Origin: Tessaracoccus sp. MC1679
GTDB lineage: Bacteria; Actinomycetota; Actinomycetes; Propionibacteriales; Propionibacteriaceae
Assembly: GCF_014164775.1 (NCBI RefSeq)
Contig: NZ_JACJGB010000004.1
Location: 1 to 64,000 of the forward strand
DNA length: 64,000 bases
Reading direction: 5' to 3'
The notes beneath the pieces were generated by a model. That model saw nothing but the letters and a program-made list of their open reading frames with translations, was not told the origin of the DNA and searched no databases. Numbering within the stretch: the first letter of the stretch is position 1; every line of letters begins with the position of its first letter. Below, one piece after another: positions 1 to 64,000 of the stretch. The position numbers and the translations under genes were made by a program.

Positions 1-152
1 CCGACTCAACTGTCGGTTGACAAGGCATGTCACTTCCTGGCCTCGACCTACGCGGCATGCTCCCAGAGACAACCAGAAATTGCCTGAATTTCTTCTGCAG
101 GGGCGGGGTTCTGGGCCCGTTTCTGTCGGTGGCCGGTGACAGAATTGTTCAC

Positions 153-1589
153 ATGAGCGAGACGGTGGCAGATCTGGGGCAGCGATACATCGCCGCCCTG
201 TGGGACGCCGCCGCATCCATCGGGGCAGACGAGATCGCGATGCAACGCCTGGCCGGGCTGGTGGAGTCCATCGCCGAGGCCGAGGCCCAACTGGCCGGGC
301 TGCGGCTGCACCTGCTCCACGAAGCCAAGCTCTCGGCCGCGGACGCGGTGATCGACGGGGTGCGGCAGTCGGTGCGCACCACCCCCGCCCAAGCCACCGC
401 GACACTGCGCCTCGCGCAGGATTTGGGGGACCGGTTCCCGTTGATCGGCGCCGCGTTGAGTGAAGGCTCAGTGTCGGTGGCGCAGGCGGAGGCGATCGTC
501 GCCGGGCTGCGGAGGCTCCCGGCGCGCCTGACCCGCGCCCAGCTGATCGAATGCCAGGAATTGATCCTGGCCCACGCCGACACCCTCGGCCCCGGAGAGT
601 TGAGGATTCTGGCATCGCGGCTGGTCGAGGTGATCGACCCCCACGGGTCGGATGCCGACGACGCGACACGTCTGGCCCGGGAAGAGGCCGCCGCGCACCG
701 GGACAGGTTCCTGCACCTGTCGCCCGATTTCCACGGGTCGATGCGGATCACCGGCCAACTCCCCGTCGCCGACGCCGCCCTCCTCACCGCGCAACTCGAC
801 GCCCTGATGCCAGCCGCCTCCACCTACGGCACCACCGGCGAGACCCCGAGCCGCGGCGCGCGCCGCGCCGACGCCCTGGTGCTGCTGACCCAGCACGCCT
901 CAGGTGGCGGCACCCTGCCCTCGCATGGGGTGGACCGGCCCCAGGTCCACATCACCCTCAACTACGACACCCTCACCACCGGGCTGGGTGAGGTCAGCGT
1001 CCTCGGCGCGGGCGGGGTCGATGGTTTGTCGGCGGGGGAGGCCCGCCGCCTGGCCTGCGACGCGCGGCTGATCCCGATGGTGCTGGGCACCGGGTCGCGG
1101 CCACTGGACGTGGGGCGCACGCATCGTCTGTTCACCCCCGCCCTCCGGGCCGCACTCGTCGAGCGGGATCAGGGCTGTGTGTTCCCCGGCTGTGCCGCAA
1201 CACCGGCCTGCTGTGAGGCGCATCACATCGTTCCGTGGTGGCAAGGCGGCGCGACGTGCCTCGCCAACGGCGTGTTGCTCTGCCCGTTCCATCATCGGCT
1301 GGTGGAGCCGGATCCGTTGCAGTCGGAGGAGTCCCAATGGCAGGTTCACCTCGACCTCGCCACAGGTATGCCGTGGTTCACCCCACCCCGGCACATCGAT
1401 CCGGCGCGCAGGCCGAGGCAGCATCAACGCCACCGGCTGCAGCAACTCACACCCGGCGTCGGGGGACCACCCTGCCCACCCGACCCCGGCCTGCCTGACT
1501 CGGTCTCGCCGGTCGTGCCTGAGCGCCGTGCGCCGGATCTCGACGAACTCATCGGCCGCAGCTCCGCCGTCTGGGCTTCCGCCGGCTAG
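153..1589 (+). CDS. DUF222 / HNH endonuclease (13E12 repeat family)
   Basis: The protein is about 478 residues. An Ala-rich helical N-terminal part resembles DUF222, and a C-terminal HNH nuclease motif follows: CVFPGC at about 342-347, His357/His358, Asn372 and His380/His381. This layout is that of the actinobacterial 13E12 repeat family, which is multicopy in many genomes. Its role is not settled; homing-like or mobile-element behaviour is often assumed. The frame is open back to position 27, but the ATG at 153 begins the recognisable domain and has a CAGAAT box 7 nt before it, so I prefer it. No partner gene is attached. Confidence is high for the family and low for the function. Confidence 0.88.
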   Translation: MSETVADLGQRYIAALWDAAASIGADEIAMQRLAGLVESIAEAEAQLAGLRLHLLHEAKLSAADAVIDGVRQSVRTTPAQATATLRLAQDLGDRFPLIGAALSEGSVSVAQAEAIVAGLRRLPARLTRAQLIECQELILAHADTLGPGELRILASRLVEVIDPHGSDADDATRLAREEAAAHRDRFLHLSPDFHGSMRITGQLPVADAALLTAQLDALMPAASTYGTTGETPSRGARRADALVLLTQHASGGGTLPSHGVDRPQVHITLNYDTLTTGLGEVSVLGAGGVDGLSAGEARRLACDARLIPMVLGTGSRPLDVGRTHRLFTPALRAALVERDQGCVFPGCAATPACCEAHHIVPWWQGGATCLANGVLLCPFHHRLVEPDPLQSEESQWQVHLDLATGMPWFTPPRHIDPARRPRQHQRHRLQQLTPGVGGPPCPPDPGLPDSVSPVVPERRAPDLDELIGRSSAVWASAG

Positions 1590-2211
1590 AGGTCAGCCCG
1601 CTGATTCACCAGGGCCCGACGACCCGCTCACGAGTGCAGGGCAGCGGACTCAGTCAGGGATTGATGTTCAGGTCGAGAACCCTCCCCTGAGAGCCAGGGT
1701 GGGGGACGGCAGGGCGGCACTGCGTAGCGGTGCCCAACCCGAGGATCGCCCAACCGGCATCCCGCTCAAGCAGGCCCGACCCCAACGCCGCCCTGCCGAG
1801 CCGCACCCGGGACCTGGCAACGCCACAAGCAGGGCGAGTGCGGGGAGACGCGAGACGACGCCCGGGCGGCCTCAACAACCCGACCACAAACCCTGGCCCT
1901 GACGACCTCAAGAACATGGACATCGGCCGCATGGGCATCGGCTCACGGCTCACGGCTCACCACACCCGACCACAAAAACCGCGTGAAGATGGAAGTCACA
2001 ACCCTTCGAGACGGCACCCGCGCCTTCGGCGGCGCGCCTCCTCAGGGAGCGAAGGAGACGGGCCACGCCGCTCCGCGGCCGGCCCTCCTCAAGGAGCGAG
2101 GAACCCAGGCCACGCCGGCTTCGCGGGCGACCCTCTTCCGCCCAGGGAGCGGCAGGAGACCGGCACCGCCGCCAGGACCTGAACCCCCGACGAACTAGCG
2201 AAGACGAACCA
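1590..2211. other. Non-coding tail between convergent genes
   Basis: About 620 bp separate the HNH gene from the end of the M3 peptidase gene on the other strand. No convincing gene is visible: open frames here lack ribosome binding sites and recognisable protein. The stretch holds a short 7-bp direct repeat (gctcacg, near 1939-1959) and, at 2021-2163, three imperfect tandem units described separately. It may be the decayed flank of the 13E12 element. Confidence 0.6.
2021..2163. repeat. Three imperfect tandem ~46-bp units
   Basis: Units run about 2021-2065, 2066-2112 and 2113-2163. Each begins CGCC, carries a short dyad around a TTCGGCGG or CTCCGCGG core, then a CCTC(C/T)TC box, then a GGAGCG box and a closing GGCCA-like end. 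The pyrimidine and purine boxes inside each unit can pair, so each unit can form small hairpins. The position is between two convergent genes. Confidence 0.6.
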
Positions 2212-4188
2212 TTAGAGGGTCAGGCCCAACCGGTCCAGCAGCGGGGCGAGCTGCGGATCCCGGCCGCGGAAGCGACGGTAGGTCTCCATCGGGTCCACCG
2301 AGCCGCCGGGGGCCAGCAGCGTCCTGCGGAAGTGGCTCCCGGCCTCGCGCAGAGGGCCGGTCTGCTCGTCGAACCATGCCACGGCGTCGGCGTCCATCAC
2401 CTTCGCCCAGGCGTAGCCGTAATAGCTGGCCGCGTATCCGCCGCCCCAGATGTGGGCGAAGTACTGCGACCGGTAGCGCGGCGGGACCAGGTCGTCGACC
2501 AGACCCCAGCGCTCGAGGGCCGCTCGCTCGAAGGCCTCTACCTCATCCGGCGAGGACGGCAGCTCGTCGAGGGGGGTCATGTGCCAGGCCAGGTCCAGGA
2601 GTGATGCCAGCTCGGTCTCTGCCGTGGCGTAGCCCTGGCCGAACCTGCTGGCGTCCTCCAGCTTGGCCACCCACTCGGGCGGCAGCACCCGCCCCGGCGT
2701 CCAGGCCCAGTGCTCGTTGACCTGGCTGGGGAACTCCACGAAGTCGCGAGACACGTTGGCGCCCGAGCGGGACGCGTACTTCGACTGCGCGAGCAGACCG
2801 TGGAGGGCGTGCCCGAACTCGTGGAACATCGTGATCACGTCATCCCAGGAGATCGACGTGGTGGCACGGGTGTAGTTGCAGTTGTTGGTTACCACTGGCA
2901 GCGTCGAGTCACGGGTGGACTGGTCAACGATGTTGCTCATCCAGGCGCCGCCCTGCTTGGTGGGGCGGGCCCAGAAGTCCATGAGGAACATCCCGAGGGT
3001 GGTGCCGTCGGCGTCCCGAACCTCGAAGACCTGGGTGTCCGGCGCGTGCCCCACCACGCCGTCGACGGGGACGAACGTGATGCCGTACAGCTCGGTGGCG
3101 GCGGCGTACACGGCCGCCAGCACCTTCTCCACCTGGAGGAACTCGCCGAGTTCGGCCTCGTCGAACGCGAACCGTTCCCGGCGCACCACGGCCTCGACGA
3201 AGCCCCAGTCCGCCGCGGAGAACTCAGCCCCCGGGGCGAGCTCGGCGTAGCGCGCCCGCAGGTCCGCCGCCTCCTCGCGGGCCTTGGCGAGCGCTGCCTG
3301 CGCGAGCGGCACCAGCATCTGCAGGATGGCGTCCGTGCGCTTGGCGCACCCAGCCTCGGCGACGATCGCCGCGTGGTGCGGGTACCCCAGCAGGGTGGCG
3401 CGTTCGGCCCTGGCGCGGGCGATGGCGACCACCACGGCACGAGTGTCGAACTCGCCGTCGAGGGCCCGCGTGGTGGAGGCCTCGAAGAGACGACGGCGCA
3501 CGCCCGCATCGGCGAGCTTCACCGCCAACGGCTGCTGCGTGGTGTTGACCAGCTCGATCCGGTAGCCGTCGCCCGCGCGGAGGGAGGACCGCTCGTCGTC
3601 GGCCAGCCCCGCCAGCTCCTGCTCTGTCACGACGACGCCACCGGCGTTGCGGGCCTCCCGGTTGAGCTGCTCGAATCTCGTCGACAACTCCGCCAGCTGC
3701 TGGTTCAGCGCCCGGACCCGGGCCTGGGCCTCGTCATCGAGTTCAACACCTGCCCGGCGGAAGCTGCGGAGGAGCTCGTCCAGTGCGTAGCGGTCCTGCT
3801 CGTCCGCGGGGGTCAGGCCGCCGTCGATGCGTGCGCGCAGCCCCTCCAGTCTGGCGAACAGCGCCCTATCCAGGAAGATCGAGTCTGCGTGCGCGGCAAG
3901 CCTCGGCGACATCTCCTCGTCGATGGCGTCCAGATCCGGGGAGCCATCGGAGGAGTGCACGGCGTAGAACGCGTTGAGGGCGCGCCGCAGCGTGGCCTCG
4001 GCATCGTCCCAGGCGCCCAGGACGTTCTCGACCGTGGTCTCCGACTCGCCGTCGCGGATGAGCGCCAACCCGGCCAACTGCTCGGCCATGCCGATCTCGA
4101 AGGCCGAGCGGTAGTCCGTCGGGGTAGCGGCGGCGAAGTCAGGAAGCGCGAACGGCAGCGCGTTCGTCAGGACCGGATTGGTGGGCAT
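2212..4188 (-). CDS. dcp: M3 family peptidyl-dipeptidase (Dcp-like)
   Basis: This is a 658-residue zinc metallopeptidase of family M3, expected to cleave peptides in the cytoplasm. The zinc motif HEFGH lies at residues 456-460, with a third ligand candidate Glu485 in the DFVEFPSQ segment. The length fits Dcp and oligopeptidase A. The ATG at 4188 has GGAG 6 nt upstream and starts the usual N-terminal sequence. It is the last gene of a minus-strand unit: the upstream ctaA gene runs 50 nt into it, so translation is probably coupled. The link to heme A synthesis looks positional rather than functional. Confidence 0.93.
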   Translation of the reverse strand: MPTNPVLTNALPFALPDFAAATPTDYRSAFEIGMAEQLAGLALIRDGESETTVENVLGAWDDAEATLRRALNAFYAVHSSDGSPDLDAIDEEMSPRLAAHADSIFLDRALFARLEGLRARIDGGLTPADEQDRYALDELLRSFRRAGVELDDEAQARVRALNQQLAELSTRFEQLNREARNAGGVVVTEQELAGLADDERSSLRAGDGYRIELVNTTQQPLAVKLADAGVRRRLFEASTTRALDGEFDTRAVVVAIARARAERATLLGYPHHAAIVAEAGCAKRTDAILQMLVPLAQAALAKAREEAADLRARYAELAPGAEFSAADWGFVEAVVRRERFAFDEAELGEFLQVEKVLAAVYAAATELYGITFVPVDGVVGHAPDTQVFEVRDADGTTLGMFLMDFWARPTKQGGAWMSNIVDQSTRDSTLPVVTNNCNYTRATTSISWDDVITMFHEFGHALHGLLAQSKYASRSGANVSRDFVEFPSQVNEHWAWTPGRVLPPEWVAKLEDASRFGQGYATAETELASLLDLAWHMTPLDELPSSPDEVEAFERAALERWGLVDDLVPPRYRSQYFAHIWGGGYAASYYGYAWAKVMDADAVAWFDEQTGPLREAGSHFRRTLLAPGGSVDPMETYRRFRGRDPQLAPLLDRLGLTL

Positions 4189-5065
4189 GGGATCTCCTCG
4201 TCGTCGACACCAGTAGCCACGACACTGCCGCCGTGAGCACGGTCAATCCCACCATATGCAGGATCACGATGCCGACGGGCAGGCCGAGGAAGTACTGCAG
4301 GTAGCCGATGACGCCCTGGAGGGCCACCGTGATCAGCGTCAGCCTGGCCGCGCGGGCGGGGCGCGCCTGACGGGTGCGGGTGAACAGCCATACACAGGCC
4401 ACGACGAGGGCCACCACCAGCCACGCGGACAGCGCATGGATGCGGGCCACCGACTCGATGTCGGCGCCGTTGCGCGGCGAGGCGGCGTCACCGGCGTGCG
4501 GGCCGGCCCCGGTGACCACGGTGCCGAGAACGATGGAGACCATCGAGGCCGCGAAGGTCGCGACGACCAACCAGCGGGCACCCGGCGCCACGGGGGTGGG
4601 GGAGACCCCGTAGCCCACGCGCAGCGCCCAGACGCACACCACGATGAGAACCACCGACAGCAGGAGGTGCGGCGCCACCCACACCGGATCCAGCTGGGTG
4701 AGCACGGTGATCCCGCCGACGATGGCCTGCAGCGGGATGCCGAGACCCACGCCGAGCGTGATCCACCACAGCTTCGAGCGGGCCCCGCGGTTGCGCCAGG
4801 CGGCGATGAACGCGCCCAGCGCGGCAGCGATCAGGACGAACGTGAGCAGCCGGTTGCCGAACTCGATCACGCCGTGGATCCCGTAGGCCTCGTGAGGGGT
4901 GTAGGACTCGTCGGTGCAGCGCGGCCAGGTGGGGCAACCCAGCCCGGAGCCCGTCAGCCGCACGACGGCGCCGGTCACGATGATGCCCATGTTGCAGATG
5001 AGGGAGATCCACAGCCAGCTGCGCAGCGCGCGCTCGCCGTCGACAAGTTTGGTCAGGACGTCCAC
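4139..5065 (-). CDS. ctaA: Heme A synthase (COX15/CtaA)
   Basis: A 308-residue membrane protein with about eight hydrophobic segments. It converts heme O to heme A for the aa3-type cytochrome oxidase. Visible family marks are the first-loop cysteine pair in GCPTWPRC, the Glu in HGVIEFGNR, and transmembrane His residues in APHLLL, RIHALS and ILHMVG. The start is a GTG at 5065 with GGAAGG upstream; it overlaps the permease stop by 13 nt. The 3' end overlaps the peptidase gene by 50 nt. The ABC pair upstream and sufR on the other side repeat a conserved actinobacterial neighbourhood. SURF1 at 21.5 kb serves the same oxidase. Confidence 0.93.
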   Translation of the reverse strand: MDVLTKLVDGERALRSWLWISLICNMGIIVTGAVVRLTGSGLGCPTWPRCTDESYTPHEAYGIHGVIEFGNRLLTFVLIAAALGAFIAAWRNRGARSKLWWITLGVGLGIPLQAIVGGITVLTQLDPVWVAPHLLLSVVLIVVCVWALRVGYGVSPTPVAPGARWLVVATFAASMVSIVLGTVVTGAGPHAGDAASPRNGADIESVARIHALSAWLVVALVVACVWLFTRTRQARPARAARLTLITVALQGVIGYLQYFLGLPVGIVILHMVGLTVLTAAVSWLLVSTTRRSHAHQSGPDERAAVRAS

Positions 5066-5811
5066 TTGAATACCTTCCACGCCAGCGCGAGGGCCGCCGC
5101 ACACCACAGTGCGGCCACCAGTACCGGCCAGCCTAGGGCCTGGCCCTGTGCCGCCGCCCTGAGGGTCTCGCCGAGGGCGCCCGTCGGCAGCGCCGCAACT
5201 ACTGGCTGGGCCCAACCGGGGAACCGCGACACCGGCAGCAGGACGCCCAGCGGCATGCCGACCAGGTAGAGCAGGTTGGCCACCGCCAGGGTGGCCTCGG
5301 GCCGCAACGATCCGGCGATCGCCAGGGCCAACCCCGCGAAGGCGCCCATCGCGAGGACAGTCACGATGAGGGCCACGAATAACGACAGGGGCGTCAACGC
5401 CGGCCGCCACCCCAAGGCTGCGGCGATCAGTGCCAGGACCGTCACCTGGCCGGCGGTGATCAGGCTGATGCCCAGTCCCTTGCCGACGAGGATGCCCGGC
5501 TTGCCGAGTGGCGTGGCGGCCATCCGCTCGAGGACGTTGTAGCGGCGCTCGAACCCGGTGGCGATCGCCAGGGTGGTGAGGCAGGAGCTCCACATGGCCA
5601 GCGCGAGCACCGAGGGGGCGGTGTTCTGGAGGGTCAGCCCCAGCCTGTCGCCGAAGAACCGTCCGCCCACCAGGATGGCCACCGGGATGACCACGGCCAG
5701 CAGCGCCTGCTCGCCGTTGCGCAGGATCAGCGAGGCCTCGGTCGTAGCGTGCGCCCACACCCGGTGCCCGAGCGGTGCCGCGACGGCTGAGGGGGTGAAG
5801 TCCAGTGTCAT
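5053..5811 (-). CDS. ABC transporter permease (ABC-2 type)
   Basis: About 252 residues with six hydrophobic segments, typical of ABC-2 type export permeases. It pairs with the ATPase just upstream, whose stop codon overlaps this ATG (ATGA, 4 nt). The open frame extends further upstream, but the ATG at 5811 fits the family N-terminus and the overlap. Substrate cannot be read from sequence. The same ABC pair sits next to ctaA and the suf operon in other actinobacteria, so a role in respiratory or heme-linked export is possible but unproven. Confidence 0.85.
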   Translation of the reverse strand: MTLDFTPSAVAAPLGHRVWAHATTEASLILRNGEQALLAVVIPVAILVGGRFFGDRLGLTLQNTAPSVLALAMWSSCLTTLAIATGFERRYNVLERMAATPLGKPGILVGKGLGISLITAGQVTVLALIAAALGWRPALTPLSLFVALIVTVLAMGAFAGLALAIAGSLRPEATLAVANLLYLVGMPLGVLLPVSRFPGWAQPVVAALPTGALGETLRAAAQGQALGWPVLVAALWCAAALALAWKVFKWTS

Positions 5812-6509
5812 GGGCGGTCTCCGGTGGTGTGGTGGAGGAAGGCGTCCTCGAGGCTGCCGTTGACCGTCAGGGCCGCCACGGTTCCCTGGGCGGTGACGCG
5901 CCCGCGGTCGACGATGTAGACGTGGTCCGCCAACGCCTCGGCCTCGTGCATGTCGTGGGTGGTGAGGACCACGGCGACACCGGCGTCGCGGAGCCGCTCC
6001 AACAGCTGCCACGTGGCGCGCCGGCCCCGCGGGTCCAGGCCTGCCGAGGGCTCGTCGAGGAAGACCAGGTCAGGGCGTCCGATCAAGGCGCCGGCCAGGT
6101 TGACGGCCTGCTGTTGGCCGCCCGACAGCCGCCGGTAGGGCGTGCGGGCGAAGCCGTCGATGCCCAGCAGGCCGATGAGCTCGTCCACCGGCTGTGGCGT
6201 GGCATACAGCTTCGAGAGGTACCGCAGGAGGTGCTCGGGGGTGATGCCGGACCAGGCGCCGGTGGCCTGGGGCATCAGGCCGATCCGGGGCAGGACCCGG
6301 GGCGAGCCGGGCGACTCGCCGAAGAGCGTCAGCTCGCCGGCGTCGGGGTGCGCGAGCCCCGTGCAGCAGCGGATGAACGTGGTCTTTCCCGCCCCGTTCG
6401 GGCCGAGGAGGGCAGTGATCCGCCCCGCGTCGGCCTGCAGGGTGAGGCCGGCAAGGGCCTGGGTCTGGCCGAACGACACCGTGAGATCGCGGGCATCGAG
6501 GACGGGCAC
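5808..6509 (-). CDS. ABC transporter ATP-binding protein
   Basis: A 233-residue ABC ATPase with Walker A (GPNGAGKTT), signature LSGGQQQAV, Walker B ending FLDEPSAGLD, and an H-loop in LTTHDMHEAEAL. It energises the adjacent permease and is the first gene of the minus-strand unit ATPase-permease-ctaA-dcp. The GTG start at 6509 has no Shine-Dalgarno sequence; a TAGGCT box ends 6 nt before it, suggesting a leaderless transcript. It is transcribed away from sufR. Confidence 0.9.
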   Translation of the reverse strand: MPVLDARDLTVSFGQTQALAGLTLQADAGRITALLGPNGAGKTTFIRCCTGLAHPDAGELTLFGESPGSPRVLPRIGLMPQATGAWSGITPEHLLRYLSKLYATPQPVDELIGLLGIDGFARTPYRRLSGGQQQAVNLAGALIGRPDLVFLDEPSAGLDPRGRRATWQLLERLRDAGVAVVLTTHDMHEAEALADHVYIVDRGRVTAQGTVAALTVNGSLEDAFLHHTTGDRP

Positions 6510-6515
6510 CGGGAC

Positions 6516-6521
6516 AGCCTA
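6516..6521 (-). promoter_or_regulatory. Putative -10 box, leaderless start of ABC ATPase
   Basis: TAGGCT on the minus strand, 6 nt before the GTG at 6509, with no ribosome binding site between. Transcription would begin at or near the start codon. Confidence 0.5.
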
Positions 6522-6549
6522 GCGCCGCCCACACAGCCGATTGTTTCGC

Positions 6550-6637
6550 GGTGCGCACCCCCCGGGGGTCTCGCACAGTGGACTTAGGGTGTCCTTGCTT
6601 GAAACTTGGAGGAGAATTGGAAAGACTGACGTAGGGT
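6550..6637 (+). promoter_or_regulatory. sufR promoter/operator region (candidate)
   Basis: Between the divergent ABC ATPase and sufR genes there are two abutting palindromes, GGTGCGCACC (6550-6559) and CCCCCGGGGG (6559-6568), then a dyad GGAC-7-GTCC (6580-6594) centred on a TAGGGT box at 6585-6590. A second TAGGGT lies at 6632-6637. SufR proteins repress their own operon, so one of these dyads may be its operator. No experimental consensus was matched. Confidence 0.4.
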
Positions 6638-6658
6638 AATTCGAGCGGGAGGAGCGTC

Positions 6659-7339
6659 ATGTCTGTTGAAACCATCGAGACGGTCGATCTTCCCACCCGT
6701 CGCCGCGTCGTGGACCTCATCCTCAACGACGGCCCGCAGACAGCCAAGCAGCTGGCGGAGCGCCTGCACCTGACCCCGGCCGCAGTGCGGCGTCACCTGG
6801 CGGTGCTCCTCACCAGCGGCGCTCTGACCTCCCATGAGCAGCGGGTGTTCGGCGCACGGGGCCGAGGCCGGCCATCGAAGGTGTTCGTGCTCACCGACGC
6901 AGGCCGCGCCGAGTTCCGGCAGGCCTACGACGACCTCGCCATCGCCGCACTCAGGAGGCTCGCAGTCGCCGCGGGTCCCAGCGCCATCCGGGGAATCGCC
7001 GAGGACCGGGTCGCCTGCATCGAGGAGCGGTTCAGCGCAGCCCGCGAGGCGGACCCGGAGCGACCGGCGGTGGAGATCCTCGTCGAAGCTCTGGCCGCGG
7101 ACGGCTACGCGCCCTCCATCCGGCCGCTCCACAGCGGCGAACAGCTGCTTCAGCACCACTGCCCGATCGCCCACGTGGCGGCCGAGTTCCCGATCCTCTG
7201 TGAGATCGAGACCCAGCTCTTCGCCAAGCTGCTCGGCACCCACGTCCAGCGGCTGGCCACCATTGCCCACGGCGACGGGGTGTGCACCACCAACGTGCCC
7301 CACCGCCTGCCCACCCCTCAAATCCCGAGAAGAAAGTGA
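6659..7339 (+). CDS. sufR: Fe-S cluster-sensing repressor SufR
   Basis: A 226-residue regulator. Residues ~10-75 form a winged helix-turn-helix (ending [16 protein letters not shown]). The C-terminal half holds Cys168, Cys181 and Cys209. The first two reproduce the C-x12-C spacing of SufR proteins; only one further Cys follows, after 27 residues, where the cyanobacterial protein has two. By family it binds a [4Fe-4S] cluster and represses the suf operon when clusters are sufficient. The ATG has GGGAGG upstream. Its stop overlaps the likely sufB start (GTGA). Confidence 0.93.
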
Positions 7340-8793
7340 CGGCAACTCATATGACTCAGACCGCACCGTTGGCCCCCGGACTGGGGTCCACGCAGGACGA
7401 ACACATCGAGGCACTGTCCAACTACCAGTGGGGGTGGCACGACAGCGACTCCGCCGGCTCCACGGCCAAGCGCGGCCTCAACGAGGGCGTCGTGACCAAC
7501 ATCTCAGGGCTCAAGAGCGAGCCCGACTGGATGCGCGACCTTCGGCTCAAGGGGCTCAAGCTGTTCGAGAAGAAGCCCATGCCCACCTGGGGCGCGGACC
7601 TCAGCGGCATCGACTTCGACAACATCAAGTACTTCGTGCGCTCCACCGAGAAGCAGGCCCAGACCTGGGAGGACCTTCCCGACGAGATCAAGAACACCTA
7701 TGACCGCCTGGGCATCCCTGAGGCGGAGAAGGCCCGCCTGGTCTCCGGTGTCGCGGCCCAGTACGAGTCCGAGGTGGTCTACCACAAGATCAACGAGGAG
7801 CTCGAGCGCCAGGGGGTCATCTTCCTGGACACCGACACCGCGCTGAAGGAGTACCCGGAGATGTTCCAGGAGTACTTCGGCACCGTCATCCCGGTGGGCG
7901 ACAACAAGTTCGCCTCCCTCAACACGGCGGTGTGGTCCGGTGGCTCGTTCATCTACGTGCCCAAGGGCGTCCACGTCACCATCCCGCTGCAGGCCTACTT
8001 CCGGATCAACACCGAGAACATGGGCCAGTTCGAGCGGACCCTGATCATCGTCGACGAGGGCGCCTACGTGCACTACGTCGAGGGCTGCACCGCGCCGATC
8101 TACTCCTCCGACTCGCTGCACTCCGCCGTGGTGGAGATCATCGTGAAGAAGAACGCGCGCTGCCGCTACACCACCATCCAGAACTGGTCCACCAACGTCT
8201 ACAACCTGGTGACCAAGCGCGCCATCTGCGAAGAGGGCGCCACGATGGAGTGGATCGACGGCAACATCGGCTCCAAGGTCACCATGAAGTACCCGGCGGT
8301 CTACCTGATGGGTGAGCACTCCCGCGGCGAGACGCTGTCGATCGCCTTCGCAGGCGCCGGGCAGCACCAGGACGCCGGCTCGAAGATGGTCCACTGCGCC
8401 CCGCACACGTCGAGCTCGATCATCTCCAAGTCCGTGGCCCGAGGCGGCGGCCGTTCCTCCTACCGAGGGCTGGTCAAGGTGGAGCCGGGCGCTTCACACT
8501 CGGCGTCGTCGGTGAAGTGCGACGCGCTGCTGGTGGACAACATCTCGCGCTCGGACACCTACCCCTACGTCGACGTCCGCGAGGACGACGTCTCGATGGC
8601 CCACGAAGCCACCGTGTCCAAGGTGTCGGAGGATCAGCTGTTCTACCTGATGAGCCGCGGCATGGGCGAGGACGAGGCGATGGCCATGATCGTGCGCGGC
8701 TTCGTCGAGCCCATCGCCCGCGAGCTGCCCATGGAGTACGCGCTGGAGCTCAACCGGCTCATCGAACTGCAGATGGAAGGCGCGGTCGGCTGA
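7336..8793 (+). CDS. sufB: Fe-S cluster scaffold SufB
   Basis: The core subunit of the SufBCD scaffold, on which Fe-S clusters are built. The protein is 485 residues from GTG 7336 or 480 from ATG 7351. I prefer 7336: it overlaps the sufR stop (GTGA) and has GAGAAG upstream, whereas 7351 has no ribosome binding site. The C-terminal beta-helix core is complete, including the KCDALL segment and the [12 protein letters not shown] end shared with SufD. The N-terminal KRGLNE and the [13 protein letters not shown] segments are family marks. There is no inserted intein, unlike some mycobacterial SufB proteins. Confidence 0.95.
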
Positions 8794-8830
8794 CGCCCGC
8801 CCTCAGACCGCACCCCCACCTTTCCAGAAA

Positions 8831-10036
8831 GTGACTGCTGCATTGACCACTGCAACCATGCCCACCCTCGACGGCGCCGCCAACGTCGCCGGGGCCATCG
8901 AGACCATCGAGTCGCACCTCCACCCGGAGCCCAGCTTCGACGTGGCCAAGCACCCCATGCCCACCGGCCGCGAGGAGATCTGGCGCTTCTCACCACTCAA
9001 GGCTCTCCGTCCGCTCCTGGCCGAGGGCGACGCGCTGGGCGGCCTCGACTGGGCGGGCGAGGTTCCCGACGGCGTCGAGATGCGCGCAATCCCGGCGGCT
9101 GAGGCGCGGGAACGCGCCATTGAGCCCCCCGTCGACCGGATCGCAGCTATCGCGGCGCAGCGCACCGGCGAGGCGGTCTACCTGAACGTGCCCGCCGAGG
9201 CCGTCATCGCCGAGCCCATCGTGTTCACCGCCACCGGCAGCGGCGGCCCCGCCGCCGAGTCGTTCATCGCGGACTTCGGGCGGCACTCCCGCGCCACCCT
9301 CGTGCTGCACTTCGAGGGCTCCGCCCAGTACGCCGCCAAGTACGACTTCCGCGTCGCAGACGGCGCCGAGATCAACCTCGTCTACGTCAACGACTGGGCC
9401 GAGGACACGGTGCACGGCGCCCAGATCTCCGTCCAGGTGGGCCGCGACGCGCACGTCCGCACCATCCACACCTCCCTGGGCGGCAAGGCCATCCGCATCG
9501 CGGAGCGCGCCAGCTTCGCCGGCCCGGGCGGCTCCGTGGAGCAGTTCGGCCTGTACTTCGTCAACGGCGGCCAGCACGTCGAGCACCGCATGTTCGTCGA
9601 CCACAACGAGCCCCACACCAAGAGCAACGTGGACTACCGCGGCGCGCTGCAGGGCAAGGGCGCGCACTCGGTGTGGATCGGCGATGTCCTGATCCGCAAG
9701 GTCGCCAAACAGATCGAGACCTACGAGTCCAACAAGAACCTGGTGCTGACCGACGGCTGCCAGGCGGACTCGGTGCCCAACCTCGAGATCGAGACCGGCG
9801 AGATCGCCGGCGCCGGCCACTCGTCGACCACGGGTCGCTTCGACGACAATCAGCTGTTCTACCTGATGAGCCGCGGCATCACTGAGGACGAGGCGCGGCG
9901 CCTCATCGTGCACGGCTTCTTCAACGACATCATCCGCCGGATCGGTGTTCCCGCCATCGAGCAGCGCCTGCTGGCCCAGGTGGAGCGGGAGCTGGAGCTG
10001 GTCCACGGGAGCACCGCGACGAAGGAGCACGAGTGA
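8831..10036 (+). CDS. sufD: Fe-S cluster assembly protein SufD
   Basis: A 401-residue partner of SufB in the SufBC2D complex. The C-terminal half resembles SufB, with [20 protein letters not shown] near 335-355, and the N-terminal half is variable as usual. The start is a GTG at 8831 after a 37-nt gap from sufB. The stop overlaps the start of the Rieske gene (GTGA, 4 nt). It keeps the His of the GAGHSS segment, the position used with the SufB Cys in cluster assembly in the E. coli system. Confidence 0.94.
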   Translation: MTAALTTATMPTLDGAANVAGAIETIESHLHPEPSFDVAKHPMPTGREEIWRFSPLKALRPLLAEGDALGGLDWAGEVPDGVEMRAIPAAEARERAIEPPVDRIAAIAAQRTGEAVYLNVPAEAVIAEPIVFTATGSGGPAAESFIADFGRHSRATLVLHFEGSAQYAAKYDFRVADGAEINLVYVNDWAEDTVHGAQISVQVGRDAHVRTIHTSLGGKAIRIAERASFAGPGGSVEQFGLYFVNGGQHVEHRMFVDHNEPHTKSNVDYRGALQGKGAHSVWIGDVLIRKVAKQIETYESNKNLVLTDGCQADSVPNLEIETGEIAGAGHSSTTGRFDDNQLFYLMSRGITEDEARRLIVHGFFNDIIRRIGVPAIEQRLLAQVERELELVHGSTATKEHE

Positions 10037-10362
10037 GCTTCGTCACCGTCGCCCAGGTCGTTCAGCTCGATCAGGCCAAGCCGCTCGCGGTGGACGTCGA
10101 CGACGAGCTGACCGTGGCCCTCGTCCTCCACGGCACCGAGGTCTACGCCATCGAGGATCAGTGCAGCCACGGCAAGGTCGCGCTCAGCGAGGGCGACGTC
10201 GTCGGCGGCACCATCGAGTGCTATCTGCACGGCTCCACGTTCGACCTCGCCACCGGCCGCCCGCTCAACCTGCCCGCCACCGCACCCGTTCGGGTGTTCG
10301 CGTGCCGCATCGAGGGAGGCGACGTCCAGATCGACGTCGACGCCCCCGCCACCACCTACTGA
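10033..10362 (+). CDS. Rieske-type [2Fe-2S] ferredoxin of the suf operon
   Basis: A 109-residue protein with the complete Rieske pattern Cys44-x-His46 and Cys63-x2-His66, which binds one [2Fe-2S] cluster. It belongs to the soluble non-heme ferredoxin component class (NirD/BphA3-like). Its position between sufD and sufC is usual in actinobacteria. An electron-transfer role in cluster assembly is likely but not proven. The GTG start overlaps the sufD stop. Confidence 0.9.
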   Translation: MSFVTVAQVVQLDQAKPLAVDVDDELTVALVLHGTEVYAIEDQCSHGKVALSEGDVVGGTIECYLHGSTFDLATGRPLNLPATAPVRVFACRIEGGDVQIDVDAPATTY

Positions 10363-10422
10363 CGCACGGGGGCGAGCCCCCCGCGGACCCCCAACTCGAT
10401 TCACTCAGGAGAACCAGCACCC

Positions 10423-11187
10423 ATGTCCACTCTTGTCATCTCCGACCTGCACGTCGACGTCATCACCGAGGAGGGCAACAAGCCCATCCTCAAGGGCGTC
10501 AACCTCACCGTGAAGCCGGGCGAGATCCACGCCATCATGGGCCCCAACGGCTCCGGCAAGTCCACGCTGGCCTACGCCATCGCGGGCCACCCCAAGTACG
10601 TCATCACGCAGGGTTCCGTCACCCTCGACGGCGTGGAGCTCACCGAGCTGAAGGTTGATGAGCGCGCCCGAGCGGGTCTGTTCCTCGCCATGCAGTACCC
10701 CGTCGAGGTGCCCGGCGTCTCCGTCGCCAACTTCCTCCGCACGGCCAAGACCGCGCTCGACGGCGCCGCGCCGAAGGTCCGCACCTGGGTCAAGGAGGTC
10801 GAGGCCGCGCTCGGCCGGATGCAGCTCGACAAGACGTTCTCGGCGCGTTCCGTGAACGAGGGCTTCTCCGGCGGCGAGAAGAAGCGCCACGAGATCACCC
10901 AGCTGGAGCTGCTCAACCCGAAGGCCGCGATCCTCGACGAGACCGACTCCGGCCTCGACATCGACGCGCTGAAGATCGTCGCCGAGGGCGTCAACCGCTA
11001 CTCCGAGCAGGGTGACCGCGCGGTGATCCTCATCACGCACTACACCCGCATCCTGCGCTACATCGAGCCCACGTTCGTGCACGTGTTCGTCGACGGCCGC
11101 ATCGTCGCCGAGGGCGGCAAGGAGCTGGCCGATGACCTCGAGGCCACCGGCTATGAGGCCTACGTGAAGGCGTCCGCGAACGCATGA
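10423..11187 (+). CDS. sufC: Fe-S cluster assembly ATPase SufC
   Basis: A 254-residue ABC-type ATPase that drives shape changes of the SufB-SufD scaffold. It has Walker A GPNGSGKST, signature FSGGEKKRHE, and the unusual Walker B ILDETDSGLD typical of SufC. It is cytosolic, with no membrane partner. AGGAGA lies 9 nt before the ATG at 10423. A 60-nt gap separates it from the Rieske gene. Confidence 0.96.
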   Translation: MSTLVISDLHVDVITEEGNKPILKGVNLTVKPGEIHAIMGPNGSGKSTLAYAIAGHPKYVITQGSVTLDGVELTELKVDERARAGLFLAMQYPVEVPGVSVANFLRTAKTALDGAAPKVRTWVKEVEAALGRMQLDKTFSARSVNEGFSGGEKKRHEITQLELLNPKAAILDETDSGLDIDALKIVAEGVNRYSEQGDRAVILITHYTRILRYIEPTFVHVFVDGRIVAEGGKELADDLEATGYEAYVKASANA

Positions 11188-11202
11188 TGACGCCCCCGCG
11201 CA

Positions 11203-11248
11203 GGTTGAGCCAGCCGCGGCGCGTAGCGCCCGCTGCTGCGTCGAAACC
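11203..11248. repeat. Intergenic dyad element, suf copy 1
   Basis: A 46-bp stretch between sufC and sufS that starts GGTTGAGC and ends GTCGAAACC. The two halves form an imperfect inverted repeat around a GC-rich core. A second element with the same ends lies between sufU and sufT (12971-13017), and both are bordered by CCCCGCTGG. Short repeats with GGTTGAG...GTCGAAACC ends are, to my knowledge, frequent in actinobacterial intergenic DNA. Confidence 0.6.
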
Positions 11249-11277
11249 CACGTCCCCCGCTGGAGAGCTGATCGCTG

Positions 11278-12528
11278 ATGACTGACGCCCTGGACGTCGA
11301 GGAGATCCGCGCGGACTTCCCGATCCTGCAGCGCGGGGTGGGGGAGTGGCCGCTGGTCTACCTCGACTCGGCCAACACCTCCCAGAAGCCGCGGCAGGTG
11401 GTGGACGCGATCGCCGAGCACTACCTGCAGCACAACGCGAACGTTGCCCGCGCCATGCACCTTCTCGGCGCTGAGGCGACGGAGGCGTTCGAGGGTGCCC
11501 GGTCCAAGGTCGCGGGGTTCATCGGGGCGGGGCGGACCGAGGAAATCGTCTTCACGAAGAACGCCTCGGAGGCCCTCAACCTGGCCGCGCACACATTGGG
11601 ATCCCGGCTGAAGCCGGGCGACGAGGTGGTCGTCTCCGTGATGGAGCACCACTCCAACATCGTGCCGTGGCAGCTCGCCTGCCAGCGTTCCGGTGCCACT
11701 CTGCGGTGGTTCGACGTCACCGACGAGGGCCGCCTCGACCGCGAGGCCGCCGAACGGGACGGGCTCATCAACGAGCGCACGAAGGTGGTGTCTCTGACGT
11801 GGGTGTCCAACGTGCTCGGCACCCGCAACCCGATCGCGCAGATCGCGGCCCAGGCCCACGCCGTCGGCGCCGTCATGGTGGTGGACGCCTCCCAGGGCGT
11901 CCCGCACCAGGCCACCGACGTCGCGGCACTGGGGGCAGATCTGGTGGCGTTCACAGGACACAAGTTGTGCGGGCCCACCGGCATCGGTGTCCTCTGGGGC
12001 CGCTACGACCTCCTCGCCGACCTGCCCCCCTACATGGGTGGCGGCGAGATGATCGAGGTCGTCGAGATGAGCCACTCCACCTACGCCCCGCCGCCGCACC
12101 GCTTCGAGGCCGGCACCCCGCCGATCGCCCAGGCCGTGGGGCTCGGCGCCGCCGTCGACTACCTCATGGGCGTCGGCATGGAGCGGGTTGCCGCGCATGA
12201 GCAGCAGCTCACCGAGTACGCCCTGGCGAAGCTGACCAGCATCGACGGCCTCGTGCTGCTCGGTCCGGGCGAGGCGGTGGACCGCGGCAGCGCCGTGTCG
12301 TTCAACATCGCCGGGGTGCACCCCCACGACGTGATGCAGGTCCTGGACTCCCGCGGGGTCGCGATCCGCGGCGGCCATCACTGCGCGCGCCCCCTTCACA
12401 AGCGGCTCGGCCACCAGAGTTCAACGCGGGCGTCGTCGTACCTCTACACCACACCCGCCGAGATCGACGCGCTGGCCGACGCCCTGGTGTTCACCCGCAA
12501 CTACTTCGCGCCACGATTCGGAGGCTGA
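11278..12528 (+). CDS. sufS: Cysteine desulfurase SufS
   Basis: A 416-residue pyridoxal-phosphate enzyme that takes sulfur from cysteine and passes it to SufU. The PLP-binding Lys is Lys229 in FTGHKLCGP, and the persulfide-carrying Cys is Cys369 in GGHHCARPLH. Length and motifs are those of group II desulfurases (SufS/CsdA). The ATG is preceded by GGAGAG. sufU follows after 1 nt, which fits their direct sulfur relay. Confidence 0.96.
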   Translation: MTDALDVEEIRADFPILQRGVGEWPLVYLDSANTSQKPRQVVDAIAEHYLQHNANVARAMHLLGAEATEAFEGARSKVAGFIGAGRTEEIVFTKNASEALNLAAHTLGSRLKPGDEVVVSVMEHHSNIVPWQLACQRSGATLRWFDVTDEGRLDREAAERDGLINERTKVVSLTWVSNVLGTRNPIAQIAAQAHAVGAVMVVDASQGVPHQATDVAALGADLVAFTGHKLCGPTGIGVLWGRYDLLADLPPYMGGGEMIEVVEMSHSTYAPPPHRFEAGTPPIAQAVGLGAAVDYLMGVGMERVAAHEQQLTEYALAKLTSIDGLVLLGPGEAVDRGSAVSFNIAGVHPHDVMQVLDSRGVAIRGGHHCARPLHKRLGHQSSTRASSYLYTTPAEIDALADALVFTRNYFAPRFGG

Positions 12529-12529
12529 C

Positions 12530-12976
12530 GTGAACATCGACGAGCTGTACCAGACGATCATCCTCGACCACTACCGCGAGAAGCATCACTCAGGGCTGCG
12601 CGAGCCGTACGAGGTGGAGGTGCACCACGTGAACCCGTCGTGCGGCGACGAGCTCACCCTGCGTGTGCACGTCGACGGCGACACGATCACCGACATCTCC
12701 TACCACGCCGAAGGCTGCTCGATCTCGCAGGCCTCCACCTCGGTGATGACGGACCTGCTGATCGGCAAGCCCGCCAGTCACGCCCTGGACCTGCACGACA
12801 AGTTCCTGGAGATGATGCAGAGTCAAGGCCGCATCGAGCCCGACGAAGACATCTTCGAAGACGCCATCGCGTTCGCCGGAGTCTCCAAGTTCCCCGCACG
12901 CGTCAAGTGCGCGCTCCTCGGCTGGTCCGCGGTCCGGGACGCCACCCTGCAAGCCACCGCCCACCCCGCTGGTTGA
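12530..12976 (+). CDS. sufU: Zinc-dependent sulfurtransferase SufU
   Basis: A 148-residue IscU-like protein. Cys38, Asp40 (PSCGDE), Cys63 (EGCSIS) and Cys127 (VKCALL) match the zinc site of Bacillus-type SufU. In that system zinc ligand swapping lets SufU accept sulfur from SufS. The GTG start lies 1 nt after sufS. The last codon and TGA stop fall inside a repeat element (GGTTGA), so the C-terminus may have been set by insertion of that element. Confidence 0.95.
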   Translation: MNIDELYQTIILDHYREKHHSGLREPYEVEVHHVNPSCGDELTLRVHVDGDTITDISYHAEGCSISQASTSVMTDLLIGKPASHALDLHDKFLEMMQSQGRIEPDEDIFEDAIAFAGVSKFPARVKCALLGWSAVRDATLQATAHPAG

Positions 12977-13017
12977 GCCGACGATCCGGCTCGAGCCCGG
13001 ATCATCGTGTCGAAACC
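12971..13017. repeat. Intergenic dyad element, suf copy 2
   Basis: A 47-bp inverted repeat with ends GGTTGAGCC and GTCGAAACC and an inner stem GATCCGG/CCGGATC around CTCGAG. It is the second copy of the element at 11203-11248. Its first six bases are the last Gly codon and stop codon of sufU. Confidence 0.65.
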
Positions 13018-13038
13018 CCCTCGACCTCAAGGAGAACC

Positions 13039-13437
13039 ATGTACACCCCAGAACAGCGGCCCAGCGATCTGGTCAAGGACCAGCTCCCCGACGTGGACCT
13101 GTCCCAGCCCGCAGCCCCGGCGTCAGCCGCGGCCACGGAGGATGAGGTCCTCGAGGCGATGAAGGACGTCGTCGACCCCGAGCTGATGGTCAACGTCGTC
13201 GACCTGGGCCTCGTCTACGGCGTCCAGGTCGACGAGTACGGCAACGCGACGATCGACATGACGCTCACCTCACCCACCTGCCCCCTCACCGACAAGATCG
13301 AGTACGACACCAAGTACGTGCTCGATGGCCTCGTGTCGTCGGTGACCATCAACTGGGTGTGGCTGCCGCCGTGGTCGCTCGAGGCGATCACCGAGGACGG
13401 CCGCGAGCAGCTGCGCGCAATCGGCTACAACCTCTGA
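13039..13437 (+). CDS. sufT: SufT-like Fe-S maturation factor (DUF59/MIP18)
   Basis: A 132-residue protein with one DUF59 domain from about residue 35: DPELMVNVVDLGLVY followed by the TSPTCPLT segment with its conserved Cys. DUF59 proteins in suf operons (SufT) help mature Fe-S enzymes. The first ~35 residues are polar and variable. The start is ATG 13039 with AAGGAG upstream; the open frame further upstream runs through sufU and the repeat. It is the last gene of the suf operon. A short GCGGG/CCCGC hairpin follows at 13440-13452. Confidence 0.93.
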   Translation: MYTPEQRPSDLVKDQLPDVDLSQPAAPASAAATEDEVLEAMKDVVDPELMVNVVDLGLVYGVQVDEYGNATIDMTLTSPTCPLTDKIEYDTKYVLDGLVSSVTINWVWLPPWSLEAITEDGREQLRAIGYNL

Positions 13438-13495
13438 CGGCGGGCCTCCCGCGGGCTAGCCTCAGATCAAGGATCACTGAGACCAGGAGGCGACG

Positions 13496-14323
13496 ATGCC
13501 CACGTTCACGACCGCAGATGACGTGACGCTCCACTACACCGACACGGGCGGCCGGGGCCGACCCCTGGTCCTCGTCCACGGCTGGCCCCTCTCGGGGGAG
13601 GCGTTCGCACGCAACCTCCCGGCCTTCGTCGAGGCCGGTCACCGCGTGATCACCTACGACAGGCGGGGGTTCGGACAGTCCGACAAGCCCGCCGGCGACG
13701 TCGACTACGACGTCCTCGCCGACGACCTCGAGGCGCTCATCCAGGACCTGGACCTGCAGGGCGCCGTCCTCCTCGGCTTCTCCATGGGTGGCGGCGAGGT
13801 GGCGCGCTACTTCAGCAGGCACGGCTCCGAGCGCATCGCCGCCGCGATCTTCTCCGGCTCCATCACACCCGCGCTGTGCATCTCCGACGACAACCCGGAC
13901 GGCGCTATGCCCATGGACGGCTTCCAGGGGATGTCCGACCAGTGCGCAACGGACCGCGACGGTTTCCTCGACCAGTTCATCACCTGGTTCTACAGCACCG
14001 CCGACGGCGGCCTCCAGGTCGATGAGGACACCCGTCAGGCGGCACTGAAGATAGCCCACCAGTCCAGCCCCCATGCCGCGGCGCAGACGATCCTGATCTG
14101 GGCAACCGACCTGCGGGACGACTGCCGCGCCATCGACGTGCCAACGCTCGTCATCCACGGCGACGGAGACATCAACGTTCCCATCGACAAGTCGAGCCGT
14201 CGGATGGCCGAGTTCGTGCCGGACTCCGAGCTCGTGGTCATCCACGGCGGCCCACACGGCGTCAACGACTCGCACGCCGAGCACTGGGAGCGGGAGATCA
14301 TCGGGTTCATCGGGATGCTCTAG
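13496..14323 (+). CDS. Alpha/beta hydrolase (non-heme haloperoxidase-like)
   Basis: A 275-residue alpha/beta hydrolase with catalytic triad Ser96 (GFSMGG), Asp225 (HGDGD) and His254 (GGPHG). The sequence resembles the bromoperoxidase/arylesterase group, whose natural activity is usually ester hydrolysis or perhydrolysis. No signal peptide is seen, so it is cytoplasmic. AGGAGG lies just before the ATG, and a TAGCCT box at 13456-13461 could be its -10. It stands alone between the suf operon and rarD. Substrate unknown. Confidence 0.88.
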   Translation: MPTFTTADDVTLHYTDTGGRGRPLVLVHGWPLSGEAFARNLPAFVEAGHRVITYDRRGFGQSDKPAGDVDYDVLADDLEALIQDLDLQGAVLLGFSMGGGEVARYFSRHGSERIAAAIFSGSITPALCISDDNPDGAMPMDGFQGMSDQCATDRDGFLDQFITWFYSTADGGLQVDEDTRQAALKIAHQSSPHAAAQTILIWATDLRDDCRAIDVPTLVIHGDGDINVPIDKSSRRMAEFVPDSELVVIHGGPHGVNDSHAEHWEREIIGFIGML

Positions 14324-14366
14324 CCGCCAGGCGTCGACTGCCGGGGTCCGGCCGGGCAGCCCGCGA

Positions 14367-14372
14367 TAGGCT
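14367..14372 (+). promoter_or_regulatory. Putative -10 box, leaderless rarD
   Basis: TAGGCT ends 6 nt before the GTG at 14379, with no Shine-Dalgarno sequence. Confidence 0.5.
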
Positions 14373-14378
14373 CAGCCG

Positions 14379-15257
14379 GTGCGCGACAACAGGGCCGGAC
14401 TGGGCTACGGGCTGGCGGCCTACATCCTGTGGGGCCTGTTTCCGCTGTACTTCCAGTTCTTCGGCCGCTCCGGCGCGCTCGAGGTGGTGGCGCACCGGGC
14501 GCTGTGGTCGCTGGGGTTCTGCCTGCTCCTCATCGCGCTGCTGCGGCAGTGGGGGCTGCTGCGCGCCGCGCTGGCGGACAGGCGCACGGTCGCGGCGCTC
14601 GCCCTGGCGGGCGGCCTCATCGTCGTCAACTGGACCACCTACGTCTTCGCGGTCATGACTGAGCGGACCCTGGAGACGGCTCTCGGCTACTTCATCAACC
14701 CACTCGCGGTGGCGGGGCTCGGCATCCTCGTGTTGGGGGAACGGCTGCGACGCCTTCAGCGGGTGGCCATGGCGTTCGGGGTGGCCTCCGTCGCAGTGAT
14801 GGTGGTGGGGTACGGGCAGGTTCCCTGGATCGCCCTGACTCTCGCGGGCTCGTTCGGGCTCTATTCGCTGGTGAAGAAGCTCGCAGGACGCTCTGTGGGT
14901 GCCCTGCCGGGCCTGGCGATCGAGACCGCCGCCGTCGCCCCGGTGGCAGCGGCCTACCTGACCTACCTCGCGGCGACCGGGGGATCGACCGCGACCGGTG
15001 GCTACGGAGCGCTGCTCGCCACCACCGGCATCGTCACGGCGATCCCGCTGCTGCTGTTCGCCGCCGCGGCCCGGCGCATCTCCATGATCACCATCGCGAT
15101 CCTGCAGTACCTGGCCCCCATCGGGCAGTTCCTGGTGGGCTGGCTCGCCTTCGACGAACCGATGCCGGCCGCGCGCTGGGCCGGCTTCACCCTGGTGTGG
15201 GCGGCGGTGGCGTTGTTCATCGCCGATGCGCTCCTGGCCAGCCGTAGGCGCCGCTGA
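14379..15257 (+). CDS. rarD: RarD-type EamA transporter
   Basis: A 292-residue membrane protein with about ten hydrophobic segments in two EamA repeats. The N-terminal GYGLAAYILWGLFPLYF and the EVVAHRALWS segment are typical of RarD, the family named for chloramphenicol sensitivity in E. coli. The substrate is unknown; metabolite export is the usual guess. It starts with GTG and appears leaderless. The ABC-F gene follows after 46 nt. Confidence 0.9.
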   Translation: MRDNRAGLGYGLAAYILWGLFPLYFQFFGRSGALEVVAHRALWSLGFCLLLIALLRQWGLLRAALADRRTVAALALAGGLIVVNWTTYVFAVMTERTLETALGYFINPLAVAGLGILVLGERLRRLQRVAMAFGVASVAVMVVGYGQVPWIALTLAGSFGLYSLVKKLAGRSVGALPGLAIETAAVAPVAAAYLTYLAATGGSTATGGYGALLATTGIVTAIPLLLFAAAARRISMITIAILQYLAPIGQFLVGWLAFDEPMPAARWAGFTLVWAAVALFIADALLASRRRR

Positions 15258-15303
15258 CCATCCTCGGTTTGCCCTGCGCGCGCCTGGCAGGGAGACTGTC
15301 AAG

Positions 15304-16902
15304 GTGCTACAGGTCAAGGACATCGAGGTGCGCGCGGGCGCCAGGCTGCTGCTGTCGCCGGTGTCCTTCCAGGTGATCGGGGGAGACCGGATCGGCCTGG
15401 TGGGCCGCAACGGCGCCGGGAAGACCACCCTCACCCGCATCCTGGCCGGCGAGTCGCTGCCGGCCGCGGGCACCGTGACGCGCGCCGGTCAGCTGGGTTA
15501 CCTGCCGCAGGACCCGCGGTCCGGGGACCCGGAACAGATCGCCCGCGACCGTATTCTGGGCGCCCGCGGGCTGGACCAGGTGATCCAGCGGATGCGCCGC
15601 GCCGAGGAGGGCATGGGCAGCCACAGCGATTCGGTGCGTGAGGATGCCATGGCGGCCTATTCGCGCGCCGAGGCCGACCTGGTGGCGGCGGGCGGCTACG
15701 CCGCGGAGGCCGATGCGGCGCGCATCGCGGCCAACCTGGGCCTGGCGGACCGGGTGCTGGGCCAGCCGTTGAAGACACTCTCCGGGGGCCAGCGACGCCG
15801 CATCGAGTTGGCGCGGATCCTCTTCTCGGACGCCGAGACGCTGCTCCTCGACGAGCCCACCAACCACCTCGACGCGGATTCCGTGGTCTGGTTGCGCAGC
15901 TACCTTCAGGCCTTCCCCGGCGGCCTGATCGTGATCTCCCACGACACCGAACTGCTGAACGCGGTGGTCAACAAGGTGTACCACCTCGACGCCAACCGTG
16001 CTGAACTGGACATCTACTCCATGAACTGGAAGCGGTACCTCCTCCAGCGCGAGACCGACGAGAAGCGACGCAAGCGTGAGCTCGCCAACGCCGAGCGCAA
16101 GGCCTCCCAGCTGATGCTGCAGGCGGACAAGATGCGCGCCAAGGCCACCAAGGCCGTCGCCGCGCAGAACATGGCCAAGCGCGCCGAGAAGCTCATGGCG
16201 GGCGTCGAGGGTGAGCGTCGGGTCGACGCCGTCGCCAAGATCCGCTTCCCGGAGCCCGCCCCGTGCGGCAAGACCCCGCTCCGCGGCCATGACCTCAGTA
16301 AGTCCTACGGATCCCTGGAGGTGTTCACCGCCGTCGATCTGGCCATCGACAAGGGATCCAAGGTGGTGATCCTCGGCCTCAACGGCGCAGGAAAGACCAC
16401 CATGCTGCGCCTTCTGGCCAAGATGGAGGACCCGTCCGCCGGGCGGGTCGAGCTGGGGCACGGCGCGAAGCTCGGCTACTACGCGCAGGAGCACGAGACC
16501 CTGGACGTGAAGCGCAGCGTGTTGGACAACATGAAGTCCGCCTCGCCCAACCTCAACGACACCGAGGTGCGCAAGGTCCTCGGCTCGTTCCTGTTCACCG
16601 GGGACGACGTGCAGAAGCCCGCGGGCGTGCTCTCCGGCGGCGAGAAGACGCGCCTGGCGCTCGCGATGCTGGTGGTGTCGGCCGCCAACGTCCTGCTGCT
16701 CGACGAGCCCACGAACAACCTGGACCCGGCCTCCCGCGGCGAGGTGCTCAACGCGATCCGCACCTATGCGGGTGCCGTGATCCTGGTCACCCACGATCCG
16801 GGAGCGGTCGAGGCACTGGAGCCGGACCGGGTGCTGGTGATGCCCGACGGCGTCGAAGACCTCTGGAGCGACGAGTACGCCGAGCTGATCGACCTGGCCT
16901 AG
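15304..16902 (+). CDS. ABC-F family ATPase
   Basis: A 532-residue protein with two ABC domains and no membrane segments. Domain 1 has Walker A GRNGAGKTT and LSGGQRRRIEL; domain 2 has GLNGAGKTT and LSGGEKTRLAL. A charged linker rich in Lys, Arg and Ala (about 235-310) joins them. ABC-F proteins act on the ribosome (EttA, Uup and antibiotic-protection types); this one cannot be assigned to a subtype by eye. The likely start is GTG 15304, where the domain begins. GAGACT lies 6 nt upstream, so the mRNA may be leaderless. Confidence 0.9.
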   Translation: MLQVKDIEVRAGARLLLSPVSFQVIGGDRIGLVGRNGAGKTTLTRILAGESLPAAGTVTRAGQLGYLPQDPRSGDPEQIARDRILGARGLDQVIQRMRRAEEGMGSHSDSVREDAMAAYSRAEADLVAAGGYAAEADAARIAANLGLADRVLGQPLKTLSGGQRRRIELARILFSDAETLLLDEPTNHLDADSVVWLRSYLQAFPGGLIVISHDTELLNAVVNKVYHLDANRAELDIYSMNWKRYLLQRETDEKRRKRELANAERKASQLMLQADKMRAKATKAVAAQNMAKRAEKLMAGVEGERRVDAVAKIRFPEPAPCGKTPLRGHDLSKSYGSLEVFTAVDLAIDKGSKVVILGLNGAGKTTMLRLLAKMEDPSAGRVELGHGAKLGYYAQEHETLDVKRSVLDNMKSASPNLNDTEVRKVLGSFLFTGDDVQKPAGVLSGGEKTRLALAMLVVSAANVLLLDEPTNNLDPASRGEVLNAIRTYAGAVILVTHDPGAVEALEPDRVLVMPDGVEDLWSDEYAELIDLA

Positions 16903-16936
16903 CGAGGTCTAGCGGTACGCCCCGGAGGAGCGCCGC

Positions 16937-18904
16937 TCAGAACACGCGGCTGACGGTCGCCTCCCACGGCTCCATCACGGGGCGGCGGGGGCCCCCCATC
17001 ACCGGCACGATCGTCCCGCCCACATGCGGCCGCGGTCGCTGCTTGGCCGAGGTGTTGCATTCGATCAGGAACACCTCACCGGCCAGCTTGCGGTAGTAGG
17101 CGAAGTAGAACTTGTGGTGCGGGTGCACCCACTTCAACGCCCCGATGGTCAGGGCGCGGTGGTTCCGCCGCAGCCGGATGAGCGCCTTGTGCCACGAGAA
17201 CACCGAGTCGGGGTCCGCAACCTGCTCCTCGGCGGAGAACCCCGGCTCGGTGTCGGTGCCCATCAGCCACGCGGTGCCCTCGGTGAAGCCGCCGTCGGGA
17301 CTCCACCGGATCGGCACCCGGGAGTGGTCCCGCGACCCTGCCAGGATCTGTGCCCATGCCGTCTCGGGCGCCATCCCACCGTCGATGAGCGCCTGGTGGC
17401 GGTTGATCGACTCCACGTCGCGGAGCTCCTCGACGCCTGCGAACGACTGGTTGATGGCCGCCAACTCCTGCCCCTGGAACAGGAACGGGGTGCCGCGCAT
17501 GGTGAGCTGGATGGTCGCCAGCATCTTGCCGATCGCGCTGCGCACCGCCGGGTCCTTCTCCAGGCCCATGCCGAACTTGCTGAGCATCCTGGGATTGTCG
17601 TGGTTGTCCAGGAACACCGCGATCCAGTCGCTGGGTGCCAGGTGCGAGTCGTAGGCGCGGTAGAACCGTTTGAGGTAGTAGAGCTGGTACCTGTAGGAGT
17701 CCCACCGCACGTGGCCCGGGTTGTCGAGCACGTCGAAGTTGAAGATCAGATCCAGTTCCCCGCGACCGTATCCGCTCAACAGTCGCCCCAGCTCCATGCC
17801 GATGCCGGGGGTCTCTCCCACCATCACCCCGATCATGTCCGGGGGGAGTGGCTCGTCGAGGGTGCCGTCGGGCCGGCGTCGACGGGGGCTCGAGACGGGC
17901 TGCTCGCGGCGCGTGAACCCGTCGCGACGCAGGCCGCGCAGGAACTCGTGCAGCCGCGGGCCGTAAAAGTAGTGCTCCACACCGACGAACTCCAACAGCT
18001 TGCCGATGAATGGGTGCCCGTCCGGCAGACCGGGCTTCTTCGAGATGTAGTTGATGACGTCCAGCCGGAAGCCGTCGATGCCGCGCTGCATCCAGTACCG
18101 GACGATGTCGGCCACCTCGTCGCGCACGTCCTCGTTGTCCCAGTTGAGGTCCACCTGCCCGTCGGCGAAGAGGTGCAGCACCCACCGCTCAGCCTCCGGC
18201 ACCCACGACCAGGCGGAGCCCGAGAAGAAGGAGGTCCAGTTGTTGGGTGGGGTGTCCGGGTCCCCCTCCACCATGAAGTAGTAGCCGCCGTACCGGCCGG
18301 TGGGATCCGCCACCGCCTTCCGGAACCACTCGTGCTCCGCCGAGGTGTGGTTCACGACGAGGTCGAGGATGAGCCGCATGCCGCGTTCGTGACAGGCGGC
18401 GATCAGCTGGTCGACGTCCTCCAGGGTGCCCATCTCGTCGTTGATGTCGCGGTAGTCGCTGACGTCGTAGCCCATGTCCTCGTTGGGGGACTTGAAGATG
18501 GGGGAGAGCCAGACGCAGTCCACCCCCAGTTTCTGGAGGTAGTCCAGCTTCCCGATCACGCCCTGGATATCGCCCACGCCGTCGCCTGAGGCGTCAGCGA
18601 AGGAGCGCGGATAGACCTGGTAGAACACGGCCTCGCGCCACCAGGGCGTGGGGTGCGGGGCGCGGCCATCCAGGGGGCGGTCGCGTTCCGAGTTGACCAG
18701 GTCCAGGATCACGTCCAACATCCCAGGGCCGGTGAGGGGCTGCAGCAGCCGCTCGATCCACTTCAGCTGCATCCACTCCACGGTGTAGACGAGACGGCGG
18801 GGCAGCGCGGTCTGCAGCAGCAGCTTGTCGATGACGTCGCGTCCGACGGGATGCTTGTACAGCTGGCGGACGGTGTGGCTCTTAGTCAACAGCTTGTTCG
18901 GCAC
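16937..18904 (-). CDS. GH13 alpha-glucosidase (oligo-1,6-glucosidase-like)
   Basis: A 655-residue alpha-amylase superfamily enzyme. The TIM barrel begins near residue 90 (VFYQVYPRSF). The catalytic triad is complete: nucleophile Asp282 (GFRLDVINY), acid/base Glu364 (VGETPG) and Asp436 (LDNHDNPR). It probably releases glucose from isomaltose- or maltose-type oligosaccharides in the cytoplasm. An N-terminal stretch of about 88 residues precedes the barrel and is not part of the usual enzyme. The GTG at 18904 has GAGGAA upstream and overlaps the end of the sugar symporter gene by 23 nt, so uptake and hydrolysis are coupled. Confidence 0.92.
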   Translation of the reverse strand: MPNKLLTKSHTVRQLYKHPVGRDVIDKLLLQTALPRRLVYTVEWMQLKWIERLLQPLTGPGMLDVILDLVNSERDRPLDGRAPHPTPWWREAVFYQVYPRSFADASGDGVGDIQGVIGKLDYLQKLGVDCVWLSPIFKSPNEDMGYDVSDYRDINDEMGTLEDVDQLIAACHERGMRLILDLVVNHTSAEHEWFRKAVADPTGRYGGYYFMVEGDPDTPPNNWTSFFSGSAWSWVPEAERWVLHLFADGQVDLNWDNEDVRDEVADIVRYWMQRGIDGFRLDVINYISKKPGLPDGHPFIGKLLEFVGVEHYFYGPRLHEFLRGLRRDGFTRREQPVSSPRRRRPDGTLDEPLPPDMIGVMVGETPGIGMELGRLLSGYGRGELDLIFNFDVLDNPGHVRWDSYRYQLYYLKRFYRAYDSHLAPSDWIAVFLDNHDNPRMLSKFGMGLEKDPAVRSAIGKMLATIQLTMRGTPFLFQGQELAAINQSFAGVEELRDVESINRHQALIDGGMAPETAWAQILAGSRDHSRVPIRWSPDGGFTEGTAWLMGTDTEPGFSAEEQVADPDSVFSWHKALIRLRRNHRALTIGALKWVHPHHKFYFAYYRKLAGEVFLIECNTSAKQRPRPHVGGTIVPVMGGPRRPVMEPWEATVSRVF

Positions 18905-20246
18905 GTGCGTTCCTCTCGGCCAGGTCCTTGACGACGGTGGCGTAAAATTCCTCGTTCAGCTTGTACCGTGCGCGGAGCACAAGGTAGCTGACGAGGACGA
19001 GCGCCAGGGGGAGGCCCAGCATGGACATGCGCAGGATGCCGAGCCCTTCCTCGGTGACGTCATCTGGGGTTGTCGCCACGTCGATGCCGGACCAGATCAG
19101 CGTCACGCCCACCACGCCGCTGGCGATGGCGTTGCTGAGCTTGTAGATGAAGGGCTGCAGCGAGAAGGTGACGGACTCGTTGCGACGGCCCAGCTTCCAC
19201 TCGCCGTACTCGACCGAGTCCGCGATGAACATCACCATCAGCAGCTGGATGGCTCCTTGCCCCGCAAACAGCAGCACCCCCGCGACACCCACCACCAGGA
19301 GGGATCTGCCGGACACCAGGAACACGAGGTAGCCCGCGGCGCACAGCGCCGTGGCGAGCAGGTGGATCTGCGACCGAGTCAGCACCTTGGACGCCAGGGG
19401 GAACAGGGCAAGGGCCGCAATCTGGGAGATGCCCAGGATGGCGGCGAAGATCGCGTAGGCGCCCTCATCGAGGAAGTAGTACTTGAAGTAGTACAGCCCG
19501 AACGACGCGGTGGTGAGGTAGCCGGCCATGAACGCCACCATCGCCAACGTCACCCACAGGAGCTGGTCGTTGCGGGCGATCACGGAGAACAGCTCGCGCA
19601 GCGGCGTGGTCTCCCGGTGGCCCGCCACACGTTCTCGCGTGAATACCAGGGTCACGGACTGGAACAGCAACATGAGAACCACCAGCCCGGCCGCAAGCAC
19701 GAACCACGCCGTCCGGGCATCGCCGAAGACGCCCGTCAGCCACGCCGTGATCGGCACCAGCGCCACCACGATCGCGAAGAGGCCGATGTTGGCGCAGATG
19801 CGGGCCACCACCCCGATCTTCTCTCGCTCCTTCTGATCCTGCGTCAGAGACGGCAGCATCGACCAGTAGGAGATGTCGTTGATGGTGTAGGCCACCTCGT
19901 AGACGAGGTAGACCGCGGTGAATAGCACCACGTAGCCCCACCCGTCGACGCCCAGGTCCGCGAACATCAGCAGACTTGCCGCCCCCCACAGCACCGCACC
20001 CACGAGGATCCACGGCTTGAACTTCCCCCACCGGCTGCGTGTGTTGTCCACCACCACCCCCATGACGGGATCATTGACGGCGTCGAAGACGCGCATCGCC
20101 ACCAGGATGGCGGTGACGGCGGCGAGTTGCGCGCCAGAGACGTCCAGCACGTCGGTGAGGTAGAACATGAGGTACAGCGACACCAGCGCCGCAAGCATGT
20201 CGCGGCCGAGAGTGCCGAGCCCGAAACCCCAGCGTGTCGCGGTCAT
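18882..20246 (-). CDS. GPH-family sugar:cation symporter
   Basis: A 454-residue, 12-helix transporter of the glycoside-pentoside-hexuronide family (MelB/YicJ-like). Family marks are the N-terminal GFGLGTLGRDM and the DAVNDPVMG...NTRSRWGKFKPW segment between helices 2 and 3. It should import an alpha-glucoside together with Na+ or H+, which the downstream GH13 enzyme then splits. The start ATG at 20246 has a TAGGGT box 6 nt upstream and no ribosome binding site. Confidence 0.92.
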   Translation of the reverse strand: MTATRWGFGLGTLGRDMLAALVSLYLMFYLTDVLDVSGAQLAAVTAILVAMRVFDAVNDPVMGVVVDNTRSRWGKFKPWILVGAVLWGAASLLMFADLGVDGWGYVVLFTAVYLVYEVAYTINDISYWSMLPSLTQDQKEREKIGVVARICANIGLFAIVVALVPITAWLTGVFGDARTAWFVLAAGLVVLMLLFQSVTLVFTRERVAGHRETTPLRELFSVIARNDQLLWVTLAMVAFMAGYLTTASFGLYYFKYYFLDEGAYAIFAAILGISQIAALALFPLASKVLTRSQIHLLATALCAAGYLVFLVSGRSLLVVGVAGVLLFAGQGAIQLLMVMFIADSVEYGEWKLGRRNESVTFSLQPFIYKLSNAIASGVVGVTLIWSGIDVATTPDDVTEEGLGILRMSMLGLPLALVLVSYLVLRARYKLNEEFYATVVKDLAERNARAEQAVD

Positions 20247-20252
20247 GGGCCC

Positions 20253-20258
20253 ACCCTA
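20253..20258 (-). promoter_or_regulatory. Putative -10 box, leaderless GPH symporter
   Basis: TAGGGT on the minus strand, 6 nt before the ATG at 20246. It gives the sugar genes their own promoter within 25 nt of the preceding methylase gene. Confidence 0.5.
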
Positions 20259-20271
20259 GGGCCAACTCAGA

Positions 20272-21063
20272 TCACGAAGGGTGCGTCAGAGTCAGGATGC
20301 TCACTGCGAGGGTGGTCGACGCCGCGACGGTGACGCCGTGTCGGCCGTGGAACGCATTAGGGCCCATCGCGATGAGGTCCGCCACCTCCTCGGGCGCCAG
20401 GTGGAGTGGCTGGACGAGGGTGTCGAGAGCCTCCAGGCTCCAGCCGGGCAGCGAGGCCAGGACGGCGTCGGCCTTGTCGTCGGCCACCCCGAGCAGGCCG
20501 TACTCTGCGCGCACCTCGCCGAGGTGGGCGGGAGTCGGCACAGCCACGACGAGCCGGCCGCCGGGGGCGAGGACACGGGTGAACTCGGCCGGGTTGCGAG
20601 GGGCGAACACGCAGAGGAGGGTGTCGACCGCGCCGTCGCGGAGGGGGAGACCCGCCCAGGTGTCGGCCACGATCGACGACGCCCGGGGGTGCGCCTTGGC
20701 GGCGCGTCGGGCGGCCGCCGCGGAGACGTCGGTGGCCAGGCCCTCAGCGGAAGGGTTCGCGTCCAGCGCCCGGCTGAGGTAGTAGCCGGTCCCGGCGCCC
20801 ACCTCTGCGATGCGGGCTGCGCCCGAGACTTGGGCTGCCACCGCCTCCGCCAGCGGGGCGTAGTGGCCGGCGCCGAGAAACCGTGCTCGCGCCTCCAGCA
20901 TGGACGGGGTGTCGGCGTTGCGCGGCGCGGCGCGGCCCAGCAGGTTGACGTAGCCCTGGCGTGCAATGTCGAAGGAATGCCCGGCCTGGCAGCGGAGGGT
21001 CTGGTCGGTGCGAGCCAACGGGAGCGCGCAATGTGGGCAGCGCAGCCAGTCGAGACCGCTCAC
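20272..21063 (-). CDS. RlmA-type 23S rRNA (guanine-N1) methyltransferase
   Basis: A 263-residue SAM-dependent methylase. A zinc site at the N-terminus is formed by Cys9, Cys12, Cys25 and His29, and the SAM motif is AEVGAGTGYY. The segment with DTPSMLEARARFLGAGHY is characteristic of RlmA proteins, which methylate G745 (RlmAI) or G748 (RlmAII/TlrB, linked to tylosin resistance). Which position is modified here cannot be told. The GTG start overlaps the SURF1 stop (GTGA). Confidence 0.88.
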   Translation of the reverse strand: MSGLDWLRCPHCALPLARTDQTLRCQAGHSFDIARQGYVNLLGRAAPRNADTPSMLEARARFLGAGHYAPLAEAVAAQVSGAARIAEVGAGTGYYLSRALDANPSAEGLATDVSAAAARRAAKAHPRASSIVADTWAGLPLRDGAVDTLLCVFAPRNPAEFTRVLAPGGRLVVAVPTPAHLGEVRAEYGLLGVADDKADAVLASLPGWSLEALDTLVQPLHLAPEEVADLIAMGPNAFHGRHGVTVAASTTLAVSILTLTHPS

Positions 21064-21875
21064 TGAGGGGGCGTCTCCTGCCCCTGAGGGGCCGCTGTCG
21101 CGGGAGGCGCGTGCTGCGACTCGAGAGGTTGCGTCTCTGTCTGCTGCGGCGTCTGTCCGCGTGCCTCCCTGCGGTCGCGGAGGTCCGCCCGCACCAGCAC
21201 CACCATCCCGACCACCCCGATCAGCGTGAACGCGAACCACTGCAGCGCATAGCTCAGATGCGGTCCCTCATCCAGGTCCGGTTCACCCAGAGGCCGCAGG
21301 ACGTCCGTCTCGGGCGGAGTGGACTCGAGCAGGGCCACGTAGCCGTTGACCACGTCCCTCCCGAGCGCCGTGCCGAGTGCCTCAGAGCTGATCAGCCGGA
21401 TCTGGTTCTCGTGCGGGGTCATCGCACCCTCGTCGCCCCGGTCGTTGCGGCGCACGAAGCCGGTGACGGTGACCTCACCCTCGGGCGGGGCAGGCAGCGC
21501 CCCGTCCGGATACCCGGGCTGCCGCACCAGGAAGCCGCGGTTGATCAGCAGGGACTCGCCCTGGGTGGTGTCCAGCACCGCGACAGCCTCGCTGCCGTAG
21601 GCGCCGTCGAGCGAGCGGTAGCGCACCTGGAACTGCTCGCCCGTGTAGGTGCCGGTGGCCGTGACCCGGTACCACTGGTCCGCGTCGTCGATGGCGCCGG
21701 TCATCACTTCGTCGTAGGACACCACAGGTAGCGCACGATGGGCCTCGACGACGGCGTTGTTCTCGCGTCGCTCGTCGAGCCGCCGCAGCTGCCACTGTCC
21801 GAGCATGACGAACACGGTGGCCAGCACCGCGGCGAAGACGCCCATGGCGATCCACCGCTTGACCTGCCTGCTCAA
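21060..21875 (-). CDS. SURF1-like cytochrome oxidase assembly protein
   Basis: A 271-residue membrane protein with one helix near residues 8-26, an extracytoplasmic SURF1 domain (GQWQLRRLDERREN, INRGFL) and a second helix near 215-235, followed by a Gln/Pro/Thr-rich tail. SURF1 helps insert heme A into the oxidase, so it works with the ctaA product encoded at 4.1 kb. The gene overlaps its neighbours by 4 nt on both sides (ATGA and GTGA). Confidence 0.92.
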   Translation of the reverse strand: MSRQVKRWIAMGVFAAVLATVFVMLGQWQLRRLDERRENNAVVEAHRALPVVSYDEVMTGAIDDADQWYRVTATGTYTGEQFQVRYRSLDGAYGSEAVAVLDTTQGESLLINRGFLVRQPGYPDGALPAPPEGEVTVTGFVRRNDRGDEGAMTPHENQIRLISSEALGTALGRDVVNGYVALLESTPPETDVLRPLGEPDLDEGPHLSYALQWFAFTLIGVVGMVVLVRADLRDRREARGQTPQQTETQPLESQHAPPATAAPQGQETPPQ

Positions 21876-22192
21876 TGATCCTCCTCGACGGTGCCGGGCA
21901 CCACGTCCCCGCCCGTGATGGCGCCCCGGACCTCACCCCTGTCGTCGTCTGCCGCCACCACCGGAGGGGGGCGATGATCCGCGCTGTTGGCGAACAGCAC
22001 CGCGAAGGCAGGTAGGAGGGCGGCCGCGCCCAGCGCCACCACCTTCCACCAGCCCGGCACCACCAGAAACAACAGGAAGCAGGCGGTGCGCACCGCCATG
22101 GTGATGAGATAACGCCGCTGGCGTTCCTCCAGCTCAAGGGTGCGTCCGCGACCGGCGCTGGTGATCAGCGTCGAGTCGTCTCCCTTGGCCAT
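21872..22192 (-). CDS. DUF3099 small membrane protein
   Basis: About 106 residues with two hydrophobic helices (near 33-50 and 54-70), a basic N-terminus and an acidic C-terminal tail. It resembles the actinobacterial DUF3099 family of unknown function, often next to SURF1 and fabG. I chose ATG 22192 because TATGCT ends 7 nt upstream, the spacing used by other genes here; ATG 22204 is the alternative. Confidence 0.8.
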   Translation of the reverse strand: MAKGDDSTLITSAGRGRTLELEERQRRYLITMAVRTACFLLFLVVPGWWKVVALGAAALLPAFAVLFANSADHRPPPVVAADDDRGEVRGAITGGDVVPGTVEEDH

Positions 22193-22199
22193 GCCCGCC

Positions 22200-22205
22200 A
22201 GCATA
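22200..22205 (-). promoter_or_regulatory. Putative -10 box, leaderless DUF3099 gene
   Basis: TATGCT on the minus strand, 7 nt before the ATG at 22192. Confidence 0.5.
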
Positions 22206-22222
22206 GTCCGGGCCGCGGGAGA

Positions 22223-22239
22223 CCCCCTCGAAACGGGGG
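22223..22239. promoter_or_regulatory. Dyad between divergent DUF3099 and fabG promoters
   Basis: CCCCC-TCGAAAC-GGGGG. It lies midway between the two divergent -10 boxes (22200-22205 and 22248-22253), where a regulator of both could bind. It may equally be a chance GC-rich hairpin. Confidence 0.35.
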
Positions 22240-22247
22240 GCGTGCGG

Positions 22248-22253
22248 TAGGTT
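22248..22253 (+). promoter_or_regulatory. Putative -10 box, leaderless fabG
   Basis: TAGGTT ends 6 nt before the GTG at 22260; no ribosome binding site is present. Confidence 0.5.
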
Positions 22254-22259
22254 GCTCCC

Positions 22260-22973
22260 GTGGTTTCAGAATCTAGAGTGGTCCTCGTCACCGGCGGATC
22301 CAAGGGCATCGGGCGCGCGATGGCGGAGGCGTTCCGCGACGCCGGCTACCGCGTCGCCGCCACCTACCGCTCAGGCGGCGTACCGGAAGGCGTCCTCGGC
22401 GTCCCGTGCGACATCACGGATCAGGGACAGGTGGACCAGGCGTTCACCACCGTCGAGGCCGAACTCGGCCCGGTGGAGATCCTGGTGGCCAACGCAGGGG
22501 TGACCAAGGACACCTTGCTCATGCGCATGTCGGACGAGGATTGGCAGTCGGTCATCGACACCAACCTCACCGGCACCTTCCGTGTGGTGCGCCGCGCCAG
22601 CCGCCCCATGATGCGGTCCCGCTTCGGCCGGATCATCCTCATCTCGTCCGTGGTGGGCCTTCTCGGTTCGCCAGGGCAGATCAATTACTCCTCGTCGAAG
22701 GCGGCTCTCGTCGGGATGGCCCGCAGCCTGACCCGGGAGATCGGGTCCCGCAACGTGACCACCAACGTGATCGCGCCGGGGTTCATCGAGACCGACATGA
22801 CCGCCGTCCTGCCCGAGGGCGCCATCGCGGATTACACCAAGCGGATCCCTGCGGGTCGCCTCGGCAGCGTCGACGACGTGGCCCAGGCCGCTCTTTTCCT
22901 GGCCGGCGAGCACGCCGGCTACATCTCCGGCGCCGTCATCCCCGTTGACGGCGGCCTCGGCATGGGTCACTGA
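22260..22973 (+). CDS. fabG: 3-oxoacyl-ACP reductase FabG (MabA-type)
   Basis: A 237-residue short-chain dehydrogenase that reduces 3-oxoacyl-ACP with NADPH in fatty acid elongation. The cofactor motif is TGGSKGIG, and the catalytic residues are Ser130, Tyr143 and Lys147. The closing PVDGGLGMGH is typical of the actinobacterial FabG1/MabA type. It is followed after 14 nt by the enoyl reductase gene, as in the mycobacterial mabA-inhA pair. GTG start. Confidence 0.94.
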   Translation: MVSESRVVLVTGGSKGIGRAMAEAFRDAGYRVAATYRSGGVPEGVLGVPCDITDQGQVDQAFTTVEAELGPVEILVANAGVTKDTLLMRMSDEDWQSVIDTNLTGTFRVVRRASRPMMRSRFGRIILISSVVGLLGSPGQINYSSSKAALVGMARSLTREIGSRNVTTNVIAPGFIETDMTAVLPEGAIADYTKRIPAGRLGSVDDVAQAALFLAGEHAGYISGAVIPVDGGLGMGH

Positions 22974-22987
22974 GAAAGGACCTGACG

Positions 22988-23761
22988 ATGGGTCTCCTTG
23001 AAGGCAAGAACATCCTGGTCACCGGCGTGACCATGCGGACCTCGATCGCGTACGCGGTCGCAGAGATCGCGCAGCGCGAGGGCGCCACGATCGTGGTCTC
23101 GGCGGCCGGTCGCGCCATCGGCCCGGCCCAGCGGGCCATCTCCAAGCTGGACCCGGTGCCGCCGCTGATTGAGCTGGACGTCACGGCCCCCGAGCACCTC
23201 GCTGCGCTTCCGGGCGTGTTGGCCGAGCACTTCGACGGCGGCCTGGACGGCATCGTGCACTCGATCGCCTACGCCCACCCGGAGAAGGCCCTGGGGGGCG
23301 CGTTTCTCACCACGGACTGGGAGACGGTCGGAGCCGCCCTGCACATCTCCGCATACTCGCTGCAGTCGCTGACCATGGCCTGCAAGCCGCTGCTCAACCG
23401 CGGCGCCAGCGTGGTGGGCCTCACCTTCGACGCCCGGATCAGCTGGCCCACCTACGACTGGATGGGCGTGGCCAAGGCGGCGCTGGAGTCCACCTCGCGT
23501 TACCTGGCCCGGTACCTCGGCCCGGACGGCATCCGCTGCAACCTGGTGGCCGCAGGCCCCCTGGACACCGTGGCGAAGAAGGCCATCCCGGGAGCATCGT
23601 CCTTCAACGACACCTGGTCGACGCGCTCCCCCCTGCCCTGGGACACCTCGGACGCCGTCCCCTCCGCGAAGGCCGTCGTGGCGCTGCTGAGCGACTGGTT
23701 CCCCGCCACCACCGGCGAGATGATCCACGTCGACGGCGGGTTGCACTCCACCGGAGCCTGA
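22988..23761 (+). CDS. inhA: Enoyl-ACP reductase, InhA-type
   Basis: A 257-residue NADH-dependent enoyl-ACP reductase. It has the wide Tyr156-x6-Lys163 spacing of InhA/FabI, with TYDWMGVAKAALES close to the mycobacterial enzyme and Ser92 in HSIAY at the place of InhA Ser94. It completes each elongation cycle after FabG. AGAAAGGA lies upstream of the ATG. The operon order fabG-inhA is kept, but no ferrochelatase gene follows, unlike in mycobacteria. Confidence 0.94.
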   Translation: MGLLEGKNILVTGVTMRTSIAYAVAEIAQREGATIVVSAAGRAIGPAQRAISKLDPVPPLIELDVTAPEHLAALPGVLAEHFDGGLDGIVHSIAYAHPEKALGGAFLTTDWETVGAALHISAYSLQSLTMACKPLLNRGASVVGLTFDARISWPTYDWMGVAKAALESTSRYLARYLGPDGIRCNLVAAGPLDTVAKKAIPGASSFNDTWSTRSPLPWDTSDAVPSAKAVVALLSDWFPATTGEMIHVDGGLHSTGA

Positions 23762-23764
23762 GCA

Positions 23765-23792
23765 GTCGCGGGTCGCGGGTCGCGGGTGGCGG
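23765..23792. repeat. Tandem 7-bp repeat (four units)
   Basis: GTCGCGG three times and GTGGCGG once, starting 4 bp after the inhA stop codon. It directly precedes the 19-bp inverted repeat. Confidence 0.75.
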
Positions 23793-23804
23793 GTTGTGTC
23801 CGCA

Positions 23805-23907
23805 CTGGGTGGTGGGGGCCGGGCCGCCCATGATTCCGGCCGCGGCGCTACGCGCTGCCGGCCCGTCATCAACGCCCACCCAACCTGCCCCGGCCCCCAC
23901 CACCCAG
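23805..23907. repeat. Perfect 19-bp inverted repeat with 65-nt loop
   Basis: The arms at 23805-23823 and 23889-23907 are exact reverse complements (CTGGGTGGTGGGGGCCGGG). The loop holds a further GC-rich dyad near 23837-23864. There is no T-run, so it is not a standard terminator. It could be a long hairpin ending the fabG-inhA transcript, or a miniature mobile-element remnant. No flanking duplication was evident. Confidence 0.7.
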
Positions 23908-24007
23908 CGCGCTTCATCGTCCGCTTCTTCGCGCAGGCCCGACCAACCCGGCCAGGCCCGCACCCCCCACCACTCACGGCCAGGCTCTGGGCGCCGCCGG
24001 CGTCCGG

Positions 24008-24013
24008 TAGGTT
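24008..24013 (+). promoter_or_regulatory. Putative -10 box, leaderless ABC ATPase
   Basis: TAGGTT ends 7 nt before the ATG at 24021; no ribosome binding site is present. Confidence 0.5.
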
Positions 24014-24020
24014 GGGTGGC

Positions 24021-24806
24021 ATGGCAGCGGTGGCAGAACTAGCGGGCGTGACGATCAAGCGTGGCGGGGCCACCCTCCTCGACGATGTGAGCCTCGTGAT
24101 CGGCGAGGCGCAGCGCTGGGTGGTCATCGGCCCCAACGGCGCCGGGAAGACCACGCTGCTCCAGCTCCTGTCGGCCCAGCTGTACCCCAGCGACGGCATC
24201 GTCGGCATCCTCGGGGAGGTGGTGGGCACCGTCGACGTGTTCGAGCTTCGGCCCCGCATCGGGCTCACGTCCTCCGCGCTCGCGGACCGGATCCCCGCCG
24301 ACGAGCGGGTCAGCGACGTGGTGCTCTCGGCCGCCTACGCCATCGTCGGCCGGTGGCGCGAGGAGTACGACGAGTACGACGTGGCCCAGGCGGACCACCT
24401 GCTGTCGTCGATGCGCGTCGCCCACCTTCGTGAGCGCACGTTCGGCACCCTCAGCGAGGGCGAGCGCAAGCGGGTGCAGATCGCCCGGGCGCTGATGACG
24501 GACCCCGAGCTGCTGCTGTTGGACGAGCCCGCTGGCGGCCTGGATCTCGCCGGGCGGGAGGCGCTGGTGGACACCTTGTCCGCCCTCTGCGTGGACCCCG
24601 ACTCCCCGGCGACGGTGCTGGTCACCCACCACGTGGAGGAGATCCCGCAGGGTGTCACGCACTGCCTCCTGATGCGCGACGGGCGCATCGTGGCCGACGG
24701 GCCGATCAGCTCCACGCTCACCGACGAAAACCTCAGCCGCACCTTCGACATGCCGCTGCGCGTCACCCACGACGGCGGACGCTGGAGCGCGAGGAGCCGC
24801 ATGTGA
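24021..24806 (+). CDS. Lone ABC ATPase
   Basis: A 261-residue ABC ATPase with Walker A GPNGAGKTT, signature LSEGERKRV (Glu in place of the first Gly of LSGGE), Walker B LLLDEPAGGLD and the H-loop VTHHVEEIP. No permease gene is near. It overlaps the NfeD gene by 4 nt (GTGA), so its partner is more likely that membrane protein pair than a classical transporter. The open frame reaches back through the inverted repeat, but the ATG at 24021 begins the domain. Confidence 0.88.
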   Translation: MAAVAELAGVTIKRGGATLLDDVSLVIGEAQRWVVIGPNGAGKTTLLQLLSAQLYPSDGIVGILGEVVGTVDVFELRPRIGLTSSALADRIPADERVSDVVLSAAYAIVGRWREEYDEYDVAQADHLLSSMRVAHLRERTFGTLSEGERKRVQIARALMTDPELLLLDEPAGGLDLAGREALVDTLSALCVDPDSPATVLVTHHVEEIPQGVTHCLLMRDGRIVADGPISSTLTDENLSRTFDMPLRVTHDGGRWSARSRM

Positions 24807-25279
24807 ACGAGTGGCTGGAATGGATCCGGACCAACCTGTGGGCAGGCTGGGGCATTCTGGCCGCCCTCCTCGCCGCGGCCGAGCTCCTCACCATGGACCT
24901 CACCCTCCTCATGCTCGCCTCGGGGGCGGTGATGGGCGGCGTCACCGCGCTGATCTTTCCCGGTCTCGTCTGGCTGCAGGTCCTCGTCGCGCTCACCACC
25001 GCCGTCCTCACCCTGTTCGTGCTGCGCCCCACCCTCCTCGAACGCGTCCGGCGGGCCCCCGGCTACCGTTCCTCGCTGGACAAGCTGGTGGGGGCATCTG
25101 GACGCTCGCAGGGAGAGATCACCGGCAGCCGGGGCGAGGTGAAGGTCGAGGGTCAGATCTGGGAGGCGCGCTCCTTCGACCCGAACGTCGTGATCGGCCC
25201 CGACGAGGACGTCGAGGTGTTCGGCCTCGACGGCATCACACTCATCGTCTATCCCACCCATCGTCAGCTCGGCAGCTAA
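24803..25279 (+). CDS. NfeD-like membrane protein
   Basis: A 158-residue protein with two or three hydrophobic helices in the first ~75 residues and a C-terminal OB-fold-like NfeD domain (GEITGSRGEVKVEG, IGPDEDVEV). The short NfeD type pairs with SPFH/flotillin-like proteins, and here an SPFH gene follows 18 nt later. The same pair lies downstream of inhA in mycobacteria (Rv1487-Rv1488). The GTG start overlaps the ABC gene. Confidence 0.92.
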   Translation: MNEWLEWIRTNLWAGWGILAALLAAAELLTMDLTLLMLASGAVMGGVTALIFPGLVWLQVLVALTTAVLTLFVLRPTLLERVRRAPGYRSSLDKLVGASGRSQGEITGSRGEVKVEGQIWEARSFDPNVVIGPDEDVEVFGLDGITLIVYPTHRQLGS

Positions 25280-25297
25280 CCTCCTAGGAGAAAAACC

Positions 25298-26530
25298 ATG
25301 CCCGACATCACTCTCTGGGTACTCATCGCACTCGTCATCCTCATCGTCATGACGCTGGCGGCCACGCTCAAGATCATCCGGCAGCAGAAGGTTGCGCTGG
25401 TCGAACGGCTGGGCAAGTTCCGCAAGGCGCTTGAGCCGGGCCCCCACCTCGTCGTCCCGTTCTTCGACCAGGTCCGCTACGTGCTGGACATGCGCGAGGA
25501 GGTGGTGCCGTTCCCGCCGCAGGGCGTCATCACCGAGGACAACCTGATGGTCTCCATCGACTCGGTCATCTACTTCCAGATCGTCGATCCGGTGCGCGCC
25601 GCCTACGAGGCGCAGAACTACCGCGCCGCCATCGAACAGCTCACCATGACCACGCTGCGCAACATCATCGGCGGCATGGACCTCGAGGCGGCGCTGACCT
25701 CACGCGAGGAGATCAACCAGCGGCTTCGTGCCGTGCTCGACGAGGCCACCGGCAAGTGGGGCATCAAGGTCAACCGGGTGGAGCTGCGCGCCATCGAGCC
25801 GCCTCCCACCATCCGTGACGCGATGGAGAAGGGCGCCCGCGCCGAGCGCGACAAGAGGGCCTCCATCCTCATCGCCGAGGGGCAGCGTCAGTCTCAGATC
25901 CTGTCTGCGGGTGGCGACAGGGAGGCGGCGATCCTGCGCGCACAGGGCGACCGTGAGGCCGCTGTGCTGCGTGCCCAGGCCGACAGGCAGGCGCAGATGC
26001 TGCACGCCGAGGGTGAGGCGCAGGCCATCACCAAGGTGTTCAACGCCATTCACGCCGCAGAACCCGATCAGGCGCTGCTGGCCTACCAGTACATGCAGAT
26101 GCTGCCGAAGCTCGCCAAGGGCGATTCGAACAAGGTGTGGGTCATCCCCAGCGAGCTCAACGATGCCCTCAAGGGCCTGGGCCAGGTGGCCGAGACTGGC
26201 GGGGTCCGCGACTACGTGTCTCAGGCCGCGCAGAAGTTCGAGGCACCCGAGATGGTGGACGTGCAGGCGGAGATCGAGGAACAGGCCGTGCGTGATCGTC
26301 AGCGTTCCAACGCCACCGTCGAGCAGGCGATCGCCGATGCGCAGGCCCTTGATGCGGGGCGCGCCGCGTCGAGGCGGGCGCACATCAGCACCACGCCCAG
26401 ATCGTTGGCGCCCTCCGGTGAGGAACCGCTGTCCATCGGGGACGGTAACTCGTCCTCCTCACCCCAGCCGTCCTCCTCACCCCAGCAGGCCGGCGAGGAG
26501 CAGTCCAGCCCGTGGGGGCCTCAGTCCTGA
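25298..26530 (+). CDS. SPFH/band 7 protein (stomatin/flotillin-like)
   Basis: A 410-residue protein: an N-terminal membrane helix (about 5-27), an SPFH domain (about 30-190), a helical stretch with repeated Ala/Glu/Arg units such as GDREAAILRAQ and GDREAAVLRAQ (about 200-245), and a Ser/Pro/Gln-rich tail. Such proteins form membrane-bound oligomers in lipid microdomains and often control proteases. AGGAGA precedes the ATG. Its 3' end overlaps the convergent transporter gene by 10 nt. Confidence 0.93.
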   Translation: MPDITLWVLIALVILIVMTLAATLKIIRQQKVALVERLGKFRKALEPGPHLVVPFFDQVRYVLDMREEVVPFPPQGVITEDNLMVSIDSVIYFQIVDPVRAAYEAQNYRAAIEQLTMTTLRNIIGGMDLEAALTSREEINQRLRAVLDEATGKWGIKVNRVELRAIEPPPTIRDAMEKGARAERDKRASILIAEGQRQSQILSAGGDREAAILRAQGDREAAVLRAQADRQAQMLHAEGEAQAITKVFNAIHAAEPDQALLAYQYMQMLPKLAKGDSNKVWVIPSELNDALKGLGQVAETGGVRDYVSQAAQKFEAPEMVDVQAEIEEQAVRDRQRSNATVEQAIADAQALDAGRAASRRAHISTTPRSLAPSGEEPLSIGDGNSSSSPQPSSSPQQAGEEQSSPWGPQS

Positions 26531-27477
26531 GCCTCGCGTAGCCTCGTGGCCAGCACCGAGCTGGCCAGCAGTTGCGCCTGGTGGTACAGCATGAGCGGGA
26601 TCACCAGCACACCGACGGTGGCGCCGGGGAACAGCACGCTGGCCATGGGCACGCCCGTGGCCAGCGACTTCTTGGTGCCGCAGAACATGAGCGCGATCCG
26701 GTCCTCGCGCGGGAAGCCGAGCCACCCGCCCAGCGCCCACGTGTAGGAGAACATCAGGGCTAGGAGTGCCAGCGCAAGGGGAACCAGCAGCAGGAGTTCG
26801 GTGAGCGCCAGCTGCTGCCAGACGCCGGAGACGCGCAGTTCGGAGAAGGCGCCGTAGACGATCAGCATGATCACCGCCTGGTCCAGGAACTTGAGGCGCG
26901 CCTTGTGCCGGGCCATGAATCCGGCCGTCACCACCCGCGACAGCTGCCCCAGCACGAAGGGCAGCAAGAGTTGCACCACCACGCCCCACACCTGCTCGAA
27001 GCCGATCGATCCGCCGCTGGCTGTGGGGATGAACACGATGGCCAGCAGCGGGGTGATCACCACCCCCAGGACGTTCGAGGCCGTCGCCGAGACCATGGCG
27101 GCGGCCACGTTGCCGCCGGCCAGCGAGGTGAAGGTGATCGACGACTGCACAGTCGAGGGCACCAGGCACAGGAAGATCAGCCCAACCCGGATGGGGGCCG
27201 ACAACACGGCGTCGGGGATGGCCAGCACGGGGACCGCCAACAGTGGGAAGACGACGAACGTGGTGCTGAGGATGGCCAGGTGCAGCCTCCAGTTCTTCAA
27301 CCCCGATCGGGTCTCGGCAGCGGACAGCCGCGCGCCGTAGCCGAAGAAGAGCACGAAGACGCCCACCCGGGTGACCAGGTCCAGGATCTCGGCGGGACGC
27401 CCGCTCACCGGCAGCAGCAGGCCGAGGGCCAAGGTGCCGAGGATGATCACGAGGATGGGGTCGACCTTCAGTTTCAC
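26521..27477 (-). CDS. SBF-like (YfeH-type) transporter
   Basis: A 318-residue membrane protein with about ten hydrophobic segments, of the bile acid:sodium symporter-like (SBF_like, YfeH) group. Marks include the GYGARLS segment and CLVPSTVQSSITFTSLAGGN. The substrate is unknown; bile acid is unlikely for a free-living actinobacterium. The GTG start overlaps the stop of the pabBC fusion gene (GTGA), so both are expressed together. Confidence 0.88.
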   Translation of the reverse strand: MKLKVDPILVIILGTLALGLLLPVSGRPAEILDLVTRVGVFVLFFGYGARLSAAETRSGLKNWRLHLAILSTTFVVFPLLAVPVLAIPDAVLSAPIRVGLIFLCLVPSTVQSSITFTSLAGGNVAAAMVSATASNVLGVVITPLLAIVFIPTASGGSIGFEQVWGVVVQLLLPFVLGQLSRVVTAGFMARHKARLKFLDQAVIMLIVYGAFSELRVSGVWQQLALTELLLLVPLALALLALMFSYTWALGGWLGFPREDRIALMFCGTKKSLATGVPMASVLFPGATVGVLVIPLMLYHQAQLLASSVLATRLREAQD

Positions 27478-29195
27478 TGACTCTCCTCCAGACGGGCCGC
27501 CAGGACCCCGCGCACGGCGTTGGTGACGGTGATGGCGTCGGCCCGGCGGAGTTCCGCCACCGTCACGGGGTACTCCGCCACAGACCCTGCTCCGAGCAGC
27601 GCGGGGTCGGAGAGGACCGCTGAGCGTTGGACGCCGTCGAGAATTCTCAGGTCGAGCGGCGGGGTGACCCAACGGCCGTCGAGGAGAGCGAACACCGAAG
27701 TGCGTCCCCCTTCCAGGATGCGGCCATGGGCGTCGAAACCGATGGTGTCGAAGGCCCCAGCCGCGGAGGCCGCACGCACGGCGTCGTCGTAGAGTCCGCG
27801 CGCCGAGGTCTTGTGCCTGGCCAGCGGCCCGGGGACCCACGGCGCTTCGGCCAGCCTGAGCCGCACCTGGGAGAGCGGGGGCTCCAGCGGGGTCCGGGTC
27901 ACCGACGCCGCGCCCGTGGGGGCCACGTCGATGGCCACCCGCCAGGCACCGGTTGGAGTGTCGCGGACTGCCGCCTCCACCACCGCCTCGACGGGGCCGA
28001 AGCCCAGCTCGCGGGCCGAGGCGGTCAGCCGTGCCTGATGCCTGGTGCCGAGCGGCGCGACGCCATCGACCACGCGCAGGGTCTCCTTCAATGTCACGGT
28101 GGGTCTCAGGCCGGTGGCGAAGGCGGCCTTCGCGAGGCACTCGGCCCACTCGCCGTCAGGGGTGCTGTCCGCGACCACCCCGGAGCCGATGCCGAGCCGC
28201 ACCCTGCCCTCGCCGTCGACCTCCAGGGTGCGGATGGCGATGCTGAGGTTCATGGCCCAGCCCAGTTCGTCGGTGGCAGGATCGATCAGGCCGAGGCTAC
28301 CGGTGTAGAGCCCGCGACCGTCCAGCTCCGCGCCGCGGATGAGGCGCATGCTGGCCAGCTTGGGCGCCCCGGTGATCGACCCGCAGGGGAAGGTGGCGGC
28401 GAGGAGGTCCGCCGGCGTCGTGCCGGGGACCAGGCGGCCGCTGACCGTGCTGGTCATCTGCCACAGGTCACCGACCCGCTCCACCTCGAACAACCTTGAC
28501 ACCGCCACTGTTCCGGGCACCGCGACGCGGCTGAGGTCGTTGCGGAGGAGGTCGACGATCATCAGGTTCTCTGCCCGGTTCTTGGGGTCCTCGCGCAGGG
28601 CGACGGGGTCCGTCCAGGCCGGCGCCGTGCCCTTCATCGGCCTGGCCACCGCCGAACCATCGGCCACGCGGATGAACAACTCGGGGGAGAGGCTGAGCGT
28701 CCAGGGCGCCGCCGGCGCGGGAAGGCGCGCCAGTGCCCCGTACGCGGCCGGCTGCCGCCGGCGCAGCCTGGCGTAGAGGGCCATCGGGTCGCCGACGAGG
28801 CGTCCGGTGACCCGATGCGTGTAGTTGATCTGATAGCTGGTGCCGGCGGCGATGACCTCCTGGAGGTCAGCCACCGCCAGGCCGAAGTGTGCGCGGTCCA
28901 CGTCGTGGGCAACATCGGCCAGCCATGCGTGGCCATCGTCGGGCAGCACGTCGACGGGGTCCGCGGCCGCCCGATCCTGGAACCAGTAGACAGCGCCCGG
29001 CGCGGTGTCCTGGAGCCCGGCGTGTGCCTCGCCCAGGTCGTAGGGGAGCCAGGCGAAGGCGTGCAGCCCTTCCGCCCAGCCGTGGCGCAGCGTCTCGTCG
29101 AGGCTCTCCAGCGTGACCGGGTCCACCCGACGGAGTCCGGTGAGGAGGGTCGCGCTGCCCCGACGGGCGTCGTCGAGCAGCACGAACGGGTCCAT
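27474..29195 (-). CDS. pabBC: Aminodeoxychorismate synthase I / lyase fusion (PabB-PabC)
   Basis: A 573-residue fusion for 4-aminobenzoate (folate) synthesis. The first ~335 residues form a chorismate-binding domain with PMKGT, the Lys form that marks PabB rather than TrpE, and the FPCGSITGAPK segment. The C-terminal part, from about 345, is a class IV aminotransferase-fold lyase with the likely PLP Lys in RHKTSARG and the EGGRTSVF motif. The glutaminase partner PabA is not encoded here. The ATG at 29195 has TAGCCT 8 nt upstream and no ribosome binding site. Confidence 0.9.
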   Translation of the reverse strand: MDPFVLLDDARRGSATLLTGLRRVDPVTLESLDETLRHGWAEGLHAFAWLPYDLGEAHAGLQDTAPGAVYWFQDRAAADPVDVLPDDGHAWLADVAHDVDRAHFGLAVADLQEVIAAGTSYQINYTHRVTGRLVGDPMALYARLRRRQPAAYGALARLPAPAAPWTLSLSPELFIRVADGSAVARPMKGTAPAWTDPVALREDPKNRAENLMIVDLLRNDLSRVAVPGTVAVSRLFEVERVGDLWQMTSTVSGRLVPGTTPADLLAATFPCGSITGAPKLASMRLIRGAELDGRGLYTGSLGLIDPATDELGWAMNLSIAIRTLEVDGEGRVRLGIGSGVVADSTPDGEWAECLAKAAFATGLRPTVTLKETLRVVDGVAPLGTRHQARLTASARELGFGPVEAVVEAAVRDTPTGAWRVAIDVAPTGAASVTRTPLEPPLSQVRLRLAEAPWVPGPLARHKTSARGLYDDAVRAASAAGAFDTIGFDAHGRILEGGRTSVFALLDGRWVTPPLDLRILDGVQRSAVLSDPALLGAGSVAEYPVTVAELRRADAITVTNAVRGVLAARLEESQ

Positions 29196-29203
29196 GGCGC
29201 ACA

Positions 29204-29209
29204 AGGCTA
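29204..29209 (-). promoter_or_regulatory. Putative -10 box, leaderless pabBC
   Basis: TAGCCT on the minus strand, 8 nt before the ATG at 29195. It is back to back with the trmH box 29 nt away. Confidence 0.45.
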
Positions 29210-29238
29210 TCCCGATCGGCCTCCCCGGTGTCGGGCGG

Positions 29239-29244
29239 TATCGT
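29239..29244 (+). promoter_or_regulatory. Putative -10 box, leaderless RNA methylase gene
   Basis: TATCGT ends 6 nt before the GTG at 29251. Confidence 0.45.
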
Positions 29245-29250
29245 CGGGCC

Positions 29251-30045
29251 GTGCTGATCGACGTGACCGACCCCGCCGACGAACGGCTCTTGGACTTCGC
29301 GGGCCTCCGTGACGCCCAGTTGAGGCGCTCCGATGAGAGGCGATTCATCGCCGAGGGCGTCAAGATCATCGAGCGGGCCTTCGCTGCCGGGTGCCGCCCC
29401 CGGTCACTCCTGGTGCAGCCGAGATGGTTGCCGGGCGTGGAGCCGCTGTTGGAGCGCTGGCCAGAGGTGCCGGTCTACGTGTCGACGGAGGCGCTCATCG
29501 AGAGGATCAGCGGCTTCCACGTCCACAGGGGAGCGCTCGGCTCCTTCGACCGCCCGGCGGAGGCGTCATGGGAGCAGATCGCCGGGTCCCGGCGCGTCAT
29601 CGTGTGCGAGGAGATCGTCGATCACGCCAACATCGGCGCAATCATCAGGGTGGCGGCCGGGCTCGGCTGGGACGCGGTCATCGTCTCCCCAGGCAGTGCC
29701 GACCCGCTCTACCGGCGGGCGATCAAGGCCTCGATGGGAGCGTCGCTCGCGCTGCCGTGGCGCCGGATGGACTCCGATGCGGACCTCATCGGCCTCCGCG
29801 AGGCCGGCTTCTCGCTCGTCGCCTCGACGCTGTCGACCGCTGCTGTGGACCTGGCCGAGTTCGAGACGCCCGAGAGGGTGGCCCTCCTGCTCGGCACCGA
29901 GGGCCGCGGCCTGAGCGACGCGTGGCAGGCCGCCGCGGATCACCACGTGACCATTCCCATGGCCCAGGGCGTGGACTCGTTGAACGTGGCCGCGGCCGCC
30001 GCGATCCTGGCCTACGGACTGCGCCCGGGCGTCCAGTCCCGGTGA
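29251..30045 (+). CDS. TrmH/SpoU-family RNA methyltransferase
   Basis: A 264-residue 2'-O-methyltransferase of the SPOUT class. The three SpoU motifs are present: VDHANIGAIIRVAAGLGWD, LLLGTEGRGLSD and IPMAQGVDSLNVAAAAAI. The N-terminal part (RRFIAEGVKIIERA) is the substrate-binding domain of the TrmH subgroup. The target RNA cannot be told from sequence. Divergent from pabBC, with 55 nt between the two start codons. Confidence 0.9.
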   Translation: MLIDVTDPADERLLDFAGLRDAQLRRSDERRFIAEGVKIIERAFAAGCRPRSLLVQPRWLPGVEPLLERWPEVPVYVSTEALIERISGFHVHRGALGSFDRPAEASWEQIAGSRRVIVCEEIVDHANIGAIIRVAAGLGWDAVIVSPGSADPLYRRAIKASMGASLALPWRRMDSDADLIGLREAGFSLVASTLSTAAVDLAEFETPERVALLLGTEGRGLSDAWQAAADHHVTIPMAQGVDSLNVAAAAAILAYGLRPGVQSR

Positions 30046-30056
30046 AGGGGAAGAGC

Positions 30057-30674
30057 TCAGGTCCGCGGGGGCTCAGTCTCTCCGACAGGAGTGGCGTGGG
30101 CGGCCTTCGGGGAGATCGGCCAGTCATCCGGATAGCGCCAGGCCAACTCGGCCACCTTGCGGTCCAGCTGCCTGCGGGAGCGCGCGGAGAGGCGATCGCC
30201 GAAGACCGTTCCGTTGAGGTGATCGGTCTCGTGCTGGAGACAGCGGGCGAGCAGACCCGTGCCCTCCACGACGATCTCGTTGCCCCACGGGTCCTGACCG
30301 ACGCAACGGGCCTTGTCCGGCCGCGCCAGCATGGCGTAGCCGCCTGGGAACGAGAGGCAGCCCTCGTCCGCTGCGTCCAGCTGGCGGTCGCTTCCCTCGG
30401 GCATGGTGACCACCGGGTTGCACACGACGCCGGTCTGGAGCCGGTCGTCGCCGTCTGGGCATTCGTAGATGAACACGGCGAGCCCCACTCCCACCTGGGT
30501 GGCGGCCAGGCCCACGCCCTCCGAGGCGCGCATGGTGGCGAACATGTCACGGATGAGCGTGTGCAGCTCCTCGCCGAACTCGGTCACCGGCTCGGTTCTG
30601 GCGTGCATGACGGGGGTTCCCCACCTGGTCATCGGGCGGACGGAGCCGCCCTGGGTGAGATCGTCCTGCGCCAT
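30057..30674 (-). CDS. def: Peptide deformylase
   Basis: A 205-residue metalloenzyme that removes the formyl group from new proteins. The three family motifs are present: GVGLAATQVG, EGCLSFPG and QHETDHLNG (the HExxH metal site). The ATG at 30674 has GGAGGA upstream; ATG codons further inside (VRPMTRWG) are less likely. It has an actinobacterial-type C-terminal extension rich in Pro and Thr. It ends 11 nt from the convergent methylase gene. Confidence 0.94.
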   Translation of the reverse strand: MAQDDLTQGGSVRPMTRWGTPVMHARTEPVTEFGEELHTLIRDMFATMRASEGVGLAATQVGVGLAVFIYECPDGDDRLQTGVVCNPVVTMPEGSDRQLDAADEGCLSFPGGYAMLARPDKARCVGQDPWGNEIVVEGTGLLARCLQHETDHLNGTVFGDRLSARSRRQLDRKVAELAWRYPDDWPISPKAAHATPVGETEPPRT

Positions 30675-30775
30675 GTGTCCTCCAGCAGTGCTCGTCCACG
30701 CTCTTTCGGGTGCCCAGTATGCCGCACGGGTGTCGTGCTGCGCCCCCGCGTGCGCGGTGCGCGACACTGACAGGT

Positions 30776-31681
30776 ATGGAGCTTCCCCCGGGGTGGTCCG
30801 CCCTGCTGGACGAGTACTCGGCGCACCTTCGCGCCGAGCGTGGCCTGTCGCCCCACACGGTGCGCGCCTACCGCACCGATCTGGCCGATCTGGCCCGCTT
30901 CGTCGACGTCGAGGTGGGCCGCGTCACCCTCGGGCGGCTCCGTGGGTGGCTCGCCCGGATGACCGACGATGGGGCCGCGACCGCCACAGTGCAGCGCCGG
31001 GTGGCGTGCGCGCGGGGTTTCTTCGCCTGGGCGCAGCGCGAGGTGCCCGTGGCGATGAATCCCGCCGCGCGGCTCCGAGCGCCGAAGCGGAGGCAGCTGC
31101 TGCCCACCGTGCTGCCTGTGGGTGCCGTGGAGGCGGGCATCCTCGGGGCGGAGGCGCGCGTAGGCGGGGAGGATTCTCCGCTCGCGAGAAGGGATCTCGC
31201 GCTGGTGGAGGTCCTCTACTCCAGCGGCCTGCGCGTCTCGGAGGCGTGCGGCCTGTTGCTGCGCGACGTCGACCGGGAGCGTCAATCCCTGAGCGTGCTG
31301 GGCAAGGGCGGCAAGCAGCGCACAGTGCCGGTGGGGCTGCCCGCCCTCCGCGCGATCGACTCCTGGCTCGACCTGCGTCCGCAGCTGGCACGGGTGGGCA
31401 GCCCGGAGACCGTGTTCCTGGGCGCAAGGGGCGGGGCGCTGGATCCGCGGGTGGCCCGCAGGGTGGTCCATGACCTCACCTCGGCCGCCGGCCCAGGGAT
31501 GGACGTGGGACCCCACGGGCTCCGCCACGCGATGGCCACCCACCTCATCGAGGGCGGAGCTGACCTGCGCAGCGTGCAGGAGATGCTGGGCCACGCGTCG
31601 GTGGCCACCACCCAGATCTACACACATGTCACCTCCGAGCGCCTCCGCGACGCCTTCCGTCAGGCGCATCCGCGCGCCTGA
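30776..31681 (+). CDS. xerC: Tyrosine recombinase XerC
   Basis: A 301-residue site-specific recombinase, expected to resolve chromosome dimers at dif. The catalytic set is complete: Arg153, Lys177, His247, Arg250, His273 and nucleophile Tyr282. The N-terminal core-binding domain (HTVRAYRTDLADLARF) is normal. The location just before rpsB, with an M23 gene between, is the standard actinobacterial place of xerC, so I read it as the housekeeping enzyme and not an integrase. The ATG lacks a Shine-Dalgarno sequence; GACACT lies 7 nt upstream. Confidence 0.92.
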   Translation: MELPPGWSALLDEYSAHLRAERGLSPHTVRAYRTDLADLARFVDVEVGRVTLGRLRGWLARMTDDGAATATVQRRVACARGFFAWAQREVPVAMNPAARLRAPKRRQLLPTVLPVGAVEAGILGAEARVGGEDSPLARRDLALVEVLYSSGLRVSEACGLLLRDVDRERQSLSVLGKGGKQRTVPVGLPALRAIDSWLDLRPQLARVGSPETVFLGARGGALDPRVARRVVHDLTSAAGPGMDVGPHGLRHAMATHLIEGGADLRSVQEMLGHASVATTQIYTHVTSERLRDAFRQAHPRA

Positions 31682-31704
31682 CTCATGGCGGGCCGGTGAG
31701 CCGG

Positions 31705-32619
31705 TCACCCACCGGAGCCGGAGCGCAATGTAAGCGGATCGGTCAGGCTGCCGTTCAGCCACGCCATCCAGTGCAGGTGACACCCGGTGGAGAGTCCGGT
31801 GTTGCCGACGCGCCCGATGCGCGCCCCGGCGGCCACCTGCTGGCCCTCACGCACCTCCAGCCCCGGCAGGTGGGTGTACGACATGGTCAGCCCTCCTCCG
31901 TGATCGATCCTGACCCGGTAGCCGTAGGCCACGTGGAAGGACGCGTCCACCACCACGCCGCCGCTGGGGGCGTTGACAGGGGTGCCGCAGGAGGCGGCCA
32001 GGTCCACGCCGTCGTGCAGCTTGACCACGCCCGTGACGGGATGGCGGCGCATCCCGAACGGAGACGACACGGGCCCGTCCACGGGCAGGGTCCCGACGGT
32101 GCTGGCACGGGCCGCGGGGAGCTCCGGCATCGGCCTGGGCTCCGAACCGGCGGGCAGCAGCCTGACCACCGCAGTCTCGAGGTAGAGCAGAGGGTCGAGG
32201 TAGCGTTCGCCGTCGGTCAGTCCCCAGTGCAGGCACGATTCCCCGTCGCAATGCCCGGAGGCGAGCGTGCCGATGCGGTCCCCGGCGGCGACCACCTCGC
32301 CCTCGCCCACCCCTGGGGAGACCGGTTGGTACGTGGTCCGCCAGCCGTTCCCATGGTCGATGGAGACCGTGCCGCGGCCGGCCACGAAGCCCGAGAAGTG
32401 CACGCGCCCAGCCGCCGCGGCCCTCACAGCCGTCCCAGCCGTGCCTGCCAGGTCCACCCCGCGATGACCGGCAGCGTAGGGCGATGCGGGCGCGTCGAAG
32501 CCGCGGACGAGGCGTCCCTGAACCGGAGGCTCCAGGAGCAGGCCGGCAGCAGCGGCCGCGGGGGAGACGCAGGTGAGCAGCACGGCGAACAGGGCGAAGG
32601 AGACCAGAAGTGGGCGCAT
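31705..32619 (-). CDS. Secreted protein with two M23 peptidase domains
   Basis: A 304-residue exported protein: signal peptide about 1-22 (ending SPAAAAAG), then two LytM/M23 domains. Domain 1 (about 30-155) keeps the zinc ligands His52, Asp56 and His131, but the catalytic His of the H-x-H motif is Cys129 (SCLHWG). Domain 2 (about 180-295) is canonical: His202, Asp206 and His281-x-His283. It probably cuts or binds peptidoglycan. The ATG at 32619 has AGAAGG upstream. An M23 gene at this place beside rpsB is common in actinobacteria; the tandem arrangement is less so. Confidence 0.88.
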   Translation of the reverse strand: MRPLLVSFALFAVLLTCVSPAAAAAGLLLEPPVQGRLVRGFDAPASPYAAGHRGVDLAGTAGTAVRAAAAGRVHFSGFVAGRGTVSIDHGNGWRTTYQPVSPGVGEGEVVAAGDRIGTLASGHCDGESCLHWGLTDGERYLDPLLYLETAVVRLLPAGSEPRPMPELPAARASTVGTLPVDGPVSSPFGMRRHPVTGVVKLHDGVDLAASCGTPVNAPSGGVVVDASFHVAYGYRVRIDHGGGLTMSYTHLPGLEVREGQQVAAGARIGRVGNTGLSTGCHLHWMAWLNGSLTDPLTLRSGSGG

Positions 32620-32684
32620 GCCTTCTTGTTCGTCAGCGGTCGCCCCGATCTCCCGCTGGCGCTGCCAGCTGTGGACAGGTGCGT

Positions 32685-32714
32685 TTGTCGCGGTTGGACG
32701 CACCCGTCTAAGAT
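32685..32714 (+). promoter_or_regulatory. Promoter of the rpsB operon (candidate)
   Basis: TTGTCG at 32685-32690 and TAAGAT at 32709-32714, with an 18-nt spacer, give a good housekeeping-type promoter. The resulting rpsB leader would be about 185 nt. Confidence 0.6.
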
Positions 32715-32821
32715 GACCCTGCAACCTCTGGGTTGACATCGCATGCGCCGCGCGGGGGACCGCCGGTGGCCGCGTGGTCCCGATCTCCGGAGCGGGTGCG
32801 GCGCCGGGCGCATCAGGCATT

Positions 32822-32864
32822 GGCCCCGCTGGGGTCATCGTAACCACCGTGGGCCTCGGCCCAC
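32822..32864 (+). promoter_or_regulatory. Paired hairpins in the rpsB leader
   Basis: A short hairpin GGCCCC-GCT-GGGGTC (32822-32836) is followed by GTGGGC-CTCG-GCCCAC (32849-32864), 43 nt before the rpsB start. Leader structures that bind S2 and repress rpsB-tsf are known in other bacteria; whether this is one is unproven. Confidence 0.35.
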
Positions 32865-32906
32865 CGAAGTCAGGCGGGGCGGAGCCCTGCCGCGAAAGGA
32901 CCGGCC

Positions 32907-33872
32907 ATGGCCGTCGTCTCCACCCGCCAGCTGCTCGAGTCGGGCGTTCACTTCGGGCACCAGACCCGTCGTTGGAACCCCAAGATGAAGCGGTTCATCT
33001 TCACCGAGCGCAACGGCATCTACATCATCGACCTCCAGCTCTCGCTAAGCTACATCGACAAGGCGTACCACTTCGTCAAGTCCACCGTGGCACGCGGCGG
33101 CCAGGTGCTCTTCGTCGGCACCAAGAAGCAGGCCCAGGAGGCCATCGCCGAGCAGGCCACCCGCGTCGGCATGCCGTACGTGAACCAGCGCTGGCTGGGC
33201 GGCATGCTCACCAACTTCCACACGGTCACCAAGCGCATCCAGCGCCTGAAGGAGCTGGAGGGCATGGACTTCGCCGACGTCCCCGGCTCCGGGCTCACGA
33301 AGAAGGAGCTCCTGCAGCTCGAGCGCGAGAAGATCAAGCTGGACAAGACCCTCGGCGGCATCCGCGACATGGCCAAGACCCCGCAGGCGGTCTGGATCGT
33401 GGACACCAAGAAGGAGCACCTCGCCGTCGACGAGGCCCGCAAGCTGCACATCCCTGTGGTGGGCATCCTGGACACCAACTGCGATCCCGATGAGGTGGAC
33501 TTCGCGGTGCCGGGCAACGACGACGCCATCCGTTCCGTCGCGCTGCTGACCCGCATCATCGCCGACGCCGTCGCCGAGGGCCTCATCGAGCGCTCCGCCG
33601 GCCGCAGTGGCGAGCAGGTCGCCGCAGAGCCGATGCCTGACTGGGAGCTGGAGCTCCTCGGCGCCGAGGCCACCCCGGCGGAGGCCCCCGTCGTCGAGGC
33701 CGAGGCCCCCGTCGTCGAGGCCGAGGCCCCCGTCGCCGAGGCCGAGGTCGCCGCCCCCGCAGTCGAGGAGGCCCCGGCCGTTGAGGCTGAGGCTGCCCCC
33801 GTCGTCGAGTCCGAGGCCCCTGCTGTCGACGCCGAGGCTCCCTCCTCTGACGACACCACCGCCGCCAACTGA
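32907..33872 (+). CDS. rpsB: 30S ribosomal protein S2
   Basis: A 321-residue S2. The core (about 1-245) is complete, from [19 protein letters not shown] onward. A C-terminal tail of about 70 residues, rich in Ala, Val, Glu and Pro, is built from 7-residue units (EAPVVEA). Such acidic tails are usual in actinobacterial S2, which is longer than the ~240-residue E. coli protein. GAAAGGA lies before the ATG. It starts the rpsB-tsf unit. Confidence 0.97.
33681..33743 (+). repeat. Three 21-bp tandem units in rpsB
   Basis: GAGGCCCCCGTCGTCGAGGC-C in two exact copies and a third with one change. They encode the EAPVVEA repeat of the S2 tail and could change number by slippage. Confidence 0.85.
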
Positions 33873-33902
33873 TCCACACCAACAAGACGGGAAACACCAC
33901 TC

Positions 33903-34712
33903 ATGGCAATTGCTGCCGCTGACGTGAAGAAGCTCCGCGACGCCACCGGCGCGGGGATGATGGACGCGAAGAGGGCCCTCACCGAGGCCGAGGGCGACTT
34001 CGAGAAGGCCATCGAGTTGCTGCGCATCTCCGGCCTGGCGAAGGCCGCCAAGCGGGCAGACCGCGAGGCCACCAACGGCATCGTCGCAGGCCGCGACGGG
34101 GCACTCATCCAGTTCGCCTCCGAGACCGATTTCGTCGCCAAGAACGCCGAGTTCGTCTCCCTCGCCGACGACATCCTCTCCGCTGTCCTCACCTCCGGTG
34201 CCACGGACGTCGCCTCCACCAACGATGCGTCCCTCGCATCGGGCGCCAAGGTCCTGGACGCGGTCCAGGAGTTGGGTGCCAAGATCGGAGAGAACCTCTC
34301 CGTGGTCAATGCGGCCAACTTCGACGGCGCCACCCACCTGTACCTGCACCGCCGTGCCGCGGATCTGCCTCCGCAGGTCGGCGTCCTGGTCGAGTACCAG
34401 GGCGACGAGGCGCTGGCGCACCAGGTCGCGATGCAGATCGCCGCCATGTCGCCCCAGTGGGTCACTCGCGACGAGGTGCCGGCGGATGTCGTCGAGAACG
34501 AGCGGCGGATCGCTGAGGCCACCGCGAAGGAGGAGGGCAAGCCCGAGGGTGCCCTCCCGCGGATCGTCGAGGGTCGCGTCGGTGGCTTCTTCAAGGACGT
34601 CGTCCTGGTCGACCAGGCTGCCGTGTGGGAGGACAAGAAGTCCGTCGGTGACGCGCTCAAGGCCGGCAACACCGAGATCGTGCGTTTCGTGCGGTTCGCG
34701 GTCGGCGCCTGA
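33903..34712 (+). CDS. tsf: Elongation factor Ts
   Basis: A 269-residue guanine-nucleotide exchange factor for EF-Tu. The N-terminal UBA-like domain (VKKLRDATGAGMMDAKRAL) and the TDFVAKN signature are intact. It lies 30 nt after rpsB and is cotranscribed. A 15-bp hairpin follows its stop. Confidence 0.97.
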   Translation: MAIAAADVKKLRDATGAGMMDAKRALTEAEGDFEKAIELLRISGLAKAAKRADREATNGIVAGRDGALIQFASETDFVAKNAEFVSLADDILSAVLTSGATDVASTNDASLASGAKVLDAVQELGAKIGENLSVVNAANFDGATHLYLHRRAADLPPQVGVLVEYQGDEALAHQVAMQIAAMSPQWVTRDEVPADVVENERRIAEATAKEEGKPEGALPRIVEGRVGGFFKDVVLVDQAAVWEDKKSVGDALKAGNTEIVRFVRFAVGA

Positions 34713-34751
34713 CCCAGGACAAGCAGCCCGCTGCACAGTGAAGTAGAGTGA

Positions 34752-34785
34752 CGTGCGCCGCGACCCGCTCGGGTCGCGGCGCACG
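34752..34785 (+). terminator. 15-bp stem hairpin after tsf
   Basis: A perfect stem (34752-34766 with 34771-34785) with a GCTC loop, very GC-rich and without a T-run. It probably ends or attenuates the rpsB-tsf transcript before pyrH. A TAGAGT at 34743-34748 just upstream could be a pyrH -10 box, in which case the hairpin would sit in the pyrH leader. Confidence 0.6.
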
Positions 34786-34820
34786 CGCATGAGGCGACCC
34801 AGCCAGAACGAGGAGGCCCA

Positions 34821-35528
34821 GTGGCTTATCGACGAGTCCTTCTGAAGCTGTCGGGGGAGGTGTTCGGTGGAGGAAAGCTCGGCGTGGATCCCATCGTGGT
34901 GGCCAACATCGCTGAGCAGATCGCTGAGGTGGTGCGTTCCGGCACCCAGGTGGCGGTGGTCGTCGGCGGCGGCAACTACTTCCGCGGCGCCGAGCTGTCG
35001 CAGAACGGGATGGCGCGGGACCGGGCGGACTACATGGGCATGCTCGGCACTGTGATGAACAGCATCGCGTTGCAGGACTTCTGCGAGAAGGCAGGCATCG
35101 AGACCCGCGTGCAGTCGGCGATCAACATGGCCCAGGTGGCGGAGCCCTACATTCCGAGGCGCGCCGAACGACACCTGGAGAAGGGGCGGCTGGTCATCTT
35201 CGGCGCCGGCTCCGGCATGCCCTACTTCTCGACCGACACGGTGGCCGCCCAGCGGGCCCTCGAGATCGGGGCGGAGGTGCTGCTGATGGGCAAGCAGGGC
35301 GTCGACGGCGTCTACAACAAAGATCCCAAGACCCACCCAGAGGCCACGAAGTTCGACCGCCTCTCCTACGACCAGTTCCTCATGGAGGACCTGAAGGTCG
35401 CGGACGCCACAGCCATTTCGCTGGCGCGCGACAACAACCTCAGTATCGTCTTCTTCAACCTCTCCACACCGGGCAACATCGGGCGAGTCGTCGCCGGGGA
35501 GCCGATCGGCACCCTGGTCTCGCGCTAG
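34821..35528 (+). CDS. pyrH: Uridylate kinase
   Basis: A 235-residue UMP kinase of the amino acid kinase fold, which makes UDP. Marks: [20 protein letters not shown] and the nucleotide segment [22 protein letters not shown] start at 34821, with GAGGAGG 5 nt upstream. It leads pyrH-frr-cdsA-rlmN. Confidence 0.97.
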
Positions 35529-35556
35529 CCACCCCAGTCACCTCAGGAGCACTGTC

Positions 35557-36114
35557 ATGATCGTCGAAACCCAGAACGACGCGTCCACCAGGATGCAGCA
35601 CGCCGTGGACCACACCCGCGAGGACATGTCCACGATCCGCACGGGGCGGGCCCATCCCGCCATGTTCAACAAGATCACCGCGGACTACTACGGAGCGCCC
35701 ACGCCCCTGCAGCAGCTGGCCAGCTTCACCTCACCTGACCCGCGCTCCATGGTCATCACCCCCTTCGACAGGAGCGCCATCGGCGCCATCGAGCGAGCCA
35801 TCCGCGACGCGGACCTCGGCGTCAATCCCAGCAACGACGGCAACTCCGTGCGTATCCTCGTCCCCCAGCTGACTGAGGAGCGTCGCCGCGAGTACATCAA
35901 GATGGCCAAGGCCAAGGCCGAGGACGGCCGCATCGCGGTGCGCAACGTCCGTCGGCACGCTATGGACCATCTGAAGAAGGCCCAGAAGGACGGCGAGATC
36001 AGCGAGGACGACCTGGCGCGCGCCGAGAAGGCGCTCGACGCCACCACGAAGAAGTTCGTCGAGAGCATCGACGAGTTGTTCAAGCACAAGGAAGCTGAGC
36101 TGCTCGAGGTCTGA
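35557..36114 (+). CDS. frr: Ribosome recycling factor
   Basis: A 185-residue protein that splits post-termination ribosomes with EF-G. It has the full three-helix bundle with the RTGRAHPAMF segment and the C-terminal VRRHAMDHLKKAQKDGEISEDD region. CAGGAGC lies before the ATG. Its stop shares one base with the cdsA start (TGATG). Confidence 0.97.
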   Translation: MIVETQNDASTRMQHAVDHTREDMSTIRTGRAHPAMFNKITADYYGAPTPLQQLASFTSPDPRSMVITPFDRSAIGAIERAIRDADLGVNPSNDGNSVRILVPQLTEERRREYIKMAKAKAEDGRIAVRNVRRHAMDHLKKAQKDGEISEDDLARAEKALDATTKKFVESIDELFKHKEAELLEV

Positions 36115-36974
36115 TGACCACCAGCGACAACCAGACGCACACCCCGAAGGCGGGCCGGGACCTCCCGGTGGCCATCGGGGTGGGCGTCGCGTTGTTCGTG
36201 TCCTTCGCCGTGGGGCTCATCTGGTTCCCCTGGCTGTTCATCGGGCTGGTCGCCGTCGGGCTGAGTGCCGCGGCCGTCGAGGTTCATCGGGCGCTCCTCA
36301 GGAAGGGGATGCGCGCCGAGATCCTGCCCATCGTGGCGGGCACGGCCCTCAGCGTGGTCGGCGGCTACCTCGCGGCCGTCACTGACATGCGGGTCACCCC
36401 GACCTCGTTCGTCATCATCTGCCTGGGCGCCACCACCATCGTCGCTCTGGCATGGCGGCTGTTCCGCGGGGCCGAGGGCTTCATCCGCGACGTCGCGGCC
36501 AGCGCCCTTGTGATCGCGTACATCCCGTTGCTGGGCATGTTCGTGCCGCTCCTGATGGCGGCGCCGGATGGTCAACTGCGGATCCTGACCGTCATCGCAT
36601 GTGTCGTCGCCTCAGATACCGGCGCCTACGGCGTCGGCTCCCTCATCGGACGGCACAAGCTCGCCCCGCACATCAGCCCGGGCAAGACCTGGGAAGGCCT
36701 GGCCGGCGGTGTCGCGGTGACCACCGCAGTGGCCGTCCTGGCCTCGGTGTTCCTCCTCGGAGCGCCGTGGTGGGTCGGTGTCCCGCTCGGAGTACTGGTG
36801 AGTCTGGCAGCCACCGTCGGTGATCTGGTCGAGTCCCTGCTGAAGCGCGACGCCGGGATCAAGGACATGTCCAACTTCCTCCCTGGCCACGGGGGTGTCA
36901 TGGATCGTCTGGACTCGATGCTCGTGGCCGTCCCCGTCGGCTGGCTCGTTCTCCACCTCGCCCTCGGCGGCTGA
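36114..36974 (+). CDS. cdsA: Phosphatidate cytidylyltransferase
   Basis: A 286-residue membrane enzyme that makes CDP-diacylglycerol for phospholipid synthesis. About seven or eight hydrophobic helices. The family signature is complete near the C-terminus: SLLKRDAGIKD followed by LPGHGGVMDRLDS. The first ~18 residues are polar. Translation is coupled to frr. Confidence 0.95.
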   Translation: MTTSDNQTHTPKAGRDLPVAIGVGVALFVSFAVGLIWFPWLFIGLVAVGLSAAAVEVHRALLRKGMRAEILPIVAGTALSVVGGYLAAVTDMRVTPTSFVIICLGATTIVALAWRLFRGAEGFIRDVAASALVIAYIPLLGMFVPLLMAAPDGQLRILTVIACVVASDTGAYGVGSLIGRHKLAPHISPGKTWEGLAGGVAVTTAVAVLASVFLLGAPWWVGVPLGVLVSLAATVGDLVESLLKRDAGIKDMSNFLPGHGGVMDRLDSMLVAVPVGWLVLHLALGG

Positions 36975-36998
36975 GGCTCTCCATCGAAAAGGTGACCA

Positions 36999-38120
36999 AT
37001 GTCCGGAACACAGCTGCCCATCGTCTTCGATGCGCCCGCCAGGGGTAAGGCCCCCAAGCATTGGCTGGATCTGAGCGTCGACGAGCGGATCGATGCCACC
37101 CAGAGGCTCGGCCTGCCCAGGTTCCGTGCCAACCAGATCTCGCGGCACCTCTTCGACAGGCTCGACGACAGCGTGGCCGGCTTCTCCGACATTCCGGCCG
37201 CCATCCGTGACGATCTGGGGGAGCAGCTGTTCCCGCGCCTGCTCGAGCAGGTGACCCAGCGCACCGCGGACCGCGGCACCACCATCAAGACCCTGTGGCG
37301 CCTGCACGACGGCTCCCTTCTCGAGTCCGTGCTCATGCGCTACCCAGGCCGCTCAACACTGTGCATCTCGTCGCAGGCCGGCTGCGGGATGGCCTGCCCG
37401 TTCTGCGCCACTGGGCAGGGAGGCCTGCAGCGCAACCTGAGCCAGGCCGAGATCACGGTGCAGGCCCTCGCGGCCAACCAGATGCTCGCATCCGGCGTGG
37501 TGCCCGGGGCGTCAGGACGTCTCAACAACATCGTGTTCATGGGCATGGGGGAGCCGCTGGCCAACTACAAGGCGGTGTTGGGCTCCATCCGTACCCTCCT
37601 CGCACCCAGCCCGGACGGATTCGGGATGAGCGCCCGCGGCATCACGGTCTCCACCGTCGGCCTGGTACCCAAGATCCAACAGCTGACGGCCGAAGGGCTG
37701 CCCCTCACCCTTGCCGTGTCGCTGCATGCCCCGGACGACGAGTTGCGCGACGAGATCGTGCCCATCAACACCAGATGGAAGGTGGGCGAGGTAGTCGACG
37801 CCGCGTGGGAGTACGCGCGCACCACGAAGCGTCGGGTGTCGATCGAGTACGCGCTGATGCGCGACATCAATGATTCCGTCGCACGGGCCGACCTGTTGGC
37901 CACGCTACTGAAGAAGCGCGGCGACTGGGGCTGGGTACACGTCAACCTCATCCCGCTGAATCCCACGCCGGGCTCGAAGTGGACGGCCTCCCGCAAGGAG
38001 GACGAACGCGCCTTCATGCAGACCCTGGAGCGGCGAGGCGTCCCGGTCACCCTCCGCGACACCCGCGGCTCCGAGATCGACGGCGCCTGCGGCCAGCTGG
38101 CCGCCTCGGTCAGCCAGTAG
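36999..38120 (+). CDS. rlmN: Radical SAM methylase RlmN (23S rRNA A2503 / tRNA A37)
   Basis: A 373-residue radical SAM enzyme that forms 2-methyladenosine in rRNA and tRNA. The [4Fe-4S] motif is Cys129-x3-Cys133-x2-Cys136 (CGMACPFC). The C-terminal Cys in IDGACGQL is the partner Cys of the mechanism. Other marks are [11 protein letters not shown] and [17 protein letters not shown]. The ATG follows cdsA after 24 nt. Confidence 0.95.
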
Positions 38121-38133
38121 CTCGATGACCAGA

Positions 38134-38150
38134 TGGGGGACCCGCCCCCA
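38134..38150 (+). terminator. Short hairpin after rlmN (candidate)
   Basis: TGGGGG-ACCCG-CCCCCA, a 6-bp stem 13 nt after the rlmN stop with no T-run. It may end the pyrH-rlmN transcript before gdhA. Confidence 0.4.
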
Positions 38151-38186
38151 CACGCACCTCCTGGGTGGCTACTATCGTCCCGCTGA

Positions 38187-39545
<1,359 letters not shown>

Positions 39546-39546
39546 A

Positions 39547-39623
39547 GTCCATATCCAGATGGAGGGGTGGCAGATCGCCCGAGCCGGTGCGCCGCAGCCA
39601 GGACATGATTGATCAGTGGTTCC
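39547..39623. mobile_element. Half copy of the MITE-like element
   Basis: A 77-bp stretch, one base after the gdhA stop, that matches 45013-45089 with only three differences. It contains the right half of that element and ends with the terminal sequence ATTGATCAGTGGTTCC. The left half is missing. It lies between gdhA and the convergent kinase gene. Confidence 0.85.
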
Positions 39624-39627
39624 CCAG

Positions 39628-40320
39628 TCACGGCTCGCCCCACAGGGTGCGGTAGCGCCGGATCCGTTCAGGGTCCGGCGCTTCGCCGTACCCGGCCCAG
39701 AACGCGTCTTCGTGGCCGGGGCCGAAGTTCCACTCCAGCGACCATGACGCGATGGCGAGATCAGCCCAGCGGTCCGCCACGCCCAGGTCGCCGACGTCGA
39801 CGATGCCTACGAACCTTCCGTCGTCGGCGACCAGCGTGTTCGGGGCGCACGGGTCGCCGTGAGCCACCACCAGCACATCGACGTCGTCCTGCACACCGAT
39901 CCAGTCGGCCGGACCGAAGGGGCAGTCGCTCGGATCAAGGCTGTGCAGCATCGCCAGCCCCTCCCCGATGGCGGCCGCCGCACGGTCGGGGTGTGCCTGC
40001 CCACGCGCGTCCACCGCGGAGTGACCGGGCAGCCCCATGGTGACGATCAACCAGCCGGCGTCGAGTTCTTCGTATTCCACCATCCGGGGGGATGGGAACC
40101 GGCTGGCCAACCACGAGAGCCGCTCGGCCTCCGGGAGGAGGTCTTGAGGGCTCCACTTGGCGAACAAGGGGGTGGTGTCAGGACCGACGACGCGGGCGGT
40201 GAGCCCGCCGAGCTCGTTGAGCCAGACCAACTCGTCGACGCGGCGCCGGTTCTGCGCGGCCCATCGGGTGATGGCGAACGGGACCGGGGTTCCGGCGGGG
40301 GGAGGGGTGGCAAGGGGCAT
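39628..40320 (-). CDS. APH-family phosphotransferase
   Basis: About 230 residues with the aminoglycoside/choline kinase fold. The Brenner motif is HGDPCAPNTLV, and the metal-binding Asp lies in VDVGDLGVADRWADLA. These motifs match the APH(3') type, but family members also act on other small molecules, so drug resistance is only a possibility. I chose ATG 40320, where CAAGAT lies 6 nt upstream; ATG 40341 would add 7 residues. It is a single gene, divergent from dxr. Confidence 0.82.
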   Translation of the reverse strand: MPLATPPPAGTPVPFAITRWAAQNRRRVDELVWLNELGGLTARVVGPDTTPLFAKWSPQDLLPEAERLSWLASRFPSPRMVEYEELDAGWLIVTMGLPGHSAVDARGQAHPDRAAAAIGEGLAMLHSLDPSDCPFGPADWIGVQDDVDVLVVAHGDPCAPNTLVADDGRFVGIVDVGDLGVADRWADLAIASWSLEWNFGPGHEDAFWAGYGEAPDPERIRRYRTLWGEP

Positions 40321-40372
40321 GGGACGATCTTGGCACGACATCGCCGCCGGATCTCAGCCGACGGCGGGCGCA

Positions 40373-40378
40373 TAGACT
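40373..40378 (+). promoter_or_regulatory. Putative -10 box, leaderless dxr
   Basis: TAGACT ends 6 nt before the GTG at 40385. Confidence 0.5.
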
Positions 40379-40384
40379 TACCTG

Positions 40385-41584
40385 GTGCGCACCATCGCCC
40401 TGCTGGGCTCCACCGGATCCATCGGCACCCAGACCCTGGGGGTGATCTCCAGCAGGAGGGACCAGTTCCGGGTGCTGGCGCTCTCGGCCTCGGGAGGCAA
40501 TCTGGAGCTGCTCGCACGCCAGATCATCGAGTTCGAGCCGGAGACCGTGGGGCTGGCCAGGGCCAGCGCCGCCCAGGAGCTCCAACGTGCGCTGTATGCC
40601 GAGGCGGACCGTCGCGGATGGAGCACCGGCCAGTACCAGCTGCCGAAGCTGCTGCTCGGCCCAGAGTCCTCCACGCAGCTCGCCGGGGCGGGCGTCGACG
40701 TCGTGGTCAACGCCATCACCGGGGCGGCCGGTCTCGGCCCCACGCTCGCGGCGCTGGCCGCGGGAAGCACGCTGGCGCTGGCCAACAAGGAGTCGCTGGT
40801 GATCGGCGGCAGGTTGGTCGTGCAGGCCGCTGCCCCAGGCCAGATCGTCGCTGTGGATTCCGAGCACTCGGCGTTCGCCCAGGCGCTGAGAGCCGGACGG
40901 GCAGACGAGGTGCGCCGGCTGATCCTCACCGCCTCCGGCGGCCCGTTCCGAGGCTGGAACCAGGAGCAGATCGCTGAGGTCACTCCGGAGCAGGCGATGG
41001 CGCACCCCACCTGGAACATGGGACGGGTGATCACCATCAACTCCGCCACCCTGGTCAACAAGGGCCTCGAGCTGATCGAGGCCGCGCTGCTGTACGGCGT
41101 CGGCTTCGACGACATCGTCGTCACCGTGCACCCGCAGTCCATCGTGCACTCGATGGTGGAGTTCCACGACGGTTCCACGATCGCCCAGGCGTCGCCGCCG
41201 GACATGCGCCTGCCCATCGGTATCGCGCTGACCTGGCCGGAGCGGCTCGCTGACGCCGCCGCCCCGTGCGACTGGACCAGCGCGGCCACCTGGACGTTCG
41301 AGCCCCTGGACCATGAGACCTTTCCCGCCGTCGAGCTCGCTCGCAGGGCCGGCAAGGCGGCCGGTACCGCACCCGCCGTGTACAACGCCGCCAACGAGGC
41401 GTGCGTCGACGCCTTCTGCGCAGGGACCATCGGTTTCCCGGACATCACCAGGATCGTGGCCGCGTGCGTCGAGGAGCACCTGCAGACCGGACACGTGGGC
41501 GACGACGCGCTCACGGTGCCGGCGGTCCTCGCCGCGGACCGGTGGGGGCGCACCAGGGCGTCCGAGCTGGCGGTCGCGCGATGA
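40385..41584 (+). CDS. dxr: 1-deoxy-D-xylulose 5-phosphate reductoisomerase
   Basis: A 399-residue NADPH enzyme that makes 2-C-methyl-D-erythritol 4-phosphate, the committed step of the MEP isoprenoid pathway. Marks are the cofactor motif GSTGSIGTQT, the metal-binding VDSEHSA segment and the flexible-loop SGGPFRGW. It shares the locus with ispG of the same pathway, with the protease gene rip1 between them. GTG start; the stop overlaps rip1 by 4 nt (ATGA). Confidence 0.95.
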   Translation: MRTIALLGSTGSIGTQTLGVISSRRDQFRVLALSASGGNLELLARQIIEFEPETVGLARASAAQELQRALYAEADRRGWSTGQYQLPKLLLGPESSTQLAGAGVDVVVNAITGAAGLGPTLAALAAGSTLALANKESLVIGGRLVVQAAAPGQIVAVDSEHSAFAQALRAGRADEVRRLILTASGGPFRGWNQEQIAEVTPEQAMAHPTWNMGRVITINSATLVNKGLELIEAALLYGVGFDDIVVTVHPQSIVHSMVEFHDGSTIAQASPPDMRLPIGIALTWPERLADAAAPCDWTSAATWTFEPLDHETFPAVELARRAGKAAGTAPAVYNAANEACVDAFCAGTIGFPDITRIVAACVEEHLQTGHVGDDALTVPAVLAADRWGRTRASELAVAR

Positions 41585-42867
41585 CCGCCGTGCTCACGGT
41601 CCTGTTCGCCATCCTCTTCTTCGCCCTCATCATGGCCTCGATCGCTCTCCACGAGGTGGGGCACCTGGTGCCCGCCAAGCTGTTCGGGGTCCGGGTCAGC
41701 AAGTACTTCGTCGGGTTCGGCAAGACGCTGTGGTCCACCACCCGGGGCGAGACGGAGTACGGCATCAAGGCCATCCCGCTCGGCGGCTACGTGCGGTTGA
41801 TGGGCATGTACCCGCCCCGGCGTCCCTCAGCCAAGCCGGGTGGGTGGCTGACCCGGATGGCTGATGAGGCCCGCGCCGTCGAGTACGAGGACATCACCGC
41901 GGCTGACAAGGGCAGGCTGCTCTACGAGAAGAAGACCTGGCAGAAGATCGTGGTGATGCTGGGCGGGCCACTGATGAACATCCTGATCGCCTTCGCCATC
42001 TTCCTCGGGATCAACCTGGCCTACGGGGTCCCGACGGCAACCCTGACGGTGGCCTCGGTCTCCGAATGCGCCGTCCCGGTGGACCGCGCGGACCGCACCT
42101 GCCGCCCCGGTGACCCGGAGACCCCCGCTGTCCTGGCCGGGGTGCAGCCGGGCGACATCCTGCTCGCGTTCAACGGCGCCGAGCTCACCGGCTGGGAGCA
42201 GATGGGCGACCTGATCCGGGACAACCGCGACGGCGCGGCGCGCGTCGTCGTCGAGCGCGATGGCCAACGGATCGAGCTGCCAGAGGTCCGCACCGTCCTG
42301 AATTTCGTGCCTGACCGGTTGGACCCCTCCCGCACCGTCGAGGCCGGGTTCCTGGGGGTGAGCCCAACCATCGAGCAGCGGCGTGGAGGTGTGGCGGCGA
42401 CGGCCGCCCAGATGTGGACCATGACGAAACAGTCGGTCGTCGCACTCGCCAGCTTCCCCGTGCGGGTCTACAACGTTGCGGCTGACCTGGTGACCGGGCA
42501 GCCGCGTGACCTCAACTCGCCTCTGTCGATCGTGGGCGCCTCCCGCGTGGCAGGGGAGATCGGTGCCAGCGACGAGCTCGAGGTGGCGGACAAGGCGGCC
42601 ACCTGGCTGTCGCTGCTGGGATCTGTGAACCTGTTCGTCGCGCTGCTCAATCTCGTGCCGCTGCTGCCACTCGATGGCGGCCACGTGGCCGCGGCTATCT
42701 GGGAGTGGCTCCGCAGGCACACAGCCCGCCTGATGGGCCGGCCGGACCCCGGCCACACGGACACGGCCAAGGGCCTACCCGTCACCTACCTCGTCGGCGG
42801 TTTCCTCCTGCTCGGCGGCGTGGTGCTGATCCTTGCAGACATCATCTCGCCGATCCAGATCCTCTAG
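41581..42867 (+). CDS. rip1: Site-2 protease (RseP/Rip1)
   Basis: A 428-residue intramembrane zinc protease that cleaves anti-sigma factors and similar membrane proteins. The zinc site is His24-Glu25-x2-His28 (HEVGH) with Asp365 in the LDGGH motif. A PDZ domain (about 175-255, AGVQPGDILLAFNG) lies between. The ATG at 41581 overlaps the dxr stop. The order dxr-rip1-ispG-GNAT is the same as in mycobacteria (Rv2870c-Rv2867c). Confidence 0.94.
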   Translation: MTAVLTVLFAILFFALIMASIALHEVGHLVPAKLFGVRVSKYFVGFGKTLWSTTRGETEYGIKAIPLGGYVRLMGMYPPRRPSAKPGGWLTRMADEARAVEYEDITAADKGRLLYEKKTWQKIVVMLGGPLMNILIAFAIFLGINLAYGVPTATLTVASVSECAVPVDRADRTCRPGDPETPAVLAGVQPGDILLAFNGAELTGWEQMGDLIRDNRDGAARVVVERDGQRIELPEVRTVLNFVPDRLDPSRTVEAGFLGVSPTIEQRRGGVAATAAQMWTMTKQSVVALASFPVRVYNVAADLVTGQPRDLNSPLSIVGASRVAGEIGASDELEVADKAATWLSLLGSVNLFVALLNLVPLLPLDGGHVAAAIWEWLRRHTARLMGRPDPGHTDTAKGLPVTYLVGGFLLLGGVVLILADIISPIQIL

Positions 42868-42925
42868 GAGGGGTGCGGTGATCCGGACCGCATCGCCGTG
42901 CGACCAGCGGTGTGCGCGATGCGGG

Positions 42926-42931
42926 TAGGCT
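42926..42931 (+). promoter_or_regulatory. Putative -10 box, leaderless ispG
   Basis: TAGGCT ends 7 nt before the ATG at 42939. Confidence 0.5.
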
Positions 42932-42938
42932 GTGCGCC

Positions 42939-44081
42939 ATGCCCGTGAACCTCGGTATGCCCCCCGCGCCGGCCCCCGTTCTCACCCCCCGCCGCAAGAC
43001 CCGGCAGATCAAGGTGGGCAAGGTCATGGTTGGCGGCGACGCGCCGATCAGCGTCCAGTCGATGACCACCACAAAAACCACGGACATCAACGCCACGCTC
43101 CAGCAGATCGCGGAGCTGACGGCCACGGGATGCGACATCGTCCGCGTCGCGGTGCCCAGCCAGGACGACGCCGAGGCGCTGCCCATCATCGCGATGAAGT
43201 CGCAGATCCCCGTCATCGCCGACATCCACTTCCAGCCGCGCTACGTGTTCGCGGCCATCGACGCGGGGTGCGCCGCGGTGCGCGTGAACCCGGGCAACAT
43301 CAAGCAGTTCGACGACAAGGTCGCGGAGATCGCGAAGGCGGCGGCTGACTCCGGGGTGTCACTGCGGATCGGCGTCAACGCGGGCTCGCTCGACAGGCGC
43401 CTGCTCGCCAAGCATGGCGCACCCACCGCGGAGGCGCTGGTCGAGTCGGCGCTGTGGGAGGCCTCGCTGTTCGAGGACGTCGGCTTCCACGACTTCAAGA
43501 TCTCGGTCAAGCACAACGACCCGGTGGTGATGGTGCGCGCCTACGAGATGCTGTCGGAGAAGTGCGACTACCCGTTGCACCTCGGCGTCACGGAGGCCGG
43601 GCCGGCTTTCCAGGGCACCATCAAGTCGTCGGTCGCGTTCGGGGCGTTGCTCAGCCGCGGCATCGGCGACACCATCCGCGTCTCGCTGTCCGCCCCTCCG
43701 GCGGAAGAGGTCAAGGTGGGCCTCAAGATCCTCGAGTCGCTCAACCTCAAGCCCCGCAAGCTCGATATCGTGTCGTGCCCGTCCTGCGGCCGGGCCCAGG
43801 TGGATGTGTACACGCTCGCCGAGCAGGTGACCAAGGGGCTCGAGGGCATGCAGGCGCCGCTGCGCGTGGCGGTCATGGGCTGTGTCGTCAACGGCCCGGG
43901 CGAGGCCCGCGAGGCGGACCTGGGTGTGGCCTCGGGTAACGGCAAGGGCCAGATCTTCGTCAAGGGCGAGGTGATCAAGACGGTACCTGAGGACGAGATC
44001 GTCGAGACCCTGATCATCGAGGCGCAGCGCCTGGCCGCAGAGATGGGCGAGGTGGGCGCGCCGAGCGTCTCCGTCTCCTAA
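42939..44081 (+). CDS. ispG: 4-hydroxy-3-methylbut-2-enyl diphosphate synthase
   Basis: A 380-residue [4Fe-4S] enzyme of the MEP pathway. Three cysteine ligands are visible: Cys280 and Cys283 (SCPSCGR) and Cys315 ([11 protein letters not shown]). The N-terminal barrel ([15 protein letters not shown]) is normal. It depends on clusters made by the suf operon in this window. I chose ATG 42939; the frame is open a little further upstream, but that part overlaps the promoter box. Confidence 0.95.
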
Positions 44082-44084
44082 GCT
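44079..44084 (+). promoter_or_regulatory. Putative -10 box, leaderless GNAT gene
   Basis: TAAGCT ends 7 nt before the ATG at 44092; its first bases are the ispG stop codon. Confidence 0.5.
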
Positions 44085-44091
44085 GTCGCCC

Positions 44092-44928
44092 ATGGCTTCC
44101 CGGGTGCGCGCGTTGGGCAGCGCCGACCGGGATGAGGCCCTGGAGTTCCTCGCCCGGAGCCCGGTGGAGAACCTGTTCCTCGCCTCCAAGGTGGCCACCT
44201 ACGGGATAGACCGTCGTCGCCTCGGAACTGTCTACGCCTATCAGCGCGGCGGAGAGGTCTCAGCCCTCTTGCTGGACGGCGGCACCGTCTTCGTCGCCGG
44301 CTTCGATCCCGGGGCCCTGCCCGCGTTCGTGGGGCAGCTCGGCCCGGTGCGTCGCTGCACCTCCATTCTGGGTCCGGCCATCTCGGTGCTCGGGCTCCAC
44401 CTCGGCCTGACCGAGCGCTGGCGTGGTTCGTGGGGCCCCGTCGCCAACATCAGGGCGCGCCAACCCCTCATGCTGCTGGATGCCGACCCGCAGGTTGCCG
44501 CGGATGAGCGGGTCCGGAAGCTGACCGTCGACGACTACGCCAGCTATCTCGACGCCTCGGTCCACATGTACACCGACGAGATCGGCAGCTCGCCGTTCAA
44601 GTACGGATCCGGTTATGAGCGTTTCGTGAGGCAGCGCCTCGTCGAGGGAGACGCCTACGGCATCGTCGACGAGCGTGGCAAGGTGATCTTCAAGGCGGAC
44701 CTCGGCCCCAAGCTGGGGGGACAGGCGCAACTCCAGGGGGTCTGGGTGGATCCGGAGTTGCGCGGGCAGGGGCTGAGCGTCCCCGCGCTCTCCGGCATGC
44801 TCCACCTGGCGATGCGGCGCTTCCCGCGGATCAGCCTCTACGTCAACGACTTCAACACCCCCGCAATCAGGGCGTACGAGCGGCTGGGGTTCGTCGAGGT
44901 GGGGGCACTGGCCACGGTCCACTTCTAG
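44092..44928 (+). CDS. GNAT acetyltransferase with DUF4081-like N-terminus
   Basis: A 278-residue protein. The first half resembles DUF4081, and the second half is a GNAT domain with the acetyl-CoA motif GVWVDPELRGQGLS and the closing NTPAIRAYERLGF. It corresponds to the gene found after ispG in mycobacteria (Rv2867c). Substrate unknown. The TAG stop lies in the CTAG that borders a mobile element, so the stop may be part of the insertion target. Confidence 0.88.
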   Translation: MASRVRALGSADRDEALEFLARSPVENLFLASKVATYGIDRRRLGTVYAYQRGGEVSALLLDGGTVFVAGFDPGALPAFVGQLGPVRRCTSILGPAISVLGLHLGLTERWRGSWGPVANIRARQPLMLLDADPQVAADERVRKLTVDDYASYLDASVHMYTDEIGSSPFKYGSGYERFVRQRLVEGDAYGIVDERGKVIFKADLGPKLGGQAQLQGVWVDPELRGQGLSVPALSGMLHLAMRRFPRISLYVNDFNTPAIRAYERLGFVEVGALATVHF

Positions 44929-45089
44929 GGAACCACTGATCAATGCTGTTCTCGGTGAGGACGTGCCGGGCGGGAAGAGATGGCGCCACTACATCTGGTG
45001 CGTGTACTCGACGTCCATATCCAGATGGAGGGGTGGCAGATCGCCCGATCCGGTGCGCCGCAGCCGGGACATGATTGGTCAGTGGTTCC
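44929..45089. mobile_element. MITE-like fold-back element, CTAG flanks
   Basis: A 161-bp element with 16-bp terminal inverted repeats (GGAACCACTGATCAAT / ATTGGTCAGTGGTTCC, one mismatch) and CTAG on both sides (44925-44928, 45090-45093). Inner segments also pair (ATCTGG with CCAGAT, CCGGGCG with CGCCCG), so nearly the whole element can fold back. It holds no gene. The CTAG target and short inverted ends suggest mobilisation by an IS5-like transposase, none of which is in this window. The right 77 bp recur at 39547-39623. Confidence 0.85.
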
Positions 45090-45103
45090 CTAGGGCCATG
45101 GTC

Positions 45104-45109
45104 TAGGCT
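45104..45109 (+). promoter_or_regulatory. Putative -10 box of proS
   Basis: TAGGCT, 33 nt before the proS start, whose own ribosome binding site is GAGAAAGG. Any -35 element would fall at the right end of the MITE-like element, about 45081-45087, where no strong match is seen. Confidence 0.4.
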
Positions 45110-45142
45110 GACCCCCGGTCCACCCCGAGAAAGGCGCCACCC

Positions 45143-46912
45143 ATGCTCACTCGCCTGTCGAGCCTGTTCGTCCGCACCCTCCGCGACGACCCAGCCGACG
45201 CAGAGGTGCCCAGCCACCGCTGGCTGGTGCGCGCCGGCTACATCCGCCGGGCCGCCCCCGGGGTGTACTCCTGGCTGCCGCTGGGCCTGAAGGTGCTGCA
45301 GAAGGTGGAGGCCGTCGTCCGGGAGGAGATGGACGCCATCGGCGCCCAGGAGGTCCGCTTCCCGGCGCTGCTGCCCCGTGAGCCCTATGAGCTCACCGGC
45401 CGCTGGTCTGACTACGGCGACAACCTGTTCCGGCTGCAGGACCGCAAGGGCGCGGATCTGTTGCTCGGCCCCACGCATGAGGAGATGTTCACCCTCATGG
45501 TCAAGGACCTCTACAGCTCCTACAAGGACCTGCCGTTGTCGCTGTACCAGATCCAGACCAAGTACCGCGACGAGGCCCGCCCGCGGGCCGGCCTGCTCCG
45601 GGGTCGCGAGTTCATCATGAAGGACTCCTACTCCTTCGATGTCGACGACGCCGGCCTCGAGGCGAGCTACCTCCGGCACCGCGACGCCTACCAGCGGATC
45701 TTCGAGCGCCTCGGCCTCGAATTCGTCATCGTCTCCGCCATGGCGGGCGCCATGGGCGGCTCACGCTCGGAGGAATTCCTGGCAGTGGCCGACAACGGCG
45801 AGGACACCTTCGTCCGCTCGCCCGCCGGCTACGCGGCCAACGTGGAGGCCGTGCGGTTCGCCGCTCCCGCGCCGCTGCCGGTCGAGGACGCACCCGCCAT
45901 GGCGCCGATCGACACCCCGGACGCCGGATCGATCGCCGCCGTTGTCGACATCCTCAACCGCGACCGTCCCGATCGCTCCTGGACCGGTGCCGACACGCTC
46001 AAGAACATCCTGTTCCGGGTCACTGACGCCGACGGGTCCACGCGCGCGCTCGCCGTCGGGCTCCCCGGGGATCGGGAGGTGGACCTCAAGCGGTTGGCCG
46101 CAGCCCTCGAGCCGTCCGTCGCCGAGCCCTTCGGCGCCGAGGACTTCGCGAAGTTCCCAGACCTGGTGGTGGGCTACATCTCCCCGGTGTCGCTGGACGG
46201 GACCCGGGTGCTCGGCAAGGATTCGGCCACCGGCATCGAGTACCTCGTGGACCCCCGGGTGGTGGAGGGCACGTTCTGGGCCACCGGCGCCAACCTCAAG
46301 GACACGCACCTGGTGGGCGTCACCGCGGGCCGCGACTTCGTGGCCGATGGGGTCCTGGACGTGGCGGAGGTCCGAGAGGGCGATCCCGCGCCGGACGGCT
46401 CCGGGCCGCTGACCCTGGCCAGGGGAATCGAGATGGGCCACATCTTCCAGCTCGGGCGCAAGTACGCCGACGCGCTGGGTCTGAAGGTCCTGGATTCCAA
46501 CGGGAAGCTGGTCACGGTCACGATGGGCTCCTACGGCGTGGGCGTCTCGCGAGCCGTGGCCGCGGTGGCAGAGACCACCTGCGACGACAAGGGCCTCTGC
46601 TGGCCGCTGGCGCTGGCGCCGTTCCAGGTACAGGTGGTGGCCACAGGCAAGGATGCGGCGGTGTTCGCCGAGGCCGAGCGGATCGCGGGAGAGCTGTCGG
46701 GCCGCGGGGTCGACGTCCTCCTCGATGACCGCAAGGCAAGCCCGGGCGTGAAGTTCGCCGACGCCGAGATCATGGGGATGCCCATCATCGTCGTGGTGGG
46801 TCGCGGACTGGCCGACGGTGTGGTGGAGCTGCGCGACCGGCGAACCGGCGGGCGGCAGGAGCTGCCCGTGGCCGAGATCGTTGCCCAGGTTCTGCTGGCA
46901 GCCGGGCGCTGA
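45143..46912 (+). CDS. proS: Prolyl-tRNA synthetase
   Basis: A 589-residue class II synthetase of the bacterial type with an editing insertion. Motif 2 region is [19 protein letters not shown], the insertion runs about 225-400, motif 3 is [13 protein letters not shown] and the anticodon-binding domain is C-terminal. It charges tRNA-Pro. GAGAAAGG precedes the ATG. It ends 3 nt from the convergent DUF4439 gene. Confidence 0.96.
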
Positions 46913-46915
46913 GCC

Positions 46916-47845
46916 TCAGACCCAGCCTGGCCAGTGGGGGAGGGGCCGGCCCATGGCCCCCACGGAATCGGCGGCCCCGACCATGAGCTCCAGCCAACGC
47001 TCACGGCCCGGCCCTCCCGCTGCCACCAGCCGGCCGAGGCCCTCCAGGAGCCCCAGCTCCAGCGCCCCCCATCCCGCCCGGATCTCCTCGCTGGTGGTCA
47101 TCGCCGTGGGCAGCTCGAACGTCGCGGGCTGCACAGGTGCGACCGCCGGGAGCGCGTTGCGCAGCTCGTTGCGCAACTCCTTCGCGGTGGCCAGCCGGGC
47201 TGTTCCGAGGTCGCGCAGGGGGTCGTCGCCGTCGAGTCGGCCGATCCCCACGCCGAGCCCGTAGATCAGCGCCCAGGAGTGGCTGAGGGCGATGGGGAGC
47301 GACGCGGCCACGGTGGTGCCCTGAAAGTGACGCGGCTCCGCCTCGCCTTCGACGGGTGCTGCCCCCACCGTCGTCAATCCGCGGGACGTGCACGCCGCGG
47401 AGGCGTACAGCAGCCTGAGCGGCTGGGCCTGTGCGGCCAGCGCGGCGCGGCGCAGCGAGGTCTCCGCCGCCGTCGACGCCGCCGCCAGCGACTCCTCAAG
47501 CCCCGCGGGCGGCGGGGTCGCGGGGGAGTGCGGTGGCAGGTCGAAGACGGGCTCTCCCCCCGCCACCGGGTCAGCTGCCCGCAGGCGGTCCAGCACGGCG
47601 CCCAGAGCGGTTACGGCGGCGTCGGCCCAGGCGGGATAAGTCGCCGGGGCGCCCTCGGCGGAACGACCCGCCTCGATGGCGGCAACCAGCCCCGCCACCG
47701 CGGCTGCGGCCTCAGCGGCCTCGGCGGTCTGGCTGGGGGTCGGATCCGGCTCGGGCGCAGGGAGCGACGGCTGGGAAATGGTGGGGTCCAGGCCGCAGCC
47801 CGCAACGAGCAGGGCCGCCAGGACCGCGCGCCTGCCACATCTCAT
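46916..47845 (-). CDS. DUF4439 lipoprotein (ferritin-like)
   Basis: About 309 residues with a lipoprotein signal (basic start, hydrophobic run, lipobox VAGC near 14-17), an acidic Pro-rich linker, and an Ala-rich helical body. The C-terminal part (ALSHSWALIYGLGVGIG and onward) resembles the ferritin-like DUF4439 domain that occurs beside proS and rimP in actinobacteria. Function unknown. The start at 47845 is supported by TAGGCT 7 nt upstream. Confidence 0.82.
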   Translation of the reverse strand: MRCGRRAVLAALLVAGCGLDPTISQPSLPAPEPDPTPSQTAEAAEAAAAVAGLVAAIEAGRSAEGAPATYPAWADAAVTALGAVLDRLRAADPVAGGEPVFDLPPHSPATPPPAGLEESLAAASTAAETSLRRAALAAQAQPLRLLYASAACTSRGLTTVGAAPVEGEAEPRHFQGTTVAASLPIALSHSWALIYGLGVGIGRLDGDDPLRDLGTARLATAKELRNELRNALPAVAPVQPATFELPTAMTTSEEIRAGWGALELGLLEGLGRLVAAGGPGRERWLELMVGAADSVGAMGRPLPHWPGWV

Positions 47846-47852
47846 GGACTTC

Positions 47853-47858
47853 AGCCTA
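47853..47858 (-). promoter_or_regulatory. Putative -10 box, leaderless DUF4439 gene
   Basis: TAGGCT on the minus strand, 7 nt before the ATG at 47845. A TATGCT on the plus strand at 47863-47868 may serve rimP. Confidence 0.5.
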
Positions 47859-47910
47859 TCGGTATGCTTGGTCTTCACAATTAGGCCAACAACCGGATAT
47901 GGAGCCGAAG

Positions 47911-48396
47911 ATGCAGGAGAACACGCTCGCGTCGGTCATTGAACCGATCCTCGCGGAGCACGGACTCGAGCTCGACAGCATGGAGGTCACACCTCTCGGC
48001 AAGCGCTCCGTACTACGGATCAGCGTCGACGGCGACGGACCGCTGGGTCGGGGACCGCTGCTCGACGACATCGCCCGCGCAGCCTCGTCCATCTCGGCGG
48101 CGCTCGACGAGAGCGACGCCGTGGGCACACGTCCCTACACCCTCGAGGTGAGCTCGCGTGGCGTCAGCACCCCCCTCACCGCCGCCAAGCACTACCGCAG
48201 AAACACCGGCCGGCTCGTCAAGCTGTGGCTGGCGGAGGGGGACACCACCGGCCGGATCGTCGACGTCACCGAGGAGGGGGTCACTCTGGACGTCGAGGGG
48301 ACGCACCGCACCGTCGCGCTCAGCGACATCAGGAAGGCCGTCGTCCAGGTGGAGCTCAACCGCTCCCTGGCCGACGATGACGGAGAGGAAGCATGA
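47911..48396 (+). CDS. rimP: Ribosome maturation factor RimP
   Basis: A 161-residue two-domain protein for 30S assembly. The N-terminal domain has the [13 protein letters not shown] and [12 protein letters not shown] segments; the C-terminal domain is Sm-like. I chose ATG 47911 with GGAG at good distance; ATG 47899 would add 4 residues. Its stop overlaps the nusA start (ATGA), as in most bacteria. Confidence 0.93.
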
Positions 48397-49370
48397 TGGA
48401 CGTCGATCTGGCAGCGCTGCGCGCAATCGAGCGGGACAAGGAGATCTCCGAGGACTACCTCATCAAGACCCTTGAAGACGCACTGCTCAACGCGTACAAC
48501 AAGACCCCGCACGCCCTGCGCGGGGTCAAGGTCGAGGTCAACCGCAAGACCGGCAAGGTGAGTGTGCTCGCCCCCGAGTTCGACGACGACGACAAGATCA
48601 TCGGCTACTTCGACGACACGCCTGATGACTTCGGCCGGATCGCGGCGGCCACTGCTCGTCAGGTGATCTTCCAGCGGCTCAGGGAGGCCGAGGATGATCA
48701 GAAGTACGGCCACTTCGCCGGCACCGAGGGCGACATCGTGGTGGGCACCATCCAGCAGGACCGCGACACCAGGGCGGTGCGGGTGGACCTCGGTTCGCTC
48801 GAGGCGATGATGCCGCTGGCCGAGCAGGTTCCGGGGGAGGACTACTCGCACGGCCGTCGGCTCAGGGTCTACGTGGTGGCGGTCCGCCGTGAACTGCGCG
48901 GTCCCCAGGTGATCGTGTCGCGCACGCACCCCAACCTGGTCAAGAAGCTCTTCGCCATGGAGGTGCCCGAGCTCGGGCAGGGGATGGTGGAGATCATGGA
49001 GATCGCGCGCGAGGCCGGGCACCGGACCAAGATCGCGGTGCGCTCGAACCACCCGGATGTCTCCGCCAAGGGCGCCTTCATCGGACCCATGGGACAACGC
49101 GTCCGCGCCGTGACCAACGAGTTGGGGGAGGAGAAGATCGACATCGTCGACTACTCCGAGGACCCGGCGAAGTTTGTCGCGGCGGCCCTGTCGCCGGCCA
49201 AGGTCCTGTCGGTGACGGTGATGGATCTCCAGGCGCGCGCCTGCCGCGCGATCGTTCCCGATTACCAGCTCTCGCTGGCCATCGGGCGCGAGGGGCAGAA
49301 CGCGCGGTTGGCCGCCCGCCTCACCGGGTGGCGAATCGACATTCAGCCCGATACCGCACCGGGGGCGTAA
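48393..49370 (+). CDS. nusA: Transcription factor NusA
   Basis: A 325-residue elongation/termination factor. N-terminal RNA-polymerase-binding domain, S1 domain (about 120-195), and two KH domains ([42 protein letters not shown]). It lacks the C-terminal acidic repeats of E. coli NusA, which is normal for actinobacteria. Two adjacent ATG codons (48393, 48396) are possible starts. Confidence 0.95.
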
Positions 49371-49373
49371 CAT
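49368..49373 (+). promoter_or_regulatory. Putative -10 box, leaderless sulfatase gene
   Basis: TAACAT overlaps the nusA stop codon and ends 9 nt before the ATG at 49383. No ribosome binding site is seen. Confidence 0.4.
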
Positions 49374-49382
49374 GTCCCAACG

Positions 49383-51257
49383 ATGCCTGTTCACCGCCCG
49401 TTTGGTTCCCGTTTACTCAAGCCCCGCCACAAGTGGGGCCGCCTCGTCGTGCTCCTGCTGCCCGTCGCGCTCATGGGGGTGTGGCTGAAGTTCGCGCGCA
49501 CCGGCGCGTACTTCCCGGACGCCGACCTCGGCGAGGTGGCCGCCCGCGTGTGGTCCGATGTGGCCTTCGGGTCCGCATGGGTGCTCCTGTGGGGGGTGCT
49601 GTCGGCGGTCGGCCCAGGGTGGTTGCGTACCATCGCGTTCTATCTGGCCCACGCCGCCACGCTGGTGCTGGGGCTCTTCCTGGTGGTCAGCCACAGCTAT
49701 GTGATGACGACTGGCAACCCGCTCACCTGGATGCAGATCGAGTACGCGTGGCGCGGCGGGGGAGAGCTGCACGGTCTCCTGGAATCCCAGATCACCCCCG
49801 GCATGATCGCCCTGGCCGTCGGGGTGCTGGTGAACACCCTCGTCGCGCCCCTGCTGCTGGGGCCCCTGGTCTCGCGGGCCCTGAGGAAGCCCTCGCGGCT
49901 GGTGCGTCGGCTCGTGGTGGTGGCAGTGGCCGCTCTGTTGCTGGCCGCCTCGGCCTGGAGCGCGCCCACCGTCTCGGCCGCCTTCGCGCTCGCGCCGCCC
50001 GTTCAGCTCGTCGTCGCCCCGATCCGTGAGGCGGACGCCTATCCGGAGCCGGCCAGTGCGGTCGCCGTCGCTCAGGCTGTCGGTGAGACCCGGTTGGTGC
50101 CCCGGCCCGATGCCTCCGGGCGCAACCTCGTGGTGATCACCCTCGAGTCGCAGCGCGCCACCTCGACGCTGCCTCCCACGAGCCAACCCGTGACCCCTGT
50201 CCTCGATGCGCTTGCGGAGTCCAGCCTCACGCCGTCGCGCGGCTACTCGCTCCTTCCGCACACCTCGAAGGCCCTCACAGCCGTCCACTGCGGGGTCGCC
50301 GCACCTCCTGACCACGACAACACCGAGGCCGAGGCAGGCAGCATGCCGATGCCGTGCCTGGCCGAACTGCTGGGGGACCAGGGCTACGAGACCGCGTTCC
50401 TCCAGTCGGCCACCGAACACTTCGAGCGCAGGCGCGGGACGGTGGACAACCTCGGCTTCGATTTCTTCCGCTCCGTGGACAGCATGCCGAAGGTCGGCTT
50501 CGGGAAGGCCAACTACTTCGGCTACGAAGACGACATCATGCTCGGACCCGCTCGTGACTGGCTGGCCACCACCGACGGCGAGCCGTTCATGCTCGGCATG
50601 CTGACAGTCACGGGGCACCACGACTACGTGCTCGAGGGCCACGAGCCGATCGACTTCGTGGAGGATCCGCTCCTCAACTCGTACCTCAACGGCATCCACT
50701 ACCAGGATGCCTTCGTCGGCCGCGTGATCGACATGTTCAAGGAGCTCGGACTCTACGAGGACACCGTCTTCGTGGTGACAGGCGATCATGGCGAGGGCTT
50801 CGGCGAGCACCGCGTCTTCCAGCACGACAACACGATCTACGACGAGGGCGTCAGGATCCCCTTCCTGGTGCACGACCCCCAGCGGGAGGGAGAGCAGCTG
50901 GGGCAGCCGGCGAACCAGCTGGCAGTCCTGCCCACCGCCGTCGACGCTCTCGGCTTCGACCTGGTCTCCGGGCACGCGTATCAGCCGTCGCTCTACAGCG
51001 GAGAGCCCCAAGGTCCGTTGGTGGCCACCTGCCTCGCGCGGGGGCGCTGCACGGCGGTCATCGACGGTGACCGCAAGCTCATCCACCACTTCGGAGACCG
51101 GCGCGACGAGGTCTTCGACCTCGCGGCGGACCCCTTCGAGCTCAACGACCTCGCCGCGACGGCGGATGAGGCGTGGATGGGCGAGTTCCGCGACGTCGCG
51201 CTGGCGTGGTACGTCGACACCGAGGCGATGTACGAGGCACACCGCGCCGGACAGTAG
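49383..51257 (+). CDS. LTA-synthase-like membrane sulfatase / phosphoglycerol transferase
   Basis: A 624-residue protein with about five membrane helices in the first 210 residues and a large extracytoplasmic alkaline-phosphatase-superfamily domain. Glu in VITLESQRA and the TGDHGEGFGEH segment fit metal binding. Thr294 in PHTSKAL is at the place of the catalytic Thr of LtaS. It probably transfers or removes phosphoglycerol-type groups on a cell-envelope polymer. No cysteine for formylglycine conversion is seen, which argues against a true sulfatase. It lies 12 nt after nusA and ends at a terminator. Confidence 0.88.
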   Translation: MPVHRPFGSRLLKPRHKWGRLVVLLLPVALMGVWLKFARTGAYFPDADLGEVAARVWSDVAFGSAWVLLWGVLSAVGPGWLRTIAFYLAHAATLVLGLFLVVSHSYVMTTGNPLTWMQIEYAWRGGGELHGLLESQITPGMIALAVGVLVNTLVAPLLLGPLVSRALRKPSRLVRRLVVVAVAALLLAASAWSAPTVSAAFALAPPVQLVVAPIREADAYPEPASAVAVAQAVGETRLVPRPDASGRNLVVITLESQRATSTLPPTSQPVTPVLDALAESSLTPSRGYSLLPHTSKALTAVHCGVAAPPDHDNTEAEAGSMPMPCLAELLGDQGYETAFLQSATEHFERRRGTVDNLGFDFFRSVDSMPKVGFGKANYFGYEDDIMLGPARDWLATTDGEPFMLGMLTVTGHHDYVLEGHEPIDFVEDPLLNSYLNGIHYQDAFVGRVIDMFKELGLYEDTVFVVTGDHGEGFGEHRVFQHDNTIYDEGVRIPFLVHDPQREGEQLGQPANQLAVLPTAVDALGFDLVSGHAYQPSLYSGEPQGPLVATCLARGRCTAVIDGDRKLIHHFGDRRDEVFDLAADPFELNDLAATADEAWMGEFRDVALAWYVDTEAMYEAHRAGQ

Positions 51258-51264
51258 CCCACTA

Positions 51265-51298
51265 CTGAGAGAATCTCAGGTTATTTTTGGTTTTCTCT
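51265..51298 (+). terminator. Intrinsic terminator after sulfatase gene
   Basis: CTGAGA-GAA-TCTCAG followed by a T-rich run (51281-51295). The stem is short but the T-run is unusual for this GC-rich DNA. The T-run also contains the likely -35 box of the next gene. Confidence 0.6.
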
Positions 51299-51316
51299 CA
51301 ACTTCCGGGTTAGCCT
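51287..51316 (+). promoter_or_regulatory. Promoter of the rpf gene (candidate)
   Basis: TTGGTT (51287-51292) and TAGCCT (51311-51316) with an 18-nt spacer. The leader would be about 25 nt, too short for a riboswitch. Confidence 0.5.
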
Positions 51317-51346
51317 GATAGCACACTGCTGAAACTTGAGGAGTTC

Positions 51347-52492
51347 GTGTTGAAGGCGAAGAAGTTCTGGATCCCCGTGGCGGCCGGCGGCTGCGCGCTC
51401 GCGCTCGTGACCGCGGCGGGAGTCGCGACAGCCCTGCACAAGAACGACGTCACCCTCGTCGTCGACGGCGTCTCTCGCACCATTGCGGTGCGTGAGGACA
51501 CAGTCGCCGAGGTGCTGCAGCTGGAGAACATCGAGCTGGGCCGGCATGATGTGGTCCTGCCCGGGCCGGACACCGAGGTCGACGACGACATGGAGATCAG
51601 CGTCGCCTTCGGCCGCGAGCTTGAAGTGACGGTCGACGGCGAGAAGCGGACCGTCTGGACCACCGCCCGCACCGTTGGCGAGGCGCTGTCGATGCTCAAC
51701 CTGGGCGCCGCCGACTCGAAGCTCTCCACGTCCCGTTCCACCACGATCTCCCGCCAGGGGCTGACGATGGAGCTGGCCACCGCCAAGGACGTCACGCTGA
51801 CGGTGGCGGGGACGCCCGCCCAGCTGACCGTGGCCGGTACTGTCGCGGATGCGCTGGCCCAGGCCGGCGTCAAGCCGGATTCCGACGACAAGGTGACCCC
51901 CGCGGCCGGCACCGTTCTGGAGGACGGACTAGCCATCACCGTGGTCGCTGTTGAGGTCAAGCAGGCCACCAAAGAGGTGGCGGTGCCCTTCGAGAAGACC
52001 TCGGTGAAGTCCGCGGACCTGGCCAAGGGAACCAGCAAGATCACCACCAAGGGAGTCAACGGCCTCGCCAGCGAGACCTACACCGAGGTGTATGAGGACG
52101 GCACACTGGTCAGCTCCGCCCTCGACGAGCGGGTGGTCACCCGTAAGCCCGTGACGCAGGTCACCACGGTGGGCACCAAGGTGTCCGCCCCTGCCATCTC
52201 GTCCACGTCATCCTCGTCCACGTCCTCCTCGACGTCGTCATCCGGCGGTGCCATCAACCTCGCCCGTGCGGACATGTGGGACCGGATCGCCCAGTGCGAG
52301 TCGGGCGGCCGCTGGGACATCAACACGGGCAACGGCTACTACGGGGGCCTGCAGTTCAACCTTGCCACCTGGCGCTCGGTCAACGGCCAGGACTTCGCGT
52401 CCTACCCCCACCAGGCCAGCCGCGCGGAGCAGATCACCGTGGCGAACCGCCTCTACGCGATCCGCGGCACCCAGCCGTGGAGCTGCGCCTGA
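51347..52492 (+). CDS. rpfB: Resuscitation-promoting factor (RpfB-type)
   Basis: A 381-residue secreted or membrane-anchored cell-wall enzyme. N-terminal hydrophobic helix (about 7-25), three DUF348-like repeats (about 30-190), a G5 domain (about 195-275), a Ser/Thr linker, and a C-terminal lysozyme-like Rpf domain with catalytic Glu318 (CESGGRWDINTGNGYYGGLQF region) and a closing Cys pair. It cleaves peptidoglycan during growth resumption. The start is GTG 51347 with GAGGAG upstream. Confidence 0.94.
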   Translation: MLKAKKFWIPVAAGGCALALVTAAGVATALHKNDVTLVVDGVSRTIAVREDTVAEVLQLENIELGRHDVVLPGPDTEVDDDMEISVAFGRELEVTVDGEKRTVWTTARTVGEALSMLNLGAADSKLSTSRSTTISRQGLTMELATAKDVTLTVAGTPAQLTVAGTVADALAQAGVKPDSDDKVTPAAGTVLEDGLAITVVAVEVKQATKEVAVPFEKTSVKSADLAKGTSKITTKGVNGLASETYTEVYEDGTLVSSALDERVVTRKPVTQVTTVGTKVSAPAISSTSSSSTSSSTSSSGGAINLARADMWDRIAQCESGGRWDINTGNGYYGGLQFNLATWRSVNGQDFASYPHQASRAEQITVANRLYAIRGTQPWSCA

Positions 52493-52509
52493 CACCCTGC
52501 GCCTCGGCG

Positions 52510-52553
52510 CACAGACAAGACCCGGTGGCCTGAGCCACCGGGTCTTGTCTGTG
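52510..52553. terminator. Bidirectional terminator, 20-bp stem
   Basis: A perfect 20-bp stem (52510-52529 with 52534-52553) around a CTGA loop, between the convergent rpf and secreted-protein genes. It can serve both strands. Confidence 0.85.
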
Positions 52554-52557
52554 TCGA

Positions 52558-53136
52558 TCAGCGGCCCCGGTGCCCACCGCCGCGGGTGGAGACGATGCCG
52601 GCGTCGATCGCCTTCTGCACTGTGTCCGCTTCGGCCTGGGTCAGCTTCCCGTCCGTGACAGCCTGGTCCAGGATCGCAGTGTCGGCCTCTGCCCGCTCGG
52701 CTGTGCGGGTGGCCTGGATCTCGTCGAGGGCGGCCTGCACCCTCGATTCGTCGATGCCGAGTTCGCCCGCGAGCGCGCTCACGTACGCAGCCTGCCGCTC
52801 CGTCCGCGCCGCCTCGCGTTCCTCGTCGGTGGCATCCGTTGAGGGTTGGACGAACTCCAGGCCCTCGCGGGCCGCATCCATCGCGACCTCGAGCGCGTCC
52901 TCCTCCACGCCGAGCTTCTCGGCGAGGGTGGCCGCGTCGGCACCGGGCATTCCGCGGTCGCCGTGGCGGCCCTTGCCCTCGCGTGATCCGAGGGGGGCCG
53001 AGGAGTCCTCGCTGGCCGATGCCGACGCGCTCGGGGTGGGGGTGGTGGTGTCGGCGGTGGCGATCTGTGAGACGCCGAAGCCCAGGCCCGCGGCCATGGC
53101 GGCGGCGGAAATGCCGGCGATCAGTTTGTTCTGCAT
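52558..53136 (-). CDS. Small secreted helical protein
   Basis: A 192-residue protein I do not recognise as a named family. The signal peptide covers about 1-29. A Ser/Thr/Ala linker and a charged stretch (GSREGKGRHGDRG) follow. The rest is helical and shows two related units, LAEKLGVEEDALEVAMDAAREG and LAGELGIDESRVQAALDEIQ, then GKLTQAEADTVQKAIDAG. It ends in Gly, His and Arg. The start has a strong AGGAGG. It is probably cell-wall or extracellular. Confidence 0.8.
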   Translation of the reverse strand: MQNKLIAGISAAAMAAGLGFGVSQIATADTTTPTPSASASASEDSSAPLGSREGKGRHGDRGMPGADAATLAEKLGVEEDALEVAMDAAREGLEFVQPSTDATDEEREAARTERQAAYVSALAGELGIDESRVQAALDEIQATRTAERAEADTAILDQAVTDGKLTQAEADTVQKAIDAGIVSTRGGGHRGR

Positions 53137-53249
53137 GTGTCCTCCTGATGGTGAGTAGATCTCGGGCCTGATGCCCGATGGATCAACCTTCCCGCCGCCC
53201 CCTGTCAGGACGCTGTGCGGTGCCTGGGGTGTTGCTGGCAATGTGGCCG

Positions 53250-53255
53250 TAGGCT
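53250..53255 (+). promoter_or_regulatory. Putative -10 box, leaderless ylxR
   Basis: TAGGCT ends 8 nt before the ATG at 53264. Confidence 0.45.
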
Positions 53256-53263
53256 TGGGTCCG

Positions 53264-53497
53264 ATGACTCCCCAACGCACCTGCATCGGCTGTCGAGGCC
53301 GTGACGATCAGGACCGGCTCCTTCGGCTCGTCCGACGAGGCGACCTCGCCGTCGACGGCACCCGACCGCGCCTCCCGGGACGCGGAGCCTACGTTCACGC
53401 CGGCTGCCTGGAACTGGCGATCCGCCGCCGGGCGGTCCGGAGGGCCTTCGGTGCAGCCGTCGAGCTGGACCCGGCTGCGCACTGGCCTGCGGCTTGA
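53264..53497 (+). CDS. ylxR: YlxR-family nucleic-acid-binding protein
   Basis: A 77-residue basic protein of the DUF448/YlxR family, with RTCIGCR at the start and GRGAYVHAGC in the middle. YlxR binds RNA or nucleoid and modulates RNase P in Bacillus. It precedes infB as in most Gram-positive bacteria. The open frame extends upstream to 53171, but the family begins at ATG 53264. Confidence 0.92.
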   Translation: MTPQRTCIGCRGRDDQDRLLRLVRRGDLAVDGTRPRLPGRGAYVHAGCLELAIRRRAVRRAFGAAVELDPAAHWPAA

Positions 53498-53530
53498 CAC
53501 TCTGGCTGGATCAAGCCTCTTCGGGAGGAT

Positions 53531-53629
53531 ATGATGTCCAGCGGCCCACGTCTTTGTCGTGGCCGCATCGTTCCACGCCCGACAGGGCGACAACCAGAAG
53601 GTGGGCTCACGCTCATGACCACTCGATGA
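53531..53629 (+). CDS. Possible 32-residue leader peptide before infB
   Basis: A short frame starting ATG-ATG at 53531 with GGGAGGAT just upstream, the best ribosome binding site in this 198-bp gap. It encodes a basic peptide (MMSSGPRLCRGRIVPRPTGR at the start) that ends 67 nt before infB. It could be a leader peptide or a chance frame; no homologue is known to me. Confidence 0.35.
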   Translation: MMSSGPRLCRGRIVPRPTGRQPEGGLTLMTTR

Positions 53630-53695
53630 GAACCCAACGATGATTCAGCACAACTAAAGGTTCGCCCCTTGGAGGTCGGGCCGCAAAGGAGAGTA

Positions 53696-56626
53696 GTGGC
53701 AAAGCCTCGCGTCCACGAGATCGCCAAGGAAATCGGTAAGACAAGCAAAGACCTTCTGGCCTGGCTGGGAGAGAACGGCGAGTACGTTCGCGGACCGTCC
53801 TCCACGCTGGAGGCACCAGTCGTGCGCCGCATCCGGGAAGCGCTGGGTAGCGCGCCCGCCCCCGCCGACCCGACGACCGCTCCGAAGCCCGCCCCGGCTC
53901 CGGCAGCGCGCCCGAAGCCCGCCCCGGCTGCGTCGGACGCCACGCCCGCCGCCGCCACCCCGTCAGCTCCCGTGGCCCCGGCAGCCCCCGCGCCCGCCCC
54001 GTCCACGGATGCCCCGCGCCCCGCGGCACCAAGGCCCACCCCGGCACCGGCACCCATCCCGCCGGCGCCCACCCCAGCACCCGCGCCGGCCCCTGGCCCT
54101 CGGCCGACGACGCCCCCCGCGGCGCCCGTGACTCCGGCGCCCCAGGCGGCCCGCCCGGCTACGCCGGCCCCGCAGCGGCCTGCCGCCCCCGGACAGCGTC
54201 CCGGACCCGGCTCGTCAGCCCCCCGCCCAGGCGTCCCTGGTCCCAGGCCCGGAGCCCCCACACCAGGGGCCGGTTCCCGCAAGCCGGGCGCCCCTCGGCC
54301 CGGTAACAACCCGTTCGCTCCCGCCCAGGGGATGGGCACGCAGCAGCGTCGTCGCCCCGACGCGCCCGGCGCACGCCCAGGCGCTCCAGGTGCCCGCCCA
54401 GGCGCACCTGCCGGTGCCGGTGACCGGATGCCGCGTCCCGGCGGCACCGGAGGGGTGCCGGGCATGCCCCGCCCCAACCCGGCGATGATGCCCAAGACAT
54501 CCAACACCCAGCTCGGCGCCCCCGCCGCCCGTGGCGGTCGGCCCGCTGGGCCTGGCGGCCCCGGCCGTGGTCGCCCCGGTGGTGGCCGTCCGGGTGGGCC
54601 CGGTGGAGCCGGTGGAGCCGGCGGTCCCGGCATGGGCGGCGGCATGGGTGCCCCGGCTGGAGGCGGTGGCGGTCGCGGTGGCGGTCGCGGCCGTACCGGC
54701 GGTACGCAGGGAGCCTTCGGTCGCGGTGGCGCGGCCGGTCGCCGTGGACGCAAGTCGAAGAAGCAGCGTAGGCAAGAGTTCGACCAGATGGAGGCGCCGG
54801 CGATCGGCGGCGTGCGTCTGCGCAAGGGCGACGGAGCCACCGTGCGCCTGCGCCGCGGCGCATCCCTGACGGACCTCGCCGAGAAGATCGGCGTCGAGCC
54901 CGCGTCGCTGGTGCAGGTGCTGTTCCACCTCGGTGAGATGGTCACGGCCACCCAGTCCGTGGCAGACGACACCCTCGAGGTGTTGGGTGCCGAGCTCGAT
55001 TACCGAATCGAGGTCGTCTCGCCCGAGGACGAGGATCGCGAGCTGTTGGAGAGCTTCGATCTGGAGTTCGGCGAGAACATCGGCGACGAGGACGACCTTG
55101 AAGCCCGTCCCCCCGTCGTCACGGTGATGGGTCACGTGGACCACGGCAAGACCAAGCTGCTGGACGCCCTGCGTGACACCAACATCGTGGCCAAGGAGGC
55201 CGGCGGCATCACGCAGGCCATCGGCGCCTACCAGGTGGTCACCGAGGTGGACGGCAACGTCCGTCCCATCACGTTCATCGACACCCCGGGCCACGAGGCG
55301 TTCACCGCCATGCGTGCCCGCGGCGCGAAGTCCACCGACATCGCCGTGCTGGTGGTGGCGGCGGATGACGGCGTGATGCCCCAGACCATCGAGGCGCTCA
55401 ACCACGCTTTGGCGGCGAACGTGCCGATCGTGGTGGCGGTCAACAAGGTCGACAAGGAGGCGGCGGATCCCACGCGGGTTCGCGGGCAGCTCTCCGAGTA
55501 CGGCCTCGTGCCGGAGGAGTACGGCGGCGACACCCAGTTCGTTGACGTCTCCGCCATCACGCACCAGGGTCTGGACGAACTCCTCGAGGCCATCGTCCTG
55601 ACCGCGGATGCCGCTCTGGACCTGCGTGCCAACCCGGACATGCCCGCCCAGGGTGTGGCCATCGAGGCGCACCTGGACAAGGGCCGTGGTCCCGTGGCGA
55701 CGGTGCTGGTGCACCGTGGCACGCTGCGGATCGGCGACTCGATCGTGGCCGGTTCGGCTCACGGGCGTGTCCGCGCCCTGATCAACGATCAGGGCGAGAT
55801 CATGGACTCCGCCCCGCCGTCGATGCCCGTTCAGGTACTCGGACTCACGTCCGTGCCCGGGGCCGGTGACAACGTCCTGGTCGTCGAGGACGATCGCATG
55901 GCGCGTCAGATCGCCGACAAGCGGGAGGCCCGCATGCGCGCCGCCCAGCAGGCCAAGACGAGCCGTCGCAAGACCCTCGACCAGCTGTTCGAGCAGCTGG
56001 AGAAGGGCGAGGCGCAGGAGCTGCTGCTCATCCTCAAGGGCGACGGCGCGGGCTCGGTCGAGGCGCTCGAGGATGCACTGTCCAAGATCGAGGTCAACGA
56101 CGAGGTGTCGCTGCGTGTCATCGACCGCGGTGTCGGTGCCATCACCGAGACCAACGTTTCGCTGGCTGCGGCCTCGAAGGCTGTCATCATCGGCTTCAAC
56201 GTGCGGCCCACGCCGCACGCGGCGCAGATGGCGGACCGCGAGAACGTGGACATGCGGTTCTACTCGGTCATCTACTCGGCCATCGACGAGATCGAGGCGG
56301 CGCTCAAGGGCATGCTCAAGCCGATCTTCGCCGAGGAAGTGCGTGGCCAGGCGGAGATCCGCGAGATCTTCCGCTCGTCCAAGTTCGGCAACATCGCAGG
56401 CTGCATGGTCACCGACGGCACCCTCCGTCGCAACGCCAGTGCACGCCTGCTGCGCGACGGGGTGGTGGTGGCTACCAGCACCATCGCTTCGCTGCGGCGC
56501 GAGAAGGACGATGCCACTGAGGTCCGCGAGGGCTTCGAGTGCGGTGTCACGCTCAACAACTACAACGACATCCGGATCGGAGACGTCATCGAGACGTTCG
56601 AGATGGTGGAGAAGGAGCGCTCCTGA
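53696..56626 (+). CDS. infB: Translation initiation factor IF-2
   Basis: A 976-residue GTPase that places fMet-tRNA on the ribosome. An IF2_N domain (about 4-50) is followed by a long Pro/Ala-rich then Gly/Arg-rich region (to about 365), a second IF2_N domain (about 390-440) and the G domain from 479 with [14 protein letters not shown] and NKVDK. The C-terminal domains are complete. The low-complexity region is typical of actinobacteria. The start is GTG 53696 with AAAGGAG upstream. Confidence 0.96.
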
Positions 56627-57066
56627 TGCCAGGTCCAAGAAACGCCAAGCTGGCGGACCAGATCAAGGTCATCCTCGCCACCACCATCGAGCGACGCGTC
56701 AAGGATCCCCGTCTGGGCTTCGTGACCCTCACGGAGGTGAGGCTGACCGGGGACAACCGCGACGCCACGGCCTTCTACACGGTGCTGGGTGACGACGAGG
56801 CGCGTGCCGCATCCGCGGCGGCGCTCGAGTCGGCCACCGGCATGCTCCGCTCCACCGTTGGGCAGCACCTGGGAATGAAGTTCACGCCCACGCTGTCCTT
56901 CGTGCTCGACGCCACCCCCGAGGTGGCGCGGCACATGGAGGACCTGTTGGCGGAGGTGCAGGCCAAGGATGCCGCGGCGGCTCAGGCCGCCGCCGGCAAG
57001 ACCTTCGCCGGCGAGTCGGATCCGTACCGGAAGCCGCGCGAGTCCGAGGAGGACGACGAGCAGTGA
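56626..57066 (+). CDS. rbfA: Ribosome-binding factor A
   Basis: A 146-residue KH-fold protein for 30S maturation and cold adaptation. It has the DPRLGFVTLTEVRLTGDNRD region and an acidic C-terminal tail. The ATG shares one base with the infB stop (TGATG). Confidence 0.95.
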   Translation: MPGPRNAKLADQIKVILATTIERRVKDPRLGFVTLTEVRLTGDNRDATAFYTVLGDDEARAASAAALESATGMLRSTVGQHLGMKFTPTLSFVLDATPEVARHMEDLLAEVQAKDAAAAQAAAGKTFAGESDPYRKPRESEEDDEQ

Positions 57067-57932
57067 CCCGGACCTCGGGGGTGGTGATCGTCGACAAGGA
57101 GTCGGGGGTCACCTCCCACCAGGTGGTGGGTCGGCTGCGCAGGCTCCTGGGCACGCGGAAGATCGGGCACGCAGGCACCCTGGATCCCATGGCCACGGGC
57201 GTGCTGATCCTCGGCGTCAACCGGGCCACCCGGCTGCTCGGGCACCTGGCCCTGCACGACAAGCGCTACCTGGCCACCGTGCGGTTGGGGGAGTCCTCGG
57301 CCACCGACGACGCCGAGGGCGAGGTGGTGTTCGTGGCGGACGCCTCGGCCGTCACGGAGTGGGAGCTGGAAGGGGCGCTGATCCCCTTACGGGGGGACAT
57401 TCTGCAGGTGCCCAGCAGCTATTCGGCCATCAAAGTCGACGGGAAGCGTTCCTACGCTCTGGCGCGGGCAGGGGAGGCCGTCGAGCTGAAGGCGCGCCCT
57501 GTGACGGTGGCCCGGCTCGACGTGCTGGCCGTACGCGTCGACGGGGCACGCCTCGACGTGGACCTGGATATCGAATGCTCCTCGGGCACCTACATCCGGG
57601 CGATCGCCCGCGACCTCGGGGCCTCCCTCGGGGTGGGTGGTCACCTCACAGCTCTGAGGCGCACCCGTATCGGGCACTACGCGCTGGAGAACGCAGTCGT
57701 CCTCTCCGACGAGCCGCCGGAGCTGATGTCGATGGCGGACGCGGCGCGCCTCAGCTTCCCCGTCGTGGACCTCACCGACGACGAGGCGCGCGACGTCGGC
57801 TACGGTCGCCCCCTGGCCCGCCCCGTCCCGGGCTCACCCACCGGGATGCTCTCACCCTCCGGGGAACTCCTCGCCCTGTATGAACCGGCCGACGGCGGTG
57901 CGAGACCGCTTGCGGTGCTGGTCGGAGCATGA
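57063..57932 (+). CDS. truB: tRNA pseudouridine-55 synthase TruB
   Basis: A 289-residue enzyme that makes pseudouridine 55 in the T loop of tRNAs. The catalytic Asp lies in HAGTLDPMATGVL; KVDGKRSYALARAGE and SSGTYIRAIARDLG are further marks. A C-terminal PUA-like part is present. The GTG start overlaps the rbfA stop (GTGA). Confidence 0.96.
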   Translation: MTRTSGVVIVDKESGVTSHQVVGRLRRLLGTRKIGHAGTLDPMATGVLILGVNRATRLLGHLALHDKRYLATVRLGESSATDDAEGEVVFVADASAVTEWELEGALIPLRGDILQVPSSYSAIKVDGKRSYALARAGEAVELKARPVTVARLDVLAVRVDGARLDVDLDIECSSGTYIRAIARDLGASLGVGGHLTALRRTRIGHYALENAVVLSDEPPELMSMADAARLSFPVVDLTDDEARDVGYGRPLARPVPGSPTGMLSPSGELLALYEPADGGARPLAVLVGA

Positions 57933-57946
57933 CAGATTGAGCAACT

Positions 57947-58834
57947 GTGACTGAAACGGTCGTCGTCATCGGCAACTTCGACGGGGTACATGTCGGCCAT
58001 CGCCGCGTGCTGGCCGAGGCGACGCGCGACGTCGATCACCCGCTGGTCGTGCTGACCTTCTGGCCACACCCGGTGACGGTGCTGCGCCCCGCCGCGGCCC
58101 CGAAGCTGTTGAGCGATCTCCGGACCCGCATAGAACTGCTCAAGGGTGCCGGGGCTCACGAGGTGCGCGTGATCCGGTTCACCCCGGAGGTGGCGGCGAT
58201 GTCCCCGGCCGAGTTCGTGGACCGGTTCCTCATCCCTCTTCACCCGGTGCGCGTGGTTGTGGGGGAGAACTTCCGCTTCGGTCGTCGCGCCGCGGGCGAC
58301 GTGCGGACGCTCGCCGAGCTCGGCGCGGGACGGTTCGAGGTGATCCCGCTCCAGCTCGAGGTGATCAACCATGAGGTCACCTGCTCCACCGCCATCCGGG
58401 AGCTGTTGGCAGCCGGGGACGTGGCGGGCGCGGCCCAACACCTCACCAGGCCCTTCCGATTCCGCGGGGTGGTGGTCGTGGGTGACCAGCGCGGCAGGGA
58501 CCTCGGCTTCCCGACGGCGAACCTCACCGTGTCCACCGAGATGGCCGTGCCCGCAGACGGCGTCTACGCCGGGTGGCTGACCAACCTCGACGAACGGGGC
58601 AGCGAGCCCATGCCGGCGGCCATCTCGGTGGGCACCAATCCCACGTTCGACGGTGCGGATCGCAGGGTGGAGAGCTACGTCCTGGACCGCACGGACCTCG
58701 AGCTGTACGGGGTGGAGGTGGCCGTGGACTTCGTCGAGCGGCTCCGCGGACAGGTGCGTTTCACCGGCATCGACGCCTTGGTCGAGCAGATGGGAGCCGA
58801 CGTGGAGGCAGCCAGGCGGCGGCTCCTCGGCTGA
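57947..58834 (+). CDS. ribF: Bifunctional riboflavin kinase / FAD synthetase
   Basis: A 295-residue enzyme that makes FMN and FAD. The adenylyltransferase domain begins with GNFDGVHVGHR, and the kinase domain contains GRDLGFPTANLTV and the FDGADRRVESYVLD region. The GTG has no Shine-Dalgarno sequence; CAGATT lies 8 nt upstream, so it may have its own leaderless transcript besides read-through from truB. FAD made here is needed by the PutA protein nearby. Confidence 0.95.
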   Translation: MTETVVVIGNFDGVHVGHRRVLAEATRDVDHPLVVLTFWPHPVTVLRPAAAPKLLSDLRTRIELLKGAGAHEVRVIRFTPEVAAMSPAEFVDRFLIPLHPVRVVVGENFRFGRRAAGDVRTLAELGAGRFEVIPLQLEVINHEVTCSTAIRELLAAGDVAGAAQHLTRPFRFRGVVVVGDQRGRDLGFPTANLTVSTEMAVPADGVYAGWLTNLDERGSEPMPAAISVGTNPTFDGADRRVESYVLDRTDLELYGVEVAVDFVERLRGQVRFTGIDALVEQMGADVEAARRRLLG

Positions 58835-58844
58835 GCCCCACCGG

Positions 58845-59324
58845 TCAGCGGGCGGTCAGCGACTTTTTGTAGATGGCGTAGTGCTGGCTGGGCTCAGCGT
58901 CGGGATCCACCTGCTGCACCTCGGGCTCGTCGACAAACAGGTGCTCGCCTGTGGGGTGATATTCGAGCGAGATGTACAGCGGCACGGCCTTCTCATTGTT
59001 GGGATCCACCGCGAGGTACACCGCTGCAAAGCCGCGGGCGCGAGCCTCCGACTCGAGAAACTGGCTCAATGCCCGGCCGGCGCCCTTGCGACGGGCCTCC
59101 GGGTAGACGAACATGTTGCGCAGCTCGGGAGTCATCGAGTCCGCGTCGAGGTCCAGCACCGCCGTGCCCAGAGGCTCGTCGCCGTCGAAGGCGACCGCGA
59201 AGATCAGTGCGCCGCGCTGCTGCGCCTCGAAGTGCTCGTCAACCAGACCGAGCTCCGGCCGCGACTGACGTGAGCGCAGGGCCTCAAGATCTGCTGATGT
59301 CGCAGGACGGACGGCGACGGCCAT
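58845..59324 (-). CDS. GNAT-family acetyltransferase
   Basis: A 159-residue single-domain GNAT protein with the acetyl-CoA motif [16 protein letters not shown] and [14 protein letters not shown]. The substrate is unknown. It lies convergent to ribF with a 10-nt gap. GGAGCC precedes the ATG. Confidence 0.88.
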
Positions 59325-59404
59325 AGGGGCTCCTTGTTCACTCTGCAGGGGACTGGTCCCACCCTACCCCTTTCACGGAGTCCGACCCCCGGACAGTGAG
59401 CGGT

Positions 59405-59434
59405 TTGGGGGAGCTGCACTGGCGGTGATAGGGT
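59405..59434 (+). promoter_or_regulatory. Promoter of rpsO (candidate)
   Basis: TTGGGG (59405-59410) and TAGGGT (59429-59434) with an 18-nt spacer. The leader of about 90 nt is GC-rich and could fold; S15 represses its own mRNA in several bacteria. Confidence 0.45.
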
Positions 59435-59529
59435 TCCCAGGTTGCCGTTCGATCGGCCACGGACCCGTCAGAGCCCCGACAGCACCCGCAACGGGGGCGC
59501 CGTGCAGCGAACCGGAAGGACCCATATTT

Positions 59530-59793
59530 ATGGACGCTGTGGACAAGAAGAAGATCATCGACGACTACGCCATCGCACCCGGGGACACCGGCTCGCCTGA
59601 CGTGCAGATCGCGCTGCTGACCAAGCGGATCTCCCACCTCACTGAGCACCTCAAGGCTCACAAGGGAGACCACCACAGCCGCCGAGGCCTGCTGCTCATG
59701 GTCGGCCAGCGCCGCCGGCTGCTCAACTACGTCGCCAAGAACGATATTGAGCACTACCGCGCGCTGATCGCACGCCTCGGCCTGCGCCGCTGA
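59530..59793 (+). CDS. rpsO: 30S ribosomal protein S15
   Basis: An 87-residue S15 with the conserved [41 protein letters not shown] segments (given here in parts) and closing LGLRR. GGAAGGA lies 10 nt before the ATG. It is a single gene followed by a strong terminator; pnp, its usual next gene, lies beyond putA. Confidence 0.97.
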
Positions 59794-59809
59794 TCGCGGA
59801 CCACTAATC

Positions 59810-59848
59810 ACGGTTCAGGGCACCCCATCTCGGGGTGCCCTGAACCGT
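59810..59848. terminator. Terminator between rpsO and putA
   Basis: A perfect 17-bp stem (59810-59826 with 59832-59848) and a 5-nt loop, followed by a pyrimidine run on the plus strand. It lies between convergent genes and probably ends both transcripts. Confidence 0.85.
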
Positions 59849-59861
59849 TTCCTCTCCCCTC

Positions 59862-62800
59862 CTACAGGTCGAGCTGGATCCGGGAGGCGTGCCCGAAGCG
59901 GTGCGCGGTGAGCGACACGGATTGTTCCCGCACGTAGGGCAGGCAGGCGAGGCGACCCGGCAGCGGGCCGCCGGGGTACACGGTGGCGTCGATCGAGCCG
60001 CCGAGGTCCGCGAGCAGATCGCGCCGCCCGAGGTGCCTGATCCGCCCTGTGGCTGCGGCGTCGAAGCGCGCGTCGTCCTCGACCCTCACCTCGAGACCGG
60101 CCTCGTCCAGCGCCGCCGCGACACCCCCGCTGAGCGGCCGGCGCACAGAGAAACCCGCCCGTGCGCCCACCGCCAGCGCGGCTGAGGCCTCGCGGAAAAC
60201 GGCCCACTCCTCGCACTCCTCGACGCGGACGGTCACTGTCGCCGGCCGGTAGCGCAGGACGTTGCGCTCTGCGGACAGGGCGGTGGGGTCGTGCGAGGCG
60301 AGGAACACCGCCCGCGCCGCCTCCTCGTCACCCGCCGCGGCGGCGCCGAGCCGAAGCGCGTCGGCCTCGCCGAGGGCGGCCCGCGAGGCGCGGACCAACC
60401 GCGCCAGCATCGGTGAGGTGGGGACGGCGCCCGTGCCCGGCCACTCCTCATCGGCCTCCCAGCGGCCCAGGCTCTGCACGTAGTGCGGCCCGCCGGCCTT
60501 GGCGCCGGGGCCCACGGCTGAGCGCTTCCAGCCGCCGAACGGCTGCCGGCGGACGATGGCGCCGGTGATGGTGCGGTTGACGTAGCAGTTGCCCGCCTCG
60601 ATGCCGTCCAGCCAGGTGTTGATCTCCCGCTCGTCCAACGAGTGGAGCCCCGCAGTGAGGCCGTAGGGGGTGCCGTTCTGCCACCGGAGAGCCTCCGTGA
60701 GTGAGGCGGCCTCCATCAGGCCGAGCACCGGGCCGAAGTACTCCACCTGATGGAACTCGCTGCCTGGGCGGACCCCGGCGCGGACGCCGGGGCTCCACAG
60801 CCGGTCGTCGTGGCGGCGGGGCCGGATCAACCAGCGCTGGCCCGGCTCGAGTCCGGTGAGGCCGCGCAGCAGCTTGTCCCTGGGTGGCTCGGTGAGGGGC
60901 CCCATCTGGGCCGCCGGGTCGATCGGCCAGGCCACCCTCAGCGACCCGACCGCGTCGAGCAGTTGGTCGCGGAACCGGCGCGACCGGGCCACCGAACCGA
61001 CCAGGATCCCCAGGGAGGCCGCCGAGCACTTCTGGCCGGCGTGCCCGAACGCAGAGGTGACCAGGTCCGCGACCGCGAGGTCGAGGTCGGCAGACGGAGT
61101 CACGACGATCGCGTTCTTGCCGGAGGTCTCCGCCAGCAGGGGCATCGACGGGCGCCAGGACCGGAACAGCGACGCGGTCTCCGCGGCCCCGGTGAGGATC
61201 ACGAGATCTACGCGGCGATCCGACAGAAGCGACTCGCCCAGGGGTCCGTCGTCGACCACCACGAACTGCACCACCCCGGGCGGCAGGCCGGCGCGGTCGC
61301 AGGCCTCGGCCAGCAGCGATGCCGTCCTTCGGGCCGGGGGAGCCGGCTTGAGGAGGACGGCCGACCCCGCGGCGAGCGCGGCCGCCACACCCCCCAGGGG
61401 GATGGCGATGGGGAAGTTCCACGGCGGCGCGACGACGGTCAGCCCAGGCGGGACGTGGTGGGCGCCCTCGATGCGGTCGATGGCCCGCTCGGCGTAGTAG
61501 TGGGCGAAATCAACCGCCTCCGAGACCTCCACGTCGGCCTGGTCGATCAGCTTGCCCACCTCGTCGGCCACCACCGCCACGAGCGCCGTCCGGCCCGCCT
61601 CAAGCTCACCCGCCAGCCGGCGCAGGGCGGCGGCCCGCTCAACCGGTGGGACGGCGGCCCATACCGCTCCGGCGTCCCTGCCGCGGCGGAGCGTCTCGTC
61701 GATGCCTGCGGACGAGGTCACGGTGGCGTGGCTCACCCTCGCAGCGCCCAACCCCGGGCTGGGGAGGAGTGCGTGGATGCCGGCGGCCCACGCCTGGTTG
61801 GCCCGCAGCGCCGGTTCGGTGTCCTGCGCGTTGACGAAGCCGTGGCCGCCGGTGGGTCGGGCCTGGGTGGCCCACTGCTGAGGCACGGGGGAGTCGACGA
61901 GGGTGAGGGCATCGCGGAACCGCGCCTCCTCCATGTCCAGGAAGCCGGCATCGCGGCCGAGGTGGGCGGCGCCCGACATGAAATTCTCCGGGGCGGCGTT
62001 CTCCTCGAGGCGCCGCACAAGGTAGGAGATGGCCGAGTCGAACTCGGCGCGCGGCACCACCGGGACGTAGAGCCGCAGGCGTCCGACCTCGCGGAGGATC
62101 ACGCGCTGGAGCGGCGCCCCCATGCCGGAGAGCATCTCGACGTCGACCTGGCCGGTCACGCCCCTGGCTTTCGCGAGCTCCCACGCGGCGGCCACCGTGT
62201 ACACATTGTGGCTGGCCACCCCCACCAGGAGCCGTGCGGCCCGCTCCGGGGTCAGGCAGAATTCCAGCGCGCGCAGGAAGCCGGCGTCGGTGGCCGCCTT
62301 GCCATCCAGGACCGGGTTCTCCCAGCCCCGAAGCTCGGCCTGCACCCGCTCCATCGCAAGGTTGGCGCCCTTGACGAGCCGGACCTTCAGCGGCGCGCCA
62401 CCAGCCGCGACCCGTCGCCTGGCCAGCTCGTCGATTCGGCGAAGCACCAGGCCGGACTCCTTGAGGTAGGTCTGTACCGCCAGGCCCGCCCGCAGCCCGA
62501 GCAGCTCCGGGTCGAGGACGAGCTCGGCGAACACGTCCAGGGTGAGGTGCAGGTCCCGGTACTCCTCCATGTCGAGGTTGACGAACTTGCCTGCGCGGGC
62601 GGCCAGGAGCATCAGGGGCCGGAGTCTCGTGACGGCCTCCTCCACGGTCTGGGCGTGCGCCCAGGGGGAGTGCGGTCCCAGGACGGCTGAGACCTTGATG
62701 GAGACGTAGTCCACGTCGTCGCGCGCCAGCAGGCGCATCGTCTCGCGGAGCCTCCCGGCGGCGTGGGCGTCCCCGAGGACGGCCTCGCCGAGGAGGTTGA

Positions 62801-63209
62801 CGTTGAGGTCTGCGCCGCGCCGCCGGGCGTGCCGCAGCGATGGGCCCAGCCGCCGCCCCACGTCGATGACCAGGTCGCCCACCAGCGCGGCGAAGGCCGC
62901 GCGGACCAGAGGGAGGGCGGGCCTGGGTGCGATGCGGACCGCCCGGAGGCCCCACCGCAGCGGAAGGGGCAGGAACGGGGCCGGGCGTCGCGCCAGCGCC
63001 CCCAGCGCCGCGCCGGCCACCGTAGGATCCTCGGGGCGGAGCACCCCGTCGACGAAATCCAGGGTGAACGCCAGGCCGCGCGGGTGGGCGAGGACCCTCG
63101 CCAGCAGCCGCGCCGCGGGGGGCTCGGAGCGGCCGGCGGTCTCGGCAGCCCATCGTCGTGCGGTGGCCACCGCGGCCTCCACGGACTGCGGGGTGGTGAC
63201 ACTGAGCAT
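59862..63209 (-). CDS. putA: Proline dehydrogenase / glutamate semialdehyde dehydrogenase PutA
   Basis: An 1115-residue bifunctional enzyme that turns proline into glutamate. The FAD proline dehydrogenase barrel lies in about 95-400 ([21 protein letters not shown]). The aldehyde dehydrogenase domain lies in about 490-900, with Glu694 (LAETSGKN) and catalytic Cys728 (GQKCSAAS). A C-terminal domain of about 190 residues follows. There is no N-terminal DNA-binding domain, so it is not an autorepressor. The ATG at 63209 has only a weak ribosome binding site. It stands alone on the minus strand between rpsO and pnp. Confidence 0.95.
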
Positions 63210-63238
63210 TCAACCATCGTGGCCCAAGCGGCTAGACT
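63209..63238 (+). promoter_or_regulatory. Promoter of pnp (candidate)
   Basis: TTCAAC (63209-63214) and TAGACT (63233-63238) with an 18-nt spacer. The -35 box touches the putA start codon on the other strand. The pnp leader would be about 175 nt. Confidence 0.45.
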
Positions 63239-63282
63239 GCACCGGACAACTGAATATGTTTCATACCACCCCGCCGCCCAGC

Positions 63283-63400
63283 GCACGTGTCCGTCTGGTC
63301 CTCGGTAGTGGCTTTCGGGCGCCCAGAGAGCGCGCACCCGCGGGCCTCGATCGAAGACCGGCAGGCGTGGCGAGCATCGCCGTGCGCGGGTGGCGACACC
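63283..63400 (+). ncRNA. Actino-pnp-like structured leader
   Basis: The leader contains GTCCTCGGTAGTGGC and can pair GTCTGGTCCTCG (63294-63304 region) with CGAAGACCGGCAGGC (63352-63366 region), around an inner GC-rich hairpin. Position and sequence match my knowledge of the Actino-pnp RNA motif found upstream of pnp in actinobacteria, thought to control pnp, possibly through RNase III cleavage. The limits are approximate. Confidence 0.65.
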
Positions 63401-63420
63401 CAATCGAAAGGAGCCTGTCC

Positions 63421-64000
63421 ATGGAAGGACCAGGCATCGAATTCGCTGAAGCCGTGATCGACAACGGCAAGTTCGGCAAGCACACTGTACGTTTCGAGGC
63501 CGGCGTGCTGGCCCAGCAGGCCGATGGCTCGGCCGCCGTCTACCTGGACGGCGACACCATGTTGCTGTCGGCCACCACCGCGCAGAAGACCCCGCGCGAC
63601 GCTCTCGACTTCTTCCCCCTCACCGTCGACGTCGAGGAGCGCATGTACGCCGCGGGCAAGATCCCCGGCTCGTTCTTCCGTCGCGAAGGCCGCCCGGGCG
63701 AGGGCGCCATCCTCGCCTGCCGCCTCATCGACCGCCCGCTGCGCCCCGCGTTCGTCAAGGGCCTGCGCAACGAGGTCCAGGTGGTTGTCACCGTCCTGTC
63801 GCTCAACCCCAACGTCATGTACGACGTCGTCGCCATCAACGCTGCGTCGATGTCCACCCAGATCGCCGGGCTGCCGTTCTCCGGCCCCATCGGCGGCGTT
63901 CGGGTGGCCCTCATCGACGACCAGTGGGTGGCATTCCCCTCCGTCGAGCAGGTGTCCAAGTCCGTCTTCCAGATGGTGGTGGCCGGCCGCGTGCTGGCCG
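63421..64000 (+). CDS. pnp: Polyribonucleotide nucleotidyltransferase (5' part)
   Basis: The first 193 codons of PNPase; the gene runs off the window. The first RNase PH domain is visible ([43 protein letters not shown]). The enzyme degrades RNA from the 3' end with phosphate. AAAGGAG lies 9 nt before the ATG. Confidence 0.95.

Follow-up and report, generated by a model that had tools for sequence, protein, structure and literature searches.

A 161-bp element at positions 44929-45089 of the window (the whole 64,000-nucleotide stretch of Tessaracoccus sp. MC1679 DNA analyzed here) is likely to be a non-autonomous element that is moved by borrowed transposases and carries a selected single-stranded fold, probably RNA. 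The usual view of MITEs is that the transposase constrains the ends and the middle drifts freely. The reverse is found here: compensatory change maintains the middle, and both ends are replaced together in one sub-group of copies. A kept middle with exchanged ends points to the fold itself as the feature probably retained by evolution. The features of the window are as follows.

39544..39623, + strand: half-length copy that spans a single hairpin arm between the apex and the A-type right end and is followed by CCAG
44925..44928, no strand: left CTAG target duplication, whose TAG terminates the upstream ORF
44929..45089, + strand: full-length mobile hairpin element with A-type (IS5-like) ends, recognized by its fold, its copies and model R1
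44929..44944, + strand: left terminal inverted repeat GGAACCACTGATCAAT
44955..44979, + strand: box L, conserved across genera, with 2 mismatches to the motif here
44980..45038, + strand: central hairpin of 59 nt, species-variable in sequence with pairing retained
45039..45064, + strand: box R, conserved across genera, with 0 mismatches here (reversed-pattern control, 0)
45074..45089, - strand: right terminal inverted repeat, GGAACCACTGACCAAT reversed
45090..45093, no strand: right CTAG target duplication

A letter-by-letter reading places the 161 bp between two CTAG, and the 16-bp ends are inverted copies that agree at 15 of 16 positions, with one mismatch. This confirms the length, ends and flanks given in an earlier sequence-only reading of this DNA. 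Model R1 matches 44945-45073 on the + strand, and the window copy is itself part of the model. Folded as single-stranded DNA, the element is predicted to form one hairpin over its whole length with an energy of -51.3 kcal/mol compared to a mean of -27.6 for shuffled sequences (z -7.6; 0/200 as stable), in agreement with the earlier proposal of a single hairpin spanning nearly the whole element. The upstream ORF (44092-44928) terminates in the TAG of the left CTAG, and the next co-directional ORF downstream begins at 45143. We take these neighbors to be a GNAT protein and proS, prolyl-tRNA synthetase, respectively. The left CTAG contains the upstream stop codon and the upstream gene thus remained intact. 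The minus-strand ORFs that touch the element (44260-44943 and 44867-45679, the latter spanning all of it) were rejected as genes because they are mostly antisense to the two neighboring genes, and with these discounted the description of the element as gene-free holds. A scan of 44850-45150 returned no promoter-like or terminator-like site and no intrinsic terminator (a GC-rich stem plus a T run). Rfam release 15 gave nothing at the gathering score over 38000-47000, and permissive thresholds applied to the element and four loci gave only weak miRNA and snoRNA matches far below the gathering scores.

The 3.57 Mb source genome (17 contigs) was searched with the 161 bp and contains dispersed copies at 16 places, comprising 10 full-length copies, 4 half-length copies (71-80 bp) and 2 fragments; the 16 places give 17 rows because one place appears on both strands. 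Full copies are 90-94% identical to the window copy. Exact CTAG is present on both flanks of 5 of the 10, and in the remainder one flank or both depart from CTAG at one to three letters. The element was detected by blastn in 13 of 39 Tessaracoccus genomes, source included. The orthologous place is empty in relatives. The 260 bases after the upstream gene lack the element in T. lapidicaptus and in a T. flavescens MAG, where the downstream gene follows the upstream gene at once, and an empty site with the next gene immediately adjacent is also present in Tessaracoccus sp. OS52, T. rhinocerotis and [Pseudopropionibacterium] massiliense. The box R core is absent from the 600 bases after the gene in all 13 relatives with a complete upstream gene, and the start motif of the downstream gene falls within the same 600 bases in 7 of the 13. 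The upstream gene ends with TGA in the empty-site relatives, and insertion into a CTAG would therefore require that TGA had already become TAG in the window lineage. Insertion of the window element at a CTAG that was duplicated is well supported. The element is short and gene-free with terminal inverted repeats, dispersed copies, a CTAG duplication and empty sites, and it behaves as a MITE, as the sequence-only reading had proposed.

Copies share an architecture of variable ends, box L, a centre usually of 59 nt, box R and again variable ends. Box R (26 letters, ≤2 mismatches) is present in 18 of 198 Propionibacteriaceae genomes representing six genera, and a reversed-pattern control found none. 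The centre is 59 nt long in 31 of 52 copies and 60-61 nt in 8 more; the other copies are shortened, longer, truncated or, like L057 and L156, misplaced by the box search, and 18 of the 52 were aligned. The R1 body model matched 28 of 391 genomes of the order, all in the Propionibacteriaceae and in seven genera, one of which (G153) is represented solely by a weak match. Class-wide, R1 matched 1 of 394 genomes, which is the source genome. Plasmids and phages (blastn) and viral contigs (exact box R pattern) gave no match.

The centre diverges widely between species and keeps its self-pairing. An alignment of 18 diverse copies has 62 predicted pairs, 41 with compensatory double changes. Pairing is retained in 93.6% of cells compared to 79.6% after shuffling (0/500 as high) and 35-43% when the partners are slid. 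A held-out set of 31 copies from 12 genomes outside the model was newly aligned; it excludes L343 and L344, both weak matches, and copy L365 of G172. The held-out copies have 45 pairs, 36 of them double-changed, and 92.7% pairing versus 37-48% with slid partners, and these values replicate the first result without being wholly independent of it, because the copies were retrieved by an R1 match, which favors pairing. The alifold energy of the held-out set is -61.4 on the + strand and -18.3 on the - strand. The interior, which is predicted to be structured with covariation beyond the controls, is one long hairpin (box L, central hairpin, box R) kept by compensatory changes.

The two strands of the hairpin are not equivalent. 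Wobble cells in the 18 copies, read on the + strand, comprise 134 G-U versus 14 A-C, with G-U:A-C ratios of 80:3 in the boxes, 29:4 in the centre and 25:7 in the end helix. Inheritance of the boxes does not account for the ratio in the diverged centre. Because the 62 pairs were predicted from the + strand, they are biased towards G-U on it, and folding the strands separately avoids this. In separate foldings the + strand is more stable in 18/18 copies (mean -106.3 vs -83.2) and in 31/31 held-out bodies (-81.6 vs -58.5), with 252 G-U pairs in the strands' own folds on + and 40 on -; the copies share ancestry and these strand counts are not 49 independent observations. The favored strand is the + strand of the window. 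Wobbles occupy fixed columns 42, 43, 48 and 54 of A1 in 13 to 16 of the 18 copies, across genera. Families with A-type ends on other bodies were used as controls. Six G050 rows differ between strands by ≤5.2 kcal/mol, and the one copy of the second family, L281 of G100, differs by 19.4 kcal/mol. One of two control families is strand-biased, and the stability gap alone is thus not decisive. Correction of one arm by the other would not keep fixed-column wobbles, and selection on a folded single strand is therefore preferred. We infer that selection acts on the folded single strand. RNA is its most likely form and single-stranded DNA a less likely one; G-T would be favored over A-C by a DNA fold of this kind as well. 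The G050 loci (L277-L280) belong to a separate MITE family of 111 bp, in which A-type ends enclose a palindromic body unlike the present one. The G100 locus (L281 229-386) is a single 158-bp element that folds much better on one strand; it was considered as a distant family member and rejected, having no R1 match at E ≤ 10.

Copies in the source genome have two types of ends. The A type has GGAACCACTGATCAAT-like ends and comprises 7 full copies that are 89-97% alike, 2 of them with exact CTAG on both sides. The B type begins with GAGTGTG or GAGCCTG followed by CTGAACAAT and comprises 3 full copies, all with exact CTAG, that are 97.5-99.4% alike. The B copies are more alike than the A copies and hence look younger. 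Source B and source A copies agree at 9/16 and 9/16 positions of the ends and at 53/59 of the centre; source B and G098 B copies agree at 16/16 and 16/16 positions of the ends and at 19/59 of the centre. Across copies, the conserved interior is joined to IS5-type ends, to two IS1182-like types or to other ends. The simplest way to keep the centre and swap the ends is recombination between copies within the conserved boxes that they share, and the ends would be exchangeable, probably by this route.

The search with A-type ends covered 198 genomes of Propionibacteriaceae and led to an IS5-family transposase in another genus (G109). The G109 element measures 1194 bp and has ends GGAACCGCTGATCAAC and GGATGCGCTGATCTTT. 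The left and right ends of the window element match the G109 end at 14/16 and 13/16 letters, a comparison that supports an IS5 relation of the window copy's ends. The assignment of CTAG-type targets to the IS5 family made in the sequence-only reading agrees with the CTAG duplications of G109 and with the target consensus Py-T-A-Pu in the excerpted text of PMC5493358, where CTAG accounts for 15 of 24 listed sites. Relatives of the A-type transposase occur in 8 of the 198 genomes, and none of the three genomes G000, G029 and G004, which carry A-type copies, is among the 8. IS5-family elements in G051 and G055 have A-like ends and CTAA duplications, and IS5-family relatives in G078 and G149 have one A-like end beside CTAG. 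A decayed IS5-family relict with ends GGAAGCGCTGATCAAG and GGAATCACTGATTTTC is present in G036, which is of the same genus and has many A copies, and G018 gives a further weak match to the A-type transposase (E 4e-4). The search for an insertion sequence with similar ends thus yielded IS5-family elements in related genera and a relict in a congener. In G109 (L219 504-4095), three IS5-family elements lie in direct tandem and neighbors share a single CTAG; the reading frame of the third is broken.

The putative parent of the B type is an IS1182-family transposase, split into two halves that lie at the termini of contigs C11 and C13 of the source genome. A B-like end lies 1 kb from the end of C11 and is followed by the first half, and the second half and the other IS1182 end are at the start of C13. 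The halves match NCBIfam NF033551 with E values of 6e-38 and 2.9e-53, each below the whole-protein cut-off. The left end of the element, CTAG GAGCCTGCTGAACAAT, is identical to the B right end at 16/16 letters. The two halves would belong to a single IS1182-family element into which a further insertion has landed at the contig break, and the interrupting sequence is presumably another insertion sequence. This element (L170 about 6575-6718 and L171 about 1-120), apparently interrupted by insertion-like sequence, is the only IS1182-family element with B ends that was found. Intact IS1182 relatives with CTAG duplications are present in G008 and G013 and are 77-78% identical over 269 residues. The sequence-only reading had found no transposase in the window and had placed a parent element elsewhere in the genome. 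The former holds for relatives of the IS5-family and IS1182-family transposases found here, which have no match within the window. The latter holds in part: the IS5-family A transposase has 0 matches in the source genome, and the interrupted IS1182-family element shares its ends with the B copies.

Further kinds of ends occur outside the source genome. The C kind is GTGGGTGGTGTC in G003 and GAGGGTGGTGTCAAAC in G184, and both resemble the GTGGGTGGTGTT ends of an IS1182-like element in G036. A C-type parent was found at E ≤ 1e-60 in G036 alone of the 198 genomes, as one element. Neither the copies with GGCCTGTTTCGAAAG or GCCTGTTGCGAAA ends nor the D- and E-type ends have a parent in the genomes examined. 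The G036 element (L185 about 3030-5040) lies within the CTAG-type flank of a copy. Copies in G179 (L326 and L363) have GTGCCTGTTGCGAAA ends and no CTAG; L363 has ATTTAT on both sides, perhaps indicating a different target rule.

The half copy at 39544-39623 is a second family member in the window that is absent from the earlier finding. Half copies stop at the hairpin apex. Three of the four in the source genome (L011, L013 and L014) are flanked by CTAG on each side, at no more than one base from the apex break, and lack the inverted end at that break. The half copies listed from G003, G029 and G036 are mostly without CTAG at the apex break. One guess is that one-ended insertion of an apex-cut piece would explain the CTAG at these breaks.

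The orientation of copies relative to neighboring genes was compared using simple, home-made, codon-based gene calls, on which all of the following counts rest. Both neighbors were called for 51 of 67 copies: 24 have both genes against the + strand and 6 have both with it (p 0.0014), 13 lie between converging genes and 8 between diverging genes. A single orthologous insertion accounts for L038, L039, L041 and L043, and L156 is misplaced; removal of L039, L041, L043 and L156 leaves 21 versus 5 (p 0.0025). A second measure, which omitted seven loci by name, gave 17 versus 4 (p 0.007) in 71 copies, 35 with both neighbors called. The + strand is thus usually untranscribed, which speaks against a + RNA made by plain read-through and hints at selection against transcription of the + strand. 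GC skew of the flanks shows no bias (38/71 positive). At twelve gene ends the overlap with the flank is exactly 4 bases, the length expected when the stop codon lies within CTAG.

These data are consistent with a mechanism in which a transposase acting in trans would have moved the window element, the folded single strand is the probable unit under selection, and the fold would persist by borrowing whichever related transposase is at hand. The fold most likely serves the element itself, through recognition or tolerance during spread, rather than one host gene because the copies sit at unrelated places; this is the least certain part of the proposal. The folded strand is usually untranscribed, as if its RNA might be harmful when read through. 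A bolder version, which is plausible although somewhat short of an even chance, is that the copies are a mobile non-coding RNA lineage in which one fold defines the element across genera of the Propionibacteriaceae and the ends are swapped among transposase families.

The simplest alternative is an ordinary MITE, an IS5-family derivative with a passenger body whose hairpin is kept by template-switch repair between the arms. The IS5-like ends, CTAG duplication, multiple copies and absence of genes all fit this account. Quasi-palindrome correction would yield paired changes without selection, and could thus give those seen here, and the A-ended L281 with its unrelated body is strand-biased as well. 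Arm correction gives Watson-Crick pairs, however, yet fixed-column wobbles are conserved across genera, and the excess of G-U over A-C extends to the diverged centre (29:4). The centre is also retained while the ends change. Box R (≤2 mismatches) is absent from G008, G013 and G050, none of the box R matches listed in G109 and the source genome lies at the insertion sequence copies found, the bodies having been compared only partly, and no insertion sequence containing the element body was found in the genomes examined. We regard an ordinary MITE as unlikely. What stands of the earlier MITE/IS5 reading is the MITE behavior, the CTAG and the IS5 relatives with similar ends; beyond that reading, some copies have IS1182-type ends, and the body is a covarying, strand-biased hairpin. 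A different possibility is that DNA structure is selected, with the hairpin serving as transposition substrate or target and a cruciform or one unwound strand bringing the two ends together. New insertions of IS1272 (IS1182 family) are reported in PMC5678879 to have replaced inverted repeats, and some IS1182-family members are cited there as targeting palindromes. The B copies have IS1182-family ends, and the half copies break at the apex, three of the four in the source genome with CTAG there. A cruciform would fold both strands and favor neither, the IS1182 relatives found here duplicate CTAG unlike the no-duplication mode described in PMC5678879, and the flanks lack the GC-skew bias that a replication-strand effect might give. 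Selection on DNA structure in either form is a serious contender that we consider rather improbable.

A host-beneficial 3' element, acting as a terminator or mRNA stabilizer after genes, would account for the long hairpin and for the 12 gene ends that share exactly 4 bases with the CTAG flank. According to the excerpts of PMC5493358, bacterial genomes are depleted in CTAG, and a gene-sparing insertion at a stop codon consequently needs no function. No terminator-like site was detected, the orthologous place is empty in relatives, and the orientation is biased away from the transcribed strand; a host role of this kind is very unlikely. The view that the element is an ancient chromosomal feature of the locus rather than an insertion has its intergenic position in its favor and nothing more, and it is refuted by the dispersed copies and by the orthologous places without the element, leaving it a negligible probability. 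The preferred reading is a selected single-stranded fold on a non-autonomous element.

The element was compared with known systems. It shares its size, 16-bp inverted ends, CTAG duplication and lack of genes with IS5-family MITEs, but differs in a body that is conserved between genera, covaries and has one-strand wobbles, and in that nearly the same body also occurs with other ends. The IS1182 family (NF033551) is linked to it by the 16 letters shared between the source-genome IS1182 end and the B right end; unlike IS1182/IS1272 elements as described in the excerpts of PMC5678879, the element lacks a transposase, and CTAG was duplicated with no stem-loop replaced. Bacterial MITEs with stem-loop transcripts are described in the available text of PMC10969869 and PMC2229807. 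ERIC, Correia/NEMIS, YPAL and RUP are likewise mobile repeats of 100-200 bp whose transcripts are long stem-loops, and orientation matters for ERIC (PMC2229807, in part); in a comparison by description, the several kinds of ends on one body, the measured covariation and the one-strand wobbles set the present element apart from ERIC, Correia/NEMIS, YPAL and RUP. Streptococcal BOX is modular and shows, as a precedent, that a single body can have different borders, the same boxB modules of S. suis being bordered by boxA/boxC or boxE/boxF (PMC3049150, from its excerpts), but its architecture is different and no tandem modules are present here. REP/RAYT repeats are associated with a Y1 HUH transposase, whereas the inverted ends and CTAG duplication here point to DDE transposases instead. 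The literature matches listed include no description of this element and no precedent for a body kept by covariation with exchanged ends, and no paper on a Tessaracoccus MITE was found; subscription journals were mostly outside the scope of these searches. If the preferred reading is true, two questions become open to experiment: whether small repeats of this sort in bacteria are passive or have a selected function as RNA or single-stranded DNA, and how a non-autonomous element can last longer than the transposase responsible for its initial spread.

Reduced copies were also observed. A B-type copy in G007 (L050 1490-1560) is shortened to 63 bp and has both ends and CTAG on each side. At G036:C27:29542-29578 (in L250), two ends lie nearly back to back over about 37 bp in what is apparently a reduced element.
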